A stretch of 64,000 nucleotides of DNA from Promethearchaeota archaeon (lineage in GTDB: Archaea; Asgardarchaeota; Lokiarchaeia; Sigynarchaeales; SOKP01), in the NCBI GenBank assembly GCA_013375495.1, contig JABXKC010000012.1, positions 1-64,000 of the forward strand. The letters are read 5' to 3'. A program made the position numbers and the translations under genes. Of the stretch, positions 1-64,000 are shown piece by piece. The notes under the pieces are model-generated. The model did not search any database, was not told the DNA's origin, and saw only the letters and a list, made by a program, of their open reading frames with translations. Position 1 is the first letter of the stretch, and every line of letters starts with the position of its first letter.

Positions 1-1
1 A

Positions 2-289
2 CCCGAGCCAGTATATAAACCTACCCCAGAACCTGAACCCGAGCCAGTATATAAACCTACCCCAGAACCTGAACCCGAGCCAGTATATCAACCTATCCCA
101 GAACCAGAGCCCGAACCAGTATATCAACCTACCCCAGAACCTGAACCCGAGCCAGTATATCAACCTACCCCAGAACCTGAACCCGAGCCGGTATATCAAC
201 CTACCCCAGAACCTGAACCCGAGCCAGTATATCAGCCTACCCCAGAAACTGAGCCTGAACCTCTATACGAACCAACTACAGAACCAGAG
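2..289 (+). repeat. Eight tandem 36-bp coding repeats
   Basis: Units begin at 2, 38, 74, 110, 146, 182, 218 and 254, all in the reading frame of the partial CDS. The central units differ by only a few bases, including silent changes such as gag/gaa and cca/ccg. This suggests recent expansion by slippage or unequal crossover rather than old divergence. Confidence 0.9.
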
Positions 290-382
290 CCCGAATCAGA
301 AGAAAAGCTAACAAAAGAGTTAGTCAAGGAATATAAAGACGATGAAAAAGATGATGATATGAATTACACGGATGAATACTAA
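2..382 (+). CDS. C-terminal end of a Pro/Glu-rich 12-residue repeat protein (partial)
   Basis: The frame is open from the window edge to a TAA at 380-382, so only the C-terminus is present. It contains eight tandem 12-residue units of the form PEPVYxPTPEPE (x is K or Q), encoded by nearly identical 36-bp DNA repeats from position 2 to about 289. A charged tail rich in Glu, Lys and Asp follows, ending DMNYTDEY. The last unit ([12 protein letters not shown]) has diverged, as is common at the edge of an expanding array. Such Pro/Glu arrays form stiff extended linkers, often in surface or cytoskeleton-related proteins. The N-terminal domain is not visible, so no function can be assigned. Confidence 0.8.
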
Positions 383-989
383 ATTTCATTTCATATATTA
401 AATCAAATATTTTTAAATTTTAATTCTACTTATTGTATCTTATAATCTACTTTATTTATTCAAATAAAGGTAACAAAATTTTAATGTTTGACAAAAAATG
501 TTAGAGATAAAACATTTTTATAGGAAATTCGACTTAAATCTGTTAATTTATAATTACCAGATTCTATTGTATCCTTTTTCTTCCAGAAATATAGGTTATT
601 CTCAATGTTCGCGTCAATAACGCACTTTTAGTCCTTGAAGGCTACTTCGGAAAATTGATATTCAAGATTTTTACCTTCTTTCAACTAATTTAGTTGTTGA
701 AATTAATATTGAAAAATGCTAAAACAGAATAGTGAACATGTTAAATAATGGCTCAAAAAAGTAAAAAGTCTCTTTTTTACATCCAATTATTTATTGGCAG
801 GATTTTCTCCAGTGATATTTAAGTTATTTCGATTCTCTTTAGTGAGAAGAAGATTTAAATAGAAAATAGAATATAATTTTAGTATTAGATAACTTAAGTT
901 ATTTTTTTATAACATAAGATTATCTTAGCAAATACGAAAAGTATTAAAACCTAAATGACGAGGTGGCTAATTCGAAATGAGGGATTAGC
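383..989. other. 607-bp intergenic region with short palindromes
   Basis: No convincing gene was seen. The region is AT-rich and holds three symmetric elements. One is a palindrome at 682-696 (CAACTAA, one central T, TTAGTTG). The second is an inverted repeat at 761-780 (GTAAAAA and TTTTTAC arms). The third is a perfect 14-bp palindrome at 889-902 (ATAACTTAAGTTAT) followed by a run of T. The last lies about 90 bp before the small ORF at 990 and could be an operator or a terminator. No tRNA-like T-loop with supporting stems was found. Confidence 0.5.
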
Positions 990-1175
990 ATGTCAATAAT
1001 ATATCAAAGGCAAAGAAAAAAGAAGAAAAAATATCCTCGAAACAGAATTAGCAGAAAAGTTTTCCATAAACAAAAAATCAGGAAAAAAATCCTTAAGTCT
1101 CGAGGGTGGAAACTTAATTATCCAGAGTTCTTTGAATACTCTGATAAGTTTCCTTATATTGTTAAAAAGAAGTAA
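990..1175 (+). CDS. Small highly basic hypothetical protein
   Basis: This 61-residue ORF is very rich in Lys and Arg in its first 40 residues, with a less charged C-terminus containing an aromatic segment (YPEFFEYSDKFPYIV). A gaggga stretch precedes the ATG at SD-like distance, and a 12-T run follows the stop, so it looks like an independent transcription unit. Composition suggests a nucleic-acid-binding or ribosome-associated small protein, but no family is recognised. In AT-rich DNA, Lys-rich ORFs can be fortuitous, so it is tentative. Confidence 0.4.
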   Translation: MSIIYQRQRKKKKKYPRNRISRKVFHKQKIRKKILKSRGWKLNYPEFFEYSDKFPYIVKKK

Positions 1176-1188
1176 AAATATAGACTAA

Positions 1189-1200
1189 TTTTTTTTTTTT
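1189..1200 (+). terminator. Oligo-T terminator between convergent genes
   Basis: Twelve consecutive T residues lie 13 bp after the stop of the small basic ORF and just before the end of the opposite-strand ZIP gene. Archaeal RNA polymerase terminates at such U-tracts without needing a hairpin. Confidence 0.5.
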
Positions 1201-1211
1201 ATATTATTTGA

Positions 1212-2060
1212 TTAATCGTGCGGTATCAGTAATACTAATGATATTATTAAGATTAGTCCGCATAGAAAAATCAGCGCTTGAATTATTGATTTCTTTAAAT
1301 CATCCTGCTTTAATATTTCGGGCATAAGTTCAGTACTAGCTATATAGAGGAACCCACCACCAGAGAAAGCTAAGAAAAAGAAGTTAAAAACTTCTAATAC
1401 ATCTGACAATACAAATGCCATAAAACCCCCAAGTAAGGCAATCATTCCGCTACAAAAGTTAAAGAAAAGAGCTTTCTTTTTTGAAAAACCACCATATATC
1501 AGAATTCCAAAATCGCCTATTTCTTGAGGGAATTCGTGAAATAAAACAGCTAGTGTTACTATTACTCCATTTCTGGTTCCACTTAGAAATGCAACCATTA
1601 TGATGATCCCATCTAGAAAATTATGGAGACCATCACCAATTAAATTGAGAAGCGCAAAATTTTTAATATTTCCAACCCTATCCATAGCCATTCCTCCCCC
1701 CTCATCCACACCAACATAACAAACTAGCTTATCGTCTTTTTCATGAGCATGCCCATGAAACCAATAAATAAATCGCTCAATAATAAAAAATGCCACAAAA
1801 CCAACAATGATAAGGATAAATAAAACACTTTCAGAGATCGCGGCACCTTCTGCATTTAACTCTTCAAGGTGGTGAAGAGATTCCGGGATTAAGTCAAATA
1901 ATGCCGACGCAAGAATAGTACCGGTAGCAAATGCTACTAGAATGAATAAGATCTTATCTAAAGTTGTTTCTCTAATGGAAATCATAAATAATCCTATTAA
2001 ACTTAAGCTACCAATAGCAAATATCATTATAAATCCTAATGTTACTTCCACATTCACCAA
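1212..2060 (-). CDS. ZIP-family divalent metal transporter
   Basis: This 282-residue membrane protein matches the ZIP (SLC39/ZupT) family, which moves Zn2+, Fe2+ or related ions into the cytoplasm. The two signature metal-binding helices are clear: HNFLDG in TM4 and HEFPQEIGDFGI in TM5. About eight hydrophobic helices are visible. A cytoplasmic loop with HGHAHEKDD after TM3 is the usual His-rich metal-sensing loop. Length is normal for bacterial and archaeal ZIPs. It stands alone on the minus strand, convergent with the basic ORF. Ion specificity cannot be told from sequence. Confidence 0.9.
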   Translation of the reverse strand: MVNVEVTLGFIMIFAIGSLSLIGLFMISIRETTLDKILFILVAFATGTILASALFDLIPESLHHLEELNAEGAAISESVLFILIIVGFVAFFIIERFIYWFHGHAHEKDDKLVCYVGVDEGGGMAMDRVGNIKNFALLNLIGDGLHNFLDGIIIMVAFLSGTRNGVIVTLAVLFHEFPQEIGDFGILIYGGFSKKKALFFNFCSGMIALLGGFMAFVLSDVLEVFNFFFLAFSGGGFLYIASTELMPEILKQDDLKKSIIQALIFLCGLILIISLVLLIPHD

Positions 2061-2361
2061 CTCTCAGTTTTACGAATAATGATTAAATCAATGATTTGCT
2101 TTTAGATTGGAATTATTATAAATGTATTAAATAAATTTACTTTATAATTTTAAAGGTCATGAAAATACTAATTTTAGGGGAAGTGTAAGGTTATAGTTCC
2201 TTAATCAAAAACCCTTTTATAAAATAATAAATAGAATTAAAAAGTGAAAATTCTAGTTAAAACTACATCTAAATAAATCAAATTAGTAAAGATTTATTAG
2301 AATTAGCGAATTTCTTGTTCTAATTCATATAAATTAAAAATTAAACAAGCTTAATTAGTAT
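2061..2361. promoter_or_regulatory. Divergent intergenic region with a probable promoter for the downstream ferredoxin gene
   Basis: This 301-bp AT-rich gap separates the divergent ZIP and EFR1 genes. A TATA-like box (catataaa, about 2326-2333) lies some 30 bp before the ATG at 2362, which would give a leaderless or nearly leaderless mRNA. No SD-like sequence is seen before that ATG, which fits. No other gene or repeat was seen. Confidence 0.45.
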
Positions 2362-3153
2362 ATGAATGTAACAATTTACTACTTTACTGGAACAGGTAAT
2401 TCGTTGAGTATTGCCAAAAGTCTTTCAGAGAAGTTAAATGAATGTGAACTTGTACCTATTGCTAAAGTTTGGGAGAAGAATCAACTTGCTTCGTCGACCG
2501 AAAAAGTGGGATTTGTTTTTCCTCTATATTATGCCGGGTTACCCAAAATCGTTTACGATTTCCTAAACAAGATAGAACTCTCTAAATCAAATTATTTCTT
2601 CGCTGTCGTAACTTATGCAGGAGATATCAACAATACACCTTTACTGCAAATAGAAACGATTTTAAATACGAAATCAAAAGCGTTAAGTGCGGGATTTTAT
2701 GTACTAATGCCTAATAACTATATAATAGGTTATGAAGTTCACTCGGAAGAACGTCAGAAAAAATACTTTGAGGAAGCATTTAATATTGTTGACACAATTC
2801 AAAAAACCGTAGAAAATCGTGAAAACAATCTAGGAAAAGACTTTTTTGAGAAACGGAGATTTAAGAGTGAAAAATTCAACGAGGATTTTCGAGATAATGT
2901 ATTTACAATGGATAAATCATTCTATGTAGAAGAAACTTGTACTAGTTGTGGAATATGCGTGAATGTATGCCCGGTAAATAACATCAAACTCGAAGAAGAT
3001 ATACCTCAATGGCTCCATAAATGTCAGCAATGTTTAGCTTGTATTAACTATTGCCCTGAAAAATGCATTCAATTCGGTGAAAAGTCAATAAAAACGCAAA
3101 GATACCACCATCCCGAAATTGGAGTAAAGGATTTAATTAATCAGAAAAAATAG
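2362..3153 (+). CDS. EFR1-family flavodoxin/ferredoxin fusion
   Basis: The 263-residue protein starts with a flavodoxin-like FMN-binding segment (YYFTGTGNS, residues 7-15) and ends with a two-cluster ferredoxin module: CTSCGICVNVCP near residue 193 and CQQCLACINYCP near residue 221. This is the layout of the EFR1 family, which probably transfers electrons between flavin and [4Fe-4S] centres in anaerobes. The physiological partner is not apparent from the neighbours. It is monocistronic and followed by an 8-T run at 3161-3168. Confidence 0.85.
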   Translation: MNVTIYYFTGTGNSLSIAKSLSEKLNECELVPIAKVWEKNQLASSTEKVGFVFPLYYAGLPKIVYDFLNKIELSKSNYFFAVVTYAGDINNTPLLQIETILNTKSKALSAGFYVLMPNNYIIGYEVHSEERQKKYFEEAFNIVDTIQKTVENRENNLGKDFFEKRRFKSEKFNEDFRDNVFTMDKSFYVEETCTSCGICVNVCPVNNIKLEEDIPQWLHKCQQCLACINYCPEKCIQFGEKSIKTQRYHHPEIGVKDLINQKK

Positions 3154-3166
3154 CTGTTTATTTTTT

Positions 3167-3802
3167 TTACTTTCGTTTTTTTAATTTTGGAAAGAAAAAT
3201 GGGACATTCTCTTTATATTTCTTATATTCTTCCCCAAATTCCTTAGTTAACTCGATCTCTTCTTTCCAAGCGACTAAAAGATTAAGTAAAATTACTATTG
3301 GTGTAAAAATTAAAGAAAATAAAGACGATAACAATATAGAAATTCCAATATGGGCCAACACTCCACCAAAATATTGTGGATGTCTAATTAATGAATAAAT
3401 TTTAGAAGAAACGATCCTTTCTGTCCTATGAGTTTCTGCTACTTTGAGTGAGGTTTGTCTTACGCTTCCAATTCCAAACCAAGCGCCTATTAGAATAAAA
3501 GGAATAGAGATCATTAAATAAAAAAATGGAATTGAAAAGTTAATAACGGGGATAAAAAAGCTTGGATCTTGCAAAAATGGAATTATTAATCGAGGTTGAG
3601 GGGATATCCAGACTCCAAACCAAAATATAAAAAAACACCATCCTGAAGCAAGCCCGAGTATCCCGGTTATTTTATTCCCTTTATCCACCCCATATTTTTT
3701 CTGAAATTTTAAATGTTCAACAGATAAAAAATGAAGTGGAACCATAGCGCACATACCTAAAATGGATATAATAAACCAAGTATACATTTTAATAATCCTC
3801 AT
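3167..3802 (-). CDS. ICMT-like integral membrane methyltransferase
   Basis: This 211-residue protein has about five membrane segments and the C-terminal core of the isoprenylcysteine carboxyl methyltransferase / phospholipid methyltransferase superfamily. RHPQYFGGVL and the terminal ELTKEFGEEYKKYKENVP form the conserved SAM and substrate region. Eukaryotic ICMT methylates prenylated CaaX proteins. Archaeal relatives are uncharacterised and may methylate lipids or quinone-like molecules. It lies 5 bp after the upstream DUF6125-like gene, so the two are probably co-transcribed. A second paralogue is at 14602-15087. Confidence 0.75.
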   Translation of the reverse strand: MRIIKMYTWFIISILGMCAMVPLHFLSVEHLKFQKKYGVDKGNKITGILGLASGWCFFIFWFGVWISPQPRLIIPFLQDPSFFIPVINFSIPFFYLMISIPFILIGAWFGIGSVRQTSLKVAETHRTERIVSSKIYSLIRHPQYFGGVLAHIGISILLSSLFSLIFTPIVILLNLLVAWKEEIELTKEFGEEYKKYKENVPFFFPKLKKRK

Positions 3803-3807
3803 ATATG

Positions 3808-4320
3808 TTAAAAATTAAATATTAAATTTCCGACGCAATTTTCTTGAGAATGCAACAAGCACTCATTTATTTTTGGTTCAAGCCTATATTTTACACCTTT
3901 AACGTCTAACCAACAACACAGGCGATATATAAGCCCGCATTCATACTTTTCTTTCACTCCAATCCTTTTCATTCCTTCGTAGGCGAAACATTTTCCCATT
4001 TCCCAATGCAAGACATTATGTTCAGGAAAAGTGTAGTTAAATTTCATGAAATCCCCTTTTAATATAGAAAAGCCGTTGTCAATAAAATCTTTTAGCTGTT
4101 CAAACGATTCTATTTTAATATCATCCAGGCCTTGCGCTTTCAAAATTCTTTGCATCTCAATTGGTGAAAGCGTTTTAATCGCAGCTTTATTTAGTTTATT
4201 CGCAGTTTCAATACCGAATTCTTTGACACAGTTATAAAACCACGATCCATCGTGGGTCATCCAACATTTAACGAGAAGTTCTTTTAACTGGTGCTTATTT
4301 AGTTGATCAAATAATGTCAT
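3808..4320 (-). CDS. DUF6125-like protein
   Basis: The 170-residue protein has the N-terminal feature KCWMTHDGSWF typical of the family I recall as DUF6125, found in archaea and anaerobic bacteria, and a Cys-containing C-terminal half (KYECGLIYRLCCW, INECLLHSQENC). The C-terminal Cys and acidic residues suggest a ligand- or metal-binding fold, but no activity is known to me. It is the first gene of a probable two-gene unit with the ICMT-like gene. Family assignment is from memory of the motif. Confidence 0.55.
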   Translation of the reverse strand: MTLFDQLNKHQLKELLVKCWMTHDGSWFYNCVKEFGIETANKLNKAAIKTLSPIEMQRILKAQGLDDIKIESFEQLKDFIDNGFSILKGDFMKFNYTFPEHNVLHWEMGKCFAYEGMKRIGVKEKYECGLIYRLCCWLDVKGVKYRLEPKINECLLHSQENCVGNLIFNF

Positions 4321-4423
4321 ATTAATATTTTCCTACAATTAATTCAAACTTAATTTATATTTAATACGCTTAAATAAAAGATTAATTAATATAAAAGACT
4401 AAAAACGAATAATTCGATATTTA

Positions 4424-5668
4424 CTAATTCACACTTACCGATCTTTTTATATTTCGGGAGATGAAAATTAAAACAATTAGAAAAGCAATCCCCGTTATTA
4501 TTAAATAAACAAAGATAGCGTACAGGTTGACTTCTGCAACATAACCCGCAACGATGGGGGTTACTCCAAAACCGATCCCTATAATAATTTCATTCGCGGT
4601 AGAGTATCTTGCGGTATTTTTAGCAGCTCCATAATCTAGCATGATTTTCATAGAGGTTCCGTGTATTAAACCAAAAAAAAGACCAGATATCGCAAAAATG
4701 ATTGCAATATACCATATATCTCCAACAGAAAAAATTGTAAACGATACTACAACGAGCATACTAACACTGATAAACACTGACACCTTTCGTTTATAAATGC
4801 GCATCACATTAATCCAAGTTAAACCGATAAGTTGAGCCAATTGTATTCCACCTTGGACAAGATAAGTTGATTGAGTTTCTAAGGTAATTAGTTTTAAAAA
4901 AACGGGGTATGTAAATAGGAATATTGCTTTTGTTGTCGATAAAATTATTATACCAATCCATGAAAATAGGATAGGATATAATGTCATAGAAGTATTTGAA
5001 TTTGTTTTCGAAAGCATTTTAAAATCTTCTTCATAGACGGGATGTTCTAAATGGATTTCTAATTCCTCTTTTTGAACATCGATTTGGAAATCTTTATTTA
5101 TAAATAGACTGATTGGGATTAGTAAGAACGACAGAGCCCAAGAAATAATCATAGAAATGTAATCGTTCAAGAAAAACGCCCAGAAGTAGCCGACCATAAG
5201 ACCAAATATAAAACCAGAATTCCAAGAAAAATTAAAATTTCTAAAGTTTCTTTTCGTTTTTTCAGAACTACTCATTTTCTGCCATTTACTTAACAGATTC
5301 ATACAATTTGGCCAATAAAGTCCCATGACAAGTCCTATTGATACACGACACAAAATTAGAAACCACGGTTCAAAGTAAAGAATTTGAAGGCCAGTTAAAA
5401 GGGGCGAAATTATGCTAGTAAATAAGAGGGCCTTACGGATCCCAATCTTTGAAGTGATATATTGTCCAAGAATAGGGGCAAAAATATAAGCAATAGCTCC
5501 AGCAGAAGATACAAACCCTAGAGTACTTTCGGTAATATCTACAACAAAATATAAATAATTTGAAAGCGCTCTTTCAAAAATAGATACGTAAAATAATCTT
5601 ACGAACGCAAGCCAGAATATTGGCCAAGCTCGATAAGGTTGTGACGTCTGGTTTAATTTGATTTGCAT
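4424..5668 (-). CDS. Major facilitator superfamily transporter
   Basis: This 414-residue protein has about twelve hydrophobic helices in two six-helix halves separated by a charged cytoplasmic loop near residue 190-225 (rich in Glu). The segment between TM2 and TM3 (ITSKIGIRKALL) is the MFS motif A region, and SIGLVMGLYWPN resembles the TM4-5 signature. Substrate cannot be inferred. It is monocistronic, with about 100 bp between its end and the DUF6125 gene. Confidence 0.8.
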   Translation of the reverse strand: MQIKLNQTSQPYRAWPIFWLAFVRLFYVSIFERALSNYLYFVVDITESTLGFVSSAGAIAYIFAPILGQYITSKIGIRKALLFTSIISPLLTGLQILYFEPWFLILCRVSIGLVMGLYWPNCMNLLSKWQKMSSSEKTKRNFRNFNFSWNSGFIFGLMVGYFWAFFLNDYISMIISWALSFLLIPISLFINKDFQIDVQKEELEIHLEHPVYEEDFKMLSKTNSNTSMTLYPILFSWIGIIILSTTKAIFLFTYPVFLKLITLETQSTYLVQGGIQLAQLIGLTWINVMRIYKRKVSVFISVSMLVVVSFTIFSVGDIWYIAIIFAISGLFFGLIHGTSMKIMLDYGAAKNTARYSTANEIIIGIGFGVTPIVAGYVAEVNLYAIFVYLIITGIAFLIVLIFISRNIKRSVSVN

Positions 5669-5831
5669 TTTTTGATGAAAAGGATATTAATTCTAAATTA
5701 TCTAATAGAATAATACTTTGCTCAAATATTTTCTTACATCCAAAAATCGGTCTCATAAAGATTTAAGATTGATATAAATTGTATTCACATAAAATTGATT
5801 AAGTAAATAAATAATCACTGTGAAAATATAG

Positions 5832-6149
5832 ATGTCAGAAAGAGTGTTTAATTATTGTCCTAATTGCGGTTCAAAAATATTAAAATCAGATAACTTTAAA
5901 ACAAAATATTGTTGTTTTTGCGGACATAAATTAAAAACCAAAGATAGAACATCACAGGAAAATACTCAATGCACTATTTGTCATGAATACATCCGGTATA
6001 GAAGCACTCGAATTATTAAATGCTCTTTCTGTGGTAGTAAATATCATTATTCATGTGTGTATGATTGGTTAGCAAGACATAATGCCTGTCCAATGTGTCA
6101 AAATGTATTTTTAAATCCTAATCTTGTTCTCTCAAGAAACCGAAAGTGA
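5832..6149 (+). CDS. Small zinc ribbon plus RING-type zinc finger protein
   Basis: The 105-residue protein has an N-terminal zinc ribbon (CPNCGSK ... CCFCGHK, residues 9-34) and a C-terminal RING-like finger from residue 47. The ligand series is C-x2-C-x13-C-x2-C-x4-H-x2-C-x10-C-x2-C, with CVYDWLARHNACPMC at its end. The C-x2-C-x4-H-x2-C core resembles the Prok-RING family. The last segment, with Trp two residues into the x10 spacer and CPMC, is very like eukaryotic RING-H2 E3 ligases. A role in a ubiquitin-like pathway is possible, but no ubiquitin, E1 or E2 gene lies nearby. Confidence 0.75.
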   Translation: MSERVFNYCPNCGSKILKSDNFKTKYCCFCGHKLKTKDRTSQENTQCTICHEYIRYRSTRIIKCSFCGSKYHYSCVYDWLARHNACPMCQNVFLNPNLVLSRNRK

Positions 6150-6159
6150 GAATTCTATT

Positions 6160-7248
6160 TTAGAAAAAGATTTCCTTGGTGATATTTTCAATTGGGAGAA
6201 AAATTTCCATAGCTCCGTCCCAATCTCGTATGATATTAGAATATAAGAACTCTACTTTCTCAATAAGGAGCTTAAGCAAGAAATTAAGGGAATTTAGGTT
6301 TTGATCCGCTATGATTACCCCCGTAATATATTTACCTTGGTGTGTTATTAGCACTTTTCCTTCTTTTTCTATTACCATTTCCCCGTCATCATGAGATATT
6401 TCCTGTAAAATCATTTTAATAGTGTTAATAGCACCAGAAATATTTTGTTCTTCGCGATTTTTGATTGGATCCTTAAAAAACTTATAATAGATACAGATTC
6501 CAGAAGCTCTCATTAGGAATAATTTATCGATTTTATCTTTCCAATCTTGTTCAGATAACGATGGTAAATTTATAAAAGAGAATGCAAGAATGAGAATACC
6601 TATTATTTGAAGAATATCCCCGACTAAACGAAGAATCAATCCAAACATACTTACGATTGGATCTGATGTAGCTCCAAACCCTATGCCAATAATCACCCCC
6701 CCTAGTATAGAAAAGTATATTTTTACCTTAAAATTAGGTATTTGCTGCTCTTCACTAGTTTTCTTTAACAGATTTACAATATAGATAAAAAATATTGTAA
6801 ATATAGGTATCCAAAATAATACTATTGAAGCATTTTGAGTGAGCTCAATTGCGGTAAAGAACAAAAAAACAGAAAGAAAAGTAAATATCAAGAAAATTTT
6901 AGAGAACAGGTACTTTCTAAAAATTACATGAAATTTTTCGATTTGATAAATAAAGGTTAACCCTAGAATCATTCTCAAGAGAGATCCAATATTAAAAATG
7001 ATCAAACGCGAAATTTGTGACTGCGCGTAAAAATCACCAAATATATAAAAAACCCACATGGATGAATAGGCAAGAAGAAATAGAATAGATGCTTTTTCAA
7101 TGAAATTACTCAATATATTCTCCTTAGATTTCACTCTCATATATAACAAAAAAGCTAATTCTAAAAATAGAAATACCATGACCCATTCTATTATTAATAG
7201 TGGTTCTCTTAATGTTCCAGTTAATGGATACATATTTTGTCCAAGCAA
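6160..7248 (-). CDS. Seven-helix membrane protein with longin/roadblock-like cytoplasmic domain
   Basis: The first 235 residues hold seven hydrophobic helices. The last 125 residues are soluble, with alternating beta and alpha segments: LFLMRASGICIYYKFF, then ISGAINTIKMILQEI, then KYITGVIIADQNLNSLNFLL. That order is the one seen in longin/roadblock-type domains. I infer a membrane sensor or anchor that recruits small GTPases. It lies 41 bp downstream of a paralogue of the same architecture, so both are probably one operon. No ligand-binding or enzymatic residues were recognised. Confidence 0.65.
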   Translation of the reverse strand: MLGQNMYPLTGTLREPLLIIEWVMVFLFLELAFLLYMRVKSKENILSNFIEKASILFLLAYSSMWVFYIFGDFYAQSQISRLIIFNIGSLLRMILGLTFIYQIEKFHVIFRKYLFSKIFLIFTFLSVFLFFTAIELTQNASIVLFWIPIFTIFFIYIVNLLKKTSEEQQIPNFKVKIYFSILGGVIIGIGFGATSDPIVSMFGLILRLVGDILQIIGILILAFSFINLPSLSEQDWKDKIDKLFLMRASGICIYYKFFKDPIKNREEQNISGAINTIKMILQEISHDDGEMVIEKEGKVLITHQGKYITGVIIADQNLNSLNFLLKLLIEKVEFLYSNIIRDWDGAMEIFLPIENITKEIFF

Positions 7249-7289
7249 TATTATTGTACTCTTCTTATTTTCAATTTTAATTGTTAATT

Positions 7290-8429
7290 TTAATCTAAAA
7301 TGTTTTGTAATATTACATCAAAGCCCGAGAATATCGTTTCTCTAAACCTATCGACGATATCTAAATTAAATAACAAACTATGATAGGTTTTTAGAAATTG
7401 ATTTTTAACCTTTTTCAAAAATAATTCTAGGCTTTTCATATTTTTATCGGCAAATAATACAAACAAAAATCGAGATTGGGGGTCTTCTTCATACTCAAGG
7501 AGAATGCTAAAATTACCGTATTTAATCGTTTTAATTTTATTTTCATAAGTTTTTGTTATTTCATCAAACACATCGCTAATTCCTACAACGCCTATTGAAT
7601 TGATTGGATTATTGTCTTCATTAATGGATCGAGACTCTGGTACTTCAGCGAGATTTCTTGTCATGCTAAAATTGTACGAATATAACTCAACCAAATTCAA
7701 AGTATCAACAATGTATAGCTTTAAAAGACTATTTTTCCAATTAAATTCAAGAACGCCCGTAAATTTAAAAGTTCCATAGAAAATTAGCATTAAACCTAAA
7801 TTTACCACATAACTTCCGATAAAATAAAAGACATCCCTTAAATCAAATAACACAGGTACATTAGGCAAGCCTGAACCAAGGAATAGACCAATTAAAAATA
7901 TGACTTCTCCTATTAGAGTCATTAATAAACGTGAATGTACCGTCCCTGAAGTAAGTCTAACTATTTTTATTTGAAAATATAAGAAATAACCCCCTCCAAA
8001 TAATCCCATTAATATACTAGGAAATAAACCAATTAATTTTACATAAAAAAATAAAAGATAGATAATACTAATCCCCGAAAGCACACTAACTATTTTAACC
8101 ACTCTCGAATTTATAAGAGTGAGAAAGGGTTTAGACAATAAGTTCAATAGGGCTGCTAATATAGCTCCCTGTAATATAGATACTCCAATTCTAATAAATA
8201 ATTCAGTCAAAAAACTATCGTGGATATAAAATGAGCCGATAACTAAAAAAAGATATGATGTAGCTCCAATTCCAAAAAGATTGGAAAAAGCGAGTAAGAA
8301 TTTGTTTAACCCGATTTTATCTTTTCGGTGTTTGCTATATAAATATAAGAAGTATATTGCTAATTGATAATCTAAGATAATCGAAAAAATCATAGCTGGT
8401 AAATATACTTCCCTAAAGTCAACTAACAT
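7290..8429 (-). CDS. Seven-helix membrane protein with longin/roadblock-like cytoplasmic domain (paralogue)
   Basis: The 379-residue protein has the same plan as its downstream neighbour: seven hydrophobic helices to about residue 235, then a soluble tail with KLYIVDTLNLVELYSYNF, NSIGVVGISDVFDEI and RFLFVLFADKNMKSLELF. The pattern (strand, strand, helix, strands, long amphipathic helix) fits a longin/roadblock-like fold. The pair probably arose by tandem duplication, since the tails align better in pattern than in identity. A 27-codon ORF precedes it at 8457-8540. The assignment rests on pattern recognition only. Confidence 0.65.
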   Translation of the reverse strand: MLVDFREVYLPAMIFSIILDYQLAIYFLYLYSKHRKDKIGLNKFLLAFSNLFGIGATSYLFLVIGSFYIHDSFLTELFIRIGVSILQGAILAALLNLLSKPFLTLINSRVVKIVSVLSGISIIYLLFFYVKLIGLFPSILMGLFGGGYFLYFQIKIVRLTSGTVHSRLLMTLIGEVIFLIGLFLGSGLPNVPVLFDLRDVFYFIGSYVVNLGLMLIFYGTFKFTGVLEFNWKNSLLKLYIVDTLNLVELYSYNFSMTRNLAEVPESRSINEDNNPINSIGVVGISDVFDEITKTYENKIKTIKYGNFSILLEYEEDPQSRFLFVLFADKNMKSLELFLKKVKNQFLKTYHSLLFNLDIVDRFRETIFSGFDVILQNILD

Positions 8430-8456
8430 AACTGCTCATAGATGCCTTTTTACTTA

Positions 8457-8540
8457 TTATTTTGTTATTTTATTTTCCTTCTTTATAATATTCTGAACGG
8501 CTCCTCTTTCAGGTTTTACAAAATAGTCAAACCATGTCAT
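8457..8540 (-). CDS. Possible 27-residue small protein ahead of the 7TM operon
   Basis: An ATG at 8540 opens a 27-codon ORF beginning MTWFDYFVKPERGAV and ending TAA at 8457, just 27 bp before the 7TM gene start. On the minus strand a TATA-like tttaaata sits roughly 25-30 nt before this ATG, so the ORF could be read from a leaderless mRNA that continues into the 7TM genes. The N-terminus is aromatic and the C-terminus basic. No family is recognised, and a short ORF like this can occur by chance. Confidence 0.3.
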   Translation of the reverse strand: MTWFDYFVKPERGAVQNIIKKENKITK

Positions 8541-8708
8541 AAATAAGATGAAGTGCATATATTTAAAATTAATTTTTAGCGTCGTTCCAAAAAATTTGAC
8601 AATAAAGATAAAATTTAAAAATAACAAAATTCAAGGTATGATAATCCAATTTAACTAAAACCTTGAATAACCAAATTAATAGTTATATTAAACAGAAAGG
8701 AGATAATT

Positions 8709-9035
8709 ATGCCATATTTATTTACTTATAGTATTTTCCCCCCAGATCAAGCAGAAAATGTCTCAAAAGCCTACTTAAAGCTAATAAAAGAGGATCGAGC
8801 TGCAATGAGACCGTTAGCTAAGGAAATTATACCTAACGCTGTAAAGGCAACTGAGGAAGGAATGAATGTAATTAGCATTCATGATGTGAAGGATGGAAAA
8901 CTAGAAGAATGTTTAGCATTACAACAAAAACAAATGCTTGCTTATCATGAAGTTTCAGGATTTAGGTACAAAATAGAAGTTCGATTTAAAGTAATTGAAG
9001 CCTTAGAGATGTTAGGCATGAAGATGCCCGAATAA
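8709..9035 (+). CDS. Hypothetical protein, 108 residues
   Basis: A strong SD (aaaggag) lies 7 nt before the ATG, so this gene is well expressed. The compact protein alternates a strand (YLFTYSIFP), a long helix, a strand (MNVISIHDV) and further helix. This could form a small alpha/beta domain similar in size to dimeric ferredoxin-like proteins. No catalytic motif or Cys cluster is present (one Cys). It is monocistronic, with a 9-T run after the stop. Function is unknown. Confidence 0.7.
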   Translation: MPYLFTYSIFPPDQAENVSKAYLKLIKEDRAAMRPLAKEIIPNAVKATEEGMNVISIHDVKDGKLEECLALQQKQMLAYHEVSGFRYKIEVRFKVIEALEMLGMKMPE

Positions 9036-9057
9036 ATTAATAATAACAAAATACTTC

Positions 9058-9066
9058 TTTTTTTTT
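9058..9066 (+). terminator. Oligo-T terminator
   Basis: Nine consecutive T residues lie 22 bp after the stop of the 108-residue ORF and before the end of the convergent glycosylase gene. Confidence 0.45.
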
Positions 9067-9090
9067 ATTATTTGAAAAAATCTAATGTAA

Positions 9091-9741
9091 TTATGATGGA
9101 TTTAAAATATATAGACATTTGTCAGAAATAGGACAAAGTTCGCATTTAGGTTTATTTTTTGAGCAGATTTTATATCCAAAATCAAGAATCGCCCAATATA
9201 TATATTTGAAATCTGTTTTCGGTAATAAATTATCTAATTCGGTATAGATATTTTCAATTTTAACACTCTTATCTTTAGGTAGAAAAACCCTTTGAATGAA
9301 TCTTTTTATGTTAACATCAAAGAAAAAAGTTCTACGATTTAAACCAAAACATGCAAAAGTGTTACTCACATAATCAGCTATTCCATTAACATTTTTCAAT
9401 ATTTCAGTATCTTGAGGTATTTTTCCGTTGTAATCTTCTACGACCAGCCTACTTAAGTCTTTTAAAATTTGAGCTCGCTTGTTAGATAAACCTAATCCTT
9501 TAATATCAGATTGCAAGTTAATAATGTTTGCGTTGTAAATCTTGGCGAAGTCATTATATTTTGAAAAAAAATCACTATAAATATTAGAAACATTTAGGGC
9601 AATTGTCTTTTGTAGCAATATCTCAGTAATTAAAATTTGGTACGGAGATTTTGATGTTCTCCAAGGAAAGTCTCGATTATTTTCTTTATACCAATCTAAA
9701 AGGACCTTCCTGACCAGAGTATATTTATCTTTTGTATCCAT
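9091..9741 (-). CDS. HhH-GPD DNA glycosylase, MutY/MIG type, without a Nudix domain
   Basis: The 216-residue protein is an endonuclease III superfamily glycosylase. TEILLQKT contains the MutY-type catalytic Glu40. The helix-hairpin-helix (LKNVNGIADYVSNT) has Tyr124 where EndoIII has its catalytic Lys. FDVNIKRF gives Asp142. A C-x6-C-x2-C-x5-C motif at the end binds [4Fe-4S]. Tyr in place of Lys plus the short length, with no C-terminal 8-oxoG-reading domain, fits either a truncated MutY or the archaeal MIG thymine/uracil mismatch glycosylase. It therefore probably repairs A:G or T:G mismatches. Confidence 0.8.
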   Translation of the reverse strand: MDTKDKYTLVRKVLLDWYKENNRDFPWRTSKSPYQILITEILLQKTIALNVSNIYSDFFSKYNDFAKIYNANIINLQSDIKGLGLSNKRAQILKDLSRLVVEDYNGKIPQDTEILKNVNGIADYVSNTFACFGLNRRTFFFDVNIKRFIQRVFLPKDKSVKIENIYTELDNLLPKTDFKYIYWAILDFGYKICSKNKPKCELCPISDKCLYILNPS

Positions 9742-9790
9742 ATTTTTTCGTGACTAACTACCACTTTGATTCTGATAAATTTTCAATTCA

Positions 9791-10330
9791 TTAAAAATCA
9801 GTTTTCTTATACATTTGCAAAGCCAATTCATCAAATACATCTTTCACATTAGTGCCAAGCTTCGCACTGGTTTCAATGTATGCATTAGCGGATAAGAACT
9901 CCTTGAAATGATTAATTTCCACAGATTTAATAAAATTATTATCGTCATTTAAGAGATCAAGCTTATTTCCTACGAAAATATTTGGCACAACGCCGATTTT
10001 ACTTTCTACTTCTTCCTTCCAGTTTGTTAAACTATCAAGGGTTTTTCTTCTCGTTAAATCGAACGCATACACGATTCCTCTCGCGCCTTTATAAAACGCA
10101 TATCGAACCCATTTGAAACGAGGTTGGCCTGCTAAGTCCCAAATCTGTAAGGTTAACATGTTTTTATCCTCGGGAATTTTAACATATTGCACGAAAAAAT
10201 TAGAACCAATTGTTCTCTGGGCATCTGCTACAAATCTTCTTTTTAAATATTGATTAACAAGCGTAGTTTTTCCTACTTCAGAATCTCCGACAATACAGAC
10301 TTTATAAAAGTATTTGTTTGACCCTACCAT
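9791..10330 (-). CDS. Rab/Ras-like small GTPase
   Basis: The 179-residue protein carries every GTPase motif: P-loop GDSEVGKTT (15-23), switch I Thr40 (RTIGSNF), G3 WDLAGQP (64-70), G4 GNKLD (121-125) and G5 ETSAK (153-157). This places it with Rab/Ras-like GTPases, which are abundant in Asgard archaea. The G3 box reads WDLAGQ rather than WDTAGQ. The C-terminus ends KKTDF with no Cys, so it is not prenylated in the eukaryotic manner. The classical Gln of the G3 box is kept, so intrinsic hydrolysis is plausible. Partner GAP/GEF genes are not obvious. Confidence 0.92.
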   Translation of the reverse strand: MVGSNKYFYKVCIVGDSEVGKTTLVNQYLKRRFVADAQRTIGSNFFVQYVKIPEDKNMLTLQIWDLAGQPRFKWVRYAFYKGARGIVYAFDLTRRKTLDSLTNWKEEVESKIGVVPNIFVGNKLDLLNDDNNFIKSVEINHFKEFLSANAYIETSAKLGTNVKDVFDELALQMYKKTDF

Positions 10331-10524
10331 TTTTTAGGTTCTTCCTAGACTTATCTAAATTAGAGTATGATTACAGACTTATAATTTTGTATTTTAGAAA
10401 TAAACACAAAATTATTAACGAAGTTCATCAATTTAAAATTAGTTTTTATAAATTTTTTTAACCAGAGATTTATTATATTTTTAGTGTAGTCAGTTATTGA
10501 AAAAATAAGGAGCGTTTATTTAAT

Positions 10525-11754
10525 ATGAGTGAAAATTTAAAGAATTTGATAGATAAAGCTGAGGAAGAAGATAAAAATAGGGCTCAATTAGAAAAAACTG
10601 TCGAAAATTTAGAGCTCAAGGTCGCAAAATTAGAAACTAAGCTGAAGGAGGAGCAAACTTCTTCCAAGCTTGAATTTGCGAAACCAGTCGTAGAGACTAT
10701 TGAATCTGAAGAAATTAACGTACTAAAAAATTTAATCAAATCTCAAAATCAGGAATTAACTCAAAGAAATCGCGAGAAAGAAAATCTACAAAAGCAAATT
10801 ATAGATTTAGATACTGAAGTAAGTAATCTTAAAGAAAGCCTAAACGATTCTATTAAGGATCAAGTTATCATGAAAACTCAGAATTCATTAAATAATCTAA
10901 TTGAAGATTACGGAAGATTGGAGAATACAAATAAAAAACTCAAAGAAAAAATCTTAGAAATTGAAACGGAAAATGAAAACCTTAGAGATAGCACTAAAAT
11001 CTTAAAAACTGAAACCTCGAACGTTGAACAATTAGAATATACTATGAGTAGATTAAAAAAACAGTTGAAGGACTTAGAGGAAGCAAATAAACTGCTAGAA
11101 AATAATAATTTGACTTTAAAGAGTAAAGAGTTATCAGTTGATAATTTAGAGAAGACTATGCAGAATTTAGAGCGAATTAATAACGAATTAAAAAATGAGA
11201 ATCAAACTTTAATGACGAAATTAGATAATGTAAAGGCTGAACGGTTTCAATTGACAAAATTTGAAGCGAAAGTGTCAAAATTAGAAAATGAACTTCATAT
11301 TTTACAGAAAGAAAACGAAGAACTTAAACAAAAAGATGCAATATTATTAGCTAACACTATAAACATTATGGAAACTCAGAATAGAGAAATACCTAAGATA
11401 CAAGAGAAACTTATACCGAAAAAAGAAGTCTTGGAAGAAAAAGTAGAAGTAGAAAAAGAACAAACTCTTACTGATGTGAGTACAATTGAGGAACCACCAA
11501 GATCAGAAAGAGAATATGTTCCGGCAAGTGATAACTTTGATATTAATAGAATTTCAGAACCAGAAGATTTAAGTTTAAAAGATGAAATGCAAAAAGAAGA
11601 ATCAGTTACGCGTAAAAAAATATGTCCCAATTGTGGAAATACTAATAAGGCTCAAATTCGTGAATTTGATGATAAATCCAAAATAATCTATACCTATCCG
11701 AGAATATACGGTAAAATGTATAGATGTGGACAATGCGGAACTGAATGGCGATAA
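10525..11754 (+). CDS. Long coiled-coil protein with C-terminal zinc ribbon
   Basis: About 275 residues of uninterrupted heptad-rich, Glu/Lys/Leu/Asn sequence predict a long coiled coil. A Ser/Glu-rich linker follows. The C-terminal zinc ribbon (CPNCGNTN ... YRCGQCGTEW, about residues 369-408) has the C-x2-C ... C-x2-C and TEW ending of TFIIS/RPB9-like ribbons. SD aaggag lies about 12 nt before the ATG. The design suggests a rod-like tether with a nucleic-acid or protein-binding end. It has no GTPase or ATPase domain, so it is not an SMC. Function is unknown. Confidence 0.75.
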   Translation: MSENLKNLIDKAEEEDKNRAQLEKTVENLELKVAKLETKLKEEQTSSKLEFAKPVVETIESEEINVLKNLIKSQNQELTQRNREKENLQKQIIDLDTEVSNLKESLNDSIKDQVIMKTQNSLNNLIEDYGRLENTNKKLKEKILEIETENENLRDSTKILKTETSNVEQLEYTMSRLKKQLKDLEEANKLLENNNLTLKSKELSVDNLEKTMQNLERINNELKNENQTLMTKLDNVKAERFQLTKFEAKVSKLENELHILQKENEELKQKDAILLANTINIMETQNREIPKIQEKLIPKKEVLEEKVEVEKEQTLTDVSTIEEPPRSEREYVPASDNFDINRISEPEDLSLKDEMQKEESVTRKKICPNCGNTNKAQIREFDDKSKIIYTYPRIYGKMYRCGQCGTEWR

Positions 11755-11804
11755 TGTTTTTCTCCTATACATAACAGATTTTAAATTAGTGTTGTCATGA
11801 CTGT

Positions 11805-12923
11805 TTAATCTTTGCTCCTATTTTCTTGATAGATTTTTTCAAATAACTCAATTGTATTGTTGTAAATTTGAGACCTCTCTTTCCTGCATAATTTAATGGC
11901 TTCTGGGACGCATGTTACTGAACAAACTCCACAACCATAGCATTTGTTAGGATTTACTTTAGCTTTCTCTTTCTTTATAGTAATAGCTTTAAATGGGCAT
12001 CTTTTAACACACAGAGCACAACCTGTGCACAAATTCCGATTAACTTTTGCGATGTAGTTCGATTTAGCTGTACAATTTTCGTTTTTGTCTTCAAATCGCG
12101 TCATACCTCTTAAAAGAGCGCAACAACATGCGCAACAACTACAGATTACTTGATGGATTGGACTTCTAGAATTTGCAACTGTAAAAACCAAACCTTTTTT
12201 TGATAATACATTGACAATCTCATGTGCTTCTTCTCGAGAGATTTCACGTCCTTCTCCTCTTCGTAAAAAATATTTTCCAAACAAACCAACTTGAAAACAG
12301 GTTTCTGAAATTGGAAACTTATCCTTACATTCCCTAACGCCTAGGATCTCGGTTCTATTACGACAGGGACAATCGGTTACTACAATTGGTCCTTGACATG
12401 TATCTATAATTCCATGAATCTCTTCAGTATTAGAAATAACTGACCTATGATCTATTGAAGTGTTTATAGGAACTATTCTAGTTATAGGAGTACCAGCATC
12501 AGAAGATTCATATCGTTTGTAAAACTTATCTTCGATGAAGAATCTATGATACAACTCAGCTCCTTTTTTACCAAGTCTTTCAAACGTTTTCGAGTTTTTA
12601 AATCCCATATTCAATAGATGTGCCATCGCCAAGAAGTAAGAATAACCACCAATATCTTGAATTACACCCGAAGTGGTCATTTGTTCTAGAATTTCTTTAA
12701 CCTTTTCCTTGGTTTTTCCTAATTTTTCTGCTATCCTATTAATAGATTGAGGTTTAACAGTTAAAAATTGAGCAACTTCGGCTTCTTCAGGAGTAAACAA
12801 CAACTTAATGTATTCCCTGAATGCTTCTGAAATTTTTCCATCAATGATAGGGATGTCGTTAGGGTATTCACGCATATTTTGTAAAATTCTTTCATAAGGA
12901 TCAGAGAAATCTTCTGCTATCAT
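11805..12923 (-). CDS. Fe-S protein with HTH-like N-terminus and two ferredoxin clusters
   Basis: The first ~100 residues look like a winged-helix segment (TPEEAEVAQFL ... INRIAEKLGKTKEKVKEIL). A Cys-rich core has CPCRNR, a further pair of Cys residues and CSCCACCC. The C-terminus has two [4Fe-4S] motifs, CTGCALCVKRCP and CYGCGVCSVTC. It is a paralogue of the protein at 18783-19907, with the same order and length. The mix suggests an electron-transfer or redox-sensing protein rather than a plain ferredoxin. It is monocistronic here, whereas the paralogue is linked to a nitroreductase. Function is unproven. Confidence 0.75.
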   Translation of the reverse strand: MIAEDFSDPYERILQNMREYPNDIPIIDGKISEAFREYIKLLFTPEEAEVAQFLTVKPQSINRIAEKLGKTKEKVKEILEQMTTSGVIQDIGGYSYFLAMAHLLNMGFKNSKTFERLGKKGAELYHRFFIEDKFYKRYESSDAGTPITRIVPINTSIDHRSVISNTEEIHGIIDTCQGPIVVTDCPCRNRTEILGVRECKDKFPISETCFQVGLFGKYFLRRGEGREISREEAHEIVNVLSKKGLVFTVANSRSPIHQVICSCCACCCALLRGMTRFEDKNENCTAKSNYIAKVNRNLCTGCALCVKRCPFKAITIKKEKAKVNPNKCYGCGVCSVTCVPEAIKLCRKERSQIYNNTIELFEKIYQENRSKD

Positions 12924-13069
12924 TTCTAAATTAGCTTTTTGACAGTAATATTAAATTTAAGAAATAAACTAATGTGATTGTAATAAAAATATCTAATTTT
13001 AATATCTTTGTATGCTGAAATATAAGCTCAATAAACCAATAGACAAAGAAAAATTTTTAAACTTAACTT

Positions 13070-13618
13070 CTATTTCTTTTTACTATGTAGTTTTACTATT
13101 GTTATCATTTCTAAGAGGTTTGTGTAATTTGTGGTCTCAGGATCGTCAATTTTCGGATTCCAACCGAAGAGCATTTTTGACGATTTACCATGGTTTTCAA
13201 GATACCATTTCATGATTTTTAATTTTTCATCTATATTACCTACAATTTCTACTCGAGGTTGAAATTGATGGAATCCATGCCTTACCAAAAGAATATCAGG
13301 ATTTGCTCGTATGTTTTTCATCCAACCAGAATCTTCGCCTCGACTTGAAAAAACGGTTATAATACCGTCTATCCGATGGTATTCTAATGGCGTTCTTCTT
13401 TTTTTCCCCGTTATTCTTCCTTTTGTTGTAAGAATTAGAAAAATCCTGCCAAAACCAAAAAGAGGTAAAATTCTTAATCGATATAATGGAAGAACTAGAT
13501 ACTTGTTTAACACTCTCCATTTTCTTAGAGTTTTTTTCTTTTTTTCTTCATCATCGTGGTTCAAATTATATAATGGAGACCCAGGTCTAGGTAATAGTTC
13601 CTCGTTAGGTTTCATCAT
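13070..13618 (-). CDS. Deazaflavin (F420)-dependent nitroreductase family protein
   Basis: The 182-residue protein matches the Ddn/DUF385 split beta-barrel family, whose members use F420H2 or related flavins. LILTTKGRITGKKRRTPLEY is the conserved TxGRxTGxxRxxPL signature. SGWMKNIRANPDILL matches the WxxNLxANP motif that contacts the cofactor. Family members reduce quinones, nitro compounds or unsaturated lactones, and the physiological substrate is unclear here. An F420 pool is plausible in an archaeon. The N-terminal 60 residues extend beyond the shortest family members. Confidence 0.8.
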   Translation of the reverse strand: MMKPNEELLPRPGSPLYNLNHDDEEKKKKTLRKWRVLNKYLVLPLYRLRILPLFGFGRIFLILTTKGRITGKKRRTPLEYHRIDGIITVFSSRGEDSGWMKNIRANPDILLVRHGFHQFQPRVEIVGNIDEKLKIMKWYLENHGKSSKMLFGWNPKIDDPETTNYTNLLEMITIVKLHSKKK

Positions 13619-13727
13619 TTCTAATAAATTTTTAATTTTTAGGGAATTACCATTTAATTAAATACTTAATTTTATTATTTATATTATTGTATTTCTATAA
13701 GTTTGGTGTTTATCTATATCAGGATTA

Positions 13728-14621
13728 GTGCTTCTTCCAGGATTAATTGGATACCTACTAACCAGTTTGTCAATAGTTCATGCAGTAATGGACACGAGAA
13801 AGAACCGGGTTCAGCGCTTATTAATGCTAGCTACAATATTTATTTTTGCAGCTTTTTTAGAAGTAATGGGAGTTATTAGTGGTATTTTTTCCTACGCAAC
13901 AGAATTAATCATGATTCTCGATAGGGTTCCGGTGTCTATTACTTTATCTTGGGTGGGCATCATATACAGTTCTATGATAATTACTGAACATTTAAAGCTT
14001 TCCTTATGGCAACGAATACTTACAACAACCCTGATTGCGCTTAGTCTTGATTGGGGCATGGATCCTATTGCCGTAGAATCTGGTGCTTGGGCGTTTGGTG
14101 GAGGAGAATACTTCAACATTCCTGCGTATAATTTTTTTGGTTGGTTTTCTATCCCTATAGCTTATCTAGTGCCTTATGGTTTAAGTTGGGAAAAAGATAA
14201 GAATAAACTTAGACTTCTTAATGTTGCAGAAATCGACGCTAAAGTTTCACTTCTTCGCAAATTATATACACTCTTGCTTGTTGTTCCATTCGGATTGGGA
14301 ATATTAATGTTATTAGGATTGTTAACAAGAATACCTTTTGTTTATAGCTTAAACTCAGTAATTCTTGTAATTTGGGCGATTTTTACTATCGTGTGTCCTT
14401 CCGGTGTTATAATTTGGAAGAATGAAAAGCTAAAACGGACTCGATGGTATGATCTAATTCCACCATGCTGTTTATTATTAATTGCTTTTTACTACGCAAT
14501 TTCTAGTTTTATTCTTAGCTTTTTCACATTAGGATTATTAATGCTAATAACAACACTACCGTATTTACTTGCTTTTGTTTTCACATTGCGAAAGAATCGA
14601 GCTATCGAGGAATCCATTTAG
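13728..14621 (+). CDS. CruF-like carotenoid biosynthesis protein family (membrane)
   Basis: The 297-residue protein has about eight hydrophobic helices and the polar signature of the Caroten_synth/DUF422 family: DWGMDPIAVESGAW, then GEYFNIPAYNFFGWF. Haloarchaeal CruF hydrates bisanhydrobacterioruberin, but other members act on unknown isoprenoids. No phytoene synthase or desaturase lies nearby. The start is GTG; in-frame sequence upstream has no ATG before a stop at 13698. It overlaps the convergent ICMT-like gene by 20 bp, so the two may interfere transcriptionally. Confidence 0.75.
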   Translation: MLLPGLIGYLLTSLSIVHAVMDTRKNRVQRLLMLATIFIFAAFLEVMGVISGIFSYATELIMILDRVPVSITLSWVGIIYSSMIITEHLKLSLWQRILTTTLIALSLDWGMDPIAVESGAWAFGGGEYFNIPAYNFFGWFSIPIAYLVPYGLSWEKDKNKLRLLNVAEIDAKVSLLRKLYTLLLVVPFGLGILMLLGLLTRIPFVYSLNSVILVIWAIFTIVCPSGVIIWKNEKLKRTRWYDLIPPCCLLLIAFYYAISSFILSFFTLGLLMLITTLPYLLAFVFTLRKNRAIEESI

Positions 14622-15087
14622 GTACTTTTTCCTTGTAATCTAAATATTTCTGTCCGAACAATTCTTCTAATTGTTTTCCTTCAAAGGTAGCCAACCTATC
14701 GTAAATTACAATTATTACAATCCATACTGCTATACTGATTAAGGATATTGAAAGGAAAATGCACGCGAGATAAATTAAAAGAACACCAAAGTACATAGGA
14801 TTTCTTACATGTCCAAGTATTCCGTTTATTATGAGATCATCCTTATATTCTGGTTGCCGAAATAAAACATCGTGCGAAGAGCGAATAAACACGAAAGCGA
14901 CGGCGATGACTATAATAAACAAGATAAGTCTAACTAACCAAGGAACAAAAGTATTCAATACAGTTGAAAACGAGAAAACAAGTGAATCTAGAAGCCAGAT
15001 TGTGGTGAAAATAATTGCAGATAGTCCTTGTTTTAGATGAGAATGTGGTGCTTCGATTCCCAACCTATGCTCATGATCATGACCCAT
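14602..15087 (-). CDS. ICMT-like integral membrane methyltransferase (second copy)
   Basis: The 161-residue protein has three or four membrane segments and the ICMT/NnrU-like C-terminal core: GHVRNPMYFGVLLI and QLEELFGQKYLDYKEKVPKWIP. The N-terminus MGHDHEHRLGIEAPHSH is His-rich and may bind metal. It is shorter than the paralogue at 3167-3802 and not close to it in sequence outside the core. It is convergent with, and overlaps, the CruF-like gene. That proximity suggests, but does not show, a role in modifying an isoprenoid. Confidence 0.75.
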   Translation of the reverse strand: MGHDHEHRLGIEAPHSHLKQGLSAIIFTTIWLLDSLVFSFSTVLNTFVPWLVRLILFIIVIAVAFVFIRSSHDVLFRQPEYKDDLIINGILGHVRNPMYFGVLLIYLACIFLSISLISIAVWIVIIVIYDRLATFEGKQLEELFGQKYLDYKEKVPKWIPR

Positions 15088-15252
15088 TTATCATCAACTC
15101 AAGACTTTTAATTATTAAATTATAATGACTAACAATTAATTTATTGATTGTTCAATAATATCAACTATTAAATGTCAATTTATATTATAAAAATTAGTCA
15201 CACCTAATAAAAATTTTCTATAGTCCAGTTTTTCTAAAAAAAATAACTTGAC

Positions 15253-16215
15253 TCAATCTTTAATAGATGTCCTACCTTTAATCCATTGAAGGTTTCTTAT
15301 TAGTATATTTTCTTTTTCTTGCTTATTTAGATTGTTAATTCTTTCTTTCCTAAATATCATAATAAATTGGTGTACGATACTAGGTATCCAAGAATAATTT
15401 ATCCCATAAAGATGGAGCTTTTTATTTACATCGTACCAAATAATTTCACCTTTTAGAATAAAACCAATCTGACTTAAAATCCGTGCAATATCAGCGTTTA
15501 AAAGATGGTATTGCCCTTTATTATACATATTTCCTATAAAAACAGCACAATAACTCCCCGATTTTAGAATTTTAAAGCAGTCTCTAAAGACATCGTTAAT
15601 TAACAATTCCCACTCTTTTTTACTTTTTTCTTTATGGTTAGAATCACTACTAAATCTTGATAATTTCGATTTTTCTGAATACACACCCATTGATTCTTCT
15701 CCTACCTTTTTATACGTACCTTTTGACTTCTCAACTGTGTCCATTTTCCAATATGGGACGTCTGTTAAGATAAAATCAAATTTTTTTCTTTTTCCGGCGA
15801 TAAAATTCTTAAGAATTTCACGAGAGTCTCCTTGTATTATTTCTTGGGGTTTTAAAGACTCTAAATCGCATATACTAAGATAAATGTCAATCCAATCTTT
15901 ATTAATTTCAATCCCAATACCATTTCGATTACTCAAATGACATCCAATGAGCGTTCCTCCAACGCCACAAAATGGATCGAGCACATAATCTCCCTCTTTT
16001 GTAAAAGTCTTTATTAAAGATTCACATAATTCGGGAGGTTTTTGTCCACCATGTTTGTTTCTTAGTTTAAGTTGAAAGCTCGGGGGATAGCCTTTTGGGA
16101 TTACGGATTTAGTAGAAAACACCCATTCTTTCCCGGTTAAATCGTTGAGTTGATTAGCGACATTGTAAAATCCACGGGAGGTTCCATTTTTTGAGAATAG
16201 TTCTATTTTTTTAAT
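15253..16215 (-). CDS. N4/N6-type DNA methyltransferase, probably starting on ATT
   Basis: This class-I methylase has the SAM motif LDPFCGVGGT followed by the catalytic motif TDVPYW (a variant of DPPY/SPPY). The first canonical start is a GTG at 16122, but the frame stays open upstream to 16239. It encodes LFSKNGTSRGFYNVANQLND and LTGKEWV, which look like the conserved N-terminus of such enzymes. No ATG, GTG or TTG exists there. An ATT at 16213-16215 lies 6 nt after GGTGAA, giving a 320-residue protein, almost the same length as the methylase at 17715. No restriction endonuclease is adjacent, so it is a solitary methylase or part of an unlinked system. Confidence 0.75.
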   Translation of the reverse strand: MKKIELFSKNGTSRGFYNVANQLNDLTGKEWVFSTKSVIPKGYPPSFQLKLRNKHGGQKPPELCESLIKTFTKEGDYVLDPFCGVGGTLIGCHLSNRNGIGIEINKDWIDIYLSICDLESLKPQEIIQGDSREILKNFIAGKRKKFDFILTDVPYWKMDTVEKSKGTYKKVGEESMGVYSEKSKLSRFSSDSNHKEKSKKEWELLINDVFRDCFKILKSGSYCAVFIGNMYNKGQYHLLNADIARILSQIGFILKGEIIWYDVNKKLHLYGINYSWIPSIVHQFIMIFRKERINNLNKQEKENILIRNLQWIKGRTSIKD

Positions 16216-16363
16216 TGTAAATTCACCAAAAAGTATTGTTTAAAGATATTATTTCAAACTAAAGACAAAATTATGATTATGTAATAATAAATTTAATAAA
16301 GATTTTTAAACCTTAATTGAATCTATTTTTATAATCTTAAATCATCTATAAAGCGGATAGTAT

Positions 16364-17131
16364 ATGAATTTGTATAGTATTGATGACAAGGGAAATTTAA
16401 TCGAATTGGATAAATTAGAGTTTGACGATCATCATGTGTATTTGATTGACGATGTGGAGAAGAAATCTCTATACATTTGGGTAGGTATTGAGGTTCCTCA
16501 ATACAAAAAAGATTTAACTGCAGCATGGGCAAGGAGATTTGACAGAGATCGTGGTGGAGCTTGTAAAATATTAATAATGATGCAAAAAAGAGAATACGGC
16601 TCTTTTCTATCTATGATGGATCAGTTGAAAAAAGGATTAATTCCGGGTAAATCAACTGAACGTAGACCCGAACTTGTTTTGGTAGATCCAACTGAAGAGC
16701 CATCAGTAACAACCGAAGAAGAAACTATCGAAATAAAAGAGGAAATTGTTGAATTAGGAACAGTAGCGTGGTTAAAACAGCTCGTAAAACACAGAAAACC
16801 AATAGTTAAGGAGCTCGCACAAGAAACAGCACCCTCGGCAATAGATTCAGAGGATTTAGTTATTGATGAGGAAATAGGTCTAGAATCGCAAATCAGAGAA
16901 GCAGCTTATTATATATCCCTAAAAAGGTATTCTTATAACGATTTATGCTGGCTTTTAGCCGAAACTATTCAAAAGGTAAACCTTGGAATGCCTTCGCTTG
17001 TAGATATTCGTAATAAGGCTGAGGAAGTGTTTAGTTCATCTAGCACATATGATGAATTATGTTGGCTGAATGCTGAGATGGATCTTTTAATTGAACAAGA
17101 ATTTCTAGAGAAAAAGAAAAATTTTAGTTAG
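16364..17131 (+). CDS. Gelsolin-like domain protein
   Basis: Residues 1-100 follow the gelsolin/villin repeat pattern: a strand VYLIDD, then LYIWVGIEV (the family's xYxWxG core), then a helix with Ala, Arg and Phe (AAWARRFDRDRGG), then a final strand KILIMM. An acidic linker and a helical C-terminal domain follow, with two related segments, YNDLCWLLAE and YDELCWLNAE. Asgard gelsolin-like proteins are known to regulate archaeal actin; most described have one to several repeats plus other domains. The C-terminal pair of helices is not recognised. Actin binding is an inference. Confidence 0.7.
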   Translation: MNLYSIDDKGNLIELDKLEFDDHHVYLIDDVEKKSLYIWVGIEVPQYKKDLTAAWARRFDRDRGGACKILIMMQKREYGSFLSMMDQLKKGLIPGKSTERRPELVLVDPTEEPSVTTEEETIEIKEEIVELGTVAWLKQLVKHRKPIVKELAQETAPSAIDSEDLVIDEEIGLESQIREAAYYISLKRYSYNDLCWLLAETIQKVNLGMPSLVDIRNKAEEVFSSSSTYDELCWLNAEMDLLIEQEFLEKKKNFS

Positions 17132-17167
17132 AAAAAAGAAAAAGATAAAAATAAAATCACTTATTTT

Positions 17168-17494
17168 CTATGCTTTAACCATTATTAGCATCATTTTAAA
17201 ACGCTCTAAAGCGTTAAGTGCATGGGGTTCATTAGCCGGCATCGTTATCATTTGCCCTTTCTCTAAAATAAAAGGCTTTTTAGAAATTATAATTTCTGCC
17301 TTGCCATCGAATACATAAACTAATGCATCAAACGGAGCTGTATGTTCGCTTAATCCCTCGCCTTTATCAAAAGAAAATAAAGTTACAGTGCCTATTTTTT
17401 TGTTTATTAGCATTCTACTAACAACAGAACTTTCTTGATAGTCAAGTAAAGTATCTATATCTAAGATTTCAGGATTTTCACTCAAATGTTTCAC
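17168..17494 (-). CDS. Cupin-domain protein
   Basis: The 108-residue single-domain cupin has GEGLSEHTAPFDALVYVFDG (motif 1 region) and a second motif with PANEPHALNAL. Only some metal-binding His residues are obvious: H in SEHTA and H in NEPHAL. This matches small cupins that bind metal or a small ligand. It is monocistronic and close to the gelsolin-like gene on the opposite strand. Substrate is unknown. Confidence 0.8.
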   Translation of the reverse strand: MKHLSENPEILDIDTLLDYQESSVVSRMLINKKIGTVTLFSFDKGEGLSEHTAPFDALVYVFDGKAEIIISKKPFILEKGQMITMPANEPHALNALERFKMMLIMVKA

Positions 17495-17714
17495 ATCAAA
17501 TTTTCGATTTTAATGATTTTAATTATTTAATAAGTATAATTGTAAAGTGTTTATAAATCTCAATTCGAACATGTTTAATTTTAAGGTAGAAAGAAAAAAA
17601 AGGAAGTGCAATTTTGATAAAGGCTTAACAAATAATTTAATTTAAAAGATCTGACTAGAGGTCAATAGTGTTTATATTTCAAATCATCCCCTTAATAAGA
17701 TTAATGTATTAACG

Positions 17715-18680
17715 ATGACAACAGAAAAAAAGATTACCTCTAATTCAGAAACCTATAAAATTTATACCGAATTTACTAAAGATAGGAAGATCGTTCTGCA
17801 TTATGGAGATTCACTAGAATTCTTGAAGACCATACCTGATTGCAGCATTAATTTAATCGTGACCTCGCCTCCTTATAACATTGGCAAAAATTACGAGGAA
17901 AAAGCAACATTAGAAGCCTATTTAAAAAACCAAGAAATCATCATTAAACAACTTTTAACCAAACTGAAAAATGAAGGAAGTGTTTGTTGGGAAGTTGGAA
18001 ATTACATAAACAACGGTGAAGTTTATCCTTTAGATATCTATTTTTACGACATTTTCAAAAGATTGGGTATGAAATTGAGAAATAGAATTGTATGGCATTT
18101 TGGACATGGATTACATTGTAAGAATCGATTTTCTGGAAGATATGAAACCATTCTATGGTTTACAAAAACTGATAATTACGTGTTCAATTTAGATTCGATA
18201 AGAGTACCAGCTAAATATCCAGGGAAACGTGCGTATAAGGGTCCGAATAAGGGTAAACTCTCTGGAAACCCATTAGGAAAAAATCCTTCGGATGTCTGGA
18301 AAATGTTAGAAGATGATTGGATGACTGCTTTCTGGGAGTTTCCTAACGTTAAATCTAACCATCCAGAAAAAACCGTTCATCCTTGCCAATTTCCAATAGA
18401 ATTAGTAGAAAGATGTATTCTTGCACTCACAAATAAAGGAGACTATATTTTAGATCCTTTTTGTGGTGTAGGAACGACCCTAGTTGCCGGATTAAAGCAT
18501 TTTCGAAAGGTCATCGGTGTAGATAAGGAATTGGAATATATTAAAATAGCAAAACAAAGAATAACACAATTTTTTGATGGAGATTTAAAAATTCGACCAC
18601 TAGGAAAAAAAGTGTATCAACCTACAGGGCGAGAAAAAGTGTCGAAAGTTCCTCCAGAATGGAAAGATTATATAAAGTAA
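17715..18680 (+). CDS. N4/N6-type DNA methyltransferase
   Basis: The 321-residue methylase is of the beta class. Catalytic motif IV, TSPPYNIGK, lies near residue 52 and the SAM motif LDPFCGVGTTLVAG near the C-terminus (about residue 252). The region between carries the target-recognition part with NPSDVWKM and HPCQFPIELV. The intact TSPPY motif indicates N4-cytosine or N6-adenine methylation. No cognate endonuclease adjoins it, so it may be solitary (epigenetic) or protective. It is unlikely to be a recent duplicate of the gene at 15253, since motif IV and spacing differ. Confidence 0.88.
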   Translation: MTTEKKITSNSETYKIYTEFTKDRKIVLHYGDSLEFLKTIPDCSINLIVTSPPYNIGKNYEEKATLEAYLKNQEIIIKQLLTKLKNEGSVCWEVGNYINNGEVYPLDIYFYDIFKRLGMKLRNRIVWHFGHGLHCKNRFSGRYETILWFTKTDNYVFNLDSIRVPAKYPGKRAYKGPNKGKLSGNPLGKNPSDVWKMLEDDWMTAFWEFPNVKSNHPEKTVHPCQFPIELVERCILALTNKGDYILDPFCGVGTTLVAGLKHFRKVIGVDKELEYIKIAKQRITQFFDGDLKIRPLGKKVYQPTGREKVSKVPPEWKDYIK

Positions 18681-18782
18681 AATAATTGGATAGCTCAATC
18701 AAATTTTTGTTATAAGATCAATTCTCTCAGCCTTTATAACATAATTACCAACTTTTTAAATTAGGAACTATTGCTATAATAT

Positions 18783-19907
18783 ATGGAACAAGAAAATATC
18801 GATTTTTATCGTGAATTACAGAAACATCTTGATAAGATGCCGGTCGGTTATCCCGCTTCTGAATCTGGTATTGAAATTAAAATTTTGAAGCATCTCTTCA
18901 CTCCAGAACAAGCCAAAATCGCACTAAATTTGAATTTTATGGCAGATCCTTTAAAAAAGATTTTCAGGAGATTGAAAAATAGTGGATTCTCTTCAGAAGA
19001 ATTAGAGAAAAAACTAGACGAGATGTACTTCAACGGTTTAATTAATCGAGGGGTTGTAAAAGAAGGAGAAACAGACACTAAGTATTATGGTCTTGCTCCT
19101 ATGGTAATAGGATTTTTCGAATACCAATTGAATAGATTAACACCCGAATTTTATAAGGACGCTCATCAATACTTAAATGACACATTTTTTAAGGAAGAAT
19201 ATCATAAATCGGGTGTTCCTCAATTACGTGTGATCCCAGTAGATCAGAGCGTTGAGCATGAACAAACAGTTGCTAAATACGACAATTTAAAAGCTCTAAT
19301 TGAAACTATTGGAGAACCAATTGCTGTTATGGAATGCATATGCCGAAAAGGAACAGATCTCATCGGGGAGCCATGTAAAAAGACAAAATTACGCGAATCG
19401 TGCTTTTCGTTTAGAACTGGCGCTAAAAGTTTTATAGAAAAAGGTCTCGCTCGAGAAATTACCAAAGAAGAAGCGTTAAAAATCTTAGAAAAAGCAGAAG
19501 AGGATGGCTTAGTCCTACAACCGGGCAATTCTCAACGACCAATGAGCATTTGTACCTGTTGTGGTTGTTGTTGCGGAGTACTCACGAGCCATACACAATT
19601 ATCCGAGTTTGCCCACTTATTTGCTACTAATTACCGTGCTGATGTAGATGCCGATTTATGCGTTGCGTGTGGAATCTGTGAAGATCGATGTAACGTTGAT
19701 GCCGTCCATGTTGAAGACAATCTCGCTGTAGTTGATAAAGCTCGGTGCATTGGATGTGGTGTTTGCGTTCCTACTTGCACATCTGAAGCAATTTCGCTTA
19801 TTAAGAAAGAAGAAGAGATACTTCCTCCAAAAAATACTATGGCAACTTACACAAAAATCATGGATAAAAAAGCAGAATTAGCAAGAACAGAAAAAACTCA
19901 AACCTAA
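18783..19907 (+). CDS. Fe-S protein with HTH-like N-terminus and two ferredoxin clusters (paralogue)
   Basis: The 374-residue protein has the same architecture as that at 11805-12923: a helical N-terminus (TPEQAKIALNL), CICRKGTDLIGEPC, CTCCGCCCGVL, and two C-terminal [4Fe-4S] motifs, CVACGICEDRC and CIGCGVCVPTC. It lies 36 bp before a ferredoxin-nitroreductase and probably forms an operon with it, so it may pass electrons to that flavoenzyme. The first ferredoxin motif ends CNVDA instead of the usual CP. There is no transmembrane segment. Confidence 0.75.
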   Translation: MEQENIDFYRELQKHLDKMPVGYPASESGIEIKILKHLFTPEQAKIALNLNFMADPLKKIFRRLKNSGFSSEELEKKLDEMYFNGLINRGVVKEGETDTKYYGLAPMVIGFFEYQLNRLTPEFYKDAHQYLNDTFFKEEYHKSGVPQLRVIPVDQSVEHEQTVAKYDNLKALIETIGEPIAVMECICRKGTDLIGEPCKKTKLRESCFSFRTGAKSFIEKGLAREITKEEALKILEKAEEDGLVLQPGNSQRPMSICTCCGCCCGVLTSHTQLSEFAHLFATNYRADVDADLCVACGICEDRCNVDAVHVEDNLAVVDKARCIGCGVCVPTCTSEAISLIKKEEEILPPKNTMATYTKIMDKKAELARTEKTQT

Positions 19908-19943
19908 TATTTTTTTTATATTTTTAGATAAGAGGGCATATAT

Positions 19944-20837
19944 ATGACGAATACGATAGAAAATTCCAAAATAAAAATCGATTTAGATAATTGTACAAAA
20001 TGTAAAGAATGCGTTAAAGATTGCGTAGCTAATTTGTTTTATTTTGAGCAAGACTTGCTACATTTAGCTGATTCATTTGAAGAGCTTTGTATTGAATGTG
20101 GACATTGTGAAGCTGTGTGTCCTGTAAATGTCATTCTACTAAAGTTTCATAAGGAAGGAGAACTAGAACCTATTTCGATAAGGGAAGAAGTTCCAACATA
20201 CCAGTCTTTTTTTAATCTAGTTTTAAACAGAAGATCTATCAGGAGATTCAAAGAAAAAGCAATACCAAATGATTTAATAGAGAATTTATTAAAAGTTGGA
20301 AGGTATTCCCCAACGGGCAGTAATTCTGAAAACGTCTACTATACTGTTGTGCAAGACAAAGCAATTGTAGCCGCAATATCAAAACACATAACTAGTAAAA
20401 CGATTAAGTTTGCTAAGGCACTTGAAGATCCCCAAGGGCGTATATTCTTGAAAAAAAAAATGTCAGAAGAAGAATTTAACCAAGCAGTTGAAAATCTGTC
20501 AAAAACAAAAAGGATTCTCGAAAGAATAGAGCAAGGGATTGATTTTTGGTGTTGGAATGGAGAATTAATTGTTATTCATGGAGATAAAACTGTAGGAGGG
20601 ATGCCCACAAATAGTGCTTTAGCAGCTGCTCATATCATGCTCGCTGCAGAAACTCTAGGACTAGGAACTTGCTCATTAGGGTATTTGACGTATTTTATAA
20701 ACGAATCACAAACAATCAGAGGTTTAATCAAGATTCCTACTAATCATATCGTAGGTTATTCTTTAACAATGGGGTATCCAGATGTGAAGTATAAAAGAAT
20801 CCCAGCTCGAAAACCCTCAAGAATTCAGTGGTTATAA
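19944..20837 (+). CDS. Ferredoxin-nitroreductase fusion
   Basis: An N-terminal 2[4Fe-4S] ferredoxin module (CTKCKECVKDC, CIECGHCEAVCP, residues 13-57) is fused to an FMN-dependent nitroreductase domain. That domain opens with NRRSIRRFKEKAIP and contains SPTGSNSENVYYTVV and GLGTCSLGYL. Such fusions reduce flavin-dependent substrates with electrons from ferredoxin. The physiological acceptor is not known. It is preceded by SD agaggg and lies just after the HTH-like Fe-S gene. Confidence 0.88.
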   Translation: MTNTIENSKIKIDLDNCTKCKECVKDCVANLFYFEQDLLHLADSFEELCIECGHCEAVCPVNVILLKFHKEGELEPISIREEVPTYQSFFNLVLNRRSIRRFKEKAIPNDLIENLLKVGRYSPTGSNSENVYYTVVQDKAIVAAISKHITSKTIKFAKALEDPQGRIFLKKKMSEEEFNQAVENLSKTKRILERIEQGIDFWCWNGELIVIHGDKTVGGMPTNSALAAAHIMLAAETLGLGTCSLGYLTYFINESQTIRGLIKIPTNHIVGYSLTMGYPDVKYKRIPARKPSRIQWL

Positions 20838-20838
20838 G

Positions 20839-20847
20839 TTTTTTTTT
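20839..20847 (+). terminator. Oligo-T terminator
   Basis: Nine T residues lie immediately after the nitroreductase stop, ending the Fe-S/nitroreductase unit. Confidence 0.5.
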
Positions 20848-20967
20848 ATTCTCTATTAAGAATAATTATTCAATTATAATCAAATTGTACAATAATCTTT
20901 TTATTTCAGCATGAGTTAAATAAATAGAAATCTATTCGAAAAATCGAAAATTTAAAGTGTAAATCTT

Positions 20968-21549
20968 ATGAGTGAAGAATTAAGCGAAAAAACTTATTGG
21001 CAGAAAAAAATAAAGGAGCATTGGAAACCATTCGTAATTGCAATAATTGCCTGTATATGTGCTTTTATTGGGGCACTAATAGTGTTAATTTGGTTTATAG
21101 GATCATCTCCTATTGGAGCTTACGGTGAAGCATTCATTGGTGACTGGAACCTGGATTGGATGGTTGGATTTATTATTCTCATTATCGGATGGGAATTGTT
21201 ATTTGTGGGGATTCCAGCCGGATTATTTTTTGGTTTAGGAGGATATCTCTGGTGGCGTAGATTACCAGCTGAGGAAAAACAGGAATTTAAAGACAGAGAA
21301 AAGAAAAATAAACATAGAAAACGAAATACAGGAGGAGGTGGTGGTGGTAGCCTCTTTATGTTTATTGCATATTGTATTTATATTGGAATACAAGGAAATT
21401 ACTATACACCATTTGGAGCTTTACCATATACCTATTGGCTTTATGCATGCTTCTTTACAGTAATGTGGATTTTGATTATATTTGGAATCCCTGCGGGAAT
21501 CATTCTAATTATTGTATACTTTACATACTGGCGTAAAAAATCAGAATAA
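20968..21549 (+). CDS. Four-helix membrane protein with a glycine-rich loop
   Basis: The 193-residue protein has four hydrophobic stretches: residues ~17-46, 62-94, ~125-140 and ~152-188. A basic cytoplasmic linker (REKKNKHRKRN) ends in TGGGGGGS. TM2 and TM4 share the motif FxGIPAG (LLFVGIPAGLFF and LIIFGIPAGIIL), suggesting an internal duplication of two-helix units. No family is recognised. The SD is weak (AT-rich upstream). Function unknown. Confidence 0.65.
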   Translation: MSEELSEKTYWQKKIKEHWKPFVIAIIACICAFIGALIVLIWFIGSSPIGAYGEAFIGDWNLDWMVGFIILIIGWELLFVGIPAGLFFGLGGYLWWRRLPAEEKQEFKDREKKNKHRKRNTGGGGGGSLFMFIAYCIYIGIQGNYYTPFGALPYTYWLYACFFTVMWILIIFGIPAGIILIIVYFTYWRKKSE

Positions 21550-21560
21550 ACAAATATAAC

Positions 21561-21571
21561 TTTTTTTTTTT
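21561..21571 (+). terminator. Oligo-T terminator
   Basis: Eleven T residues lie 12 bp after the stop of the four-helix membrane protein and before the convergent receptor-like gene. Confidence 0.5.
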
Positions 21572-21601
21572 ACATTAAAGAACTAGAAGTATCTTTGAAA
21601 A

Positions 21602-23890
21602 TCATTTTTCTGTTGGTTGAAATATTCCCTTCTCAATCAAGTTAAAAATTGTCTGATAATCTTTAGGAGTACAGGCATTTTCTGGCATTAAATAAAGCGA
21701 ATAGAAATAGTTGAAATTATTTTCCTTCATAAAGGTTCGGGCTTTACCAATCATTTCTTTCTCAGACATATTTAACTTGACCTTAGGATTTTCTACAATT
21801 TTTAGGCGGTAAAGAAACGATGTATTCAAATGTTTATCGATTAATATTTCCATACTATGGAAGGGCTTTAAAATTCCCGTAAACTTGTCTATCTCTGCCC
21901 CGTAGTGTTTATAGATATCGTACGCTAAGTCTTCCATAATAAATTTAAAATTTGCAGAGGGATTTTCTTTCAATGTCACTATTAGTTTTAAATTAACAAA
22001 TTCAGTTTGCATGACTATTGAATCCTTGTATTCTATAGTCAATGTACGAGATTCCTTTGCGGCTTCGGAAATCGTCATTCCAAAGTTGCTGATGGCTTGC
22101 ATGAATCCTGAAATTAGGCTAGTATCTAGTTTTTGCCCACCAAACGATTCCGAAAAAACATCGATTCCTGATTTCGTGTCAATGACGATAATATTATTAA
22201 TATTTGAGATATCTGTACACTTACTCAAGAATTTCTCAAGTTTAGTTCTTTGATGGGAGTGTATCCTTTTATATGCTATATACGATATTAATGCCAGTGT
22301 AGCCGCCCCGAGTACAATTATAAAAATTATTAAAGGAAAGGGAAAATCAGGCGGTCGTGTAGGTGGTTGGTTAAGAGAAACCTCAAATATTTGAGATTGT
22401 ACACCCGCATCTGTTCCACTATCACTAAACCAGAACACATAGGCGTTATAAGTACCGTCAAGATCAGATAAACTAAGATTATACGAAAAGAGAGTTTCTG
22501 AAGGGTATGTTATTGTTTGATTCTGCACAGGATTGCCCGCGGAATTGAGTAATATAAAAGTATATGTTCCAGGCAAGAAGGATGTACCCCCAAGTAAGAA
22601 TTGTATCTCTTGACCTAATATATATTCAATTCTTTGAACATTTAATTCAAACTCAACGTTAGGAGAAAAAGCAATAATCTCCCAATCTGCTCCATCGGAT
22701 ATTGAATCGTTTAGAATAATAATTTTGTGACCTGTAGTATCTACAATGAATCCTGAAGTAATATTAACATCGTCTCTCAATACGCTTATATTCTCCCAGT
22801 TACTGGGATAATTAAATAACACGCTATAATTAGTGGGTTGTCTCACGATTGTCGGAGTTACGCTCCACTTATTTGTTGTGCCTTCTTGGACTACAACGGA
22901 ACCTGGAGAATCAAGATAATTAGAAAGAGTTACGGAATAACTAACGTTAAAAAGTAAACTTTCTGAAGCTTTGTTGTTTACGACAATTTGGTAATTGTCA
23001 CTATTAGGTAAGAAGTTGACTACAGTTTTTTCTAAATATCCCTTTCCTTCGCTTGTACTATTAGATATCGCATACAACTGATTATTAATATTGACAGTCA
23101 TATTAATTTCTTCTGGATAAACCGGAGTTTCTCCTTTCTGAATCAATTTATGTAGATATGTATAATTCTGTATTCCTGTGCTCCATTGATCGTTTTCATC
23201 GTAATACGACGCGTATAAACTCGGATCACTAGAATTGATGTTATTATAATACCAATAATATCTTAAATCATTAACATCATCAATATTAGAACCATTTAGT
23301 ACTATAAAGTAATTTCCCTCAGACAATAAAGTTGAATTGGGAAAAGTTTGTCTGTGCCATCCTTCAGTATCGGACATATTAATTTCCACTGTTGAGTAAA
23401 CAGTATTGTTTGGTTTATTATTTAACGCATCATACCCCCTTATTTGAACACTACTATTCGTTGGGTTAGTTTTGTATTTATATCCATATAGATCAACACC
23501 GTAAATAGTAGTAGGTTCAGTTAATTTGAGTTGTATCCCCAAACCTCTATCGTAATCGTTGTTTTGTTGATAATAAATTTCATCACGAATACCAGTGTAA
23601 TTTTGTTCCTCAATAATTATTAATTCTTTCCCAAATTTTATATCAGTAAAATTTAGCTCTACATCTTGAATAGACCACGAAGATGATGGTAATGTGATAT
23701 TAATAGAATTTACGTTTTGATCAGTTTCATTAAATTTGGAATATTCGTTCAAATCGAAAGTATTATTAAAGGTTAATGATGGTCCAACTCCATTCGCGTG
23801 AATAAAATCTATTTTTGAAAATAGGATTAAGAACATAAGTAGGGCAATCGATACCAACCCAATTCGATTTGACATTCTTGTCTTTTTCAT
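21602..23890 (-). CDS. Receptor-like membrane protein with longin-like cytoplasmic domain
   Basis: The 762-residue protein begins with a signal peptide (hydrophobic core VSIALLMFLILF, cut near Asn-Gly). A ~500-residue extracellular region follows, rich in N-x-S/T sequons and beta strands. One membrane helix (FPLIIFIIVLGAATLALISY) comes next, then a ~220-residue cytoplasmic part. That tail starts IIVIDTKSGIDVFSESF, then LISGFMQAISNFG, then a strand pair and an amphipathic helix, the order of longin domains. It ends with a helical tail. It is paralogous to 31673-33916. I infer a surface receptor coupling to GTPase or trafficking machinery; the ligand is unknown. Confidence 0.7.
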   Translation of the reverse strand: MKKTRMSNRIGLVSIALLMFLILFSKIDFIHANGVGPSLTFNNTFDLNEYSKFNETDQNVNSINITLPSSSWSIQDVELNFTDIKFGKELIIIEEQNYTGIRDEIYYQQNNDYDRGLGIQLKLTEPTTIYGVDLYGYKYKTNPTNSSVQIRGYDALNNKPNNTVYSTVEINMSDTEGWHRQTFPNSTLLSEGNYFIVLNGSNIDDVNDLRYYWYYNNINSSDPSLYASYYDENDQWSTGIQNYTYLHKLIQKGETPVYPEEINMTVNINNQLYAISNSTSEGKGYLEKTVVNFLPNSDNYQIVVNNKASESLLFNVSYSVTLSNYLDSPGSVVVQEGTTNKWSVTPTIVRQPTNYSVLFNYPSNWENISVLRDDVNITSGFIVDTTGHKIIILNDSISDGADWEIIAFSPNVEFELNVQRIEYILGQEIQFLLGGTSFLPGTYTFILLNSAGNPVQNQTITYPSETLFSYNLSLSDLDGTYNAYVFWFSDSGTDAGVQSQIFEVSLNQPPTRPPDFPFPLIIFIIVLGAATLALISYIAYKRIHSHQRTKLEKFLSKCTDISNINNIIVIDTKSGIDVFSESFGGQKLDTSLISGFMQAISNFGMTISEAAKESRTLTIEYKDSIVMQTEFVNLKLIVTLKENPSANFKFIMEDLAYDIYKHYGAEIDKFTGILKPFHSMEILIDKHLNTSFLYRLKIVENPKVKLNMSEKEMIGKARTFMKENNFNYFYSLYLMPENACTPKDYQTIFNLIEKGIFQPTEK

Positions 23891-23985
23891 AAGATTATTA
23901 ATATTATATAAATCTTGATAAATAAGTTTTGGTTATGATCTATAATACGGATATCATAAATATTGGTAGGGAAAAGAGATTAATT

Positions 23986-25275
23986 ATGGTAAGAAAAGTA
24001 TCCGATGGAATGAGTAAGTTTTTTGGGTGGTTCCCAGCAGCCACTTTTGAAAATAACACGTGTATATTTGCCTCTAACTTCGCAAATACTTGCGCTTTTG
24101 ATACAAAGGACGGTTTAGTGATCTTCGATGTTCCAATACGGCAATTTGGCCAAAAAACTTTCGATGAAATTAGGAAAATTACTACTAAACCCGTTAAATA
24201 CATAATTTTTTCACACGGGCATTTTGATCACGCTTTTGGCTATAAACCTTTTTTAGAAGAAATAAGAAAAAAAGGTTGGGACATGCCTGAAGTAATCGCT
24301 CATGAAAATTGCGTTAGGAGATTTGAGAAGTACGAGATTCTCGACAAATATCACGATTGGATAAATAAGCAGCAATTTTCCTCGGTGTTTAAAGGAGAAG
24401 AGGATTCCGTCGTTTCTGCACACGAGATACTGGATCCTACAATTCTTCTTAAAGATAATCAATCCTTTTATTCATTTAAATTAGGTGGAGTGAATTTCGA
24501 AATTTTCCATGATAGAGGTGAAACTGACGATTCAATATGGTTATGGGTCCCTGAAAAAAAGACTATTTGTGCTGGGGATTTAATGATTTCCTCCTTCCCA
24601 AATGTTGGGAACCCATTCAAGGTTCAAAGATATCCGAAAGATTGGGCTTTAGCAATGGAAAGAATGAGAGACAAGGAAGCAGAATACCTAGTACCTGGTC
24701 ATGGAAGACTTATTGAAGGCAGTGAAAATGTGAGAGACGTATTATCAATAACAGCGGAAGTTCTGCATTTTGTTCACGAGGAAGTGGTGAAAAGATTAAA
24801 CGAAGGAAAGTGGTTTGAACAGATTTACCACGAGATGCTAGATATTTACCCTGAAAAATTCAAGAAGCATAAGATTTTACGGGATACATATGGAAGTTAT
24901 CGTTTTGCTATACATGCAGTTTATAGGCTTTACCATGGGTGGTACGATAGTGGAAATCCTACGGATCTTTTTCCATCCAAAACGGTGGATATTGCTCGAG
25001 AACTTTTAAAGTTGAATAGTGAAACTAAATACCTAGAGCATGCAAATTCGCTTTTTTCGGAAGGCAAATTACAGCTGGTATTACATATTCTTGATATTAT
25101 AATAATAGGAACGGATGAACGAAATGTAGAGGTCCTAAATGAAGCCTTAAAGTTAAAACTAATCATTTTGAAAATTAAAATAAAAGCAGAGCCAGCTTTC
25201 ATTGCAAATAACATCTTGGACAATGGAGCTCATCAGATAAAAGCAAGGCTAAAGCGGTTACAGAATTCTATATAA
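23986..25275 (+). CDS. SdsA1-like alkylsulfatase (metallo-beta-lactamase fold)
   Basis: The zinc motif SHGHFDHAFG (HxHxDH) lies near residue 70, followed by a Glu-containing insert, CAGDLM, and a late VPGHGRL. The C-terminal region (LRDTYGSYRFAIHAVY, YHGWYDSGNPTDLFP) matches the alkylsulfatase dimerisation domain that follows the catalytic domain in SdsA1-type enzymes. Such enzymes hydrolyse alkyl sulfate esters to alcohol and sulfate. The start at 23986 is preferred over 23929 because an SD (gggaaaagag) precedes it and the conserved domain begins there. Its neighbours are a TauE exporter and a second sulfatase. Confidence 0.75.
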   Translation: MVRKVSDGMSKFFGWFPAATFENNTCIFASNFANTCAFDTKDGLVIFDVPIRQFGQKTFDEIRKITTKPVKYIIFSHGHFDHAFGYKPFLEEIRKKGWDMPEVIAHENCVRRFEKYEILDKYHDWINKQQFSSVFKGEEDSVVSAHEILDPTILLKDNQSFYSFKLGGVNFEIFHDRGETDDSIWLWVPEKKTICAGDLMISSFPNVGNPFKVQRYPKDWALAMERMRDKEAEYLVPGHGRLIEGSENVRDVLSITAEVLHFVHEEVVKRLNEGKWFEQIYHEMLDIYPEKFKKHKILRDTYGSYRFAIHAVYRLYHGWYDSGNPTDLFPSKTVDIARELLKLNSETKYLEHANSLFSEGKLQLVLHILDIIIIGTDERNVEVLNEALKLKLIILKIKIKAEPAFIANNILDNGAHQIKARLKRLQNSI

Positions 25276-25297
25276 AGGCAATTTTCTGATTCATAAT

Positions 25298-26221
25298 TTA
25301 TGTTATAAAATAAAATGTTAATGAAAGACTGCCCAAGACGAAAATCACAAGTCCAACAATACGACCCATTGTTTTAGCAGGTAATTTTTGTATGTAAATA
25401 GATGCAATTATTCCAGTTGTTATCGAACCGATTGCAAGATAAAATGTAATTTCGATATTGAAATAGAATTCTCCTTTAATCGTAAAGCCAAATAGTTGAT
25501 AGAACATGAAAGTACAAAAGCTAATAATCATGCTTAAAATTAGAGCTGTTCCAACTCCTTTTTTGAGAGGATATCCGTAAATTATTACTAGTGCTAACAC
25601 AAAAACTAGACCAGAACTTGCTCCAAATAATCCTGAATTGACACCAACAAAAAGACCGAATCCAATCGCTAAAATGTAGTATAACCGTGAGCCCCGCGAT
25701 ATGAATCCTTGAATAGAATCTGCTTCCGAAACTAACAGCTCTTCGAATTTTTTATCTAACTCAACAAATTTCTCCTCACTTGTTGTTTTCTTCACAGTTT
25801 TGCGTGCAATATTTTGTGCCATTTTTTTTACCGATTCGTATGTGGGAAACCCCCTTTTAAGAAAGACAAGACCTAAGCACATGATGAATATTGGAACAAA
25901 CCACCCATAAATAGAACCTAGTGGGGTTATCATTAAAATATATACGCCAAAAAAAGTAGATACTACGCCAATGATGATGATTATGAAGATATCTAACCTT
26001 ATTTTGAATTGTTTTTTCCTAAGATAACCTATTGATACTGTGGCAGATGTAATCAAGTCGTTTAGTAAATTTACGGCAATAGCTAAAAACACATCTCCCG
26101 TGAATAAAAGTACAATAGGGAGCACAATTCCCAGCCCCGTTTGACCAATAAAGCTTATACTTATTCCAACGAGCGCACCGATTGAAATTAAGATAACAAT
26201 CTGATAGATTTCCAATCCCAT
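25298..26221 (-). CDS. TauE/SafE family sulfite/sulfonate exporter
   Basis: The 307-residue protein has about eight membrane helices in two halves with Gly-rich stretches (FIGQTGLGIVLPIVLLF, GLFVGVNSGLFGASSG), typical of TauE/SafE. A cytoplasmic loop of about 45 residues (EEKFVELDKKFEELL) separates the halves. This family exports sulfite, sulfoacetate or related anions. It ends 22 bp from the end of the alkylsulfatase gene (convergent) and is followed on the same strand by the sulfatase, 59 bp upstream, which fits removal of sulfate or sulfite from ester hydrolysis. Confidence 0.85.
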   Translation of the reverse strand: MGLEIYQIVILISIGALVGISISFIGQTGLGIVLPIVLLFTGDVFLAIAVNLLNDLITSATVSIGYLRKKQFKIRLDIFIIIIIGVVSTFFGVYILMITPLGSIYGWFVPIFIMCLGLVFLKRGFPTYESVKKMAQNIARKTVKKTTSEEKFVELDKKFEELLVSEADSIQGFISRGSRLYYILAIGFGLFVGVNSGLFGASSGLVFVLALVIIYGYPLKKGVGTALILSMIISFCTFMFYQLFGFTIKGEFYFNIEITFYLAIGSITTGIIASIYIQKLPAKTMGRIVGLVIFVLGSLSLTFYFIT

Positions 26222-26280
26222 AATATGTTCACGCTATTAGTCTTTGCTAATAATTATTATTTAATTTGGTCTTATTTAAA

Positions 26281-27804
26281 TTAGGTAGCGGCAATTCTTT
26301 TTGGAAGTTTCGTTTGAGCTTTCAAATTTTCCTGTAAAAGTTTATTTACTAGATTGAATCTTATATCTCGGAAATTAATGTCATTCCATAAATTATTTAA
26401 TTCTTGGGGATCATTTTTACGATCGTAGATATCGCCAAAGTTATCTACTCCTTCGTATATTGTTAATTTAAAATCTTCAGTAATCAAATGCCTTAATCGG
26501 GAATCTAGAGGCCCAACCTCTTCATCGTTTTCGATTAAAACACAGTCTCTAATCTTTTTATAAGGATCTTCTAAAAGTTGGGAGATGTCATATCCTTGCA
26601 TACCTGGAGGGTGATGGCGTTCCTTTATATTTAATAAGTTTAGAATTGTCTTTGGAAGATCGATGGTGCTTACCAATGCATTCGATACGCTAGGACTAGT
26701 TAATCCTGGCACCTTCCAAATTAGGGGAATATTTAAAACTCCGTTAAAGGGGCAAGGTCCTTTAAAAAGAAGTCCATGATCGCCCATTAGGTCTCCATGA
26801 TCACTTGTAAAAATAATCATTGTGTTTTCTGAATAACCTAGTTTTTCTAAAGATGCTAAAATTTCACCGATACTATAATCAACGTAACTAATTGCGGCGT
26901 ATGTTAAAGCCGTGAGTTTTCGGACTTCTTCCTCTGTTGATTCTCTTATAAAAGCTCTTTTAAATGGAGGATTCTTTAAATGATTCCCTAAATATTGGTG
27001 ATTATATAAATTCTTTATATCTTGAAAACTTGAAGGGAGTTCTATATCTTCTGGTTTATACATATTTTGAAATCTTTTTGGTGGGTAAAGAGGATAATGA
27101 GGATCTGGAAAAGAACAGTGTAAATAAAACGGTTTTTCACTATATTTTCCTTGTCTATATCTCTCAAGGAAAGATATCGTTCGTTCCTTCACATAAGTAG
27201 TATTATAGAGATCACCTGGAATCTCGTCACAAAACAAGCTAAAAAGTTTATCGTAGTTTTGAACTCTTTTTTTCATTTCCTCAGCGATCTTAGGTGCTCT
27301 CTCTTCCAACCATTCTGTATAATGCCCAGCACACACCGTACCGTTTCCAGAAACTAGTTCCACTTCGTTATAGCCGTAATAAGGGAGAGGGAAATTCTTA
27401 CCTACAGGATCGTTTTTTCCCTTGTCAACAGCCCAACTAATTAAACTCTCAGAGGATTTAGTTCTATGTTTAAATGGACCTAACCAAAACTGATGGTGTA
27501 CTTTCCCAACTGCAGCAGTATACCACCCTCTTTCTCGCAGGACTTTTGTAATTGTAGGAAGGTTTTCGTTTAAATTTATGCCATTACTTCTTACTCCATG
27601 TGCGTTTGGATATAAACCTGTAAGTAAGGTTGCTCTATTCGGCATGCAAATAGGATTAGTGCAATAATAGTTAGAAAAACGCACGCTCTCTTTTGCTAGA
27701 CTATCAATGTTAGGTGTTTTTACATGAGGATTTCCTGCACACCCTAAATGATCCGCCCGCTGAGCGTCTGTAATAATAAATAATACATTCATTTTATCTT
27801 TCAT
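26281..27804 (-). CDS. Cys-type (formylglycine) sulfatase
   Basis: The 507-residue protein belongs to the type I sulfatase (alkaline phosphatase superfamily) family. IITDAQRADHLG gives the metal-binding Asp pair. CMPNRATLLTG (C-x-P-x-R) contains the Cys that would become formylglycine. FTSDHGDLMGDHG supplies further metal ligands. An anaerobe would need an anSME radical-SAM maturase, which is not in this window. No signal peptide is present, so the enzyme is cytoplasmic. The exporter follows it on the same strand. It could also be a choline-sulfatase-like or phosphonate hydrolase-like member. Confidence 0.85.
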   Translation of the reverse strand: MKDKMNVLFIITDAQRADHLGCAGNPHVKTPNIDSLAKESVRFSNYYCTNPICMPNRATLLTGLYPNAHGVRSNGINLNENLPTITKVLRERGWYTAAVGKVHHQFWLGPFKHRTKSSESLISWAVDKGKNDPVGKNFPLPYYGYNEVELVSGNGTVCAGHYTEWLEERAPKIAEEMKKRVQNYDKLFSLFCDEIPGDLYNTTYVKERTISFLERYRQGKYSEKPFYLHCSFPDPHYPLYPPKRFQNMYKPEDIELPSSFQDIKNLYNHQYLGNHLKNPPFKRAFIRESTEEEVRKLTALTYAAISYVDYSIGEILASLEKLGYSENTMIIFTSDHGDLMGDHGLLFKGPCPFNGVLNIPLIWKVPGLTSPSVSNALVSTIDLPKTILNLLNIKERHHPPGMQGYDISQLLEDPYKKIRDCVLIENDEEVGPLDSRLRHLITEDFKLTIYEGVDNFGDIYDRKNDPQELNNLWNDINFRDIRFNLVNKLLQENLKAQTKLPKRIAAT

Positions 27805-27927
27805 AATTATTAAAAAGAATTATTCCTTATTTAACGGTTAAAATTATCGTCTAATATCTGATTTCATTATTGATGTTAGAAAATATAAAGTTTCATGTTA
27901 AATCAATACTACTACTTAAATCTTATA

Positions 27928-27940
27928 GAAAATTTTATAA
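27928..27940 (+). promoter_or_regulatory. BRE/TATA promoter of the leu leader
   Basis: gaaaa (27928-27932, BRE-like) followed by tttataa (27934-27940) predicts a transcription start about 25 bp downstream, near 27962-27966. That would give a 5' leader of about 28 nt with an SD-like aaaaggg (27974-27980) before the ATG at 27992. The element lies inside an imperfect palindrome, CTTATA ... TATAAG (27922-27941), which could also bind a regulator. Confidence 0.5.
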
Positions 27941-27991
27941 GTGTCCTTTTATTTCCATTTTAATAGATAATTGAAAAGGGATTCATAAGTA

Positions 27992-28093
27992 ATGCTGTTT
28001 CAAAAAACAACTAAAACTGAATCTAGGAATTCATTTCTGAAATTTAATCCCTTTTTATTGTTATTATTAAATCTTCTCTTATTATTACTGTAA
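27992..28093 (+). CDS. Leucine-rich leader peptide of the leu operon
   Basis: A 33-codon ORF (ATG 27992, TAA 28091-28093) is preceded by SD-like aaaaggg. Its last 13 residues read FLLLLLNLLLLLL, so 11 of the final 12 codons are Leu (seven TTA, one each of TTG, CTT, CTC and CTG). It lies 88 bp before leuA. This matches the design of leuL in enterobacterial attenuators, where ribosome stalling at Leu codons reports leucine starvation. A purely structural reading (a small membrane peptide) is possible but does not explain the position next to leuA. Not known to me from Archaea. Confidence 0.6.
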   Translation: MLFQKTTKTESRNSFLKFNPFLLLLLNLLLLLL

Positions 28094-28095
28094 TT

Positions 28096-28145
28096 ACCCC
28101 TCTCTTCCGTTTTATGGAAAGGGAATTCTTTTTCTTTAGAGGGGT
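28096..28145 (+). promoter_or_regulatory. Alternative RNA stems and T-rich tract downstream of the leader stop
   Basis: Two structures share the left arm. ACCCCTCT (28096-28103) pairs perfectly with AGAGGGGT (28138-28145). Alternatively, TTCC (28105-28108) pairs with GGAA (28116-28119), with supporting CCC/GGG or wobble pairs around it. A T-rich tract (28129-28137, tttttcttt with one C) lies between. The left arm begins 3 nt after the leader stop, so a terminating ribosome would mask it while a ribosome stalled in the Leu run would not. A TATA-like tatataaat (28149-28158) follows and could be a second, leaderless promoter for leuA. Confidence 0.45.
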
Positions 28146-28181
28146 TGTGTATATAAATTAATTAAAGATAGGTAAGGAAAA

Positions 28182-29801
28182 ATGGAAAAAAACAACAATG
28201 TAAGTGTTTCGCAAATAATGGAGGAAATAAGAGATACGCTAATTCTTCCAGATAAAGCATATTTTTTCGATACGACGCTCCGCGACGGTGAACAAACCCC
28301 GGGCATAAGTTTTACTCACAAAGAGAAATTGTCAATCGCGCAAGCACTAAATGAGATGAAAATGGATGTAATTGAAGCAGGATTTCCAGTTACTTCTATA
28401 GGAGACTTTGAAGCATGTAGAGATATAGCTAAATTGGGTTTAAATTCTGAAGTAATGGGATTAGCAAGAATGGCGAAACTTGATATTGATAGAGTTATCG
28501 AAGCGGACATGGATAGCATTCACCTTTTTATTGCAACCTCGGATATCCATCTTAAGTCAAAACTTCAGATGAGCCGAGAGGAAGTAATAGAACAAATTCA
28601 GAAATATATTTCTTATGCAAAAGAGCATTACTCTACGATTTTATTTTCAGCCGAAGATGCAACTCGATCCGATCTAAGTTTCTTGATTAGAGCGAATCTT
28701 ACCGCAATTGAAAGTGGAGCAACAAGAATAAACATTCCTGACACTGTAGGCACAATTTCACCAAAAGCGTATGGGTATATGGTAAAAAATGTATACAAAG
28801 CGATTCCAAAAAAAATTAGAATAGCAGTACACTGCCATAACGATTTTGGCTTAGCTGTTGCAAACACCATCGCGGGATTCGAAAATGGCGCCTCTGAAGC
28901 ACAAACAACTATAATGGGATTAGGCGAACGAGCAGGTAACGCCTCTTTCGAGGAAACAGCAATGTCACTCTATGCACTATACCAACTACCAATGAATATC
29001 ATAACCAAAAAGATTTTTCCTACTGCTAAACTTATTGAGAGTTATTGTGGTGGAAAGGTTAAAATAGGACGACTTCAACCGCTAATCGGGCAAAATGCAT
29101 TTACTCACGAAGCGGGCATCCATGCTCACGCGATGATAAAAAATGCGCGAACTTACGAGCCAATTACTCCACAGTTAATTGGAATAAGCAGATCAGACGA
29201 TGTTATGGATATTATTAAGCAATCCATTAAATTTGGGAAACACAGCGGAGGTCACGCACTAAAAGCAAAATTAGGAGACTTAGGGATTAATACCGACGAA
29301 CAACAATTCGGCAAAATTATGACCCATATTAAAGAATTTGGCGACAAAGGACACGAAGTTTCGGAAGAAGATTTTTTAGCAATCGTTAAGGATGTAATGG
29401 GAGAAATTCCCGAAGAAGAACAATTCGTAATACTTGAAGAACTTACCGTTCTTACGGGTTCTATAACACCTACTTCAACTGTGCGCTTGAAAATAAGAAA
29501 CGGCGATTTTATAGAAAAAGTTGCTTCCTCGGTAGGAGTAGGTCCTGTCGATGCTTCAGTAAATGCCATAGTTAAATGTTTTAAACCTATGAGCAATATT
29601 AAGCTATTAAATTTCCAAATTGACGCCATCACGGGAGGAACTGAATCATTAGGACATGTAACAATTGAAATCTTAGATATCGAAAGTAAAATAATTGTTA
29701 AAACTAGCGCCACTCACGAAGATATAGTAATGTGCTCCGTTTTAGCTCTTATAAAAGGCTTAAACTTAATAGTCAAGAAAAAAAGTTCCGAAATGGAGTA
29801 A
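28182..29801 (+). CDS. leuA: 2-isopropylmalate synthase (LeuA/CimA family)
   Basis: The 539-residue protein catalyses condensation of acetyl-CoA with 2-oxoisovalerate, the first committed step of leucine synthesis. DTTLRDGEQTPG (residues 30-41) and HCHNDFG, with a later HEAGIHAHA, form the catalytic and metal sites. The C-terminal ~150 residues are the LeuA regulatory (leucine-binding) domain. Citramalate synthase is a close relative, but co-transcription with leuCD and the Leu-rich leader favour LeuA. SD ggtaagga precedes the ATG. leuB is not in the window. Confidence 0.88.
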   Translation: MEKNNNVSVSQIMEEIRDTLILPDKAYFFDTTLRDGEQTPGISFTHKEKLSIAQALNEMKMDVIEAGFPVTSIGDFEACRDIAKLGLNSEVMGLARMAKLDIDRVIEADMDSIHLFIATSDIHLKSKLQMSREEVIEQIQKYISYAKEHYSTILFSAEDATRSDLSFLIRANLTAIESGATRINIPDTVGTISPKAYGYMVKNVYKAIPKKIRIAVHCHNDFGLAVANTIAGFENGASEAQTTIMGLGERAGNASFEETAMSLYALYQLPMNIITKKIFPTAKLIESYCGGKVKIGRLQPLIGQNAFTHEAGIHAHAMIKNARTYEPITPQLIGISRSDDVMDIIKQSIKFGKHSGGHALKAKLGDLGINTDEQQFGKIMTHIKEFGDKGHEVSEEDFLAIVKDVMGEIPEEEQFVILEELTVLTGSITPTSTVRLKIRNGDFIEKVASSVGVGPVDASVNAIVKCFKPMSNIKLLNFQIDAITGGTESLGHVTIEILDIESKIIVKTSATHEDIVMCSVLALIKGLNLIVKKKSSEME

Positions 29802-29832
29802 AAGTATTCAAAGAAGTTAAATGATCTAAATT

Positions 29833-31107
29833 ATGGGTTTAACAATCACAGAGAAAATTCTTAGAGAACACTGTCAGAATAAAAGTGCTACTGCCGGTGA
29901 TTTTATTATGGTAGATATTGATAAGTGTTTAGCAAATGACATCACCGCCCCTATTGCCATTGAAGTATTTAATGAAGTTATAACTGGAAAGAATGTAGAT
30001 GTTTTTGATCCTAAAAAAATAATTTTAATCCCAGATCATTTTACTCCAAATAAAGATATAGCTTCTGCTGCTCAGAGTAAAATTCTTAGGGATTTTGCTA
30101 TGAAATACAACATTAATAACTATTTTGAAGTCGGTAGGGGCGGCATTGAGCATTGTCTCATACCTGAAAAAGGACTAGTGTCTCCTGGAGATGTCTTTAT
30201 TGGAGCGGATTCACATACATGCACATATGGCGCACTTGGAGCTTTTGCAACTGGTGTTGGATCTACAGATTTAGGTGTTGCGATGGTATCAGGAAAATGT
30301 TGGCTAAAAATTCCAGAGTCAATTAAATTCATATTTTCGGGTAAGTTAAGAGAATGGGTTTCCGGAAAAGATTTGATTTTGTATACAATAGGAAAGATTG
30401 GTGTAGACGGAGCTTCATATAAAGCTATGGAATTAAGCGGAGAAGTTATTGGTAAATTATCCATGGCTAATAGGTTCACAATTTGCAACATGGTAATAGA
30501 AGCGGGAGCTAAAAATGGAATCATTACTCCAGACAAGGTGACAAATTCCTACTTAGAATCAAGTGGCTTTACTTTAGGAAAGAGTCATCAAAGTGATAAA
30601 GATGCAGAATATATCGACACAGTAGAAATCAATTGCGATAAGATTGAACCTCAAGTAGCTTTACCCCATTCACCCGCAAATGTTAAACCAATAACAGAAG
30701 TTAACGATATGAACATAGAAATAGATCAAGTAGTTATCGGGTCATGTACGAATGGTCGAATTGAAGATTTAAGAATAACAGCAAAGATTTTAAAAAATAA
30801 AAAAATAAAGCCTAATTTAAGATGTATTATTATACCAGGGACTCAGGAAACGTATCTTAGAGCTATAAAAGAGGGTTTAATTGAAATATTAGTTAATGCT
30901 GGAGCCATTATCTCTACACCGACTTGTGGTCCTTGTTTAGGAGGTCATATGGGAATTTTAGGAGAAGGGGAAAAAGTTTTATCTACAACAAACAGGAATT
31001 TTAAAGGAAGAATGGGGCATATTTCAAGTGAAATATATTTAACAAGCCCCGCGGTGGCAGCATTTTCTGCAATTAAGGGACGCATTACATCTCCTCAATT
31101 TAATTAA
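29833..31107 (+). CDS. leuC: 3-isopropylmalate dehydratase large subunit
   Basis: The 424-residue aconitase-family subunit carries the [4Fe-4S] ligands in GSCTNGR and TPTCGPCLGGH. IPDHFTPNK and GADSHTCTYGALG form the active-site region. Together with the small subunit it isomerises 2- to 3-isopropylmalate. It starts 32 bp after leuA and ends 10 bp before leuD. Archaeal LeuC and homoaconitase large subunits are hard to separate by sequence; operon position and the leader favour leucine synthesis. Confidence 0.9.
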   Translation: MGLTITEKILREHCQNKSATAGDFIMVDIDKCLANDITAPIAIEVFNEVITGKNVDVFDPKKIILIPDHFTPNKDIASAAQSKILRDFAMKYNINNYFEVGRGGIEHCLIPEKGLVSPGDVFIGADSHTCTYGALGAFATGVGSTDLGVAMVSGKCWLKIPESIKFIFSGKLREWVSGKDLILYTIGKIGVDGASYKAMELSGEVIGKLSMANRFTICNMVIEAGAKNGIITPDKVTNSYLESSGFTLGKSHQSDKDAEYIDTVEINCDKIEPQVALPHSPANVKPITEVNDMNIEIDQVVIGSCTNGRIEDLRITAKILKNKKIKPNLRCIIIPGTQETYLRAIKEGLIEILVNAGAIISTPTCGPCLGGHMGILGEGEKVLSTTNRNFKGRMGHISSEIYLTSPAVAAFSAIKGRITSPQFN

Positions 31108-31116
31108 TTAAAAAAA

Positions 31117-31626
31117 TTGAATAAAATGAAAATGAATGGAAAAGTAATCAAATATCACCAGAAAAATATCGATACCGATCTGATTATTCCGGCAAGGTAT
31201 TTAGTGAATGCTGAACCAAAATTTTTAGCAAGTCATTGTATGGAGGATTTAGATATAGATTTTGTAAAGAAAGCTAATGATAACAATTATTCTATCTTAG
31301 TTGCGGGTTCGAATTTTGGGTGTGGATCAAGTAGGGAACAAGCTCCTTTAGCTCTTAAAGCTTGTGGTATAAAATGTATTATCGCACCATCATTTGCTAG
31401 GATATTTTTTAGAAATGCAATAAACATAGGATTACAAATAGTAGAATTATCTAATATTGATGACATAAACACTGGAGATCTACTAGAGATTAATTTAAAA
31501 GCAGGTGAAATATACAATACAACCTCATTACACAATTACGAAGTTAAAAAACAACCAGTCTTCCTCCAGGAAATAATTTCCGACGGAGGTTTAGTCAACT
31601 TTGCGAAAAAGAGATTGATTAGTTAA
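31117..31626 (+). CDS. leuD: 3-isopropylmalate dehydratase small subunit
   Basis: The 169-residue swivel-domain subunit has DTDLIIPARYL near the N-terminus and GSNFGCGSSREQAPLALKA, the substrate-binding signature of LeuD. Length is typical of archaeal LeuD. A second Met five residues in (31126 or so) is an alternative start. It is the last gene of the leu operon; the next gene is on the opposite strand. Confidence 0.92.
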   Translation: MNKMKMNGKVIKYHQKNIDTDLIIPARYLVNAEPKFLASHCMEDLDIDFVKKANDNNYSILVAGSNFGCGSSREQAPLALKACGIKCIIAPSFARIFFRNAINIGLQIVELSNIDDINTGDLLEINLKAGEIYNTTSLHNYEVKKQPVFLQEIISDGGLVNFAKKRLIS

Positions 31627-31672
31627 TCAATTCATTTTCAGAGTTTAGAGTTATAGAGTGAAAAAAAAGAAA

Positions 31673-33916
31673 TTATAGAATAAACGGATTAAAAATTCTT
31701 TTTATTATCAGTGAATATAAAGCCTCTATTTCCTTCGAATCAAAAGTAATCTCTCTAATTAATTGGGTTACATAAAAATAATCTAACCTGTTTTTTTTCA
31801 TTATAGTTATCGCTTTGTTTATTAAGGATTTTTCTGTTGGAGCAATTTTCATCTTACCCGTTCCAGTTAACTTAAGAGGATATAAGAAAGTTGTGCCCAT
31901 ATGAGTTCTCAATAAACTTTCAATACCTTCAAATGGTTGAAGATTACCCTTGAATTCTTTCAAATAAATTCCATATTTCTCCTCAATCTCTAATGATAGA
32001 TCGTCAATTATTTCGTAAAATTGTGGAGAAGGCAAATCTTTCATAATAAATATGAGTCTGAAATGCTTAAAGTCTGACATTAAGATTTTTGAGTTTTGAT
32101 ATTCAAGTTTAATTGTTTGTGAATGTTCCTCTGAGGTTGATATATCTAACCCAAAAGATCGAATCGCCTCCAAGAATCCTGAAACGAGCGTTGAATTGAA
32201 TTTTTTCTCTGTAAAAGCCTGATCATATATGTTTAGAGAGGACTTCTTTTCGATGATAATCACATAATTCAAATTCAGGATATCCATAAATTTGTTCATA
32301 ATTTTTTCTTTTGCAGCAATTTTCTTTTTCTTATTTCTTTTAGCAAGCACAACTGATGATACCGTTACCGCAGAACTTAATCCCACTATAATTACGATAC
32401 CAATTATCATTGCCCAGTCAATTACTTCTGGTAAAATTACTGTGAAAACTTGAGTTACTATGCCCGCATCAGTGCCGTTTAACCAATAAACAAACACTTT
32501 GTATGAACCATCCAATGCGTTTGAAGGAAATGTGTAAGCAAAACTGTTTGATTCGGGAGGTATTAATTTTGTTGTTATATTAATTTGTGTTTCATAAGTA
32601 TCAGTTAAAACGAAAGTATAATTCCCCTCCAAAACAGGGGTGGCGATGAAAAATTTTAACTCTTGACCAGGATAAAACTCTGTCCTACTTACATCGAGAT
32701 TAAAATCTTTTTTTGATGAACTGGCGGTTATTTCCCATGAATCGCCTTCGGAAATAAAACTATTAGAGATGTAGATATAATTTTCAACATGATTAACATC
32801 GACTAAACCAGTGATATTAACTTCATTTCTTAATAGACTTACATCAAACCATTTACTGGGAAAATTAAATTTCACAGAATAATTGTTAAACTCTGGGGCG
32901 AGTATAGGAGTAACGCTCCAGTAGTTATCATGGGTTTCTGCTATCTCTATTGTTCCTGGAGAAGTGAAGTGATTTTCTAATTTGAGATCGTAACTAACAT
33001 TAAACATCAATTCAATCGTTCTATTATGATAAACCGGGAAAACCACATCAGTTTGATTCAGAGGTATATTAACATTAGATATTTGCACTTTTCCACTTCC
33101 TGGTGAACTGTTATTTATAGTGTAAATAGTATCATCGACTTTTATCGTCATATTGATTGCTTCTGGATCAAATGATTGATCGGTTCTTTGTATCAATTTA
33201 TGTGAAAAAGGTTCACCCATAACATCATCGAGCCAAACACCAGAAATGTATTTTGAGGTATAGAGGTTTGTATGAATTGAACCAGACGCATTATAAGCCC
33301 AGTTGTGATCGGAATTATCATATGATTTATATTCTGAACCATTAACTACTAAATAATAGTAGCCTTTCGAAAGAGAGATTGGTTCTGGAAATTTTTGAAC
33401 GTACCAACCGGGAGTAGTTGAAATATTAATAGGGCCGGGGTTCCCATATATGGTGGCATTTGGTCTATGATTTACCTGGTTGTACCCGTTAATTTGTACA
33501 TAAACAGAACTATATGTAGTCCCAAATAAATACCCAAAAATCTGAACTCCTATGAGGGTAATATCTTCTGTGATGTTAAGTTGAACACCATAACCCCTCA
33601 CACCTTTATATACTGATTTAAAGCTTTTGTCTGCTTCTTCAATTGATTTTACTTCTTCTCCTAATTTAATATCGGTAATATTCAGTTCTAAATTTGTAAC
33701 ATTCCATTTCGAACCAGGGAGACTTATTTTTATGTGATTAGTATTAAATTGTGTTGTTGAAAAGTTCGAGAATTCTTGAAACCTATAATTAACATCAGCA
33801 GTTAAAGAATCCCCATTTGATTGGGCGTAAACTATATTGGGTTGATTACTACACGCAATTAATATGCTTAAAATTAGTAGATTTATTGAAATAAATGTTT
33901 TAATTTTACTTCTCAT
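31673..33916 (-). CDS. Receptor-like membrane protein with longin-like cytoplasmic domain (paralogue)
   Basis: The 747-residue protein copies the plan of 21602-23890. It has a signal peptide, a sequon-rich ectodomain with many beta strands, and one membrane helix (WAMIIGIVIIVGLSSAVTVS). The cytoplasmic longin-like tail starts YVIIIEKKSSLNIYDQAF, then LVSGFLEAIRSFGLD. Shared ectodomain stretches such as GWYVQKFP/GWHRQTFP and KLIQR/KLIQK show common descent. The pair is separated by about 8 kb carrying the sulfatase and leu genes. Ligand and partner unknown. Confidence 0.7.
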   Translation of the reverse strand: MRSKIKTFISINLLILSILIACSNQPNIVYAQSNGDSLTADVNYRFQEFSNFSTTQFNTNHIKISLPGSKWNVTNLELNITDIKLGEEVKSIEEADKSFKSVYKGVRGYGVQLNITEDITLIGVQIFGYLFGTTYSSVYVQINGYNQVNHRPNATIYGNPGPINISTTPGWYVQKFPEPISLSKGYYYLVVNGSEYKSYDNSDHNWAYNASGSIHTNLYTSKYISGVWLDDVMGEPFSHKLIQRTDQSFDPEAINMTIKVDDTIYTINNSSPGSGKVQISNVNIPLNQTDVVFPVYHNRTIELMFNVSYDLKLENHFTSPGTIEIAETHDNYWSVTPILAPEFNNYSVKFNFPSKWFDVSLLRNEVNITGLVDVNHVENYIYISNSFISEGDSWEITASSSKKDFNLDVSRTEFYPGQELKFFIATPVLEGNYTFVLTDTYETQINITTKLIPPESNSFAYTFPSNALDGSYKVFVYWLNGTDAGIVTQVFTVILPEVIDWAMIIGIVIIVGLSSAVTVSSVVLAKRNKKKKIAAKEKIMNKFMDILNLNYVIIIEKKSSLNIYDQAFTEKKFNSTLVSGFLEAIRSFGLDISTSEEHSQTIKLEYQNSKILMSDFKHFRLIFIMKDLPSPQFYEIIDDLSLEIEEKYGIYLKEFKGNLQPFEGIESLLRTHMGTTFLYPLKLTGTGKMKIAPTEKSLINKAITIMKKNRLDYFYVTQLIREITFDSKEIEALYSLIIKRIFNPFIL

Positions 33917-34202
33917 GATTCACATAACCTATTTTGTTACTATACTAAAATCCCCTTATTTGTAATATCTTATAAAATGGGCTTTAGCGTATTTTAGACA
34001 ATTATGAAAGAATCTTTTGTTTAATAATTCATAAAACTCAATATTTTTAAACTTTTATATATAAAGAAATATTCCAAATTCCTTTTTTTCTCGGAAAGGG
34101 GGGGAAAATTAATAATCGATAATGTTATACAATTTTAATATTAAAGATGATATTGTTAGATCAGTGGATTACAAATCATAATACAAAAAGGAAGAAATAA
34201 CT

Positions 34203-35438
34203 ATTATTAAACCTGAATTATTAGTACCCGCTCAAAATTGGGATTCATTAGTTAATATTGGTAGTTTAGCGGACGCAATTTATTTTGGTGTTACAGATTA
34301 TAATATGAGAGCGAAAGCTAAAAATTTCAATCGAGACGAAATAGATAATGTTGTAAGGTTCTGTCATAAACTAAACCCACCAATAAAAGCATATTTAGCT
34401 ACAAATATTTTGATATACGATAACGAGTTAGAGGATTTGGAAAATTTGATTTCTTTAGCAAAAAAAGCTAACATCGACGCTATAATTGCCCACGATTTGG
34501 CAGTGATAAGATTTGCGAAACAAAAGGGAGTTAAATTTCATATTTCAACTCAAGCTAATGTTTCAAACGTCGAAAGCGCTAAATTTTACGAAGGTTTGGG
34601 AGCAGAAAGAATAATTCTAGCAAGAGAATTATCGCTCGAACAAATAAAGCTTATAAAACACCACCTAAATAAAACTAAAATTGAGTGTTTTGTTCATGGC
34701 TCGATGTGCACTTCGATTTCTGGTCGATGCTATTTATCTGCAACGATTTGTGATTCTGAAGAAGCATCAGCAAATCGAGGAAAATGCGTTCAACCATGTA
34801 GGAGAGAGTGGAGGGTAATTGACGACGAAAAGAATGAGTTGTTATACGACGGTAAAATGTTCCTGAACGCAAAAGACATTTGCATGATTGAATATATTCC
34901 AGATTTAATTGAAGCAAATATTGATGCTTTCAAAATCGAAGGTAGGATGAAAGATCCAATTTATATTGAAACGGTAGCTAGCTGTTATCGGGAAGCAATT
35001 GATAGTTATCTTGAAAATACATTTACAAAAGAAAAGGTTCAAGATTGGTTAAAAAGATTAAATCAAGTTTATAATCGCGGATTTCATACTGGATTTTACT
35101 TTCAGAGACCAACAATTGAAGATGTTGAGTTAGAAATAAGAGGAAATGTATCTCCATTTAAAAAGCATTACCTTGGGAGGATACTTTCTTTTGATAAAAA
35201 CAGTATGACTGCGAATATTTTAATTGAAATCAAGGAATTTAACTTGAAGATTGGTGATGATATAATCATTGTGGGTGATGATACTTACCATCATCAGAAA
35301 ATTAAGCACATGGTCTTCAAAGGAGAAAAAATTAAAAATATCTATAAAAAGCAATACGATAACCCATTTAAAGTAAATATGCGGCTAAGTAAGGAGGTAA
35401 AGAAAGATTATAAAATATATATCGTATACCAAACATAA
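34203..35438 (+). CDS. Peptidase U32 family protein, probably starting on ATT
   Basis: The U32 signature ERIILARELSLEQI and IECFVHGSMCTSISGRC, with later Cys residues, is intact. U32 proteins include collagenase-like and tRNA or prenyl-hydroxylation (UbiU-like) members. The first ATG (34305) is inside the conserved domain. Upstream in frame, IIKPELLVPAQNWDSL and IYFGVTDYN match the usual N-terminus. No ATG, GTG or TTG precedes this until a TAA at 34179. ATT at 34203 sits 8 nt after aaaggaag, so AUU initiation is the simplest reading. The resulting protein is 411 residues. Confidence 0.8.
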   Translation: MIKPELLVPAQNWDSLVNIGSLADAIYFGVTDYNMRAKAKNFNRDEIDNVVRFCHKLNPPIKAYLATNILIYDNELEDLENLISLAKKANIDAIIAHDLAVIRFAKQKGVKFHISTQANVSNVESAKFYEGLGAERIILARELSLEQIKLIKHHLNKTKIECFVHGSMCTSISGRCYLSATICDSEEASANRGKCVQPCRREWRVIDDEKNELLYDGKMFLNAKDICMIEYIPDLIEANIDAFKIEGRMKDPIYIETVASCYREAIDSYLENTFTKEKVQDWLKRLNQVYNRGFHTGFYFQRPTIEDVELEIRGNVSPFKKHYLGRILSFDKNSMTANILIEIKEFNLKIGDDIIIVGDDTYHHQKIKHMVFKGEKIKNIYKKQYDNPFKVNMRLSKEVKKDYKIYIVYQT

Positions 35439-35496
35439 ATTAAATGGTGAAAATTAAGAACCTAACTATACCAGCATTTTTTAAAGGAGATAGTAA

Positions 35497-36168
35497 ATGG
35501 ATTACGCAGAAAAGAGGAAAAAATTGGTAGAGAGCCTTAAAAATCGAGATTTTTTAACTAAAACAGATGTAATTAAGGCAATGCTAAAGGTTCCTCGTCA
35601 TGAATTTTTACCTAAAGATGCTCAATCTTCTGCTTATATAGATTCTCCACTTTCAATAGGCTTAGGGCAAACAATAAGTGCCCCCCACATGAACGCTATG
35701 ATGTGTGAATTGTTGGAATTAAAAGAAGGAGATAAAGTTCTAGAGGTTGGAACGGGTTCTGGATATCACGCTGCATTATGCGCTGAAATCGTAGCTCCAG
35801 AAGATTCTCGAAATCCCGGACATGTGTATACATTAGAAAGACACTTAAAATTAGCAGATTCAGCTAGGAAAAGCCTTATTAACGCAGGTTATGGTGATTC
35901 TGTAACAGTTATTCATGGAGATGGTACTCTTGGCTACCCCAGAGAAGCACCATACGATAAAATTTTAGTAACCGCATCATCACCTAAAAAAGTGCCTCCT
36001 CCACTAAAAAAACAATTAAAGGACGGAGGTATCCTATGTATTCCGGCAGGTTCAAAAGAATGGGGTCAAGATCTTTATATTGTAACGAAAAAGGAAAATA
36101 ATTTCGATTCTAAAAGAATTACCGGCGTTAGGTTTGTTCCATTAATCGGTAAATATGGATTTGATTAA
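35497..36168 (+). CDS. pcm: Protein-L-isoaspartate O-methyltransferase
   Basis: The 223-residue protein repairs L-isoaspartyl residues using SAM. LSIGLGQTISAPHMNAMM holds the substrate-binding region; VLEVGTGSGYHAALCAEI is SAM motif I; PPPLKKQLKDGGILCIPAG is the conserved post-motif. SD aaaggag lies 9 nt before the ATG. Length is typical of the archaeal enzyme. It follows the U32 gene by 58 bp and may be co-transcribed. Confidence 0.93.
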   Translation: MDYAEKRKKLVESLKNRDFLTKTDVIKAMLKVPRHEFLPKDAQSSAYIDSPLSIGLGQTISAPHMNAMMCELLELKEGDKVLEVGTGSGYHAALCAEIVAPEDSRNPGHVYTLERHLKLADSARKSLINAGYGDSVTVIHGDGTLGYPREAPYDKILVTASSPKKVPPPLKKQLKDGGILCIPAGSKEWGQDLYIVTKKENNFDSKRITGVRFVPLIGKYGFD

Positions 36169-36830
36169 TTTTCTGATTCCTTTCTTTTTCTGCTAGGTGG
36201 ATTTTGAAGATATTCCAAAAATTTCTCATCCCTTTCTAAATCCTCCTTAGTAAATCTTAATCCGAATACAGGTTTAAATATCCAAATTAAGACAACTGGA
36301 ACAATAATATAGAGGAGGAAGTGACTGGGAAATAAAAAATCAATCAATAAATCATAACTCGAAAAATCTCCTAATCCTAAAGGAATAATATAGGTCAATT
36401 GAAAATTGATTGTATCGTTCATAGGAACTCCTCCCGTTTCAAGAGACATTTCAATCGTTCCATAACAAGTCAAATTATCATGTTTGGCGAGCTTGAGAGG
36501 AATGTTATTCACGGGATAGGTGCTACTTGGAGCGCCAAATTGGACAGATCTTGCAAATACAGGATCATTATTTTTTAAGCAATAAATAATAATCGATAAA
36601 AGTCCATAATTAACAACATTTCCTGTTGAGATCGATTCAATGACAGTATTAATAACATAACTCTCATATGATCCATGATTTATATTTAGATGCAGATTAA
36701 TACCCGCAGTACCATCGGTATATGAGCTACTATAATCATCCTCTATATCGTAAATCCCAATACGAAAAATATCTCTAAAGTTAAACATAATTGGTGTGAG
36801 GATGATTAAAACTATAAAAGATATAATCAA
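36165..36830 (-). CDS. Two-helix membrane protein, hypothetical
   Basis: The 221-residue ORF (TTG start) has an N-terminal helix (IISFIVLIILTPIMF), a ~150-residue extracellular beta-rich region with many Asn and Thr, and a C-terminal helix (FLLYIIVPVVLIWIF) before a charged cytoplasmic tail. Upstream of the TTG the frame stays open for about 18 codons with basic residues (KAIKRRNRNFTIS) but no canonical start. The true N-terminus may therefore be longer. It overlaps the Pcm gene by 4 bp (convergent). No family recognised. Confidence 0.65.
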   Translation of the reverse strand: MIISFIVLIILTPIMFNFRDIFRIGIYDIEDDYSSSYTDGTAGINLHLNINHGSYESYVINTVIESISTGNVVNYGLLSIIIYCLKNNDPVFARSVQFGAPSSTYPVNNIPLKLAKHDNLTCYGTIEMSLETGGVPMNDTINFQLTYIIPLGLGDFSSYDLLIDFLFPSHFLLYIIVPVVLIWIFKPVFGLRFTKEDLERDEKFLEYLQNPPSRKRKESEN

Positions 36831-37053
36831 ACTGATCGTAAAGTTCCTATTTCTTCTTTTTATAGCTTTTAATTTTATTTTAACTCATCTCAGCAAATTG
36901 TAATACAAATCTAAATTACTTATGTATCTTAATAAACTTTATCAAAAACATATTAACGATCATTTGCAAAGCGAAAGATTAAATTAAACTTTTTCTATTT
37001 TAATCCTTAGTTACTTACAATTTTTAGAATTCAGAGTATTAGAGAGAATAATT

Positions 37054-37194
37054 CTAAGAAAACCGTTCTTTTAATCTCTTTTCCATTAGTTTTTTACGGG
37101 TATTTTTAACAAATTCATTAATATCAATTTCTTTCTTTAAAGATCCATTTGAATAGGTATAGCCATTTTTTTTCCCATTTTTATAATATCCCAT
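37054..37194 (-). CDS. Small 46-residue protein with a MORN-like YKNGKKNGY segment
   Basis: In the 481-bp gap, the minus strand holds a 46-codon ORF from ATG at 37194 to TAG at 37054, too short to be flagged by length. It starts MGYYKNGKKNGYTYSNGSLK, an N-G-K-N-G pattern like MORN or toxin-type repeats, and ends with a basic helix. No clear SD is present. It is plausible as a small gene of its own but unproven. The rest of the gap (36831-37053, 37195-37311) shows nothing else. Confidence 0.4.
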   Translation of the reverse strand: MGYYKNGKKNGYTYSNGSLKKEIDINEFVKNTRKKLMEKRLKERFS

Positions 37195-37311
37195 AAAATT
37201 CAGAACCAGAGTAAAGATTATGAACAATATTTGATATTAGGGTATTAATATATTTAAAACTTACATTTTCATAGGTCGTTATACAGATCTGTGGATATAT
37301 AAAGAAAGAGT

Positions 37312-39498
37312 TTAATTGATGTTAAGAACAATTTCATATTCAAAATTTTTCTTAAGTTTAAATTGAGTAAGAAGGTTCATCCCTTGGTATATCTTTTTAT
37401 AACCCTCATCAGTGAACGCGTATGCAACAATCGGAAATTTATATATTTTTATGGAACCTGTATCTGCTTTACTTTGACTAGATAATGAGAGTTCAAAGTT
37501 CAACTTATAAGACTCGTCGTAAGCTTTAAAGTGGTGACCGGAGTATTCGAATGGTTTTAGTAGTGGATTTTTTTTCTCTTCTAGAAACAACACTTGGTTA
37601 CTTTCCCACTCAAATTTATTGGGATCACCGTTAAAAAAGAAAGGAAGGTCTACGCCTAAATCTAATTTTTCTAGTATCCTTTTTAACACTTCCTCTTCTC
37701 CAGATATTATTTGAAAATTCCCTTTTATTGTAATAATAATCTGATTTTCCTCAACCTTGATTAGCTTAAGGATCGTACAAGGGTAGCGCTCACTTGATTC
37801 TGGATCTTTTACCGTTCCAAAGTGTTCTAGTTCTAATATGGCAGATTTCTCATCTTTTTCATTTCTTATAACTTTAAATTCCCCATCAATATATGTTCCA
37901 AATTCGTAGTATTGGTCAATTTCAAGTTGTTTAAACGAAGTTTCCTTCTGAAAAAATCGCAATCGTAACATATTTCTTTTATATCGATCAACCATTATCT
38001 CTTCTTCCTCAATATCCTCGTTATCGTGATAAGCTTCTGGCCATCGGGTTAATGTATTTAGGAGATTATAAGATTTTGGTTTATAATCTAGTTCAAATAT
38101 AGTCCCTCCATCTGAAGGGTTTATATATACATTCAAAATATCTGATTCGATTAGAACATCCATTCTGCTATCCTTATTGAAGTCTAAAGGTGTTATTGAA
38201 ATGAATGCATTTTCATTAGAATGGAATTCAGCATTCAATTTATCAATAATTTTTTCAGCGTTGATCAGATGAGAATACACGGAAAATCGCAAAAACTGTA
38301 AATACACACCTCCAAATAATCCATGCCAGTAGCTATCGTTGCATTGTGATTTATATATCTCCTTCCAAGCTTCAGCAATCTTTGTTTGTGTTTCGTTTCT
38401 TTTTTTTTCACTTTCCAATTTACCTACGAGTTTTTCAATTTGAATCAGTTTTTCTCGAACATAGAGCATTTTTTTATGCATATTATTTGATTCTGGATAT
38501 TTTACTAAATAATATCTCCAAAATCCTCCTTTTAAAAATAAATATTCTTGATGTTTTTCCGGATCCTCTTTAAGATTTTTTCTAATCTTCTCAAAAATTT
38601 TTCTTTCTTTAGTTGGTAATACCCACTCTTCCATTTTGTCATAACTTGCCGTTGGTAGATATATTAAACTTTTTGCAGGATGAGTATCCATATATTCTGA
38701 AAGAGTAATCGATTTTATCCACTTATTCTTTATTATTTGTTCGAAAAAAGCAGGGATAAAGGGTTTACCTTCGTCTCCTTCTACATGGCCCTGCCCTTCT
38801 ATGTAACAAATTTCGTGAGTAGTGCCCCAAACACCCATTTTTTCAGCGTCAGACATAAATAAAACGCATCTATCACCTTTCTCATTCGCAACTTTTTTCA
38901 AATATTCAATTGACATATATGTAGGTTTCCATGGGGCTAAGTACCTTAATTCTTCGTTAATTGGGAAGATTCTAAGTGTTTTTCCTTCGTCTTCTGTAAC
39001 GTAAGAATAAAGTGTGTCTATCTCCGTTATACCTGTGGATCTAAAATGGTTATCGTCAACAATTACATATTTTAGCCTAACTTTACTTAAAAAAGAAGGA
39101 TAATTTGGCTCCCAAACTCTCTCAGATAGCCATGCTCCTTTTACTTCTAATCCAAATTCATTTTCTATTAGATTTGATAATAGATTCATTTGGGCAATTT
39201 TGTCTCTATCAGGAATAATCGCAAAAATAGGTTCATAATGGCCACCACCAATTATTTCGATCTGGCCCCTTTTAGCCATTTTCTTTAACAATTTTATAAA
39301 ATCTGGTTTCTTATCTAAGAACCACTCCAATAAATTGCCTGAAAAGTGGAGAGTAAACTTGATTTCTGGACATTTAAAGATATTCTCAATTAAAGGGCTG
39401 TATGCCTTATTATAGACATCTTCAATGACAGTATCGTAATTGTCGACTGGTTGATGAAAGTGGAATACAATTGGTAGGTAAATCTCTTTTTCACTCAT
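37312..39498 (-). CDS. GH57 alpha-amylase / 4-alpha-glucanotransferase
   Basis: This glycoside hydrolase family 57 enzyme shows the family regions in order: FHFHQPVDNYD, GGGHYEPIFAII, GAWLSERVWEPNYP (with the nucleophile Glu) and LFMSDAEKMGVWG (with the acid/base Asp). DUF1925/1926-like C-terminal domains follow, as in Thermococcus 4-alpha-glucanotransferase. The likely start is ATG 39498 (MSEKEIYLP); the longer ORF from 39564 adds a non-conserved leader. It is divergent from a maltokinase gene, implying a glycogen/maltodextrin pathway. Exact specificity cannot be told. Confidence 0.85.
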   Translation of the reverse strand: MSEKEIYLPIVFHFHQPVDNYDTVIEDVYNKAYSPLIENIFKCPEIKFTLHFSGNLLEWFLDKKPDFIKLLKKMAKRGQIEIIGGGHYEPIFAIIPDRDKIAQMNLLSNLIENEFGLEVKGAWLSERVWEPNYPSFLSKVRLKYVIVDDNHFRSTGITEIDTLYSYVTEDEGKTLRIFPINEELRYLAPWKPTYMSIEYLKKVANEKGDRCVLFMSDAEKMGVWGTTHEICYIEGQGHVEGDEGKPFIPAFFEQIIKNKWIKSITLSEYMDTHPAKSLIYLPTASYDKMEEWVLPTKERKIFEKIRKNLKEDPEKHQEYLFLKGGFWRYYLVKYPESNNMHKKMLYVREKLIQIEKLVGKLESEKKRNETQTKIAEAWKEIYKSQCNDSYWHGLFGGVYLQFLRFSVYSHLINAEKIIDKLNAEFHSNENAFISITPLDFNKDSRMDVLIESDILNVYINPSDGGTIFELDYKPKSYNLLNTLTRWPEAYHDNEDIEEEEIMVDRYKRNMLRLRFFQKETSFKQLEIDQYYEFGTYIDGEFKVIRNEKDEKSAILELEHFGTVKDPESSERYPCTILKLIKVEENQIIITIKGNFQIISGEEEVLKRILEKLDLGVDLPFFFNGDPNKFEWESNQVLFLEEKKNPLLKPFEYSGHHFKAYDESYKLNFELSLSSQSKADTGSIKIYKFPIVAYAFTDEGYKKIYQGMNLLTQFKLKKNFEYEIVLNIN

Positions 39499-39659
39499 AA
39501 TTAGGTAATAGAAATTTTTTATTATAAAAAAATTAAGTTTTAATGAATTTAAATTTCTTTGCAATTACTTTATTGATAAAAAGGAAACCTTTATTCAGAT
39601 GGTTTTAAACTGTTTGATTTGGTAAAATCTTTAATTATAATTATAACTTAAAGATATTT

Positions 39660-41396
39660 ATGAGAAATTATTTTGATAAAAATTTATTACAACAGGTTTT
39701 TAACTCTAACGAATTTAAAGGATGGCTCCTCTCAAGAAGATGGTTTGGAGATAAATCTCTGTTATCAAACTTATCGTTTGAAGTTTCAATAACATATTTC
39801 AACTCAATTTCAGAAACCATTTTCTTAACGATTATTGAGATCACCTCACAAGATTATGCTAAATTATATTTCTTTCCTATAATAATCTATGAGAAAATTC
39901 AAGATATTCTTGAACCAAAAGAAAACACGAGGACAAATGTTGTTAAATTAACTGAGAATACATTTAGCAAAATTGTTGCCTTAAGTGTCCATGACAATCA
40001 AAAAGAAAAAATACTTTATCTTAACCTAATCGAAGCAGAATATTGCGCTTTGTTTTGGAAAAAGATGCTTTTTGATAAAACAATTACAGAAACCTTTCCC
40101 AACATGTCTATGGACCTTACGCTATATTCTGAACAATTTGAAGACGAAATTAACATGTCAAAGGTTCGTAATCTTATTGAAGCCAGTTTATATCCTGAGA
40201 GGTACGAATATGGGTTAGAACAACTAGGCGGTGGAAATACAACTAACTTATTATTTCTATTACATATATCAAATAAAAAAAAACCTCAGCAAAAGTCCAA
40301 TTCATACGTTTTAAAATCATACAAAGAGTATTCAGGGAGTTTAGAACCAAGGAAATTGTTTGTTTTAGTAAAAAATAATTTTCCTAACGCTCCAAAAATC
40401 TATGGAACTATAAAAATTCAGGAGAGAGAAACAATTGGTGTTCTCGAAGATGTTCCAAACATGGGAAACCTAGGAGATATTTATTGGAAAGAGCTTAATC
40501 ACATGATTATTTCCGTTTTCAACAAAGTAAGTGACGATTTGTCCTCGCTTGAGAATAAAGATAAGATGTCTGCGTACATAAAGGAATATTGCGCCGATTC
40601 TTTAAAAGTTTCTGAGTCGATAGGGTTCCAGATTAAGCAACTACACGAAGCTTTAATAATACAAAACGACCCACTTTATTCGAAGGAGAAGGTTTTTAGT
40701 AAAGATTACTTGAAGAATTATTCAGATAAATTAAATTACATGGTAAATAGAATCCAAAATAACATGAGTAAAGGTTCCGAAGGCGCTTTTTATAAGTCAC
40801 CTAAGATAACCTCAATACTTATTGATATTAAAGACATAATCGAAAAATTTCTTTCTGAATTCGATGTTGATCAGATCATAATACAACCGGTTCATCAAGA
40901 TCTCCACTTTCAACAAATTCTCTACAACGAAATCAATGGGGATTATACATTCTATTTTATCGATTTTGAAGGTGACCCTCAACTTTCTGATGAACAAAAA
41001 AAGCAAAAATTCCCTGTTGAAAAAGATTTAGGCAGTTTTTTGAGATCGTTAAGTTATATTAAATTTAATACGTTACTCAATTTCATTGAGAGATATTTTG
41101 TTGATAAAGAGAAATTCGAAGTTCCTGCAGAATTCCTCTACAATCTTTACTTTAGAAAATCTTCGAAAATTTCTCAAAGACATAAAAAACTAGAAATTGC
41201 GTTGAAACTCCTTAATTTATGGGAAAATAAGTTAATGAGTAAAATACTCGAGAAAAGTCTTAACCTTCATTTTACATTAATTAATTACTTTACTATTGAA
41301 AGAGTATTACACGAATTAGCCTATGAACTACTCTTCAGACCACAAAATATAATAATTCCAATACTTGGTCTTAAAGAAATAATTGACAAATATTAG
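39660..41396 (+). CDS. Maltokinase-like aminoglycoside-phosphotransferase-fold kinase
   Basis: The 578-residue protein has an N-terminal cap domain with LLSRRWFGDKS, the RRWFG signature of maltokinase (Mak/Pep2). The catalytic loop VHQDLHFQQILY and metal site FIDFEGDPQ follow near the C-terminus, with LRSLSYI after them. Family members phosphorylate maltose to maltose 1-phosphate, feeding glycogen synthesis (GlgE pathway) or downstream glycan metabolism. It is divergent from the GH57 gene across a 160-bp gap. TreS and GlgE are not seen in the window. The usual HGD motif reads HQD. Confidence 0.8.
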   Translation: MRNYFDKNLLQQVFNSNEFKGWLLSRRWFGDKSLLSNLSFEVSITYFNSISETIFLTIIEITSQDYAKLYFFPIIIYEKIQDILEPKENTRTNVVKLTENTFSKIVALSVHDNQKEKILYLNLIEAEYCALFWKKMLFDKTITETFPNMSMDLTLYSEQFEDEINMSKVRNLIEASLYPERYEYGLEQLGGGNTTNLLFLLHISNKKKPQQKSNSYVLKSYKEYSGSLEPRKLFVLVKNNFPNAPKIYGTIKIQERETIGVLEDVPNMGNLGDIYWKELNHMIISVFNKVSDDLSSLENKDKMSAYIKEYCADSLKVSESIGFQIKQLHEALIIQNDPLYSKEKVFSKDYLKNYSDKLNYMVNRIQNNMSKGSEGAFYKSPKITSILIDIKDIIEKFLSEFDVDQIIIQPVHQDLHFQQILYNEINGDYTFYFIDFEGDPQLSDEQKKQKFPVEKDLGSFLRSLSYIKFNTLLNFIERYFVDKEKFEVPAEFLYNLYFRKSSKISQRHKKLEIALKLLNLWENKLMSKILEKSLNLHFTLINYFTIERVLHELAYELLFRPQNIIIPILGLKEIIDKY

Positions 41397-41404
41397 GTAT
41401 TTTT

Positions 41405-42019
41405 CTACTCTTCATTATTTTCTGGAATTTTAGCAAATTCATATGAATAATGGGAGGATGAGATATCTAGCTCTTTGATCTGATTTTTATATTTTTGGCG
41501 TAAACTTTTATTTCCTTTCATTTCTTCCTCGATATAGTTAGGATTTAGCTCTTTTTGCTCGAATAAGCGCCATAAAAAGGCTTCAACAAACTTTTTCGGT
41601 CCAAATTTTTTTACAACTAAAAGATTGTTATTATCATCAAGAATACTACTAAAAAAACCTAAATTATCGCAAAAATCAACTTTGTAATGTATATCTTCTT
41701 GCTTTCCATAAATTCTAGCAATATCATTTATGAATACTCCCAATTTATCTCCAAAGTTTAATTGTTCGCTTTCATCCAATCGTTCAATTAGATTTCGTAA
41801 GAAACTTCGCTTTACAACGACTAAATCGCGATCATTTAACGATTGAAGTGCTGATTTCTGTTTTATCACATATTTTGAAAGCTCTAAATAATTTTTAATT
41901 AGACTAGTTTTGGTAGTTCCTATCCTTTCGTTCATTTTATCTAAATATTCGTTCAGTTCTTCATCAATTCTTATCGTTATAACCTTGGTTGGTTTTTTTG
42001 GTGCAATATTCTTACTCAA
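41405..42019 (-). CDS. Ribbon-helix-helix transcriptional regulator with C-terminal domain
   Basis: The first ~55 residues form an RHH DNA-binding unit: the strand KVITIRID, then ELNEYLDKMNERIGTTKTSLIKNYLELS. The remaining 150 residues are a largely helical, charged domain with no recognised fold. RHH proteins dimerise through the strand. The gene ends 8 bp from the maltokinase stop (convergent). It might regulate the GH57/maltokinase divergent pair, but that is an inference from position. Confidence 0.75.
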   Translation of the reverse strand: MSKNIAPKKPTKVITIRIDEELNEYLDKMNERIGTTKTSLIKNYLELSKYVIKQKSALQSLNDRDLVVVKRSFLRNLIERLDESEQLNFGDKLGVFINDIARIYGKQEDIHYKVDFCDNLGFFSSILDDNNNLLVVKKFGPKKFVEAFLWRLFEQKELNPNYIEEEMKGNKSLRQKYKNQIKELDISSSHYSYEFAKIPENNEE

Positions 42020-42635
42020 TTAAGATCAACTCTTATTTAATTTATTGTAGAATTTGTATGCATTTAATTATATATGTTACTATTGTAATCAAAGTATTTT
42101 AATTATTATATTTTTAAGAAAATATAATGGGAAATTTATGTGAATTTATTAGCTTTTATTTCTTTCCTCTTGGTGTAAAAAAACTATAATCTAATGTATG
42201 AGACAATTATGATAAGCTCAGAATCTCAAGTAATTTAAGCATACTTAACTAATTTGTCTTATTATTTTTGCATTAATGAAAAAAAAAATATTTCTAAAAT
42301 TCGTTTTAAAGTATTACTTTTTAAATAGACAACTTTTTGATTAAAAAAGGTGATAAGTTAATTAGAATAATTTTAGCATCACTTTATCATAAAAGTAAAC
42401 TAAAGAATCTAAGAAAGATTTCAAGTCGTTTGACTATAGATTTAGAAGTCAGACTATTTCGGAAATATTTTTCGCGTCTATTTTTACTTGTATTAATTGT
42501 AGGAGAATGTAACATATGTAGTAAAATGTTATCGAATGAATATTGAATTACACTTAAAAGTATGAATAAACTTTGTAATTATGTATCCCAAGATAAAAGA
42601 TCACTTAAATTTTTGTGTAGGGTTAGATTATATTT
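42020..42635. other. 616-bp intergenic region without a clear gene
   Basis: Very AT-rich DNA between the divergent RHH and HTH regulators. One ORF here (42337-42546, 69 codons from a TTG start) has no SD and a coding quality similar to random, so it is not called. No symmetrical operator of more than about 7 bp per arm was seen. Confidence 0.5.
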
Positions 42636-43022
42636 ATGGAGTTGAGTGAAACTAATATATCAAATTCTGAATTGACAGATTCAGAATTAAAAAAAACAGA
42701 AGTGAATGAAGTATTAGAATTAGATCTGTATAAAGAAAATCATGGTCCCAACATGAATAACTCTGACAAACAAATCGAAGACATAGCTAAAGCACTCACG
42801 TCAGGAACAAGACGCTCGATCCTTCGCCTAATTCAAAAAACAAATGAGGCGATGGATGTTTCTAACATTGCTTCAATTTTAAACATGACAGAAGCCAATA
42901 TATCAGCTCAAATTAAAAAACTTCAAGAAGCAGGGTTAATCTATTGCGACTATTGCTCGGGAAATCACGGTGTTAGAAAAATAAGTAAAGTGAAATTTAA
43001 TAAAGTAATCATAAATATCTGA
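42636..43022 (+). CDS. ArsR-like winged-helix regulator
   Basis: The 128-residue protein has a ~45-residue acidic/polar N-terminal extension, then a winged helix-turn-helix. LTSGTRRSILRLIQ is the first helix; VSNIASILNMTEANISAQIKKLQEAGLIY supplies the recognition helix and wing. This resembles ArsR/MarR-type archaeal regulators. It carries CDYCSGNHG after the wing, where metal-sensing ArsR proteins hold Cys or His residues. Regulon unknown. Confidence 0.75.
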   Translation: MELSETNISNSELTDSELKKTEVNEVLELDLYKENHGPNMNNSDKQIEDIAKALTSGTRRSILRLIQKTNEAMDVSNIASILNMTEANISAQIKKLQEAGLIYCDYCSGNHGVRKISKVKFNKVIINI

Positions 43023-43064
43023 GAAAACACTTTTTTTACCGTGAGAGTTTTAGAATATTTGTAC

Positions 43065-44210
43065 CTAGTTCTCGCGGAAATTAGAAATTAACACATTTTT
43101 GATCTTTTCAAAGTGTCCTAAATTTACTGATAGGAGGTCTTCTAGGGCGTCATTTAAACCTGTTTTTTCAATTTTCTCAATTATTTTATAGTATGGACTT
43201 TTTTTGAGAGTTTTTACGAGTGCTTTATTTTCTTCGAGTTTATTTAACAAATAATCGCTACATTTTATTCCTTCGATACTTAAAATTTTTTGAATAATTG
43301 ATAACAGCATTGTGTCAAAAGTAACTCTTAAGATGATTTCTCTATCGAAATCTTTTTTAGTGTGAAAAAGATAGTCTTTAAGTAGTGATATTGATTCTTT
43401 GAATAGTTTGATAGAATCGAGTCCAAGACTTTCAATTCTATCATTAAATTCTACATTCCTTGTAGCTGTTAAGCATATCGCTGAAAATGTTTGATATTCA
43501 GCTACAAAATGAATGAATCTGGCCTTGGCGTTTAACACTGTATTTTTAGATTCTGCATCTTTTAATAAATCTTCAAGGTTATCTAGCGATTTTTTAAAAT
43601 ATGTAGAAATAGTATAAAATTTCTCTGCAGCGGCTTCGAATTCTTTATTAATAAGTAAAGAGTGGGCGTTTTTTTCTTCTTGCTTATAAAGTTCGTCGAA
43701 TTCATTTAAGATCATAACTGCTTTTAAAATCAATTGCTTTCCTGTATCTTTTGTTAACTGGGATCGTTCAAACGATTGACCCGCTTCTAATAGGAGAATA
43801 GAAGCTAGATTTTTATATTCTTCTGGATCTGATTCTAGTAAATAATCCGAAGCTTTTTTCCAACTTTCCCCTGCAGTTTCCCAATCTTTCATCCTAAAAG
43901 AAATATTTCCTAATTGAATTAGCAATTTTGCTGATATTTCGTATAGTTTTAATTCTTCAGTTTTTCGAATGATTGATTTTAATCTGTACGTTGCGTGAAT
44001 GTTGTTCCTAAATTGAGAAATTATGTGAGTAATTCTGATATATAATTCATCTAATTTAATATAACCGCCTAAATCGAGGTATATTTGTGCTGCTTTCTCA
44101 TATTCTCTTATTGATTCTTCTCCTTTCCCTTCATCGGCTAACATTTCAGCAGAATCAATTAGTTTGATCGCTTCAACTTCTCTTTCTTCTTTATCGTCGT
44201 TGTTATACAT
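43065..44210 (-). CDS. TPR/SNAP-like helical-repeat protein
   Basis: The 381-residue protein is all-helical. The N-terminal half has TPR-like pairs: IDSAEMLADEGKGEESIREY, then EKAAQIYLDLGGY, then LLIQLGNISFRMKDWETAGE and SWKKASDYLLES. The layout resembles alpha-SNAP and other TPR adapters. The C-terminal half has further helices but no motif. In an Asgard context such proteins may be SNAP- or coat-adaptor-like. No catalytic residues are present, so it is probably a scaffold. Homology to SNAP is tentative. Confidence 0.55.
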   Translation of the reverse strand: MYNNDDKEEREVEAIKLIDSAEMLADEGKGEESIREYEKAAQIYLDLGGYIKLDELYIRITHIISQFRNNIHATYRLKSIIRKTEELKLYEISAKLLIQLGNISFRMKDWETAGESWKKASDYLLESDPEEYKNLASILLLEAGQSFERSQLTKDTGKQLILKAVMILNEFDELYKQEEKNAHSLLINKEFEAAAEKFYTISTYFKKSLDNLEDLLKDAESKNTVLNAKARFIHFVAEYQTFSAICLTATRNVEFNDRIESLGLDSIKLFKESISLLKDYLFHTKKDFDREIILRVTFDTMLLSIIQKILSIEGIKCSDYLLNKLEENKALVKTLKKSPYYKIIEKIEKTGLNDALEDLLSVNLGHFEKIKNVLISNFREN

Positions 44211-44360
44211 GATCAGGATAACACTTTTAATTAGAGTTTAATGTGATCTCAGTAATTAGGAATCCTAATTAAGTAATCTATAAGCTATATTACTTAAGTA
44301 ATTGTATGCAATTAACCTTATTTAAATTTTGATACTAAATAATTTTCTTATTTTTTACGA

Positions 44361-45314
44361 TTATAAATTATCAAACAGCCTAATATTGTTGTTTTTCATC
44401 ACGCTTTTTAACTCTATAGCTTGATAAACAGACGCAAAACATTCTTTTGCATCTTCGATTGCTCCATAAAATATAAAGTTAGAGTACCAGGACGCTATAA
44501 ACATAACACTTGCTTTACGATACTTAGTGTGAAATTTAAGATTTAATCTGGGTGAAGAATATTTAAAAAGAAAAAGTGTAGGTGCCGTGCCCACAGGGAG
44601 TCTAAGAGATTTACTAACTATCTGTTGTGTATCAAGGATGTGAGAAAAGCTTTCAATATCAATTACACCCCCATCGATCCAGATTTTTTCTATGCTCAAT
44701 TCTTTCAATCCATCTATAATACTAAGATCACCCGGTTGATTCTTTTCTGTAATATAGGCATACCTCTGCGTTGAACTCATGTTACTGGCTCCAAGGATTA
44801 AAACTACAACCGATGATATTCTGTTCTTCTTTATGAGTTCAAGTTCTTTTTTATTCTTGAGGTTTGATATCGAGTTATATATATACTCGTCCGATTTGAT
44901 ACCTTCTTCATTTAAATATTCAATCCCAGCAATTTTTGCATCAAAACTACCACCTAAAACAAACGGGGGATCATAGGCGTCTAAATAAAATTCTAGATAT
45001 TTGACCATAGCTTCAGGTGTAACAGCAGATATTTCAACTAAATCTGGAAGTTTATACTGATTTGCTAAACTTTTTTGCATATCAATTCTTTTTTTTGCCC
45101 TATTCACATCAAACTGAAGATCGTCCTTCCTGTCAATAAGCGTTTGACCCTGATAAAACATGGTACCTATTAAAATTGGGGGTAACTCAAAATTACCATA
45201 CCCTAATTTCGTACTACCATATAAAAAATAATCTTCCATCATACCTAGTCCGTTAATTAAATTGGTTGATAAGATAAAATATCTTTCATCTATATTTATA
45301 GATAATATTTGCAC
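44361..45314 (-). CDS. MtrH-like methyltransferase
   Basis: The 317-residue protein matches subunit H of tetrahydromethanopterin S-methyltransferase. Matching parts are PPILIGTMFYQGQTLIDRKD, then FDVNRAKKRIDMQKSLANQY, then EISAVTPEAMVKYLEF and FVLGGSFDAKIAGIEYL. MtrH transfers methyl groups between a corrinoid and tetrahydromethanopterin. Here it stands alone; the other Mtr subunits are not in the window. It is probably a stand-alone methyltransferase linked to a corrinoid protein, as in non-methanogenic archaea. The start may instead be 45242 (MMEDY), because the first 24 residues match nothing I recognise. Confidence 0.75.
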   Translation of the reverse strand: MQILSINIDERYFILSTNLINGLGMMEDYFLYGSTKLGYGNFELPPILIGTMFYQGQTLIDRKDDLQFDVNRAKKRIDMQKSLANQYKLPDLVEISAVTPEAMVKYLEFYLDAYDPPFVLGGSFDAKIAGIEYLNEEGIKSDEYIYNSISNLKNKKELELIKKNRISSVVVLILGASNMSSTQRYAYITEKNQPGDLSIIDGLKELSIEKIWIDGGVIDIESFSHILDTQQIVSKSLRLPVGTAPTLFLFKYSSPRLNLKFHTKYRKASVMFIASWYSNFIFYGAIEDAKECFASVYQAIELKSVMKNNNIRLFDNL

Positions 45315-45334
45315 GAATGTTTTAAAAAGGAAGA

Positions 45335-46534
45335 TTAATATTGATGCAGTTTAACACCGCAGTTTTTGCATCTACTTTTTTGTAAATCTTTAAAACATTT
45401 TTCATGGTACAAAGTATCGCAGTTTTGGCACTTTAAGATATTTTGCCCTTCTTCAAAAATAAAATTACACACAGGACAAGAACCAAACATTGCGTCCGAA
45501 TCCAAGTCGCTGAATTTAATTGATTCTACATGAGAACGCTCGGGTCTTGCCGGGCCCTTTTTTTTTTTAATTATTGGTTTCGCTAGAGATGTGAGTTTTT
45601 GAGCTTGGGATACTTCAGTTGGAATTTTTAATAAATAGTAACAATGAGGGCATCGCACCGCTCCAGCTTGTTTCATTTTTCTCTCTTTTTGGGAATTAGC
45701 CCAAGAGGATAAACAATGCACATGATAAGGCGCTTGGCAGTTAGGACAATATCTACCGCTAATGTAGAACGAACTTTTCGTATAAGGATTTACATCAGAA
45801 AAACAGATTGAACACTTTTTATAATCTGCTAAGCCCCTAATCTGTAATAAACGCTGCTCTTGGTCTTTAGTTAAATCTTGAACTCTTAAAAGATCAGCAG
45901 CAATTTTTCTGAGAAAAGCAGGATTTTCAATATAAGAAGTAGCCCCATCACCATAAGTTTTTATATTTGAGATTGCTAAGTCGTGTGCTGCTTGTAATAA
46001 GGATTGCTCGTCGTTATTGTAATAATAATTGCCCCCCGTGAGATCACTCATCCTTTTTAAGGTATTAAGAGGAGATAGTTCGCCTAGACGAAATGAATCT
46101 ATTTTTATATTTAAACCTTGAGCCAAGCGCGCCATTTTCAATGGATCAATAGACATCTTAGTGAAGTTTCCGTCAGAAATCACAAGAATACGAGGAATTT
46201 TAGCCTCGATTTTCCGTAATTCTGAGATAATCAATTTAATTGAAAGTCCTAAAGCCTCTCCCATTGCAGACTTCCCTGAGACTTCTAGAGAGTCTAGGGC
46301 TTCGAAAATATTACTTGCGTTATTTGTAAAATCCAGTTTTTTTTTTGGTTTATCAGAAAAATTAACCACCGCAAAGGCACTTGAGTTATCTTCTGCAAAT
46401 CTTTCATTTATTAATTTTTTCACAGCATCTACGCTGCTTTTCATGCGATTTGGTTTATAATCTGCTCGGTACATAGACCTAGATGTGTCAATACAGATAA
46501 CTATATTTTCTGGGTGCCGTTCAGCCAAGATCAA
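45335..46534 (-). CDS. VWA domain protein with two RING-like zinc fingers
   Basis: Residues 10-200 are a von Willebrand A domain with the MIDAS motif DTSRSM (16-21) and later ISDGNFTK. A helical linker follows, then a first finger (CSICFSDVNPYTKSSF to CPHCYY) and a second (CPVCNFIFEE, then LKCQNCDTLYHEKCFKDL, then CKNCGV). The second has the C-x2-C ... C-x2-C-x4-H-x2-C ... C-x2-C ligands of Prok-RING. VWA plus RING-like zinc finger is also the plan of the TFIIH subunit Ssl1/p44, so an E3-like or scaffold role is possible. It ends 20 bp from the MtrH-like gene. Confidence 0.8.
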   Translation of the reverse strand: MILAERHPENIVICIDTSRSMYRADYKPNRMKSSVDAVKKLINERFAEDNSSAFAVVNFSDKPKKKLDFTNNASNIFEALDSLEVSGKSAMGEALGLSIKLIISELRKIEAKIPRILVISDGNFTKMSIDPLKMARLAQGLNIKIDSFRLGELSPLNTLKRMSDLTGGNYYYNNDEQSLLQAAHDLAISNIKTYGDGATSYIENPAFLRKIAADLLRVQDLTKDQEQRLLQIRGLADYKKCSICFSDVNPYTKSSFYISGRYCPNCQAPYHVHCLSSWANSQKERKMKQAGAVRCPHCYYLLKIPTEVSQAQKLTSLAKPIIKKKKGPARPERSHVESIKFSDLDSDAMFGSCPVCNFIFEEGQNILKCQNCDTLYHEKCFKDLQKSRCKNCGVKLHQY

Positions 46535-46706
46535 ATACCCTTTATGCTTTTACAAAAGCCCTTATTTATTTCTAAAATTTATATGATACAATAAGAATAA
46601 ATAATTATGTTTTTCCACAAAACTAAAATTTTATTAATTAGATATTTTACTATAAAATAAAGTTACACTATAAATTAACTTAAATTGATATTAAATCCGA
46701 TGTAGC

Positions 46707-47915
46707 ATGTCTGAAGAGGATACAAAGAACATTGTGATTAAAGATTTTTTCAAACGTTCAGTCATTCTTAACGAATTAGATGAAGCATTAAAATTCAAGC
46801 CAGATACTCTAATTGGGATAGATCAAATTTCTTCTGAAAAATTATTTGAGAATAATGTTAAAAGTATAGAGGAGTTAGCACATCTCTCTTTAGAGAGTCT
46901 TCCTAATATTAAAGAAATACCTATTAATGTACTTATGAAATGGGTTAAGATCGCTCAAGTATTAGAAAGAGCAATAAAGGAAAAAATAAAAACTCATAAA
47001 AAAATATTAATGATTGGATTAGATAATGGGGGAAAAACTAGTATCTTAGCTGTTCTTCAAGATAAATTCTCAATAATCAAGTCTCTTCTACCAACCAGGG
47101 GAGTAAAACGTGAAAAATTAGATTTTTTTGGGTATCCAATACTTTCTTGGGATTTAGGGGGACAAGTTCAATATAGGGAAAAACTTTACTTTAACAGACC
47201 TGAATTATTTTTTACTGAAGCGGATTTAGTTTTATATGTTATTGATACACAAGATAGTGATAGATTCGCAGAAGCAGCGAACTATTTCCGTCAAGTTTTG
47301 ACTGTATTAAGGGATTTAAACGAGTTTCCTCCAATTTTAGTGGTGTTATCGAAAAGTGATCAGGACATTCGTACATCTCTCGAGTGGCAGAATAATGTAT
47401 CTGCGATAAAAAACAAGTTTAATAGTATAGTAAGAGAACATGAAAATACTTCAATCGGTTATTCCGATACAACAATATATCAAAAAGAAACTATAATGCA
47501 GATGTTTAGCGAAGCGTTAAAATTAATATCCGAAACATCTGAAATTATAGAAAATATCCTTGAAGATTTTACATCTACGATAGAAGGAAAAGCTACAAGT
47601 TTAATTTCTATGGATGGTTTAATATTTGGAAGTTATACGAGTTCAGATATAGATGAGGCACTATTAAATAACACTGCTTTGATCATGCAAACGCTTTCAA
47701 ACTTTCATAATTCAATCGGGTTAATAAGAGAACCTTCTATGACGCTTGATTTTCCTCTAAATGGATTTGCTATTCGAGGAGAAAAATTATTTGAATACTC
47801 GGAACTGAAAATTCCTGTCTATTTATGGCTTTTATCAGATAATGTAGATTTAATTTATGAAAAAATCGACTATTTCAAACAGCAACTACTACCTTTGATT
47901 AATTTATTTCTTTAA
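46707..47915 (+). CDS. Helix-hairpin-helix, Arf-like GTPase and roadblock-like domain fusion
   Basis: The 402-residue protein has three parts. Residues 35-95 resemble an HhH unit (IDQISSEKLFENNVKSIEEL ... LPNIKEIPINVLMKW). Residues 98-270 are an Arf/Ras-like GTPase: P-loop GLDNGGKTS (104-112), WDLGGQ (148-153), and LSKSD in place of NKxD. Residues 290-402 (TSLISMDGLIFGSYTS onward) look like a roadblock/longin-type domain. A GTPase with its own roadblock partner in one chain could be a self-contained switch. The altered G4 box may change nucleotide preference. Confidence 0.8.
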   Translation: MSEEDTKNIVIKDFFKRSVILNELDEALKFKPDTLIGIDQISSEKLFENNVKSIEELAHLSLESLPNIKEIPINVLMKWVKIAQVLERAIKEKIKTHKKILMIGLDNGGKTSILAVLQDKFSIIKSLLPTRGVKREKLDFFGYPILSWDLGGQVQYREKLYFNRPELFFTEADLVLYVIDTQDSDRFAEAANYFRQVLTVLRDLNEFPPILVVLSKSDQDIRTSLEWQNNVSAIKNKFNSIVREHENTSIGYSDTTIYQKETIMQMFSEALKLISETSEIIENILEDFTSTIEGKATSLISMDGLIFGSYTSSDIDEALLNNTALIMQTLSNFHNSIGLIREPSMTLDFPLNGFAIRGEKLFEYSELKIPVYLWLLSDNVDLIYEKIDYFKQQLLPLINLFL

Positions 47916-47957
47916 TCAAACATTTTTTCGTAAGTTTAATTTAGTCCTAATACGCTC

Positions 47958-48004
47958 AAATCTTCTTTTGTTGAGAGAAATACTATTTTTCTTCGAGAAG
48001 ATTT
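47958..48004. terminator. Inverted repeat between convergent genes
   Basis: AAATCTTCT (47958-47966) and AGAAGATTT (47996-48004) are perfect 9-bp arms with a 29-nt loop, lying between the ends of the Arf fusion gene and the GPP34 gene. It could act as a bidirectional terminator or RNA-stability hairpin. The long loop makes the call weak. Confidence 0.3.
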
Positions 48005-48065
48005 CAAATTTATAAATAAAAGATATATAGAAATAAAAATTTGCTATTACGACTCTTTGCCCTTT

Positions 48066-48737
48066 TTATATCCTATCTGTCATAAACATATTCCTTGCTC
48101 CTATGACATTCACAATTTCCTTTTTAATTCTAAAGATCATTTCTCTACTTAAAGAATCTAATTGTTCAGAATAAAGTATCTCTTTTATACGATTTCTAAC
48201 CCTCTTTCGGAGGTCTCGAGGCAGATATACTTTTATTAGTTGGCTCTCTTCTAATAAAACCAGCAAAGAAATAATATTTGTACTAGGTTCTTTATTGTTA
48301 TTAACCACGTTTTGGATTTCCTCTAATAGCTGTGATTTTATTTCTGGTTTCTGTAAAAAGTAGAGTTTCCTTTTTAATTGTTGGTTGATTTCACTCTTTA
48401 AAATGCCTTGTTGTTCCATAAGATCGAAATATAAATAATAATATTCATATTTCTTTGAAAGTTCATCAATCCATTTCATTAAACTTCGTTTCTTCTCTGA
48501 TTTTCCTATAATTTCAAGTATTTGATCTAAAAATTCGTCTTCCGTTGAACTTGAATTAATAATTTCAATGCTTTTTTCTGTAATATTTATTTTTCCTTGA
48601 AGAAATAGATCCATTAATAATGCTCCTGCAAAACCTAAACTCTCGAAGCCCTTAGAATCGCAAACCCCCTTTTGCTCGTTTAAAACCACTAGTAAATAAC
48701 TTTTTGATATAAGAATTTTGATATCTCCTCCATTCAT
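48066..48737 (-). CDS. GPP34/GOLPH3-like protein
   Basis: The 223-residue protein follows the GPP34 (Golgi phosphoprotein 3, Vps74) pattern. The N-terminal helix has LLVVLNEQKG, then FESLGFAGALLMDLFLQGKI, the family's signature LGxGLAGALLxDL...GKI. Downstream are a linker, paired helices and IISLLVLLEESQLIKVYL in the last third. Eukaryotic GOLPH3 binds PI4P and links Golgi membranes to glycosyltransferases. Bacterial and archaeal relatives exist but are little studied. In Asgard it is of interest for membrane-trafficking origins. Confidence 0.75.
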   Translation of the reverse strand: MNGGDIKILISKSYLLVVLNEQKGVCDSKGFESLGFAGALLMDLFLQGKINITEKSIEIINSSSTEDEFLDQILEIIGKSEKKRSLMKWIDELSKKYEYYYLYFDLMEQQGILKSEINQQLKRKLYFLQKPEIKSQLLEEIQNVVNNNKEPSTNIISLLVLLEESQLIKVYLPRDLRKRVRNRIKEILYSEQLDSLSREMIFRIKKEIVNVIGARNMFMTDRI

Positions 48738-48922
48738 TATATAAAAAATAATTGTTTTAAATTCTTTATTTATAAAAATATAGAATTCTTTAGGTATTTA
48801 AGTTATTAGAAAAACAAATTCACAATCTGAGAATTGATCAGATAAGGGAGTTATATATGTTTTATTATATTTATTAAATTGAGAATGTTATATTTGAAAT
48901 CGTAAAAAAGAGAAATACTACC

Positions 48923-49468
48923 ATGGTGAAGCGTAGAAAAACGGGAGCATATGAACATTTTTGTGTTCTTATTTTCGCACAAGGAATTTGGAAAGAAACT
49001 GATAGGGATAGTGTGAGAAATTTGATAAAAGAAAAATTGAAAAGCATGAAAGAGGCTTCTTATAATATTTTCTTTAAATTGACCCATCGGGAACAGATGC
49101 CTATTTATGCAGATTGTCATTTATGCCAACCCATCTATAAAATGTTTGAGGAATTTAAGGGGAGTAATGATGGGATTCTGTATCAAGGTCACCATTATCT
49201 TATTCCTGAAGATGATTTTGATGATATGAAATCTCTTGCACACTTGATTATTTCTCATAATAATGTTAAGAAATTTTATTTATTATACCTTGACGGCTTA
49301 GGAGAGATTAAGAGAACTATTTTAGACAATATGAATTTAGAAGAATTTAAAGAAAAATTAAATTTCAAAAAATGTAACATTACTGAATTTATCTCCATAA
49401 TAGATAGTAATAAATTTAAGAACAGAACAGTCTATGAAATAACTAAAAGTAGAGGTGCGTATAATTGA
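48923..49468 (+). CDS. Hypothetical protein, 181 residues
   Basis: The protein has a basic start and a CHLC motif (YADCHLCQPIY, about residue 65) that may bind metal. Strand and helix segments alternate, including HYLIPEDDFDDM and KFYLLYLDG. It is not recognised as a known family. It overlaps the next gene by 4 bp (its TGA stop and the downstream TTG share ttga), which implies translational coupling. The opposite-strand GPP34 gene starts only about 185 bp upstream, so the two may share a divergent promoter. Confidence 0.65.
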   Translation: MVKRRKTGAYEHFCVLIFAQGIWKETDRDSVRNLIKEKLKSMKEASYNIFFKLTHREQMPIYADCHLCQPIYKMFEEFKGSNDGILYQGHHYLIPEDDFDDMKSLAHLIISHNNVKKFYLLYLDGLGEIKRTILDNMNLEEFKEKLNFKKCNITEFISIIDSNKFKNRTVYEITKSRGAYN

Positions 49469-49656
49469 GTGAAGAGGAACATCAAGAAAAAAAGAATCAA
49501 CGGGCAAAAGAAGTAGCTGCAGCAATGGTTGAAAATATAAAAAAGAATATGGAAGAACCTGATTTTTTTGATAAAAGAGAAAAAATACTACAAGAAGTTA
49601 CGGATAAAGTTCTTAAAAAACGGGAAGACAGGCATAAAATACTTGAAGAGGAATGA
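49465..49656 (+). CDS. Small charged helical protein coupled to the upstream gene
   Basis: The 63-residue ORF starts with TTG overlapping the stop of the 181-residue gene by 4 bp. It is highly charged (Glu, Lys) and predicted to be one long helix, with EEPDFFDKREKILQEV in the middle. Such small helical proteins often pair with an upstream partner. No SD of its own is needed if translation is coupled. Function unknown. Confidence 0.55.
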   Translation: MSEEEHQEKKNQRAKEVAAAMVENIKKNMEEPDFFDKREKILQEVTDKVLKKREDRHKILEEE

Positions 49657-49711
49657 AATATCAATTGAATTACTCGTTCTTAAAAATCTCGTAAATTAAC
49701 TTAAATTCAAC

Positions 49712-49921
49712 TTACATCTCTAGATCTTTTCTTGCTGAAAGTAGAAATTCGGTGCTTCTATCCATCATCTCAATTGCTTTATTAATTTTTTCTACCACAG
49801 AATTTAAACCATTATCCTTTGCAATATCTCTCCATTTTATATAGCTTTCTTTGTGTGAATTGTTGTGTGCCGCCCAATGTTCGCATAATTTGGAGAGCTT
49901 TAATATTTGTTTTTCTACCAT
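49712..49921 (-). CDS. Small helical protein of a conserved archaeal type
   Basis: The 69-residue ORF reads like a conserved family I recall in archaea, with LSKLCEHWAAHNNSHKESYIKW near the start (EHWxxHNxSH) and a second helix of Ala, Glu and Lys. The paired His and Asn residues suggest a metal or ligand site. It sits on the minus strand between the 63-residue ORF and the V4R gene. The family name is not certain. Confidence 0.55.
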   Translation of the reverse strand: MVEKQILKLSKLCEHWAAHNNSHKESYIKWRDIAKDNGLNSVVEKINKAIEMMDRSTEFLLSARKDLEM

Positions 49922-50010
49922 TTTAATCAGTATTTGTATTTATTGAGTGTTAAAATCGATAATTTCCTTAAAATAAAATAAGGAAAAATGGGAAGAATAT
50001 AATCCATTTA

Positions 50011-50607
50011 TTACAAAGAGGCTAAGAAACCCGATACTGCTAAATCAGACATTTCATCATCGAGTAAGTTATCTTCCATTTCGTCTACGAGTAGATCAAA
50101 TTTATACGAGCACTTATCTCCTCCTGTTAGGATACATTCTACTTCTTCACTGTCCACATCAATACCTAACACATCAAAAGCACTGTTGAATATACCGAGA
50201 TATAGTAAACACAAGTTTTTAGCCATGATATTTGCTTTTTCTTGGGTTGCTAAGGATTCGTATACATTTATAATAATGTGATCTTTTTTGAATGTTCCAG
50301 TAAGTACACCATACCCCATTAGCATCATAACCTCGAGTGTGCCCAATAGAACTTCCTTTTTAGTAGCCATAGACTCACTACTCCAGTCTTTATTATAAAA
50401 AAACTTTTCCATAAATATTTTACCGAGAGATTTTCCCACCCATATAAGGATATCTTCGGCATTTGTTCCAGCGAATTCACAAAATTCCATGATCTCATTA
50501 GGACGAAGCATAATAAGCCTCATTTCTTTATCTTTTTCACCTAGAAATAGTTGTCCTTCCTTTTCTTCAACATTTATTTGTAGTTCTTTTTTTAATCGTT
50601 TGATCAT
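50011..50607 (-). CDS. V4R-domain protein (TRAPP-like fold)
   Basis: The 198-residue protein has the V4R (4-vinyl reductase) ending VECILTGGDKCSYKFDLLV, with a preceding helix MLMGYGVLTGTFKKD. V4R shares a fold with TRAPP subunit Bet3, and Asgard genomes are known for TRAPP-like proteins. The upstream region has many Glu and Lys residues and resembles the alpha/beta extension seen in such proteins. It may bind a small hydrophobic ligand or act as a tether. It lies next to a longin-GTPase gene. Confidence 0.65.
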   Translation of the reverse strand: MIKRLKKELQINVEEKEGQLFLGEKDKEMRLIMLRPNEIMEFCEFAGTNAEDILIWVGKSLGKIFMEKFFYNKDWSSESMATKKEVLLGTLEVMMLMGYGVLTGTFKKDHIIINVYESLATQEKANIMAKNLCLLYLGIFNSAFDVLGIDVDSEEVECILTGGDKCSYKFDLLVDEMEDNLLDDEMSDLAVSGFLASL

Positions 50608-50731
50608 GATTTTACCTTGTCTAATAATGATAAATCTTAACTAACATTATTTTTGAAAGTATTTAATATAATAGAAATTTAAACTGCTAGGCTTATAAAT
50701 TTATTGACAAACCAATATTTATATAGATTTT

Positions 50732-51763
50732 CTACGCTGAGACTAAAGTAAAAATCGTGTTTAATACTTTTTCAATATTAAAGCTAGTTTTAACTGATGT
50801 GAAAATAAATTTCCAATTGTTATGCTGTAGAATATCAAATTCAAAGAATCTATGAATTTCTTTTTCTGTTCTTATTAATTGTTCAACATTATTGTTATGA
50901 TTAATTAAATCAGTCTTATTACCAATGATTAAAAGAGGTATATCTTTTAGATCGTTTTCGTTGTATATTCTCCAAAACTCAGCTTTTGATTCGTCAAAGC
51001 GTAATTGGTTGGCAACATCAATCATATATATAATTATATTCGAATCCTGAAGCCCAAGTAGCCATCTTTCCCTGAAAGAGCTTTGACCGGGAGAATCCCA
51101 AATCGATAGAAGCCCATCTTCTCTTTGGATATACTCAATGTTAAATCTCTTGTTTGGCGTAAAAAAGTTATCTTTATATTGACCAGTTTTAATCCTTCTA
51201 GTTAAGGAAGTCTTTCCAACATTGTCAATTCCAAATAAAAATACTTTTGTAAATAATCCTGAGGGTTGAAAAGAAACTTCTGGGGCTGTTTCAAGGGTTT
51301 CGTCTCCGAATCTTTTTATATCAATAAATAAGGTTATTAATAAGTTCTCTATCTCCATTTCGTCTTTAAAAGAACAGCATTTTTCTGTATTTAGCAATTC
51401 ATTGGATAAATCTTCAAAAATTTCTTTATAATCGAGGGGATTATCTTCTTTTTCAAATATTAATCCAATAAGCATTTCATAATTAACGCATATAGTAAAT
51501 ATGTTTTGGTCTCCAATAACTTGCGAAATGGGGCTACTAATTACGAAAGGGGTTGTATCTCTCTTTTTTTCATTTAAACTACTTGAATTTTTCGTGTTTT
51601 CAAAACGTGGATCTACTAGAGATCCATGATCATGACCGTGAATGATTTTTAAAACTATCTCATTATTCTCTTTTTTATCTATATCTTCGGGATAACTATA
51701 GATATCAAGATTGTTTAGATCGTGTGAATTTTTGCGTTTTAACAAAAATATTTTTAATAACAC
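50732..51763 (-). CDS. Longin-like domain fused to an Arf/Ras-like GTPase
   Basis: Residues 170-343 form a GTPase: P-loop GIDNVGKTS, switch I Thr in FTPNKRFNIEY, G3 WDSPGQS, G4 GNKTDL and G5-like TSVKT. The first ~165 residues are a mixed domain with FVISSPISQVIGDQNIFTIC and LIGLIFEKEDNPLDYKEIFE, a pattern like longin or roadblock. Together this could be a GTPase with its own regulatory partner. G3 reads WDSPGQ rather than WDTAGQ. It lies 124 bp upstream, in the same direction, of the V4R gene. Confidence 0.75.
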   Translation of the reverse strand: MLLKIFLLKRKNSHDLNNLDIYSYPEDIDKKENNEIVLKIIHGHDHGSLVDPRFENTKNSSSLNEKKRDTTPFVISSPISQVIGDQNIFTICVNYEMLIGLIFEKEDNPLDYKEIFEDLSNELLNTEKCCSFKDEMEIENLLITLFIDIKRFGDETLETAPEVSFQPSGLFTKVFLFGIDNVGKTSLTRRIKTGQYKDNFFTPNKRFNIEYIQREDGLLSIWDSPGQSSFRERWLLGLQDSNIIIYMIDVANQLRFDESKAEFWRIYNENDLKDIPLLIIGNKTDLINHNNNVEQLIRTEKEIHRFFEFDILQHNNWKFIFTSVKTSFNIEKVLNTIFTLVSA

Positions 51764-51930
51764 AGAATTTACCTGATCATTTATTCCCTTAAGGATGTAA
51801 ATAAAAAATGCTTAAAAAAAGTTTGGAATTGGACGAAGAACCTCTCTTATAAACTTTATGCTATTGAGTCATTAATAAACAAGCAGAAAAATAATAAAAC
51901 TTAGAAACTTAAGAGTTTTTGAAAAAAGCT

Positions 51931-53343
51931 TCATGAATCTGTTTCTTCTTTCCTTTCATCTTGTTCTTCTATAATCTCATCTTGTTCTTCTATAATCTCA
52001 TCTTGTTCTTCTTCAGAGGGTTCTTTTGGCTCTTCTTTTACTTCTTCAGACGGTTTTTCTCCAATAGGAGTATCACACACAGGACACTTCGTCCAACCAG
52101 GTCTTAAACTATATCCGCAGCTAGAACATTCAGACATATCTTGATCAGGTTGCCATTCAGGAATATTCAATCCTCCTCTTCTTCTTTTCTCCGCTAAATC
52201 TTGCAGTTCTTCTTCCTTCCAAACTTCCATTCCTTCAGGTATACCTGAGCCACGCTCTTCAGCGAATTTCGTTAAATCTTCTTCGCTCCAAGTTGGAAGA
52301 TCTGGTTGTGCTGCCAATCTTTTTTGAGCTTCACTAGCGAGTTCTTCAGGAGTCCAAGTTTTCAATTCCTGACCCCCAGGGGTTCTGACACCCCCGCCAG
52401 TTGGTCCTGAAACAGGTATACCCTGAGTAGGTATTTGTTGACTCTGTGAAGGCGCTTGACAATACGAAGCGGATAATCTTAATAAAGCTTCAAAACAGTT
52501 TCCATATTGAGAATCTCCTTGACTCTCGTCAGCGATTAAAACAATACTTTTTTTATCGGATGGCAAAGGCACGGCTATACTACACACGGCAATATCTGAT
52601 GTAATTCTTCCAGATTCTAAGGCAGTAGTAACCTTTTTCATAGAATTAACTAAATCATCATCCTTCATCAAAAAATCGCAGATAGGGTCACCATGTCTTT
52701 GAAATTCTTCGTGATATTTTGCTAATTGATTTTTAGTTATTGCCGAATCTAGCGAATCTATGAGGGCGCTAACATATGGGAATATATGAGATTTTGGTTC
52801 TTTTTGAGTAGCATCTATTTTGTAATCCCCCAGATCTAAATTTCCTGTAAAAGGCGCAAACAAAGGTTCTTGATCCTTGATCTTCCCATATAATGTTGTT
52901 CTACCAATGAAACATTTAATTTCTCCGTAGTAGGCAATAGAGTCATCCAAAAGCTCTACTTTATCGTTGTATGTTATCCGCGGAATAGTTCGAAAGACCA
53001 CATCAACCCAGGGCATTTCTTTTACAGGAATTATTGCTACACAAGTTTTAATTATTAATTCTGATAGTTTTTTAAGGTATTCTTTCAGTTTTTTCTTGAT
53101 TTCTTTATACTTGTCTTTTTCAAGTTCGGTTTCAGCTTTATTCATAAACTCCTTGAATTTTTCCTCATTTTTTTTCACCGAACCCCCAAAACTTTTTACT
53201 TCTCCTACAATGTTATCTTTTAGAATGAATGTAGCGTCGTTTATGATATCTTTTTGTAGTTCTGTGAGTTCTTCCACCAAGTATTCGCTTACTTCAAAAT
53301 TTAGACTATTTATAAAGATTTCAAACAGTTTCGCTTCTGACAT
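51931..53343 (-). CDS. Zinc-ribbon protein with Trp-centred repeats
   Basis: The 470-residue protein has a mixed N-terminal domain (~290 residues) of unknown fold. Three related ~23-residue units follow, each opening with Trp and an acidic pair: WTPEELASEA, WSEEDLTKFA and WKEEELQDLA. A zinc ribbon (CSSCGYSLRPGWTKCPVC) comes next, then an acidic tail with tandem EEQDEII heptads. The zinc ribbon plus repeats imply protein or nucleic-acid binding. The N-terminal domain contains no obvious catalytic motif. Function unknown. Confidence 0.65.
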   Translation of the reverse strand: MSEAKLFEIFINSLNFEVSEYLVEELTELQKDIINDATFILKDNIVGEVKSFGGSVKKNEEKFKEFMNKAETELEKDKYKEIKKKLKEYLKKLSELIIKTCVAIIPVKEMPWVDVVFRTIPRITYNDKVELLDDSIAYYGEIKCFIGRTTLYGKIKDQEPLFAPFTGNLDLGDYKIDATQKEPKSHIFPYVSALIDSLDSAITKNQLAKYHEEFQRHGDPICDFLMKDDDLVNSMKKVTTALESGRITSDIAVCSIAVPLPSDKKSIVLIADESQGDSQYGNCFEALLRLSASYCQAPSQSQQIPTQGIPVSGPTGGGVRTPGGQELKTWTPEELASEAQKRLAAQPDLPTWSEEDLTKFAEERGSGIPEGMEVWKEEELQDLAEKRRRGGLNIPEWQPDQDMSECSSCGYSLRPGWTKCPVCDTPIGEKPSEEVKEEPKEPSEEEQDEIIEEQDEIIEEQDERKEETDS

Positions 53344-53479
53344 TTTCTAAACCTTATTCTATCGATTAATTTCTTTTTATAAATATAGCAACGAAATGAA
53401 TATAAAAATTTATTTAAAACATAGTCATTTCACTAGTAGTTATTAAACATCGAATTTTTAAGATTAGTGTGAAGAATAA

Positions 53480-54505
53480 ATGAATGTAAACAATATCACA
53501 GTCTGTTTTATTTCTACAGTTTCAAAAGATGTCCAAAATTACTTAATAGAAAACCTTAAAAACCTTTCAAATGTAAAGATTATTTTTCCAGAAGATACTT
53601 CTGAAGAATCTTTATTAAAAATAGTTCCTAATGCTGATATATTAATTGGATGGAGACCCTCAAAAACCATTTTAGACCGAGCATCTAAACTGAAATTATT
53701 TATTAATCCGGGTGCTGGTGTAAATCATCTTTTAAAATTATTTACTAGGCTAAATAAGAAACGAAAAGTTTTGCTAGTTAACGGACACGGTAATTCTTAT
53801 TTCGTAGCTCAGCATGTTGTAGCCTTACTTTTAACCCTTATGAATAAAACTATTCCTCATCATATCTGGATGAAAGAAGGAAGGTGGCGTACTGGAGACG
53901 ATGATGCGGAGTCAATTCCTTTGCGTTCACGAAAAATTGGACTTCTAGGGTATGGCGCAATTAACCAAAAAGTTCATCAATTTCTTTCGGGATTTGAAGT
54001 AAAATTCCACATATTAAGAGTTAATTGGAACAAACAGAAGGACGAATTACCGACTCCAGCTAAAAAATATAATTTCAACCAACTTCATGACTTCTTAAAA
54101 GAAATTGATGTTTTAATTATAGGAATTCCAGTTACTTCGTTAACATCAGGACTAATAAAATCAGAAGAGATTAGCTTATTAGGATCAAATGGACTAATTG
54201 TCAATGTATCTAGAGGAGAGATCATAAACCAAGAAGATCTTTACAAAGCTTTGAAAAATAAAATAATTTTGGGTGCAGCTATAGATGTCTGGTATGATTA
54301 TCATCCACATCGAGATAAAAACGGTGTTAAACGGCCCTATAAATTCCCTTTTCATACGCTTGATAATATCATTTTATCTCCGCATAGGGGATATTCTCCT
54401 TTCAGGGATCTGTTAAGGTGGAATGAAGTAGTGGAAAATATTACCCGTATGGCAATGAATCAGGGAAACCTAATTAATGTTGTTAATCTTGAAGAGGAAT
54501 ATTAA
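53480..54505 (+). CDS. D-isomer-specific 2-hydroxyacid dehydrogenase family
   Basis: The 341-residue protein has the NAD-binding motif IGLLGYGAINQKVHQF and the signature GLIVNVSRGEIINQEDLY, with LSPHRGY carrying the catalytic His. Substrate specificity (glyoxylate/hydroxypyruvate, phosphoglycerate, other) is not clear. The usual DVFxxEP segment with its catalytic Glu is replaced by AIDVWYDYHPH, so catalysis may differ. It is monocistronic, followed by a long empty gap. Confidence 0.8.
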   Translation: MNVNNITVCFISTVSKDVQNYLIENLKNLSNVKIIFPEDTSEESLLKIVPNADILIGWRPSKTILDRASKLKLFINPGAGVNHLLKLFTRLNKKRKVLLVNGHGNSYFVAQHVVALLLTLMNKTIPHHIWMKEGRWRTGDDDAESIPLRSRKIGLLGYGAINQKVHQFLSGFEVKFHILRVNWNKQKDELPTPAKKYNFNQLHDFLKEIDVLIIGIPVTSLTSGLIKSEEISLLGSNGLIVNVSRGEIINQEDLYKALKNKIILGAAIDVWYDYHPHRDKNGVKRPYKFPFHTLDNIILSPHRGYSPFRDLLRWNEVVENITRMAMNQGNLINVVNLEEEY

Positions 54506-55055
54506 CTTCATAGTTATTTAAAGATTAAATATGTTTGTTTATTCTCCTAAGCATTAATAAATTGTTTCTAATATTTAGGATTATGAAAATTATTATCTTT
54601 TGGAGCTTTTTATCATAATACGTGAAATACTGAATATTTGAAAAAAAAATCTAATTAATTATCTGTTCATTTAGATATTTGTTTATAGAATTACAATATT
54701 TGATTATTTCCGAATTTTCTCGCGAAAATCGCGACATATAATTTTTTTTTCCAAACTTAAAAGTCCGACATTATTTCTAAATAAGAATTTTTAATTTTTA
54801 TAAAAAAATTTTACCTACTTTAAAAAATTTTCAAAAATATTTTCATGAATAACTTTAAAAACGATATTTATTAACTTACTTCTATTTCTATAACTAAAAT
54901 GAAGTGGGGGATGTGAAAATTGCCATATTAAGAATTTGGGTAAATTATATTTTAAAAAAATATATTAACCCACTAAAAAACAATGTTTATATATTATTTT
55001 TGTATAAATAATTATATATAGAATAATCAAAAAAAAATATGGTTAAGGCGATTGG
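54506..55055. other. 550-bp intergenic region with promoter elements and an inverted GC-rich box
   Basis: No ORF of note. Near the 3' end a TATA-like tataaata (about 55003-55010) and an SD-like aaggcg precede the RHH gene at 55056. At 54720-54734 TCGCGA-AAA-TCGCGA forms two copies of the same 6-bp palindrome, unusual in this AT-rich setting, and could be an operator. Confidence 0.4.
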
Positions 55056-55346
55056 ATGAAGATTGTTACCGTTAACGTACCTGAAAGTTATATAGATGCT
55101 ATAAATAAATTAATAGGACAAGAAGGATTGTATCCCAGTCGATCTGAATTAATAAGATGTGCAGTCCGGGAGTTCCTTATAAAAGAACTCAAACTAGCTA
55201 ATAATATGGCAAAATATAATGAAGTAGAGATAGAAGATTTTGACGATAAAAATTTTGTAAGAGTACCAGTTGAAGGAGTAAATGAAAACTCCGAACCAGT
55301 GCGAGAATTTAAAACATACAAAATTTTAAAGAGGTTAGAACATTAA
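55056..55346 (+). CDS. CopG/RHH-type transcriptional regulator
   Basis: The 96-residue protein begins with an RHH unit, MKIVTVNVPESYIDAINKLI, then LYPSRSELIRCAVREFLIKE, with the strand, the turn and the second helix as in CopG/NikR-type regulators. The C-terminal 45 residues (EVEIEDFDDKNFVRVP and onward) are a charged tail without a clear fold. Related archaeal RHH proteins regulate cell division and other genes. Its own target is unknown; autoregulation via the palindromes upstream is an idea to test. Confidence 0.8.
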   Translation: MKIVTVNVPESYIDAINKLIGQEGLYPSRSELIRCAVREFLIKELKLANNMAKYNEVEIEDFDDKNFVRVPVEGVNENSEPVREFKTYKILKRLEH

Positions 55347-55685
55347 ATCCTGTTATAAACGCATTTAGATATATTTTGTGATCAGATTATTAGAAATATT
55401 GAGTTTTTTATTCTCTTTTCTTTTTTTCTTTCTAAATTCTCAAGAAAACTAAGTGAATTAGCTTTTCCGATATTTTTGTAAGATTGAACAAATTTTTATT
55501 TTTAGTTATTATCCTAAAAAATTTTATATTTTAACTAGATATTTCTTTAAGTATTATGAGATGGTTGAATACGATATAAAAATAGTATTATATTGATGAT
55601 TGTCTAAGTTAAATATTTAATAGTGGTATTTTCTATTACAATACTATCGCAAATTAAAGGGTGTAATATAATTTCGAGTAAAAAA

Positions 55686-56945
55686 ATGATTCCCGATTTT
55701 ATGGAATGGGGAATTATAAACAAGGAAAATTTCAAAGGTAAAACATCATATGATGTTCCGATTAAGAGATGGGATCCCTTATCGACAGTATGCATAACAT
55801 CAGAGGAGTTTGGTCTAAGAGAGGATCGCAAAAGATATTATGGTCACTTTGCTTATATATCTCCAATCAGAAGTGCAAGACCAAAAGGATTTAAGACTAA
55901 CGAAGAGGAAAAGCAATTCTTTGACTGTTCAAAGAGAGTCGCGCTAAAGCATAAAGATGTGTTTACATCGGTTACAGAAGGAAAGCCAATTTACGATGAT
56001 TGGGGAAAACAATTAGGGGACGGTTTTACAATGATAATTACTGAAGACGAGAAAAAAAAAGAAAATCCTTTCCTAGAAATGCCATATCAAAACCAAAGAA
56101 TATCAGATGATTGTAAAGCCTTGACACTAATTAATAGGTATCCTTCGATGGCTCGGGTTATCGATCCTGATGTTGAAAAATTAATAACTGATAAATTACC
56201 TTCAAATTTAAAACTCTCGAGGGGTATAAATTTAGTTACAATCTCAAGGAAATTTTATCCATCCTTGTGTTTTAATTTAATTCCAGAAGATATTTTAGCG
56301 AGTATTTTCTTATCAATGAAAGCTGCAATTCTTTATTGCGTTGAAGAAGCGATTGGGAGAGATTTTTACGATATTCCGATATCACCCTTTTTCAATATAG
56401 GTCTTAAAGTTGGAGGCTCGCAGCCTCGAATACATAGCCAAGTCTATATCGATTTAAATATGGACGGTCATGGAAGCCGATTAGAAGGACATCTTGAAGC
56501 ATTTAAAGAAATGGGGGATAAATGTCATCTATGCCAGACATCTCATGGAGAGAGTGATCGAGTTATCATAAAGACGAAATTTTGGACATTTTATACCACA
56601 GGGAGTCCTGTGAGGAATTATCACATTCGATTTCATCCAAATGAACATTTGCGTAGGTTTTCTCAGTTAAAAGTCAATCAAATAAACGATCTTGCTAGAA
56701 CATTAAAGGCTATCTTCCAAGGTTTGGATGATATTTCAATCGATAAAAATCGAAATATACTATTTAACTGTTGTCCTTTCCACTACGATGCAAATTTCCA
56801 TTTATTTGGAGACATCATTCCTCACGAGATTATAGGTGGGGCTGAAATGGTCGATGATATGAGAGTTGCGAGAAAATTACCACATATAGCTGCTAGCGAA
56901 ATCCAAAAATCGATTGAAAAATATGTTAACGAGATAGAATGGTAA
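55686..56945 (+). CDS. GalT-like nucleotidyltransferase (HIT superfamily)
   Basis: The protein has LKVGGSQPRIHSQVYIDLN, with the H-x-Q signature of galactose-1-phosphate uridylyltransferase and related HIT enzymes. GDKCHLCQTSHGE (a Cys pair that may hold zinc) and YHIRFHPNEHLRRF follow. It probably transfers nucleotidyl groups to sugar phosphates. The start at 55686 (MIPDFMEW) is preferred over GTG 55623, whose first 21 residues look non-conserved. It lies 58 bp before a nucleotidyltransferase gene in what may be a sugar-nucleotide operon. Confidence 0.7.
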   Translation: MIPDFMEWGIINKENFKGKTSYDVPIKRWDPLSTVCITSEEFGLREDRKRYYGHFAYISPIRSARPKGFKTNEEEKQFFDCSKRVALKHKDVFTSVTEGKPIYDDWGKQLGDGFTMIITEDEKKKENPFLEMPYQNQRISDDCKALTLINRYPSMARVIDPDVEKLITDKLPSNLKLSRGINLVTISRKFYPSLCFNLIPEDILASIFLSMKAAILYCVEEAIGRDFYDIPISPFFNIGLKVGGSQPRIHSQVYIDLNMDGHGSRLEGHLEAFKEMGDKCHLCQTSHGESDRVIIKTKFWTFYTTGSPVRNYHIRFHPNEHLRRFSQLKVNQINDLARTLKAIFQGLDDISIDKNRNILFNCCPFHYDANFHLFGDIIPHEIIGGAEMVDDMRVARKLPHIAASEIQKSIEKYVNEIEW

Positions 56946-57003
56946 TAGATTTATATTTATTATTCACGATATAAATAATGTAAAATTTTTTGAGAGGTTC
57001 AAT

Positions 57004-58152
57004 TTGAAAGAATGGTCTGCTATAATACTCGCCGGAGGTAGAGGAAAAAGACTCTTACCTTTAACTTCGCTTATCCCTAAACCATTAGTGAAGGTAACAA
57101 ATAAAGCAATGGTAGATTATTCAATAGCTCACCTTATTTTTGCTGATATCAAGCATATTATTCTTGCTTTGGCTTATCAGGGAAAAGAATTAAAAGAATA
57201 TATAGAAAAAACATGGACACCTGACAAATTAGGTGATGTTGAGTTAGAGTGTGTCGTTCAAGAGAGTAGAGGTACCGCAGATGCATACAGATTATTAGAC
57301 GATAGATTAGATTCTGAGAATATTGTTGTGAGTATGGCAGACATCGTTACGAACCTCCCAATGAGAAGTTTTATGGACTTTCATTTAGAGAAAGGTGGAA
57401 TTAGCACTATTTCTATGAAAACCAGTGAAAGTCATACAAGCCAGTACGGAGTTGTTCTTTTAGATAATAATAGAAAAATTTATCTATTTTTAGAAAAACC
57501 TGCTCCCATGGAACTATATTTAAGTAGCATGGCTCAAAGAACAGATTTATTTTTACATACAAACATAATAAATACAGGAATTTATTGTTTTAAAAAAGAA
57601 ATTGATAAAATGTTACAAGAAACTGGTTTAATGGACTTCGGCAGCGAAGTTTTCCCTTACCTCCTCGAGAATTATTATGATTTATATGGATTTGTAAAGA
57701 ATTATTATTGGCTTGACTGTGGTAATTCCCAGACTTATTTGTGGGCAAACTGGGATTTGTTACGAAAATATTCTTGGCCTATTACTCCCAATGGTGAAGA
57801 ATACGATGGAGTTTTTCTCATGGGAATTATCAATTCTGGTCAAAATGTAAGTATTGAAAAACCTACTTGTTTTGGGGAATTTGTTGAACTTTTTAATCGA
57901 GTAAAGATTAAACCACTTAGCTCTATTGGAAACCGCGTCAAAATCGGTGAAGATACATTAATAGAAAAGAGTGTTATTTGGGACGATGTAGATATTGGAG
58001 CAGGGTGTCATATTGATAGTTCTATAGTTTGTAATAACTGCGAAATTGGGGACAATGTCGTTTTGCATAATGCAATAGTTGCACCAAATAGTAAAATCAG
58101 CAGTGATACTCAAATAAGAGATAAAACGCTGGAACTTGGCACTAATATTTAA
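57004..58152 (+). CDS. NTP-transferase with hexapeptide repeats (sugar-1-phosphate nucleotidyltransferase)
   Basis: The 382-residue protein starts AIILAGGRGKRLLPLT, the NTP-binding signature, with KPLVKVTNKAMVDY after it. The last ~90 residues are left-handed beta-helix repeats (RVKIGEDTLIEKSVIWDDV, NCEIGDNVVLHNAIV). It makes an NDP-sugar from NTP and sugar 1-phosphate; which sugar is not clear. TTG start with SD gagagg. The hexapeptide ending is that of bacterial mannose-1-phosphate guanylyltransferase / PGM fusion proteins, whose second half is encoded nearby at 61736. Confidence 0.85.
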   Translation: MKEWSAIILAGGRGKRLLPLTSLIPKPLVKVTNKAMVDYSIAHLIFADIKHIILALAYQGKELKEYIEKTWTPDKLGDVELECVVQESRGTADAYRLLDDRLDSENIVVSMADIVTNLPMRSFMDFHLEKGGISTISMKTSESHTSQYGVVLLDNNRKIYLFLEKPAPMELYLSSMAQRTDLFLHTNIINTGIYCFKKEIDKMLQETGLMDFGSEVFPYLLENYYDLYGFVKNYYWLDCGNSQTYLWANWDLLRKYSWPITPNGEEYDGVFLMGIINSGQNVSIEKPTCFGEFVELFNRVKIKPLSSIGNRVKIGEDTLIEKSVIWDDVDIGAGCHIDSSIVCNNCEIGDNVVLHNAIVAPNSKISSDTQIRDKTLELGTNI

Positions 58153-58177
58153 GAATCTTTTTAGATGGGAGTTTGGT

Positions 58178-61100
58178 TTAAACTAGAGTGCGCAAATCTT
58201 CTAAAAATTGATTGACTTGAAATTTTGAAGTTTTCGCTATTTTAGTAATTTTTTGAAAATAAATTAGCAATTCTTCTAGCTCATTACTTATCCTATTATT
58301 AGATTTTGCTATTTTATCAATTATAGCAGTTAACCAAATCCACCTTGTGAAATTGGCAAATTCTTCTGCATTATACCATAGATAACTATGATATCTATTT
58401 ACTTGTAAATATGCTTGTATTTCAGGGTCTCTAAAGAAAGATTGAAAGATCGCAAAAAAGTCTTTTTCAGCATATTCTATTGAATTAGACCAGTTTTGGA
58501 GAGAAACCATTAGTTTTATAATTGACCCAACATCTAGATTTTTCGCATCCTCTTTTAGTGATAATTCTCTCAATGTATTTCTTATATACTTTGATAATCG
58601 CCACTCATCAAACAAACTTCGGCTTTTCAGTTCATAATTTTTTTCTGAAATTACTCTTCCTAATTGATGAATAAATAACCAAGAAACTAATATCCCCCAT
58701 TCAAATTCCGACTTAGGAAGAATTTTGGCTAAAGCGTTCTTCAAATTAGTAGAAATGTCTAAATGAGTCAAACCCTTATGTAATTGTAAAGTTACAATTA
58801 ATTTCGAATGAATTTCTTTTTCTATTTCGGTCACATCCTTATTACTCGAAGAATACTTCTTCACTTCAAATAAAAATGAATTTAATTTTGTAGTTATACC
58901 CTCTACAATTAATTCCGTTTTCTGTGTTTCCAATAGATTTTTAAAATTATTAATATTGACTATTTTCCTAAAGGATTCGAGTAATGGTTGGTATATTATT
59001 TCATGGAGAGTCTCTTTAATGTTGTGTACACCTCTTCCCCCTAGAAGATCGTACAATTGAGCGTAGTGGAAGAATTCATTATCATTAACTATCTGGAAAT
59101 CCATAAATAAAAAGCATTGAAATGCTTGGAGTTCTAAATATAAACCTTGATCGTGAAGATCTTGATTTCGTCTTATATATTCTAATCCAGTTAAATAATC
59201 TTTAAAGATGCAGTATCCTTCTTTCGGTAATTTTAACCCCTCATTTAACGTTTTTTGGGTTTGAACTTTATCATCTTCTTGTTTAACAGTAAAACCAACA
59301 GAATTTTTAATAAAACCTTTTGTTTCGGTATATTTATTATGATAAATAATCAAAGCTCGTTCATTATTAACTCTATTTGAATACGCAAATACATCTTCAT
59401 TAACCGTATTTCCACTCCAAAAATCATAGAGTAAAAAATTATTCGCATTAGCAAATAAATAGCGTTTCTTCATTATAGGAAATATTATTTTTTCATGCTG
59501 TTGAAGCAAGCCCAAATTGATTTTTTCATCCCAATAAGCACGTCTATATTCCATACCGTATTTTTCGTGAAAACCCTCTATTTGACCGTGGCCAAACATA
59601 GGTAAACCAGGCATAGTTATCATCATTAAACAAACACCAAAATATTTCCCGCCATCCCCAAATTGTTTAATAGCAGTTTCTTCATCAGGATTATTCATGA
59701 AATTAACAAATCGTTTAAGGATTTCAGGGTCGAATTGTAAAGTATTTTTTAAAACTAATCGATACATAGCGTTATCTTCGTCTCGGAGCATATTCATAAA
59801 GGCTGAATTATATACGCGATGCATTCCTAAAGTTCTTACGAAAAATCCCTCGAGTAACCAGAAGGCTTCCGCTAGCAATAAAGTATCAGGGTTTTCTTCA
59901 TTGATTCTATCTACAACTTCACGCCAGAACTCTTGTGGCATTAGTTTATAAAACTCATCTTTTGAAATACCATGTTCTGCTCTTGACGGAATAGCACCTC
60001 CAGTTCCAGGTTCAGGAAACCATAGGCGTTGAAAATGTTTTCTCGTTAGAGTCATAGCGGCATCAAAACGAATAATGGGGAACATCTTAGAAACATGTAC
60101 TATGGTTTGTATAACTTCTTCTCGAACATCAGGATTTAGAAAATTTAATTGAGCGGTGTCGTTCCAAGGAAAACTTGTTCCATCGTTTCCGTGGTAGATA
60201 TATTTTTGGTTTCCTGATCGAAAATCCACATGTTTAAATGTAACAGCTGCATCGGTTCTCGAAAAATACTTATCTTCTAAATAAATTCCTACCTTTGGAT
60301 CACCTGATAAATTATCTCCTGAAAAAGTATACGAGGGAAAGGGGGAATATGGTAGGGATATATACCAATCGGGATGCTCCATCACCCATTTTGAAACAAT
60401 TCCTGTATGATTAGGGACCATATCGCAGGCGAGACGAATTCCTCTAGCTATTGCTCTCTCCTGCAAATTCTTATAAGCTTCATACCCTCCCAAGTCATAA
60501 GCGATATTATAATCGTACGTTGAATAAGCACTTGCTTCCGCTTCTGGATTTCCACACCATCTTTTAATAGTTTTTGATGCTTGACTTCTCTCCCATAAAC
60601 CAATAAGCCACAATCCAGTAAAGCCCCATTCTTTTAGTTGTTCTAATTCTTCATCAGGTATTTCGTTTAATTTGGAGATAACTCTCTTATATTTTACAGA
60701 TAATTGATTCATCCATACATATACATTTTTAGCTATCATCACAACTTTAGGCATCCATTCTTTATCGAGAGTGTAATTTTCAAGTTCTAATGCGTCATAA
60801 TCATAAGCCTCTGACTTTCCTGGGCCTAACCCTCTTAATCTTTCTTCTTCTCTTATGATATCAATAGCAACTAAGATCTTGAATAGGTATTTTCTGACTA
60901 ACTCCCCCCAGTTTTCATGAATATATTCTAATTGCTCACGAATTGAATGGGGATATTTAATAGCGGGTTCATTTAGCATTTCTATTAAATTTAGATTATT
61001 TGGACCGAATCTAGCTTTTTCATCGAAAAAATTTGTAATTTCATCGATAATTTCCCTATAAGCAGTCCTTTTTTCAAGGGATTCATCATCAAATAGTTCA

Positions 61101-61585
61101 ATAAAAGGAGAATAAGAAGGATTACTATTTCCAAACCAAATGGTTATGAATTCATCGAGAAAATGGATTTTGTTTCCAACTCCTTGAACTTCTTCTATCA
61201 AAAATTCTTCGATATTAACTTCTTCTTGGTATACTTTTTCAGGAGGAAATTCTTCTATCAAAGAAAATATGGCCTCGTTTAGCCTTATATCTCCAATCTT
61301 ATCTTTTAAATATTCAAAAAGTTCAACGGTTAGAAATTCATTTTTAGTTTCCTGTCTGTACAAATCTAGTAGATATTTTTTTATTTCATACATTAGTGCC
61401 ATTCCATTGAATTCACCTATTCGAATAGCTATTTCAGGGTAGTTGATTAAGTCTCTCTTTTGATTTAATTTCTGTACGAATAATCTAACTAAATGCGTAT
61501 CACCGTCAAATTCTATATCTCCTCTTTCAGTAAATTTGAAGTCATTTAATTCATACTTATTTCTTGCATCTCTCGAAATTTTCAT
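58178..61585 (-). CDS. Giant GH13-family alpha-glucan enzyme
   Basis: The 1135-residue protein has an uncharacterised ~290-residue N-terminal region. The GH13 catalytic barrel follows, with CDMVPNHTG, IRFDAAM (nucleophile Asp) and LLLAEAFW (acid/base Glu). A ~350-residue helical C-terminal domain ends it. Near the fourth region the motif reads FMNNPDEETA, with Pro in place of the transition-state His of the usual NHD. MPGLPMFGHGQIEGF matches large bacterial and archaeal homologues I recall. No signal peptide, so it acts inside the cell, probably on glycogen or maltodextrin. It lies between the NTP-transferase and phosphohexomutase genes. Confidence 0.75.
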   Translation of the reverse strand: MKISRDARNKYELNDFKFTERGDIEFDGDTHLVRLFVQKLNQKRDLINYPEIAIRIGEFNGMALMYEIKKYLLDLYRQETKNEFLTVELFEYLKDKIGDIRLNEAIFSLIEEFPPEKVYQEEVNIEEFLIEEVQGVGNKIHFLDEFITIWFGNSNPSYSPFIELFDDESLEKRTAYREIIDEITNFFDEKARFGPNNLNLIEMLNEPAIKYPHSIREQLEYIHENWGELVRKYLFKILVAIDIIREEERLRGLGPGKSEAYDYDALELENYTLDKEWMPKVVMIAKNVYVWMNQLSVKYKRVISKLNEIPDEELEQLKEWGFTGLWLIGLWERSQASKTIKRWCGNPEAEASAYSTYDYNIAYDLGGYEAYKNLQERAIARGIRLACDMVPNHTGIVSKWVMEHPDWYISLPYSPFPSYTFSGDNLSGDPKVGIYLEDKYFSRTDAAVTFKHVDFRSGNQKYIYHGNDGTSFPWNDTAQLNFLNPDVREEVIQTIVHVSKMFPIIRFDAAMTLTRKHFQRLWFPEPGTGGAIPSRAEHGISKDEFYKLMPQEFWREVVDRINEENPDTLLLAEAFWLLEGFFVRTLGMHRVYNSAFMNMLRDEDNAMYRLVLKNTLQFDPEILKRFVNFMNNPDEETAIKQFGDGGKYFGVCLMMITMPGLPMFGHGQIEGFHEKYGMEYRRAYWDEKINLGLLQQHEKIIFPIMKKRYLFANANNFLLYDFWSGNTVNEDVFAYSNRVNNERALIIYHNKYTETKGFIKNSVGFTVKQEDDKVQTQKTLNEGLKLPKEGYCIFKDYLTGLEYIRRNQDLHDQGLYLELQAFQCFLFMDFQIVNDNEFFHYAQLYDLLGGRGVHNIKETLHEIIYQPLLESFRKIVNINNFKNLLETQKTELIVEGITTKLNSFLFEVKKYSSSNKDVTEIEKEIHSKLIVTLQLHKGLTHLDISTNLKNALAKILPKSEFEWGILVSWLFIHQLGRVISEKNYELKSRSLFDEWRLSKYIRNTLRELSLKEDAKNLDVGSIIKLMVSLQNWSNSIEYAEKDFFAIFQSFFRDPEIQAYLQVNRYHSYLWYNAEEFANFTRWIWLTAIIDKIAKSNNRISNELEELLIYFQKITKIAKTSKFQVNQFLEDLRTLV

Positions 61586-61735
61586 AAGGAATTCACTACC
61601 TAGTATATAATCTTATATTTTATTATACCCGATTTATTATTTGTTGATTGTTTTTTTAACTAAAGTTATTAATGTAAAACAAGCTATAATAATTATATTT
61701 TACAATTCGAAAATTCCAAATTTAAATGGTTTAAA

Positions 61736-63121
61736 TTGTTCCAGCGTGCTCAAAATTTAGATGAACTTAATAAAAACGGTCGAATAGTAGGAAGGGCAAA
61801 TTATATTTTTACACCTGAGATTGCAAGTTCAATTGGTTCTATTCATGGAAGTTCATTTAAACTGGATGAAACTGTTGTTATTGGTCGTGATTACCATAAC
61901 GATAGTCGCATGTTAAAGAGAGGATATACCTCAGGAATAATGAGCACCGGAATAAATGTTTTAAATCTCGCAGAATGCACTTTTCCATTATTAGAATTTA
62001 CTATTAGACGATTTGGGGCAAGTGGAGGTGCTTATTTTTCTGGAGGTCATCTTTATAGCGAAGATGTAGGAGTACGATTTGCTGATGCAGGAGGAATTGA
62101 ACTATCTCCCTTAAAAATAGAAAAAATCATTCAATCGCTTAATACTTATCCAGCACAGATTAGACGCGTTGATCCAAGAATGATAGGACGAATAATTGCT
62201 ATCCCTCAAACTCAAGACGTATATATTAAATCCTTAGAACAGTTCGTAAATAAGAAGCAGATCAGAGATGCTAACTTAAAAATAGTAATAGATTGTTCAT
62301 TTAGTCCAACGGGAAGAATAACTCCACTATTAGTTAACGAAATAGGTGTGGAGGTTATCGCCCTCAATACTCACTATCGAGAAAGATCAAAAATACCCGT
62401 ACCGAGTGTTAATACAATTAAAAATACTGCGGATATTGTGAAAGCGTCAAATAGTCATTTAGGAGTATGTTTTGATGTCGACGGATCACGGATATTAGTT
62501 TTAGATGAAAATGGTTTAGAAATTAGTTTTGAGGATTTATTAATGTTATTCATTGCTTACGATCAACGAATTAAAAATTCTAAAAATAGTCCGGTCATAA
62601 TAACACCATCATTCTCTCCCGTCGTCAAAAATTTCATCAAAGAAAGTGGGTACCAAATTAAACTCGTAGATAATTATCCTGGAGAACTTTCGCGACAAAT
62701 AAGACAGGAAAGAGCGTGTTTTGCTGCTGCAGATTCTCTAAAATTCTATTTTCCTAATTATGCACCTTTTAGCGATGGAAATTACATTCTACTAAAAATT
62801 TTGGAAATAATGTCTGCTCAAAAAGATTTAATTAGCTCTCTTATTAAAGGATTCCCTAAGGGTATAAAGGTTAATAAAACTATACCAGTCTCGGCTGATG
62901 TTATGGAAGGAATGCATAATAGATTAATTGAATTTGCTGATCAACATGAATTGAAGTACCAAGACATTATAAATGAATTAAAAATAATAGATGATGATGT
63001 GTACGTAAATATTAAAGTCGCCTTAAATAGAAATGCAATATTGTTATCTGCGGAATCAAGTGATAAGAATAAGTCAGAGAAAATGATACTAAATTTATCT
63101 AAAATTATTTCGAAATTATAA
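61736..63121 (+). CDS. Phosphohexomutase-like protein lacking the catalytic serine
   Basis: The 461-residue protein is PGM/PMM-like throughout but degenerate at the catalytic sites. The phosphoserine loop (TASHNP in active enzymes) reads YFSGGHLYSEDVGVRF, putting Gly104 at the phosphoserine position. The metal loop DGDGDR is DVDGSR (247-252). The sugar-binding GExSGH is replaced by AADSLKFYFPNY (331-342). SRMLKRGYTSGIMSTGINV recalls the PGM half of NTP-transferase/PGM fusion proteins. It is therefore probably a regulatory pseudoenzyme for the NTP-transferase at 57004. Start is TTG. Confidence 0.75.
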   Translation: MFQRAQNLDELNKNGRIVGRANYIFTPEIASSIGSIHGSSFKLDETVVIGRDYHNDSRMLKRGYTSGIMSTGINVLNLAECTFPLLEFTIRRFGASGGAYFSGGHLYSEDVGVRFADAGGIELSPLKIEKIIQSLNTYPAQIRRVDPRMIGRIIAIPQTQDVYIKSLEQFVNKKQIRDANLKIVIDCSFSPTGRITPLLVNEIGVEVIALNTHYRERSKIPVPSVNTIKNTADIVKASNSHLGVCFDVDGSRILVLDENGLEISFEDLLMLFIAYDQRIKNSKNSPVIITPSFSPVVKNFIKESGYQIKLVDNYPGELSRQIRQERACFAAADSLKFYFPNYAPFSDGNYILLKILEIMSAQKDLISSLIKGFPKGIKVNKTIPVSADVMEGMHNRLIEFADQHELKYQDIINELKIIDDDVYVNIKVALNRNAILLSAESSDKNKSEKMILNLSKIISKL

Positions 63122-63302
63122 TTATTATAGCTAGTAGAAAATATTTACTCTTAAAATCAAATTATTTATAATTTTTTGGTGCTAATATAAATTCTCAGAA
63201 GCTAAATTAATAACGGTCTGGTATTAATTTAAAATAACATGTTGTTATATTATATATAATTATTAACAAAATTAAAAATAATAATTAAAGGAAGGTTTTA
63301 TA

Positions 63303-63995
63303 GTGGCTATGTTTGACATAAATTCTATTATCATTACTGGAACTTTATTTGTAATATTTGGTGTCTTTTTGTTCTTCGATCTTTTCAAAAGGAACGAACG
63401 TTATGGCTATATAGCATATATTGTTGCTCTGATTCCAATAAATTTCTTATGGTTTCTTCAATTTGATGTTCTTGGGGTATATTTAATTTTATTTATACTC
63501 TGGAACTTGTGTTTATTACGGGATTTGTTTGGTGTTGTAAGAAAAGAAGATCCAAAAGAAATTAACGACATCGTTTTATATTTAGCTTTGGGTATTGTAG
63601 TACAGGCTATTATTACGGCGATTTTGCCAGTTTCTATTCCCACGATGCAGACCAATACCATCCCGTACTGGTTTTTCTATTTTCCTGACATTTACACAGG
63701 TGCTTATGGAATTGAAGCATGGGTAAATCTCACAATTTTATTGTCGTTTAGGGTTATGGCTACAATATTAATTGGATTGGTAATTGTACCACTACTCGTA
63801 GATCTTAGGGACGAAGAAGTACCTCTACCCGTTTTTATCATCATAATTGGTCTGTTTATTTTACCTTTTCTCTACTTGAGCTACATATGGTTACCTGAAG
63901 CAATGGGAGTATTAACTTTTCTTATGAGCGTAATATTATTCATTGTTCTGTTAATTATCACTCGGAGCGGAAAAGAAGTCAAGAAAAAGAAGTAA
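63303..63995 (+). CDS. Multi-helix membrane protein, hypothetical
   Basis: The 230-residue protein has six or seven hydrophobic helices (IIITGTLFVIFGVFLFFDLF through LMSVILFIVLLIIT) and a basic end. SD aaggaagg precedes GTG 63303; ATG 63309 is an alternative start. The stop (63993-63995) is just inside the window. No family recognised; the plan (short loops, one acidic loop RKEDPKEIND) could suit a channel or anchor. Confidence 0.65.
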   Translation: MAMFDINSIIITGTLFVIFGVFLFFDLFKRNERYGYIAYIVALIPINFLWFLQFDVLGVYLILFILWNLCLLRDLFGVVRKEDPKEINDIVLYLALGIVVQAIITAILPVSIPTMQTNTIPYWFFYFPDIYTGAYGIEAWVNLTILLSFRVMATILIGLVIVPLLVDLRDEEVPLPVFIIIIGLFILPFLYLSYIWLPEAMGVLTFLMSVILFIVLLIITRSGKEVKKKK

Positions 63996-64000
63996 CATTT

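Follow-up and report, generated by a model that had tools for sequence, protein, structure and literature searches.

A conserved leucine-rich leader ORF upstream of leuACD in Lokiarchaeia and its possible role in ribosome-mediated attenuation

In enterobacteria, the leuL, hisL and trpL leaders are short ORFs, with many cognate codons, that precede a biosynthetic operon, and in trpL the RNA segment that is masked by the terminating ribosome starts a few nucleotides past the stop codon. When a stop codon occupies the ribosomal A site, the ribosome covers roughly 8 to 11 nt past that stop. Amino-acid operons are also governed from the 5' leader by T-box leaders and riboswitches. Asgard archaea, Lokiarchaea among them, are an archaeal lineage close to eukaryotes; FttA (aCPSF1) is, to our knowledge, universal in archaea. 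Runs of cognate codons in the 5' leader have been described for leader peptides of Actinobacteria (PMC1262725), and a study of Firmicute leader peptides discusses the repeated emergence of such leaders; its authors stated in 2010 that, to their knowledge and ermC aside, their own Firmicute case was the first to be shown outside Proteobacteria and Actinobacteria (PMC2965389). In archaea, termination is described as depending on U-stretches or on FttA/aCPSF1 (PMC8116511). FttA is reported to bind the nascent RNA exiting the polymerase, its terminator taking in some 36 nt of nascent RNA, parts of which are U-rich, and mutual exclusion of ribosome and FttA has been proposed (PMC11616081). In Saccharolobus, recruitment of aCPSF1 to early elongation complexes has been described (PMC8448881).

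Here we analysed a window of 64,000 nt from a Lokiarchaeial contig. Our results suggest, with a probability of about 0.7, that a short ORF in this window is a leucine-sensing leader peptide controlling leuACD via the position of the ribosome. The putative leader ORF, recognised from the sequence, the ORF list and the comparison of leuA loci, starts with ATG, has 33 codons and lies at 27992..28093 on the plus strand, like all elements of the leu region given here unless stated. Its peptide is MLFQKTTKTESRNSFLKFNPFLLLLLNLLLLLL (C-terminal end …PFLLLLLNLLLLLL), it ends FLLLLLNLLLLLL-stop, and 11 of its 12 terminal codons encode Leu. An SD-like aaaaggg (27974..27980), which looks similar in close relatives by eye, precedes the ORF, and 88 nt separate its stop from the leuA start at 28182; these three features had been proposed in an earlier note on this DNA, and their coordinates all check. 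Downstream, leuA (28182..29801, 2-isopropylmalate synthase; Pfam HMGL-like and LeuA_dimer, NCBIfam NF002085 above cut-off), leuC (29833..31107, 3-isopropylmalate dehydratase large subunit; TIGR02083 above cut-off) and leuD (31117..31626, small subunit of the same enzyme; TIGR02087 above cut-off) form a single run from 28182 to 31626. The likely SD of leuA is AGGT (28170..28173), and tAGGt is seen by eye before leuA in many relatives.

The promoter that the earlier note had assigned to the leader stands in part. A TATA-like box, TTTATAA (27934..27940), could serve the leader transcript, and its position relative to the leader stop is common to most of the window group. Among the 34 sequences with sufficient upstream DNA (L014, with only 130 nt upstream, was left out), TATA-like heptamers occur 160-141 nt upstream of the leader-stop end in 17 and 140-121 nt upstream in 8, with a further cluster at 220-201 nt in 10. 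Since these heptamers are scattered, and absent from the scanned 340 nt in 7 of the 34, the promoter claim is backed only partly. Note that a second TATA-like stretch, tatataaat (28150-28158), lies between the post-stop hairpin described below and leuA; TGTATAAAA or a similar sequence is present in most of the window group, and it is a possible candidate for a second leuA promoter. As to the surroundings, the leu region is flanked by two similar-looking large proteins encoded on the minus strand (21602-23890 and 31673-33916; 762 and 747 aa), the second of which has no match in Pfam, and a sulfatase-family gene beside a TauE/SafE-type exporter gene (25298-27804, minus strand) lies just upstream of the leader.

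The leader is conserved across most leuA loci of the class. The nearest relatives of the window are metagenome genomes of Candidatus Lokiarchaeota/Lokiarchaeia, with LeuA 79-95% identical (nine loci). LeuA was found in 45 of 83 genomes of the class that were searched, and 44 leuA upstream regions were read, the 45th (G019), whose gene lies at a contig end, being left out. A short ORF with a Leu-rich end precedes leuA in 34 of these 44 further regions, the window providing the 35th case. These 34 leaders have 6-11 Leu among their last 12 codons (L041 is the weakest) and stop 89-138 nt before leuA. Taking all 35 together, Leu occupies codons -1 to -6 from the stop in 31, 32, 34, 34, 30 and 25 leaders, respectively; all six Leu codons are used in the runs, codon -5 alone being TTA in 12, CTC in 11, CTT in 6 and CTA in 1, and the stop is TAA in 26, TAG in 5 and TGA in 4. 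The peptide outside the Leu run drifts, while the run and the stop are kept with synonymous codon changes, a pattern that looks like selection on leucine decoding. The earlier note had named Leu codons with changing third positions in relatives as the expected sign of function, and had argued from the place of the TTA run before leuA that chance was a poor explanation; the comparison across the class bears out both points. In support of this, among 21,119 distinct short ORFs from both strands of the 986 kb of DNA examined, only 32 have at least 8 Leu in their last 12 codons, and 26 of these 32 are leuA leaders.

The Leu leader is absent in 10 of the 44 leuA regions of the class, in which LeuA is at most 63% identical to the query, and it was not seen in the 16 genomes read outside the class (L296 included). 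Asgard leuA genes that lack it often have another recurrent micro-ORF before or overlapping the gene (L045, L049, L051, L052, L057, L062, L064, L066-L069 and L296). The peptides include MRDSVLKVR, LDRVLCYS, MAWRNCVLNCEN, MVWRNSFLI and MQRDGVRC, each followed by the stop codon, and several of the ORFs contain GTTCTC; possibly, they are another leader or an RNA motif. In L053, L057, L058 and L061-L064, moreover, inspection by eye showed no usual start codon in the stretch from the last in-frame stop to the conserved LeuA N-terminus, and a micro-ORF overlaps leuA in a different frame; translation there may use an unusual start or a frameshift.

Directly after the leader stop lies a hairpin (28096..28145), supported by folding against shuffles, a consensus fold and the co-variation of its arms across relatives. 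In the window its first paired base is the third nucleotide after the stop, and in all 35 sequences the 5' arm begins at nt 1-6 after the stop, with the hairpin ending at nt 49-59. The 70 nt that follow the stop fold better than dinucleotide shuffles (mean z -3.16 over 35 sequences, 29 of them below -1.5; -3.54 over 35 sequences in a second run), whereas a 70-nt control stretch upstream does not (mean z -0.14 over 33 sequences, L014 excluded, with 2 below -1.5). Note that the L040 and L043 segments begin one base early in the set giving -3.16 and in the native and shuffled arm-swap sets presented below. The six sequences above -1.5 are L010, L011, L012, L014, L016 and L017, and five of these belong to the window's group of nine; the window segment alone scores -2.27 and -2.63 in the two runs, and a 136-nt fold of the window that includes the leader codons gives no signal (z -0.24). 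Masking the 11 nt after the stop raises the mean MFE of the 35 sequences from -19.3 to -8.6.

The arms of the hairpin also fit each other better than they fit the arms of other leaders. Native arms pair at -19.9 kcal/mol, exchanging arms among dissimilar sequences gives about -12.1 kcal/mol, and the native pair is better than every swap in 18 of the 35. Because the arms had been chosen from native folds, the swap test was repeated on shuffled sequences: the native-minus-swapped difference is -7.4 for the real set, against a mean of -3.1 (sd 0.5, minimum -4.2) for 40 shuffled sets. Changes on both sides of a pair were counted, alongside the swap test, in two subgroups of five sequences that were picked for aligning well: they affect 8 of 24 pairs in one, and 3 of 20 in the other, where the covariation term is unfavourable (+2.36). 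Within the window group of nine, no native pair beats all swaps (for the window, 6 of 26 swaps are equally good), both sides have changed in 3 of 17 pairs, and the covariation term is only -0.19. Thus, the nine sequences of the window group show a modest hairpin signal and weak co-variation. Compensatory change, which the earlier note had expected in a functional stem, is found across the class by arm swaps and subgroups, and only slightly among the close relatives of the window. The consensus fold of the 22 sequences outside the window group contained no pairs, since an alignment by sequence only does not register the arms; a model derived from it was likewise pairless and was not used.

Where the earlier note proposed a switch, the relatives keep one hairpin. 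The 8-bp pairing that it had pointed out (28096-28103 with 28138-28145) is perfect in the window fold and recurs in the consensus of nine sequences as an outer helix. The window fold places two inner hairpins within it (about 28105-28119 and about 28120-28137), and the T-rich tract ttctttttcttt (28126..28137), recognised from the sequence, lies inside the hairpin. Since the fold of the window group is branched in this way, the nearer hairpin and the distant pairing coexist in one structure and are not exclusive stems, as the note had supposed. Nor did its leuL-style switch with a T-rich terminator hold. When the first 12 nt after the stop are removed, the remainder up to leuA folds at chance level on average (mean z -0.32 over 35 sequences, single values to -2.5), which indicates that no terminator/antiterminator pair is conserved. 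The largest T count in 12 nt is matched by at least 5% of shuffles in all 35 sequences, no consistent U-run after the hairpin was seen by eye in the relatives, and a conserved U-tract hidden by the hairpin, which we also considered, is not above shuffles. An intrinsic terminator of the enterobacterial type, that is, a G+C hairpin and then a U-tract before the first gene, was not found. Shuffles fold as well as the final 110 nt of the leader (mean z -0.23, 34 sequences), and for this reason a pairing of the leader SD (aaaagggatt) with an aatcccttttt within the ORF, of which L008 and L009 have a look-alike, was discarded as a family feature.

Comparable leaders precede tryptophan genes. TrpE is found in 20 of the 83 genomes of the class, with a clear Trp leader in 11 of the 20 and three further candidates. 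In five genomes trpE is the first gene, and the leader there ends TW[FV]WxWRWH[AV]-stop (for example, …TWFWAWRWHA). In the other 15, DNA farther upstream was read, and in six of them the first trp gene is preceded by a Trp leader, ending TWFWFWHWHA, FRWQWLWRA (twice), FRWHWSWRA or GWQMPWRY (twice, with two Trp only). No Trp leader was seen in G010, G079 and G080, and in G022, G082 and G083 the trp upstream sequence stops at the contig end. Where the Trp leader is clear (11 genomes), the Leu leader is present as well in 10; the remaining genome, G037, has no LeuA match. The Trp stem carries the stop codon in its loop and its arms vary on both sides (by eye GCACG/CGTGC, GCGCG/CGCGC and GCGTT/AACGC); it is weak against shuffles (mean z -0.73, 11 leaders), and no second recurring pairing was found by eye. 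The three candidates, read upstream of the first trp gene (L187, L188 and L291), come from genomes that do not have the Leu leader: G014 (…SNNSWTIWAWRL, with a TTG start), G013 (…SLEWPWCWRN) and G012 (…SFFWSWSWHY, in a frame that lacks a usual start codon).

Histidine leaders have the same layout. HisI-domain matches occur in 44 genomes, and 6 of the 30 loci read have a His leader, ending …HHWLHH, …YLHHWLHHE, …SHHLHHK, …SHFHHHQHHE, …AHHWHYHL or …NHIMHHFPTHK and stopping 83-87 nt before a hisIE-type gene. A hairpin follows the stop (mean z -3.3, L201 reaching only -1.4), with arms such as TTCCGATGAA/TTCATCGGAA and CCCAATGA/TCATTGGG. The His leader is absent from seven HisI-domain loci of the window's kind (L209-L215), and none of 10 loci has a leader directly before hisG, two of these hisG operons (G008 and G009) carrying it before hisIE. 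In five of the six (L202-L206) the 3' half of the leader has a second hairpin, immediately followed by a G-run and the hisIE start, with arms AACTGAA/TTCAGTT, or AAACTAAA/TTTAGTTT in L203.

For ilvB, an ORF rich in Ile, Val and Leu lies near the gene in 3 of 9 loci (3 of the 7 above the family cut-off; L153, L155 and L157, in G079, G080 and G022), ending …SILLVVIIVVVRVILLL, …LLVVLVLVGILVIA and …LVVLDVIGILVIA. Perhaps these are Ile/Val/Leu leader peptides; the case is weaker, as peptides of this composition are common and one ORF overruns the nearest possible ilvB start. No convincing cognate leader was found before pheA (30 loci read of 56 matched genomes), ilvD (30 loci), leuB (30 loci) or ilvC (8 of 21 matches read). 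Not counted as leaders were a scattered-His ORF upstream of one hisI (L221), an isolated Phe/Tyr-rich ORF upstream of one pheA (L124), an Ile-rich ORF ending …FYIIIIQIAKNI with no hairpin before three ilvD genes (L241, L248 and L251), and an isolated hydrophobic ORF upstream of one leuB (L267).

The leader thus shares with leader-peptide attenuation a putative ORF of cognate codons before the operon, an amino acid that is kept while its codons change synonymously, a helix arm inside the footprint of the terminating ribosome, and cognate leaders before several operons. The geometry suggests how it would act. With Leu-tRNA plentiful, the ribosome would reach the stop, its front covering the 5' arm and blocking the hairpin; a footprint of 8-11 nt would remove 3-11 bp of helix. 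With Leu-tRNA scarce, it would stall earlier in the Leu run, and the 5' arm would be free to form the hairpin. Since a terminating ribosome masks the arm and one stalled earlier frees it, the hairpin is expected in the starved state. Stalled ribosome and 50-nt hairpin would together take up most of the RNA between leader and leuA, a gap that would lie open after normal termination of the leader. The hairpin may therefore shield the RNA from FttA termination, or affect translation or decay. We favour, tentatively and at somewhat short of even odds, that hairpin and stalled ribosome hide the leader RNA from FttA/aCPSF1, so that the polymerase reads into leuACD, transcription otherwise ending early. 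That Leu, Trp, His and probably Ile/Val leaders form a general Lokiarchaeal system, gating a hairpin at the stop that decides FttA access with no terminator structure, is a conjecture that we hold to be just about as likely to fail as to stand, with a slight lean towards failing.

The serious rival to FttA termination keeps the same Leu leader and ribosome-gated hairpin and makes the read-out translational, or one of mRNA stability, with no premature termination. It would account for the lack of any conserved terminator-like element, for the stop-to-leuA gap (88-138 nt) and SD-like tAGGt that are kept, and for the second hairpin at the hisIE start. However, the conserved hairpin does not include the leuA SD, nor does any conserved structure that could sequester it remain once the 5' arm is taken away, and we consider this read-out unlikely.

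Much less probable are the explanations in which the ORF does not sense leucine. The inverted repeat could act as DNA, as a transcription-factor operator or promoter element, the Leu-run ORF being unrelated; compensation in the window group is slight, and because the second TATA-like stretch lies 3' of the repeat in that group, leuA could have its own promoter. Unlike a fixed operator, though, the arms differ between sublineages yet stay complementary, the repeat keeps its place at the leader stop in all 35 sequences, Leu codons vary synonymously, and the His leaders share the layout with unrelated sequence, all of which makes an operator very improbable. The Leu-rich tail and conserved position would also suit a functional small hydrophobic membrane peptide that lies before leuA by coincidence. 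Such a peptide would hardly drift elsewhere or have its tail often broken by polar residues, the hairpin geometry suits decoding control, and the Trp- and His-rich counterparts are not membrane-like; we give it even less credit than the operator. As for a chance TTA run in AT-rich DNA, six unrelated short ORFs in the 986 kb do reach 8 of 12 Leu, but recurrence at the same place in 34 of 44 leuA regions, synonymous variation and co-varying hairpin arms leave chance as the least credible of all. The idea of a Leu attenuator that the earlier note put forward is thus upheld in part, by the leader at most leuA loci of the class, its hairpin and the Trp and His counterparts, and has lost its leuL-style exclusive stems and terminator.

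If a leucine-sensing leader is the right reading, having leaders for three or four amino acids would suggest that Asgard archaea use translation-coupled control, and the conservation of these leaders would imply a close coupling of transcription and translation there. The Lokiarchaeal leaders would offer a concrete system for how the archaeal ribosome and FttA compete, with a bearing on the gene control that was possible in the archaeal ancestor of eukaryotes.

How does this leader compare with the known ones? In contrast to T-box leaders and riboswitches, the proposed sensing is by codons, and an Rfam search of 27700-28300 found neither; its sole match with E up to 5 was to a microRNA model (E 3.7) and fell far short of that model's cut-off. 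The Actinobacterial and Firmicute leaders use bacterial termination signals, unlike the Lokiarchaeal one, for which FttA/aCPSF1 and its promoter-proximal termination would be a plausible read-out machine (PMC8448881, PMC11616081); the parts of these two papers drawn on here contain no leader peptide or amino-acid sensing. No archaeal leader-peptide attenuator appeared in the titles and abstract openings among the matches listed for the open-access literature, a scope that leaves aside subscription papers and preprints. As occurs with trpL, the ribosome-masked arm starts a few nucleotides after the stop, and trpL segment 2:3 has its counterpart in the hairpin predicted under starvation; the Trp and His leaders are similar to trpL and hisL in where their codons are placed. 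What sets the Lokiarchaeal leader apart from leuL, hisL and trpL is its archaeal host and its one conserved hairpin, with neither an exclusive antiterminator/terminator pair nor a U-tract terminator. Ribosome-mediated attenuation in an archaeon is the best reading of the Leu leader, in which a stalling ribosome would sense the amino acid as in bacteria; the mode would be like bacterial ribosome-mediated attenuation, without the terminator of two structures by which the enterobacterial type is defined.
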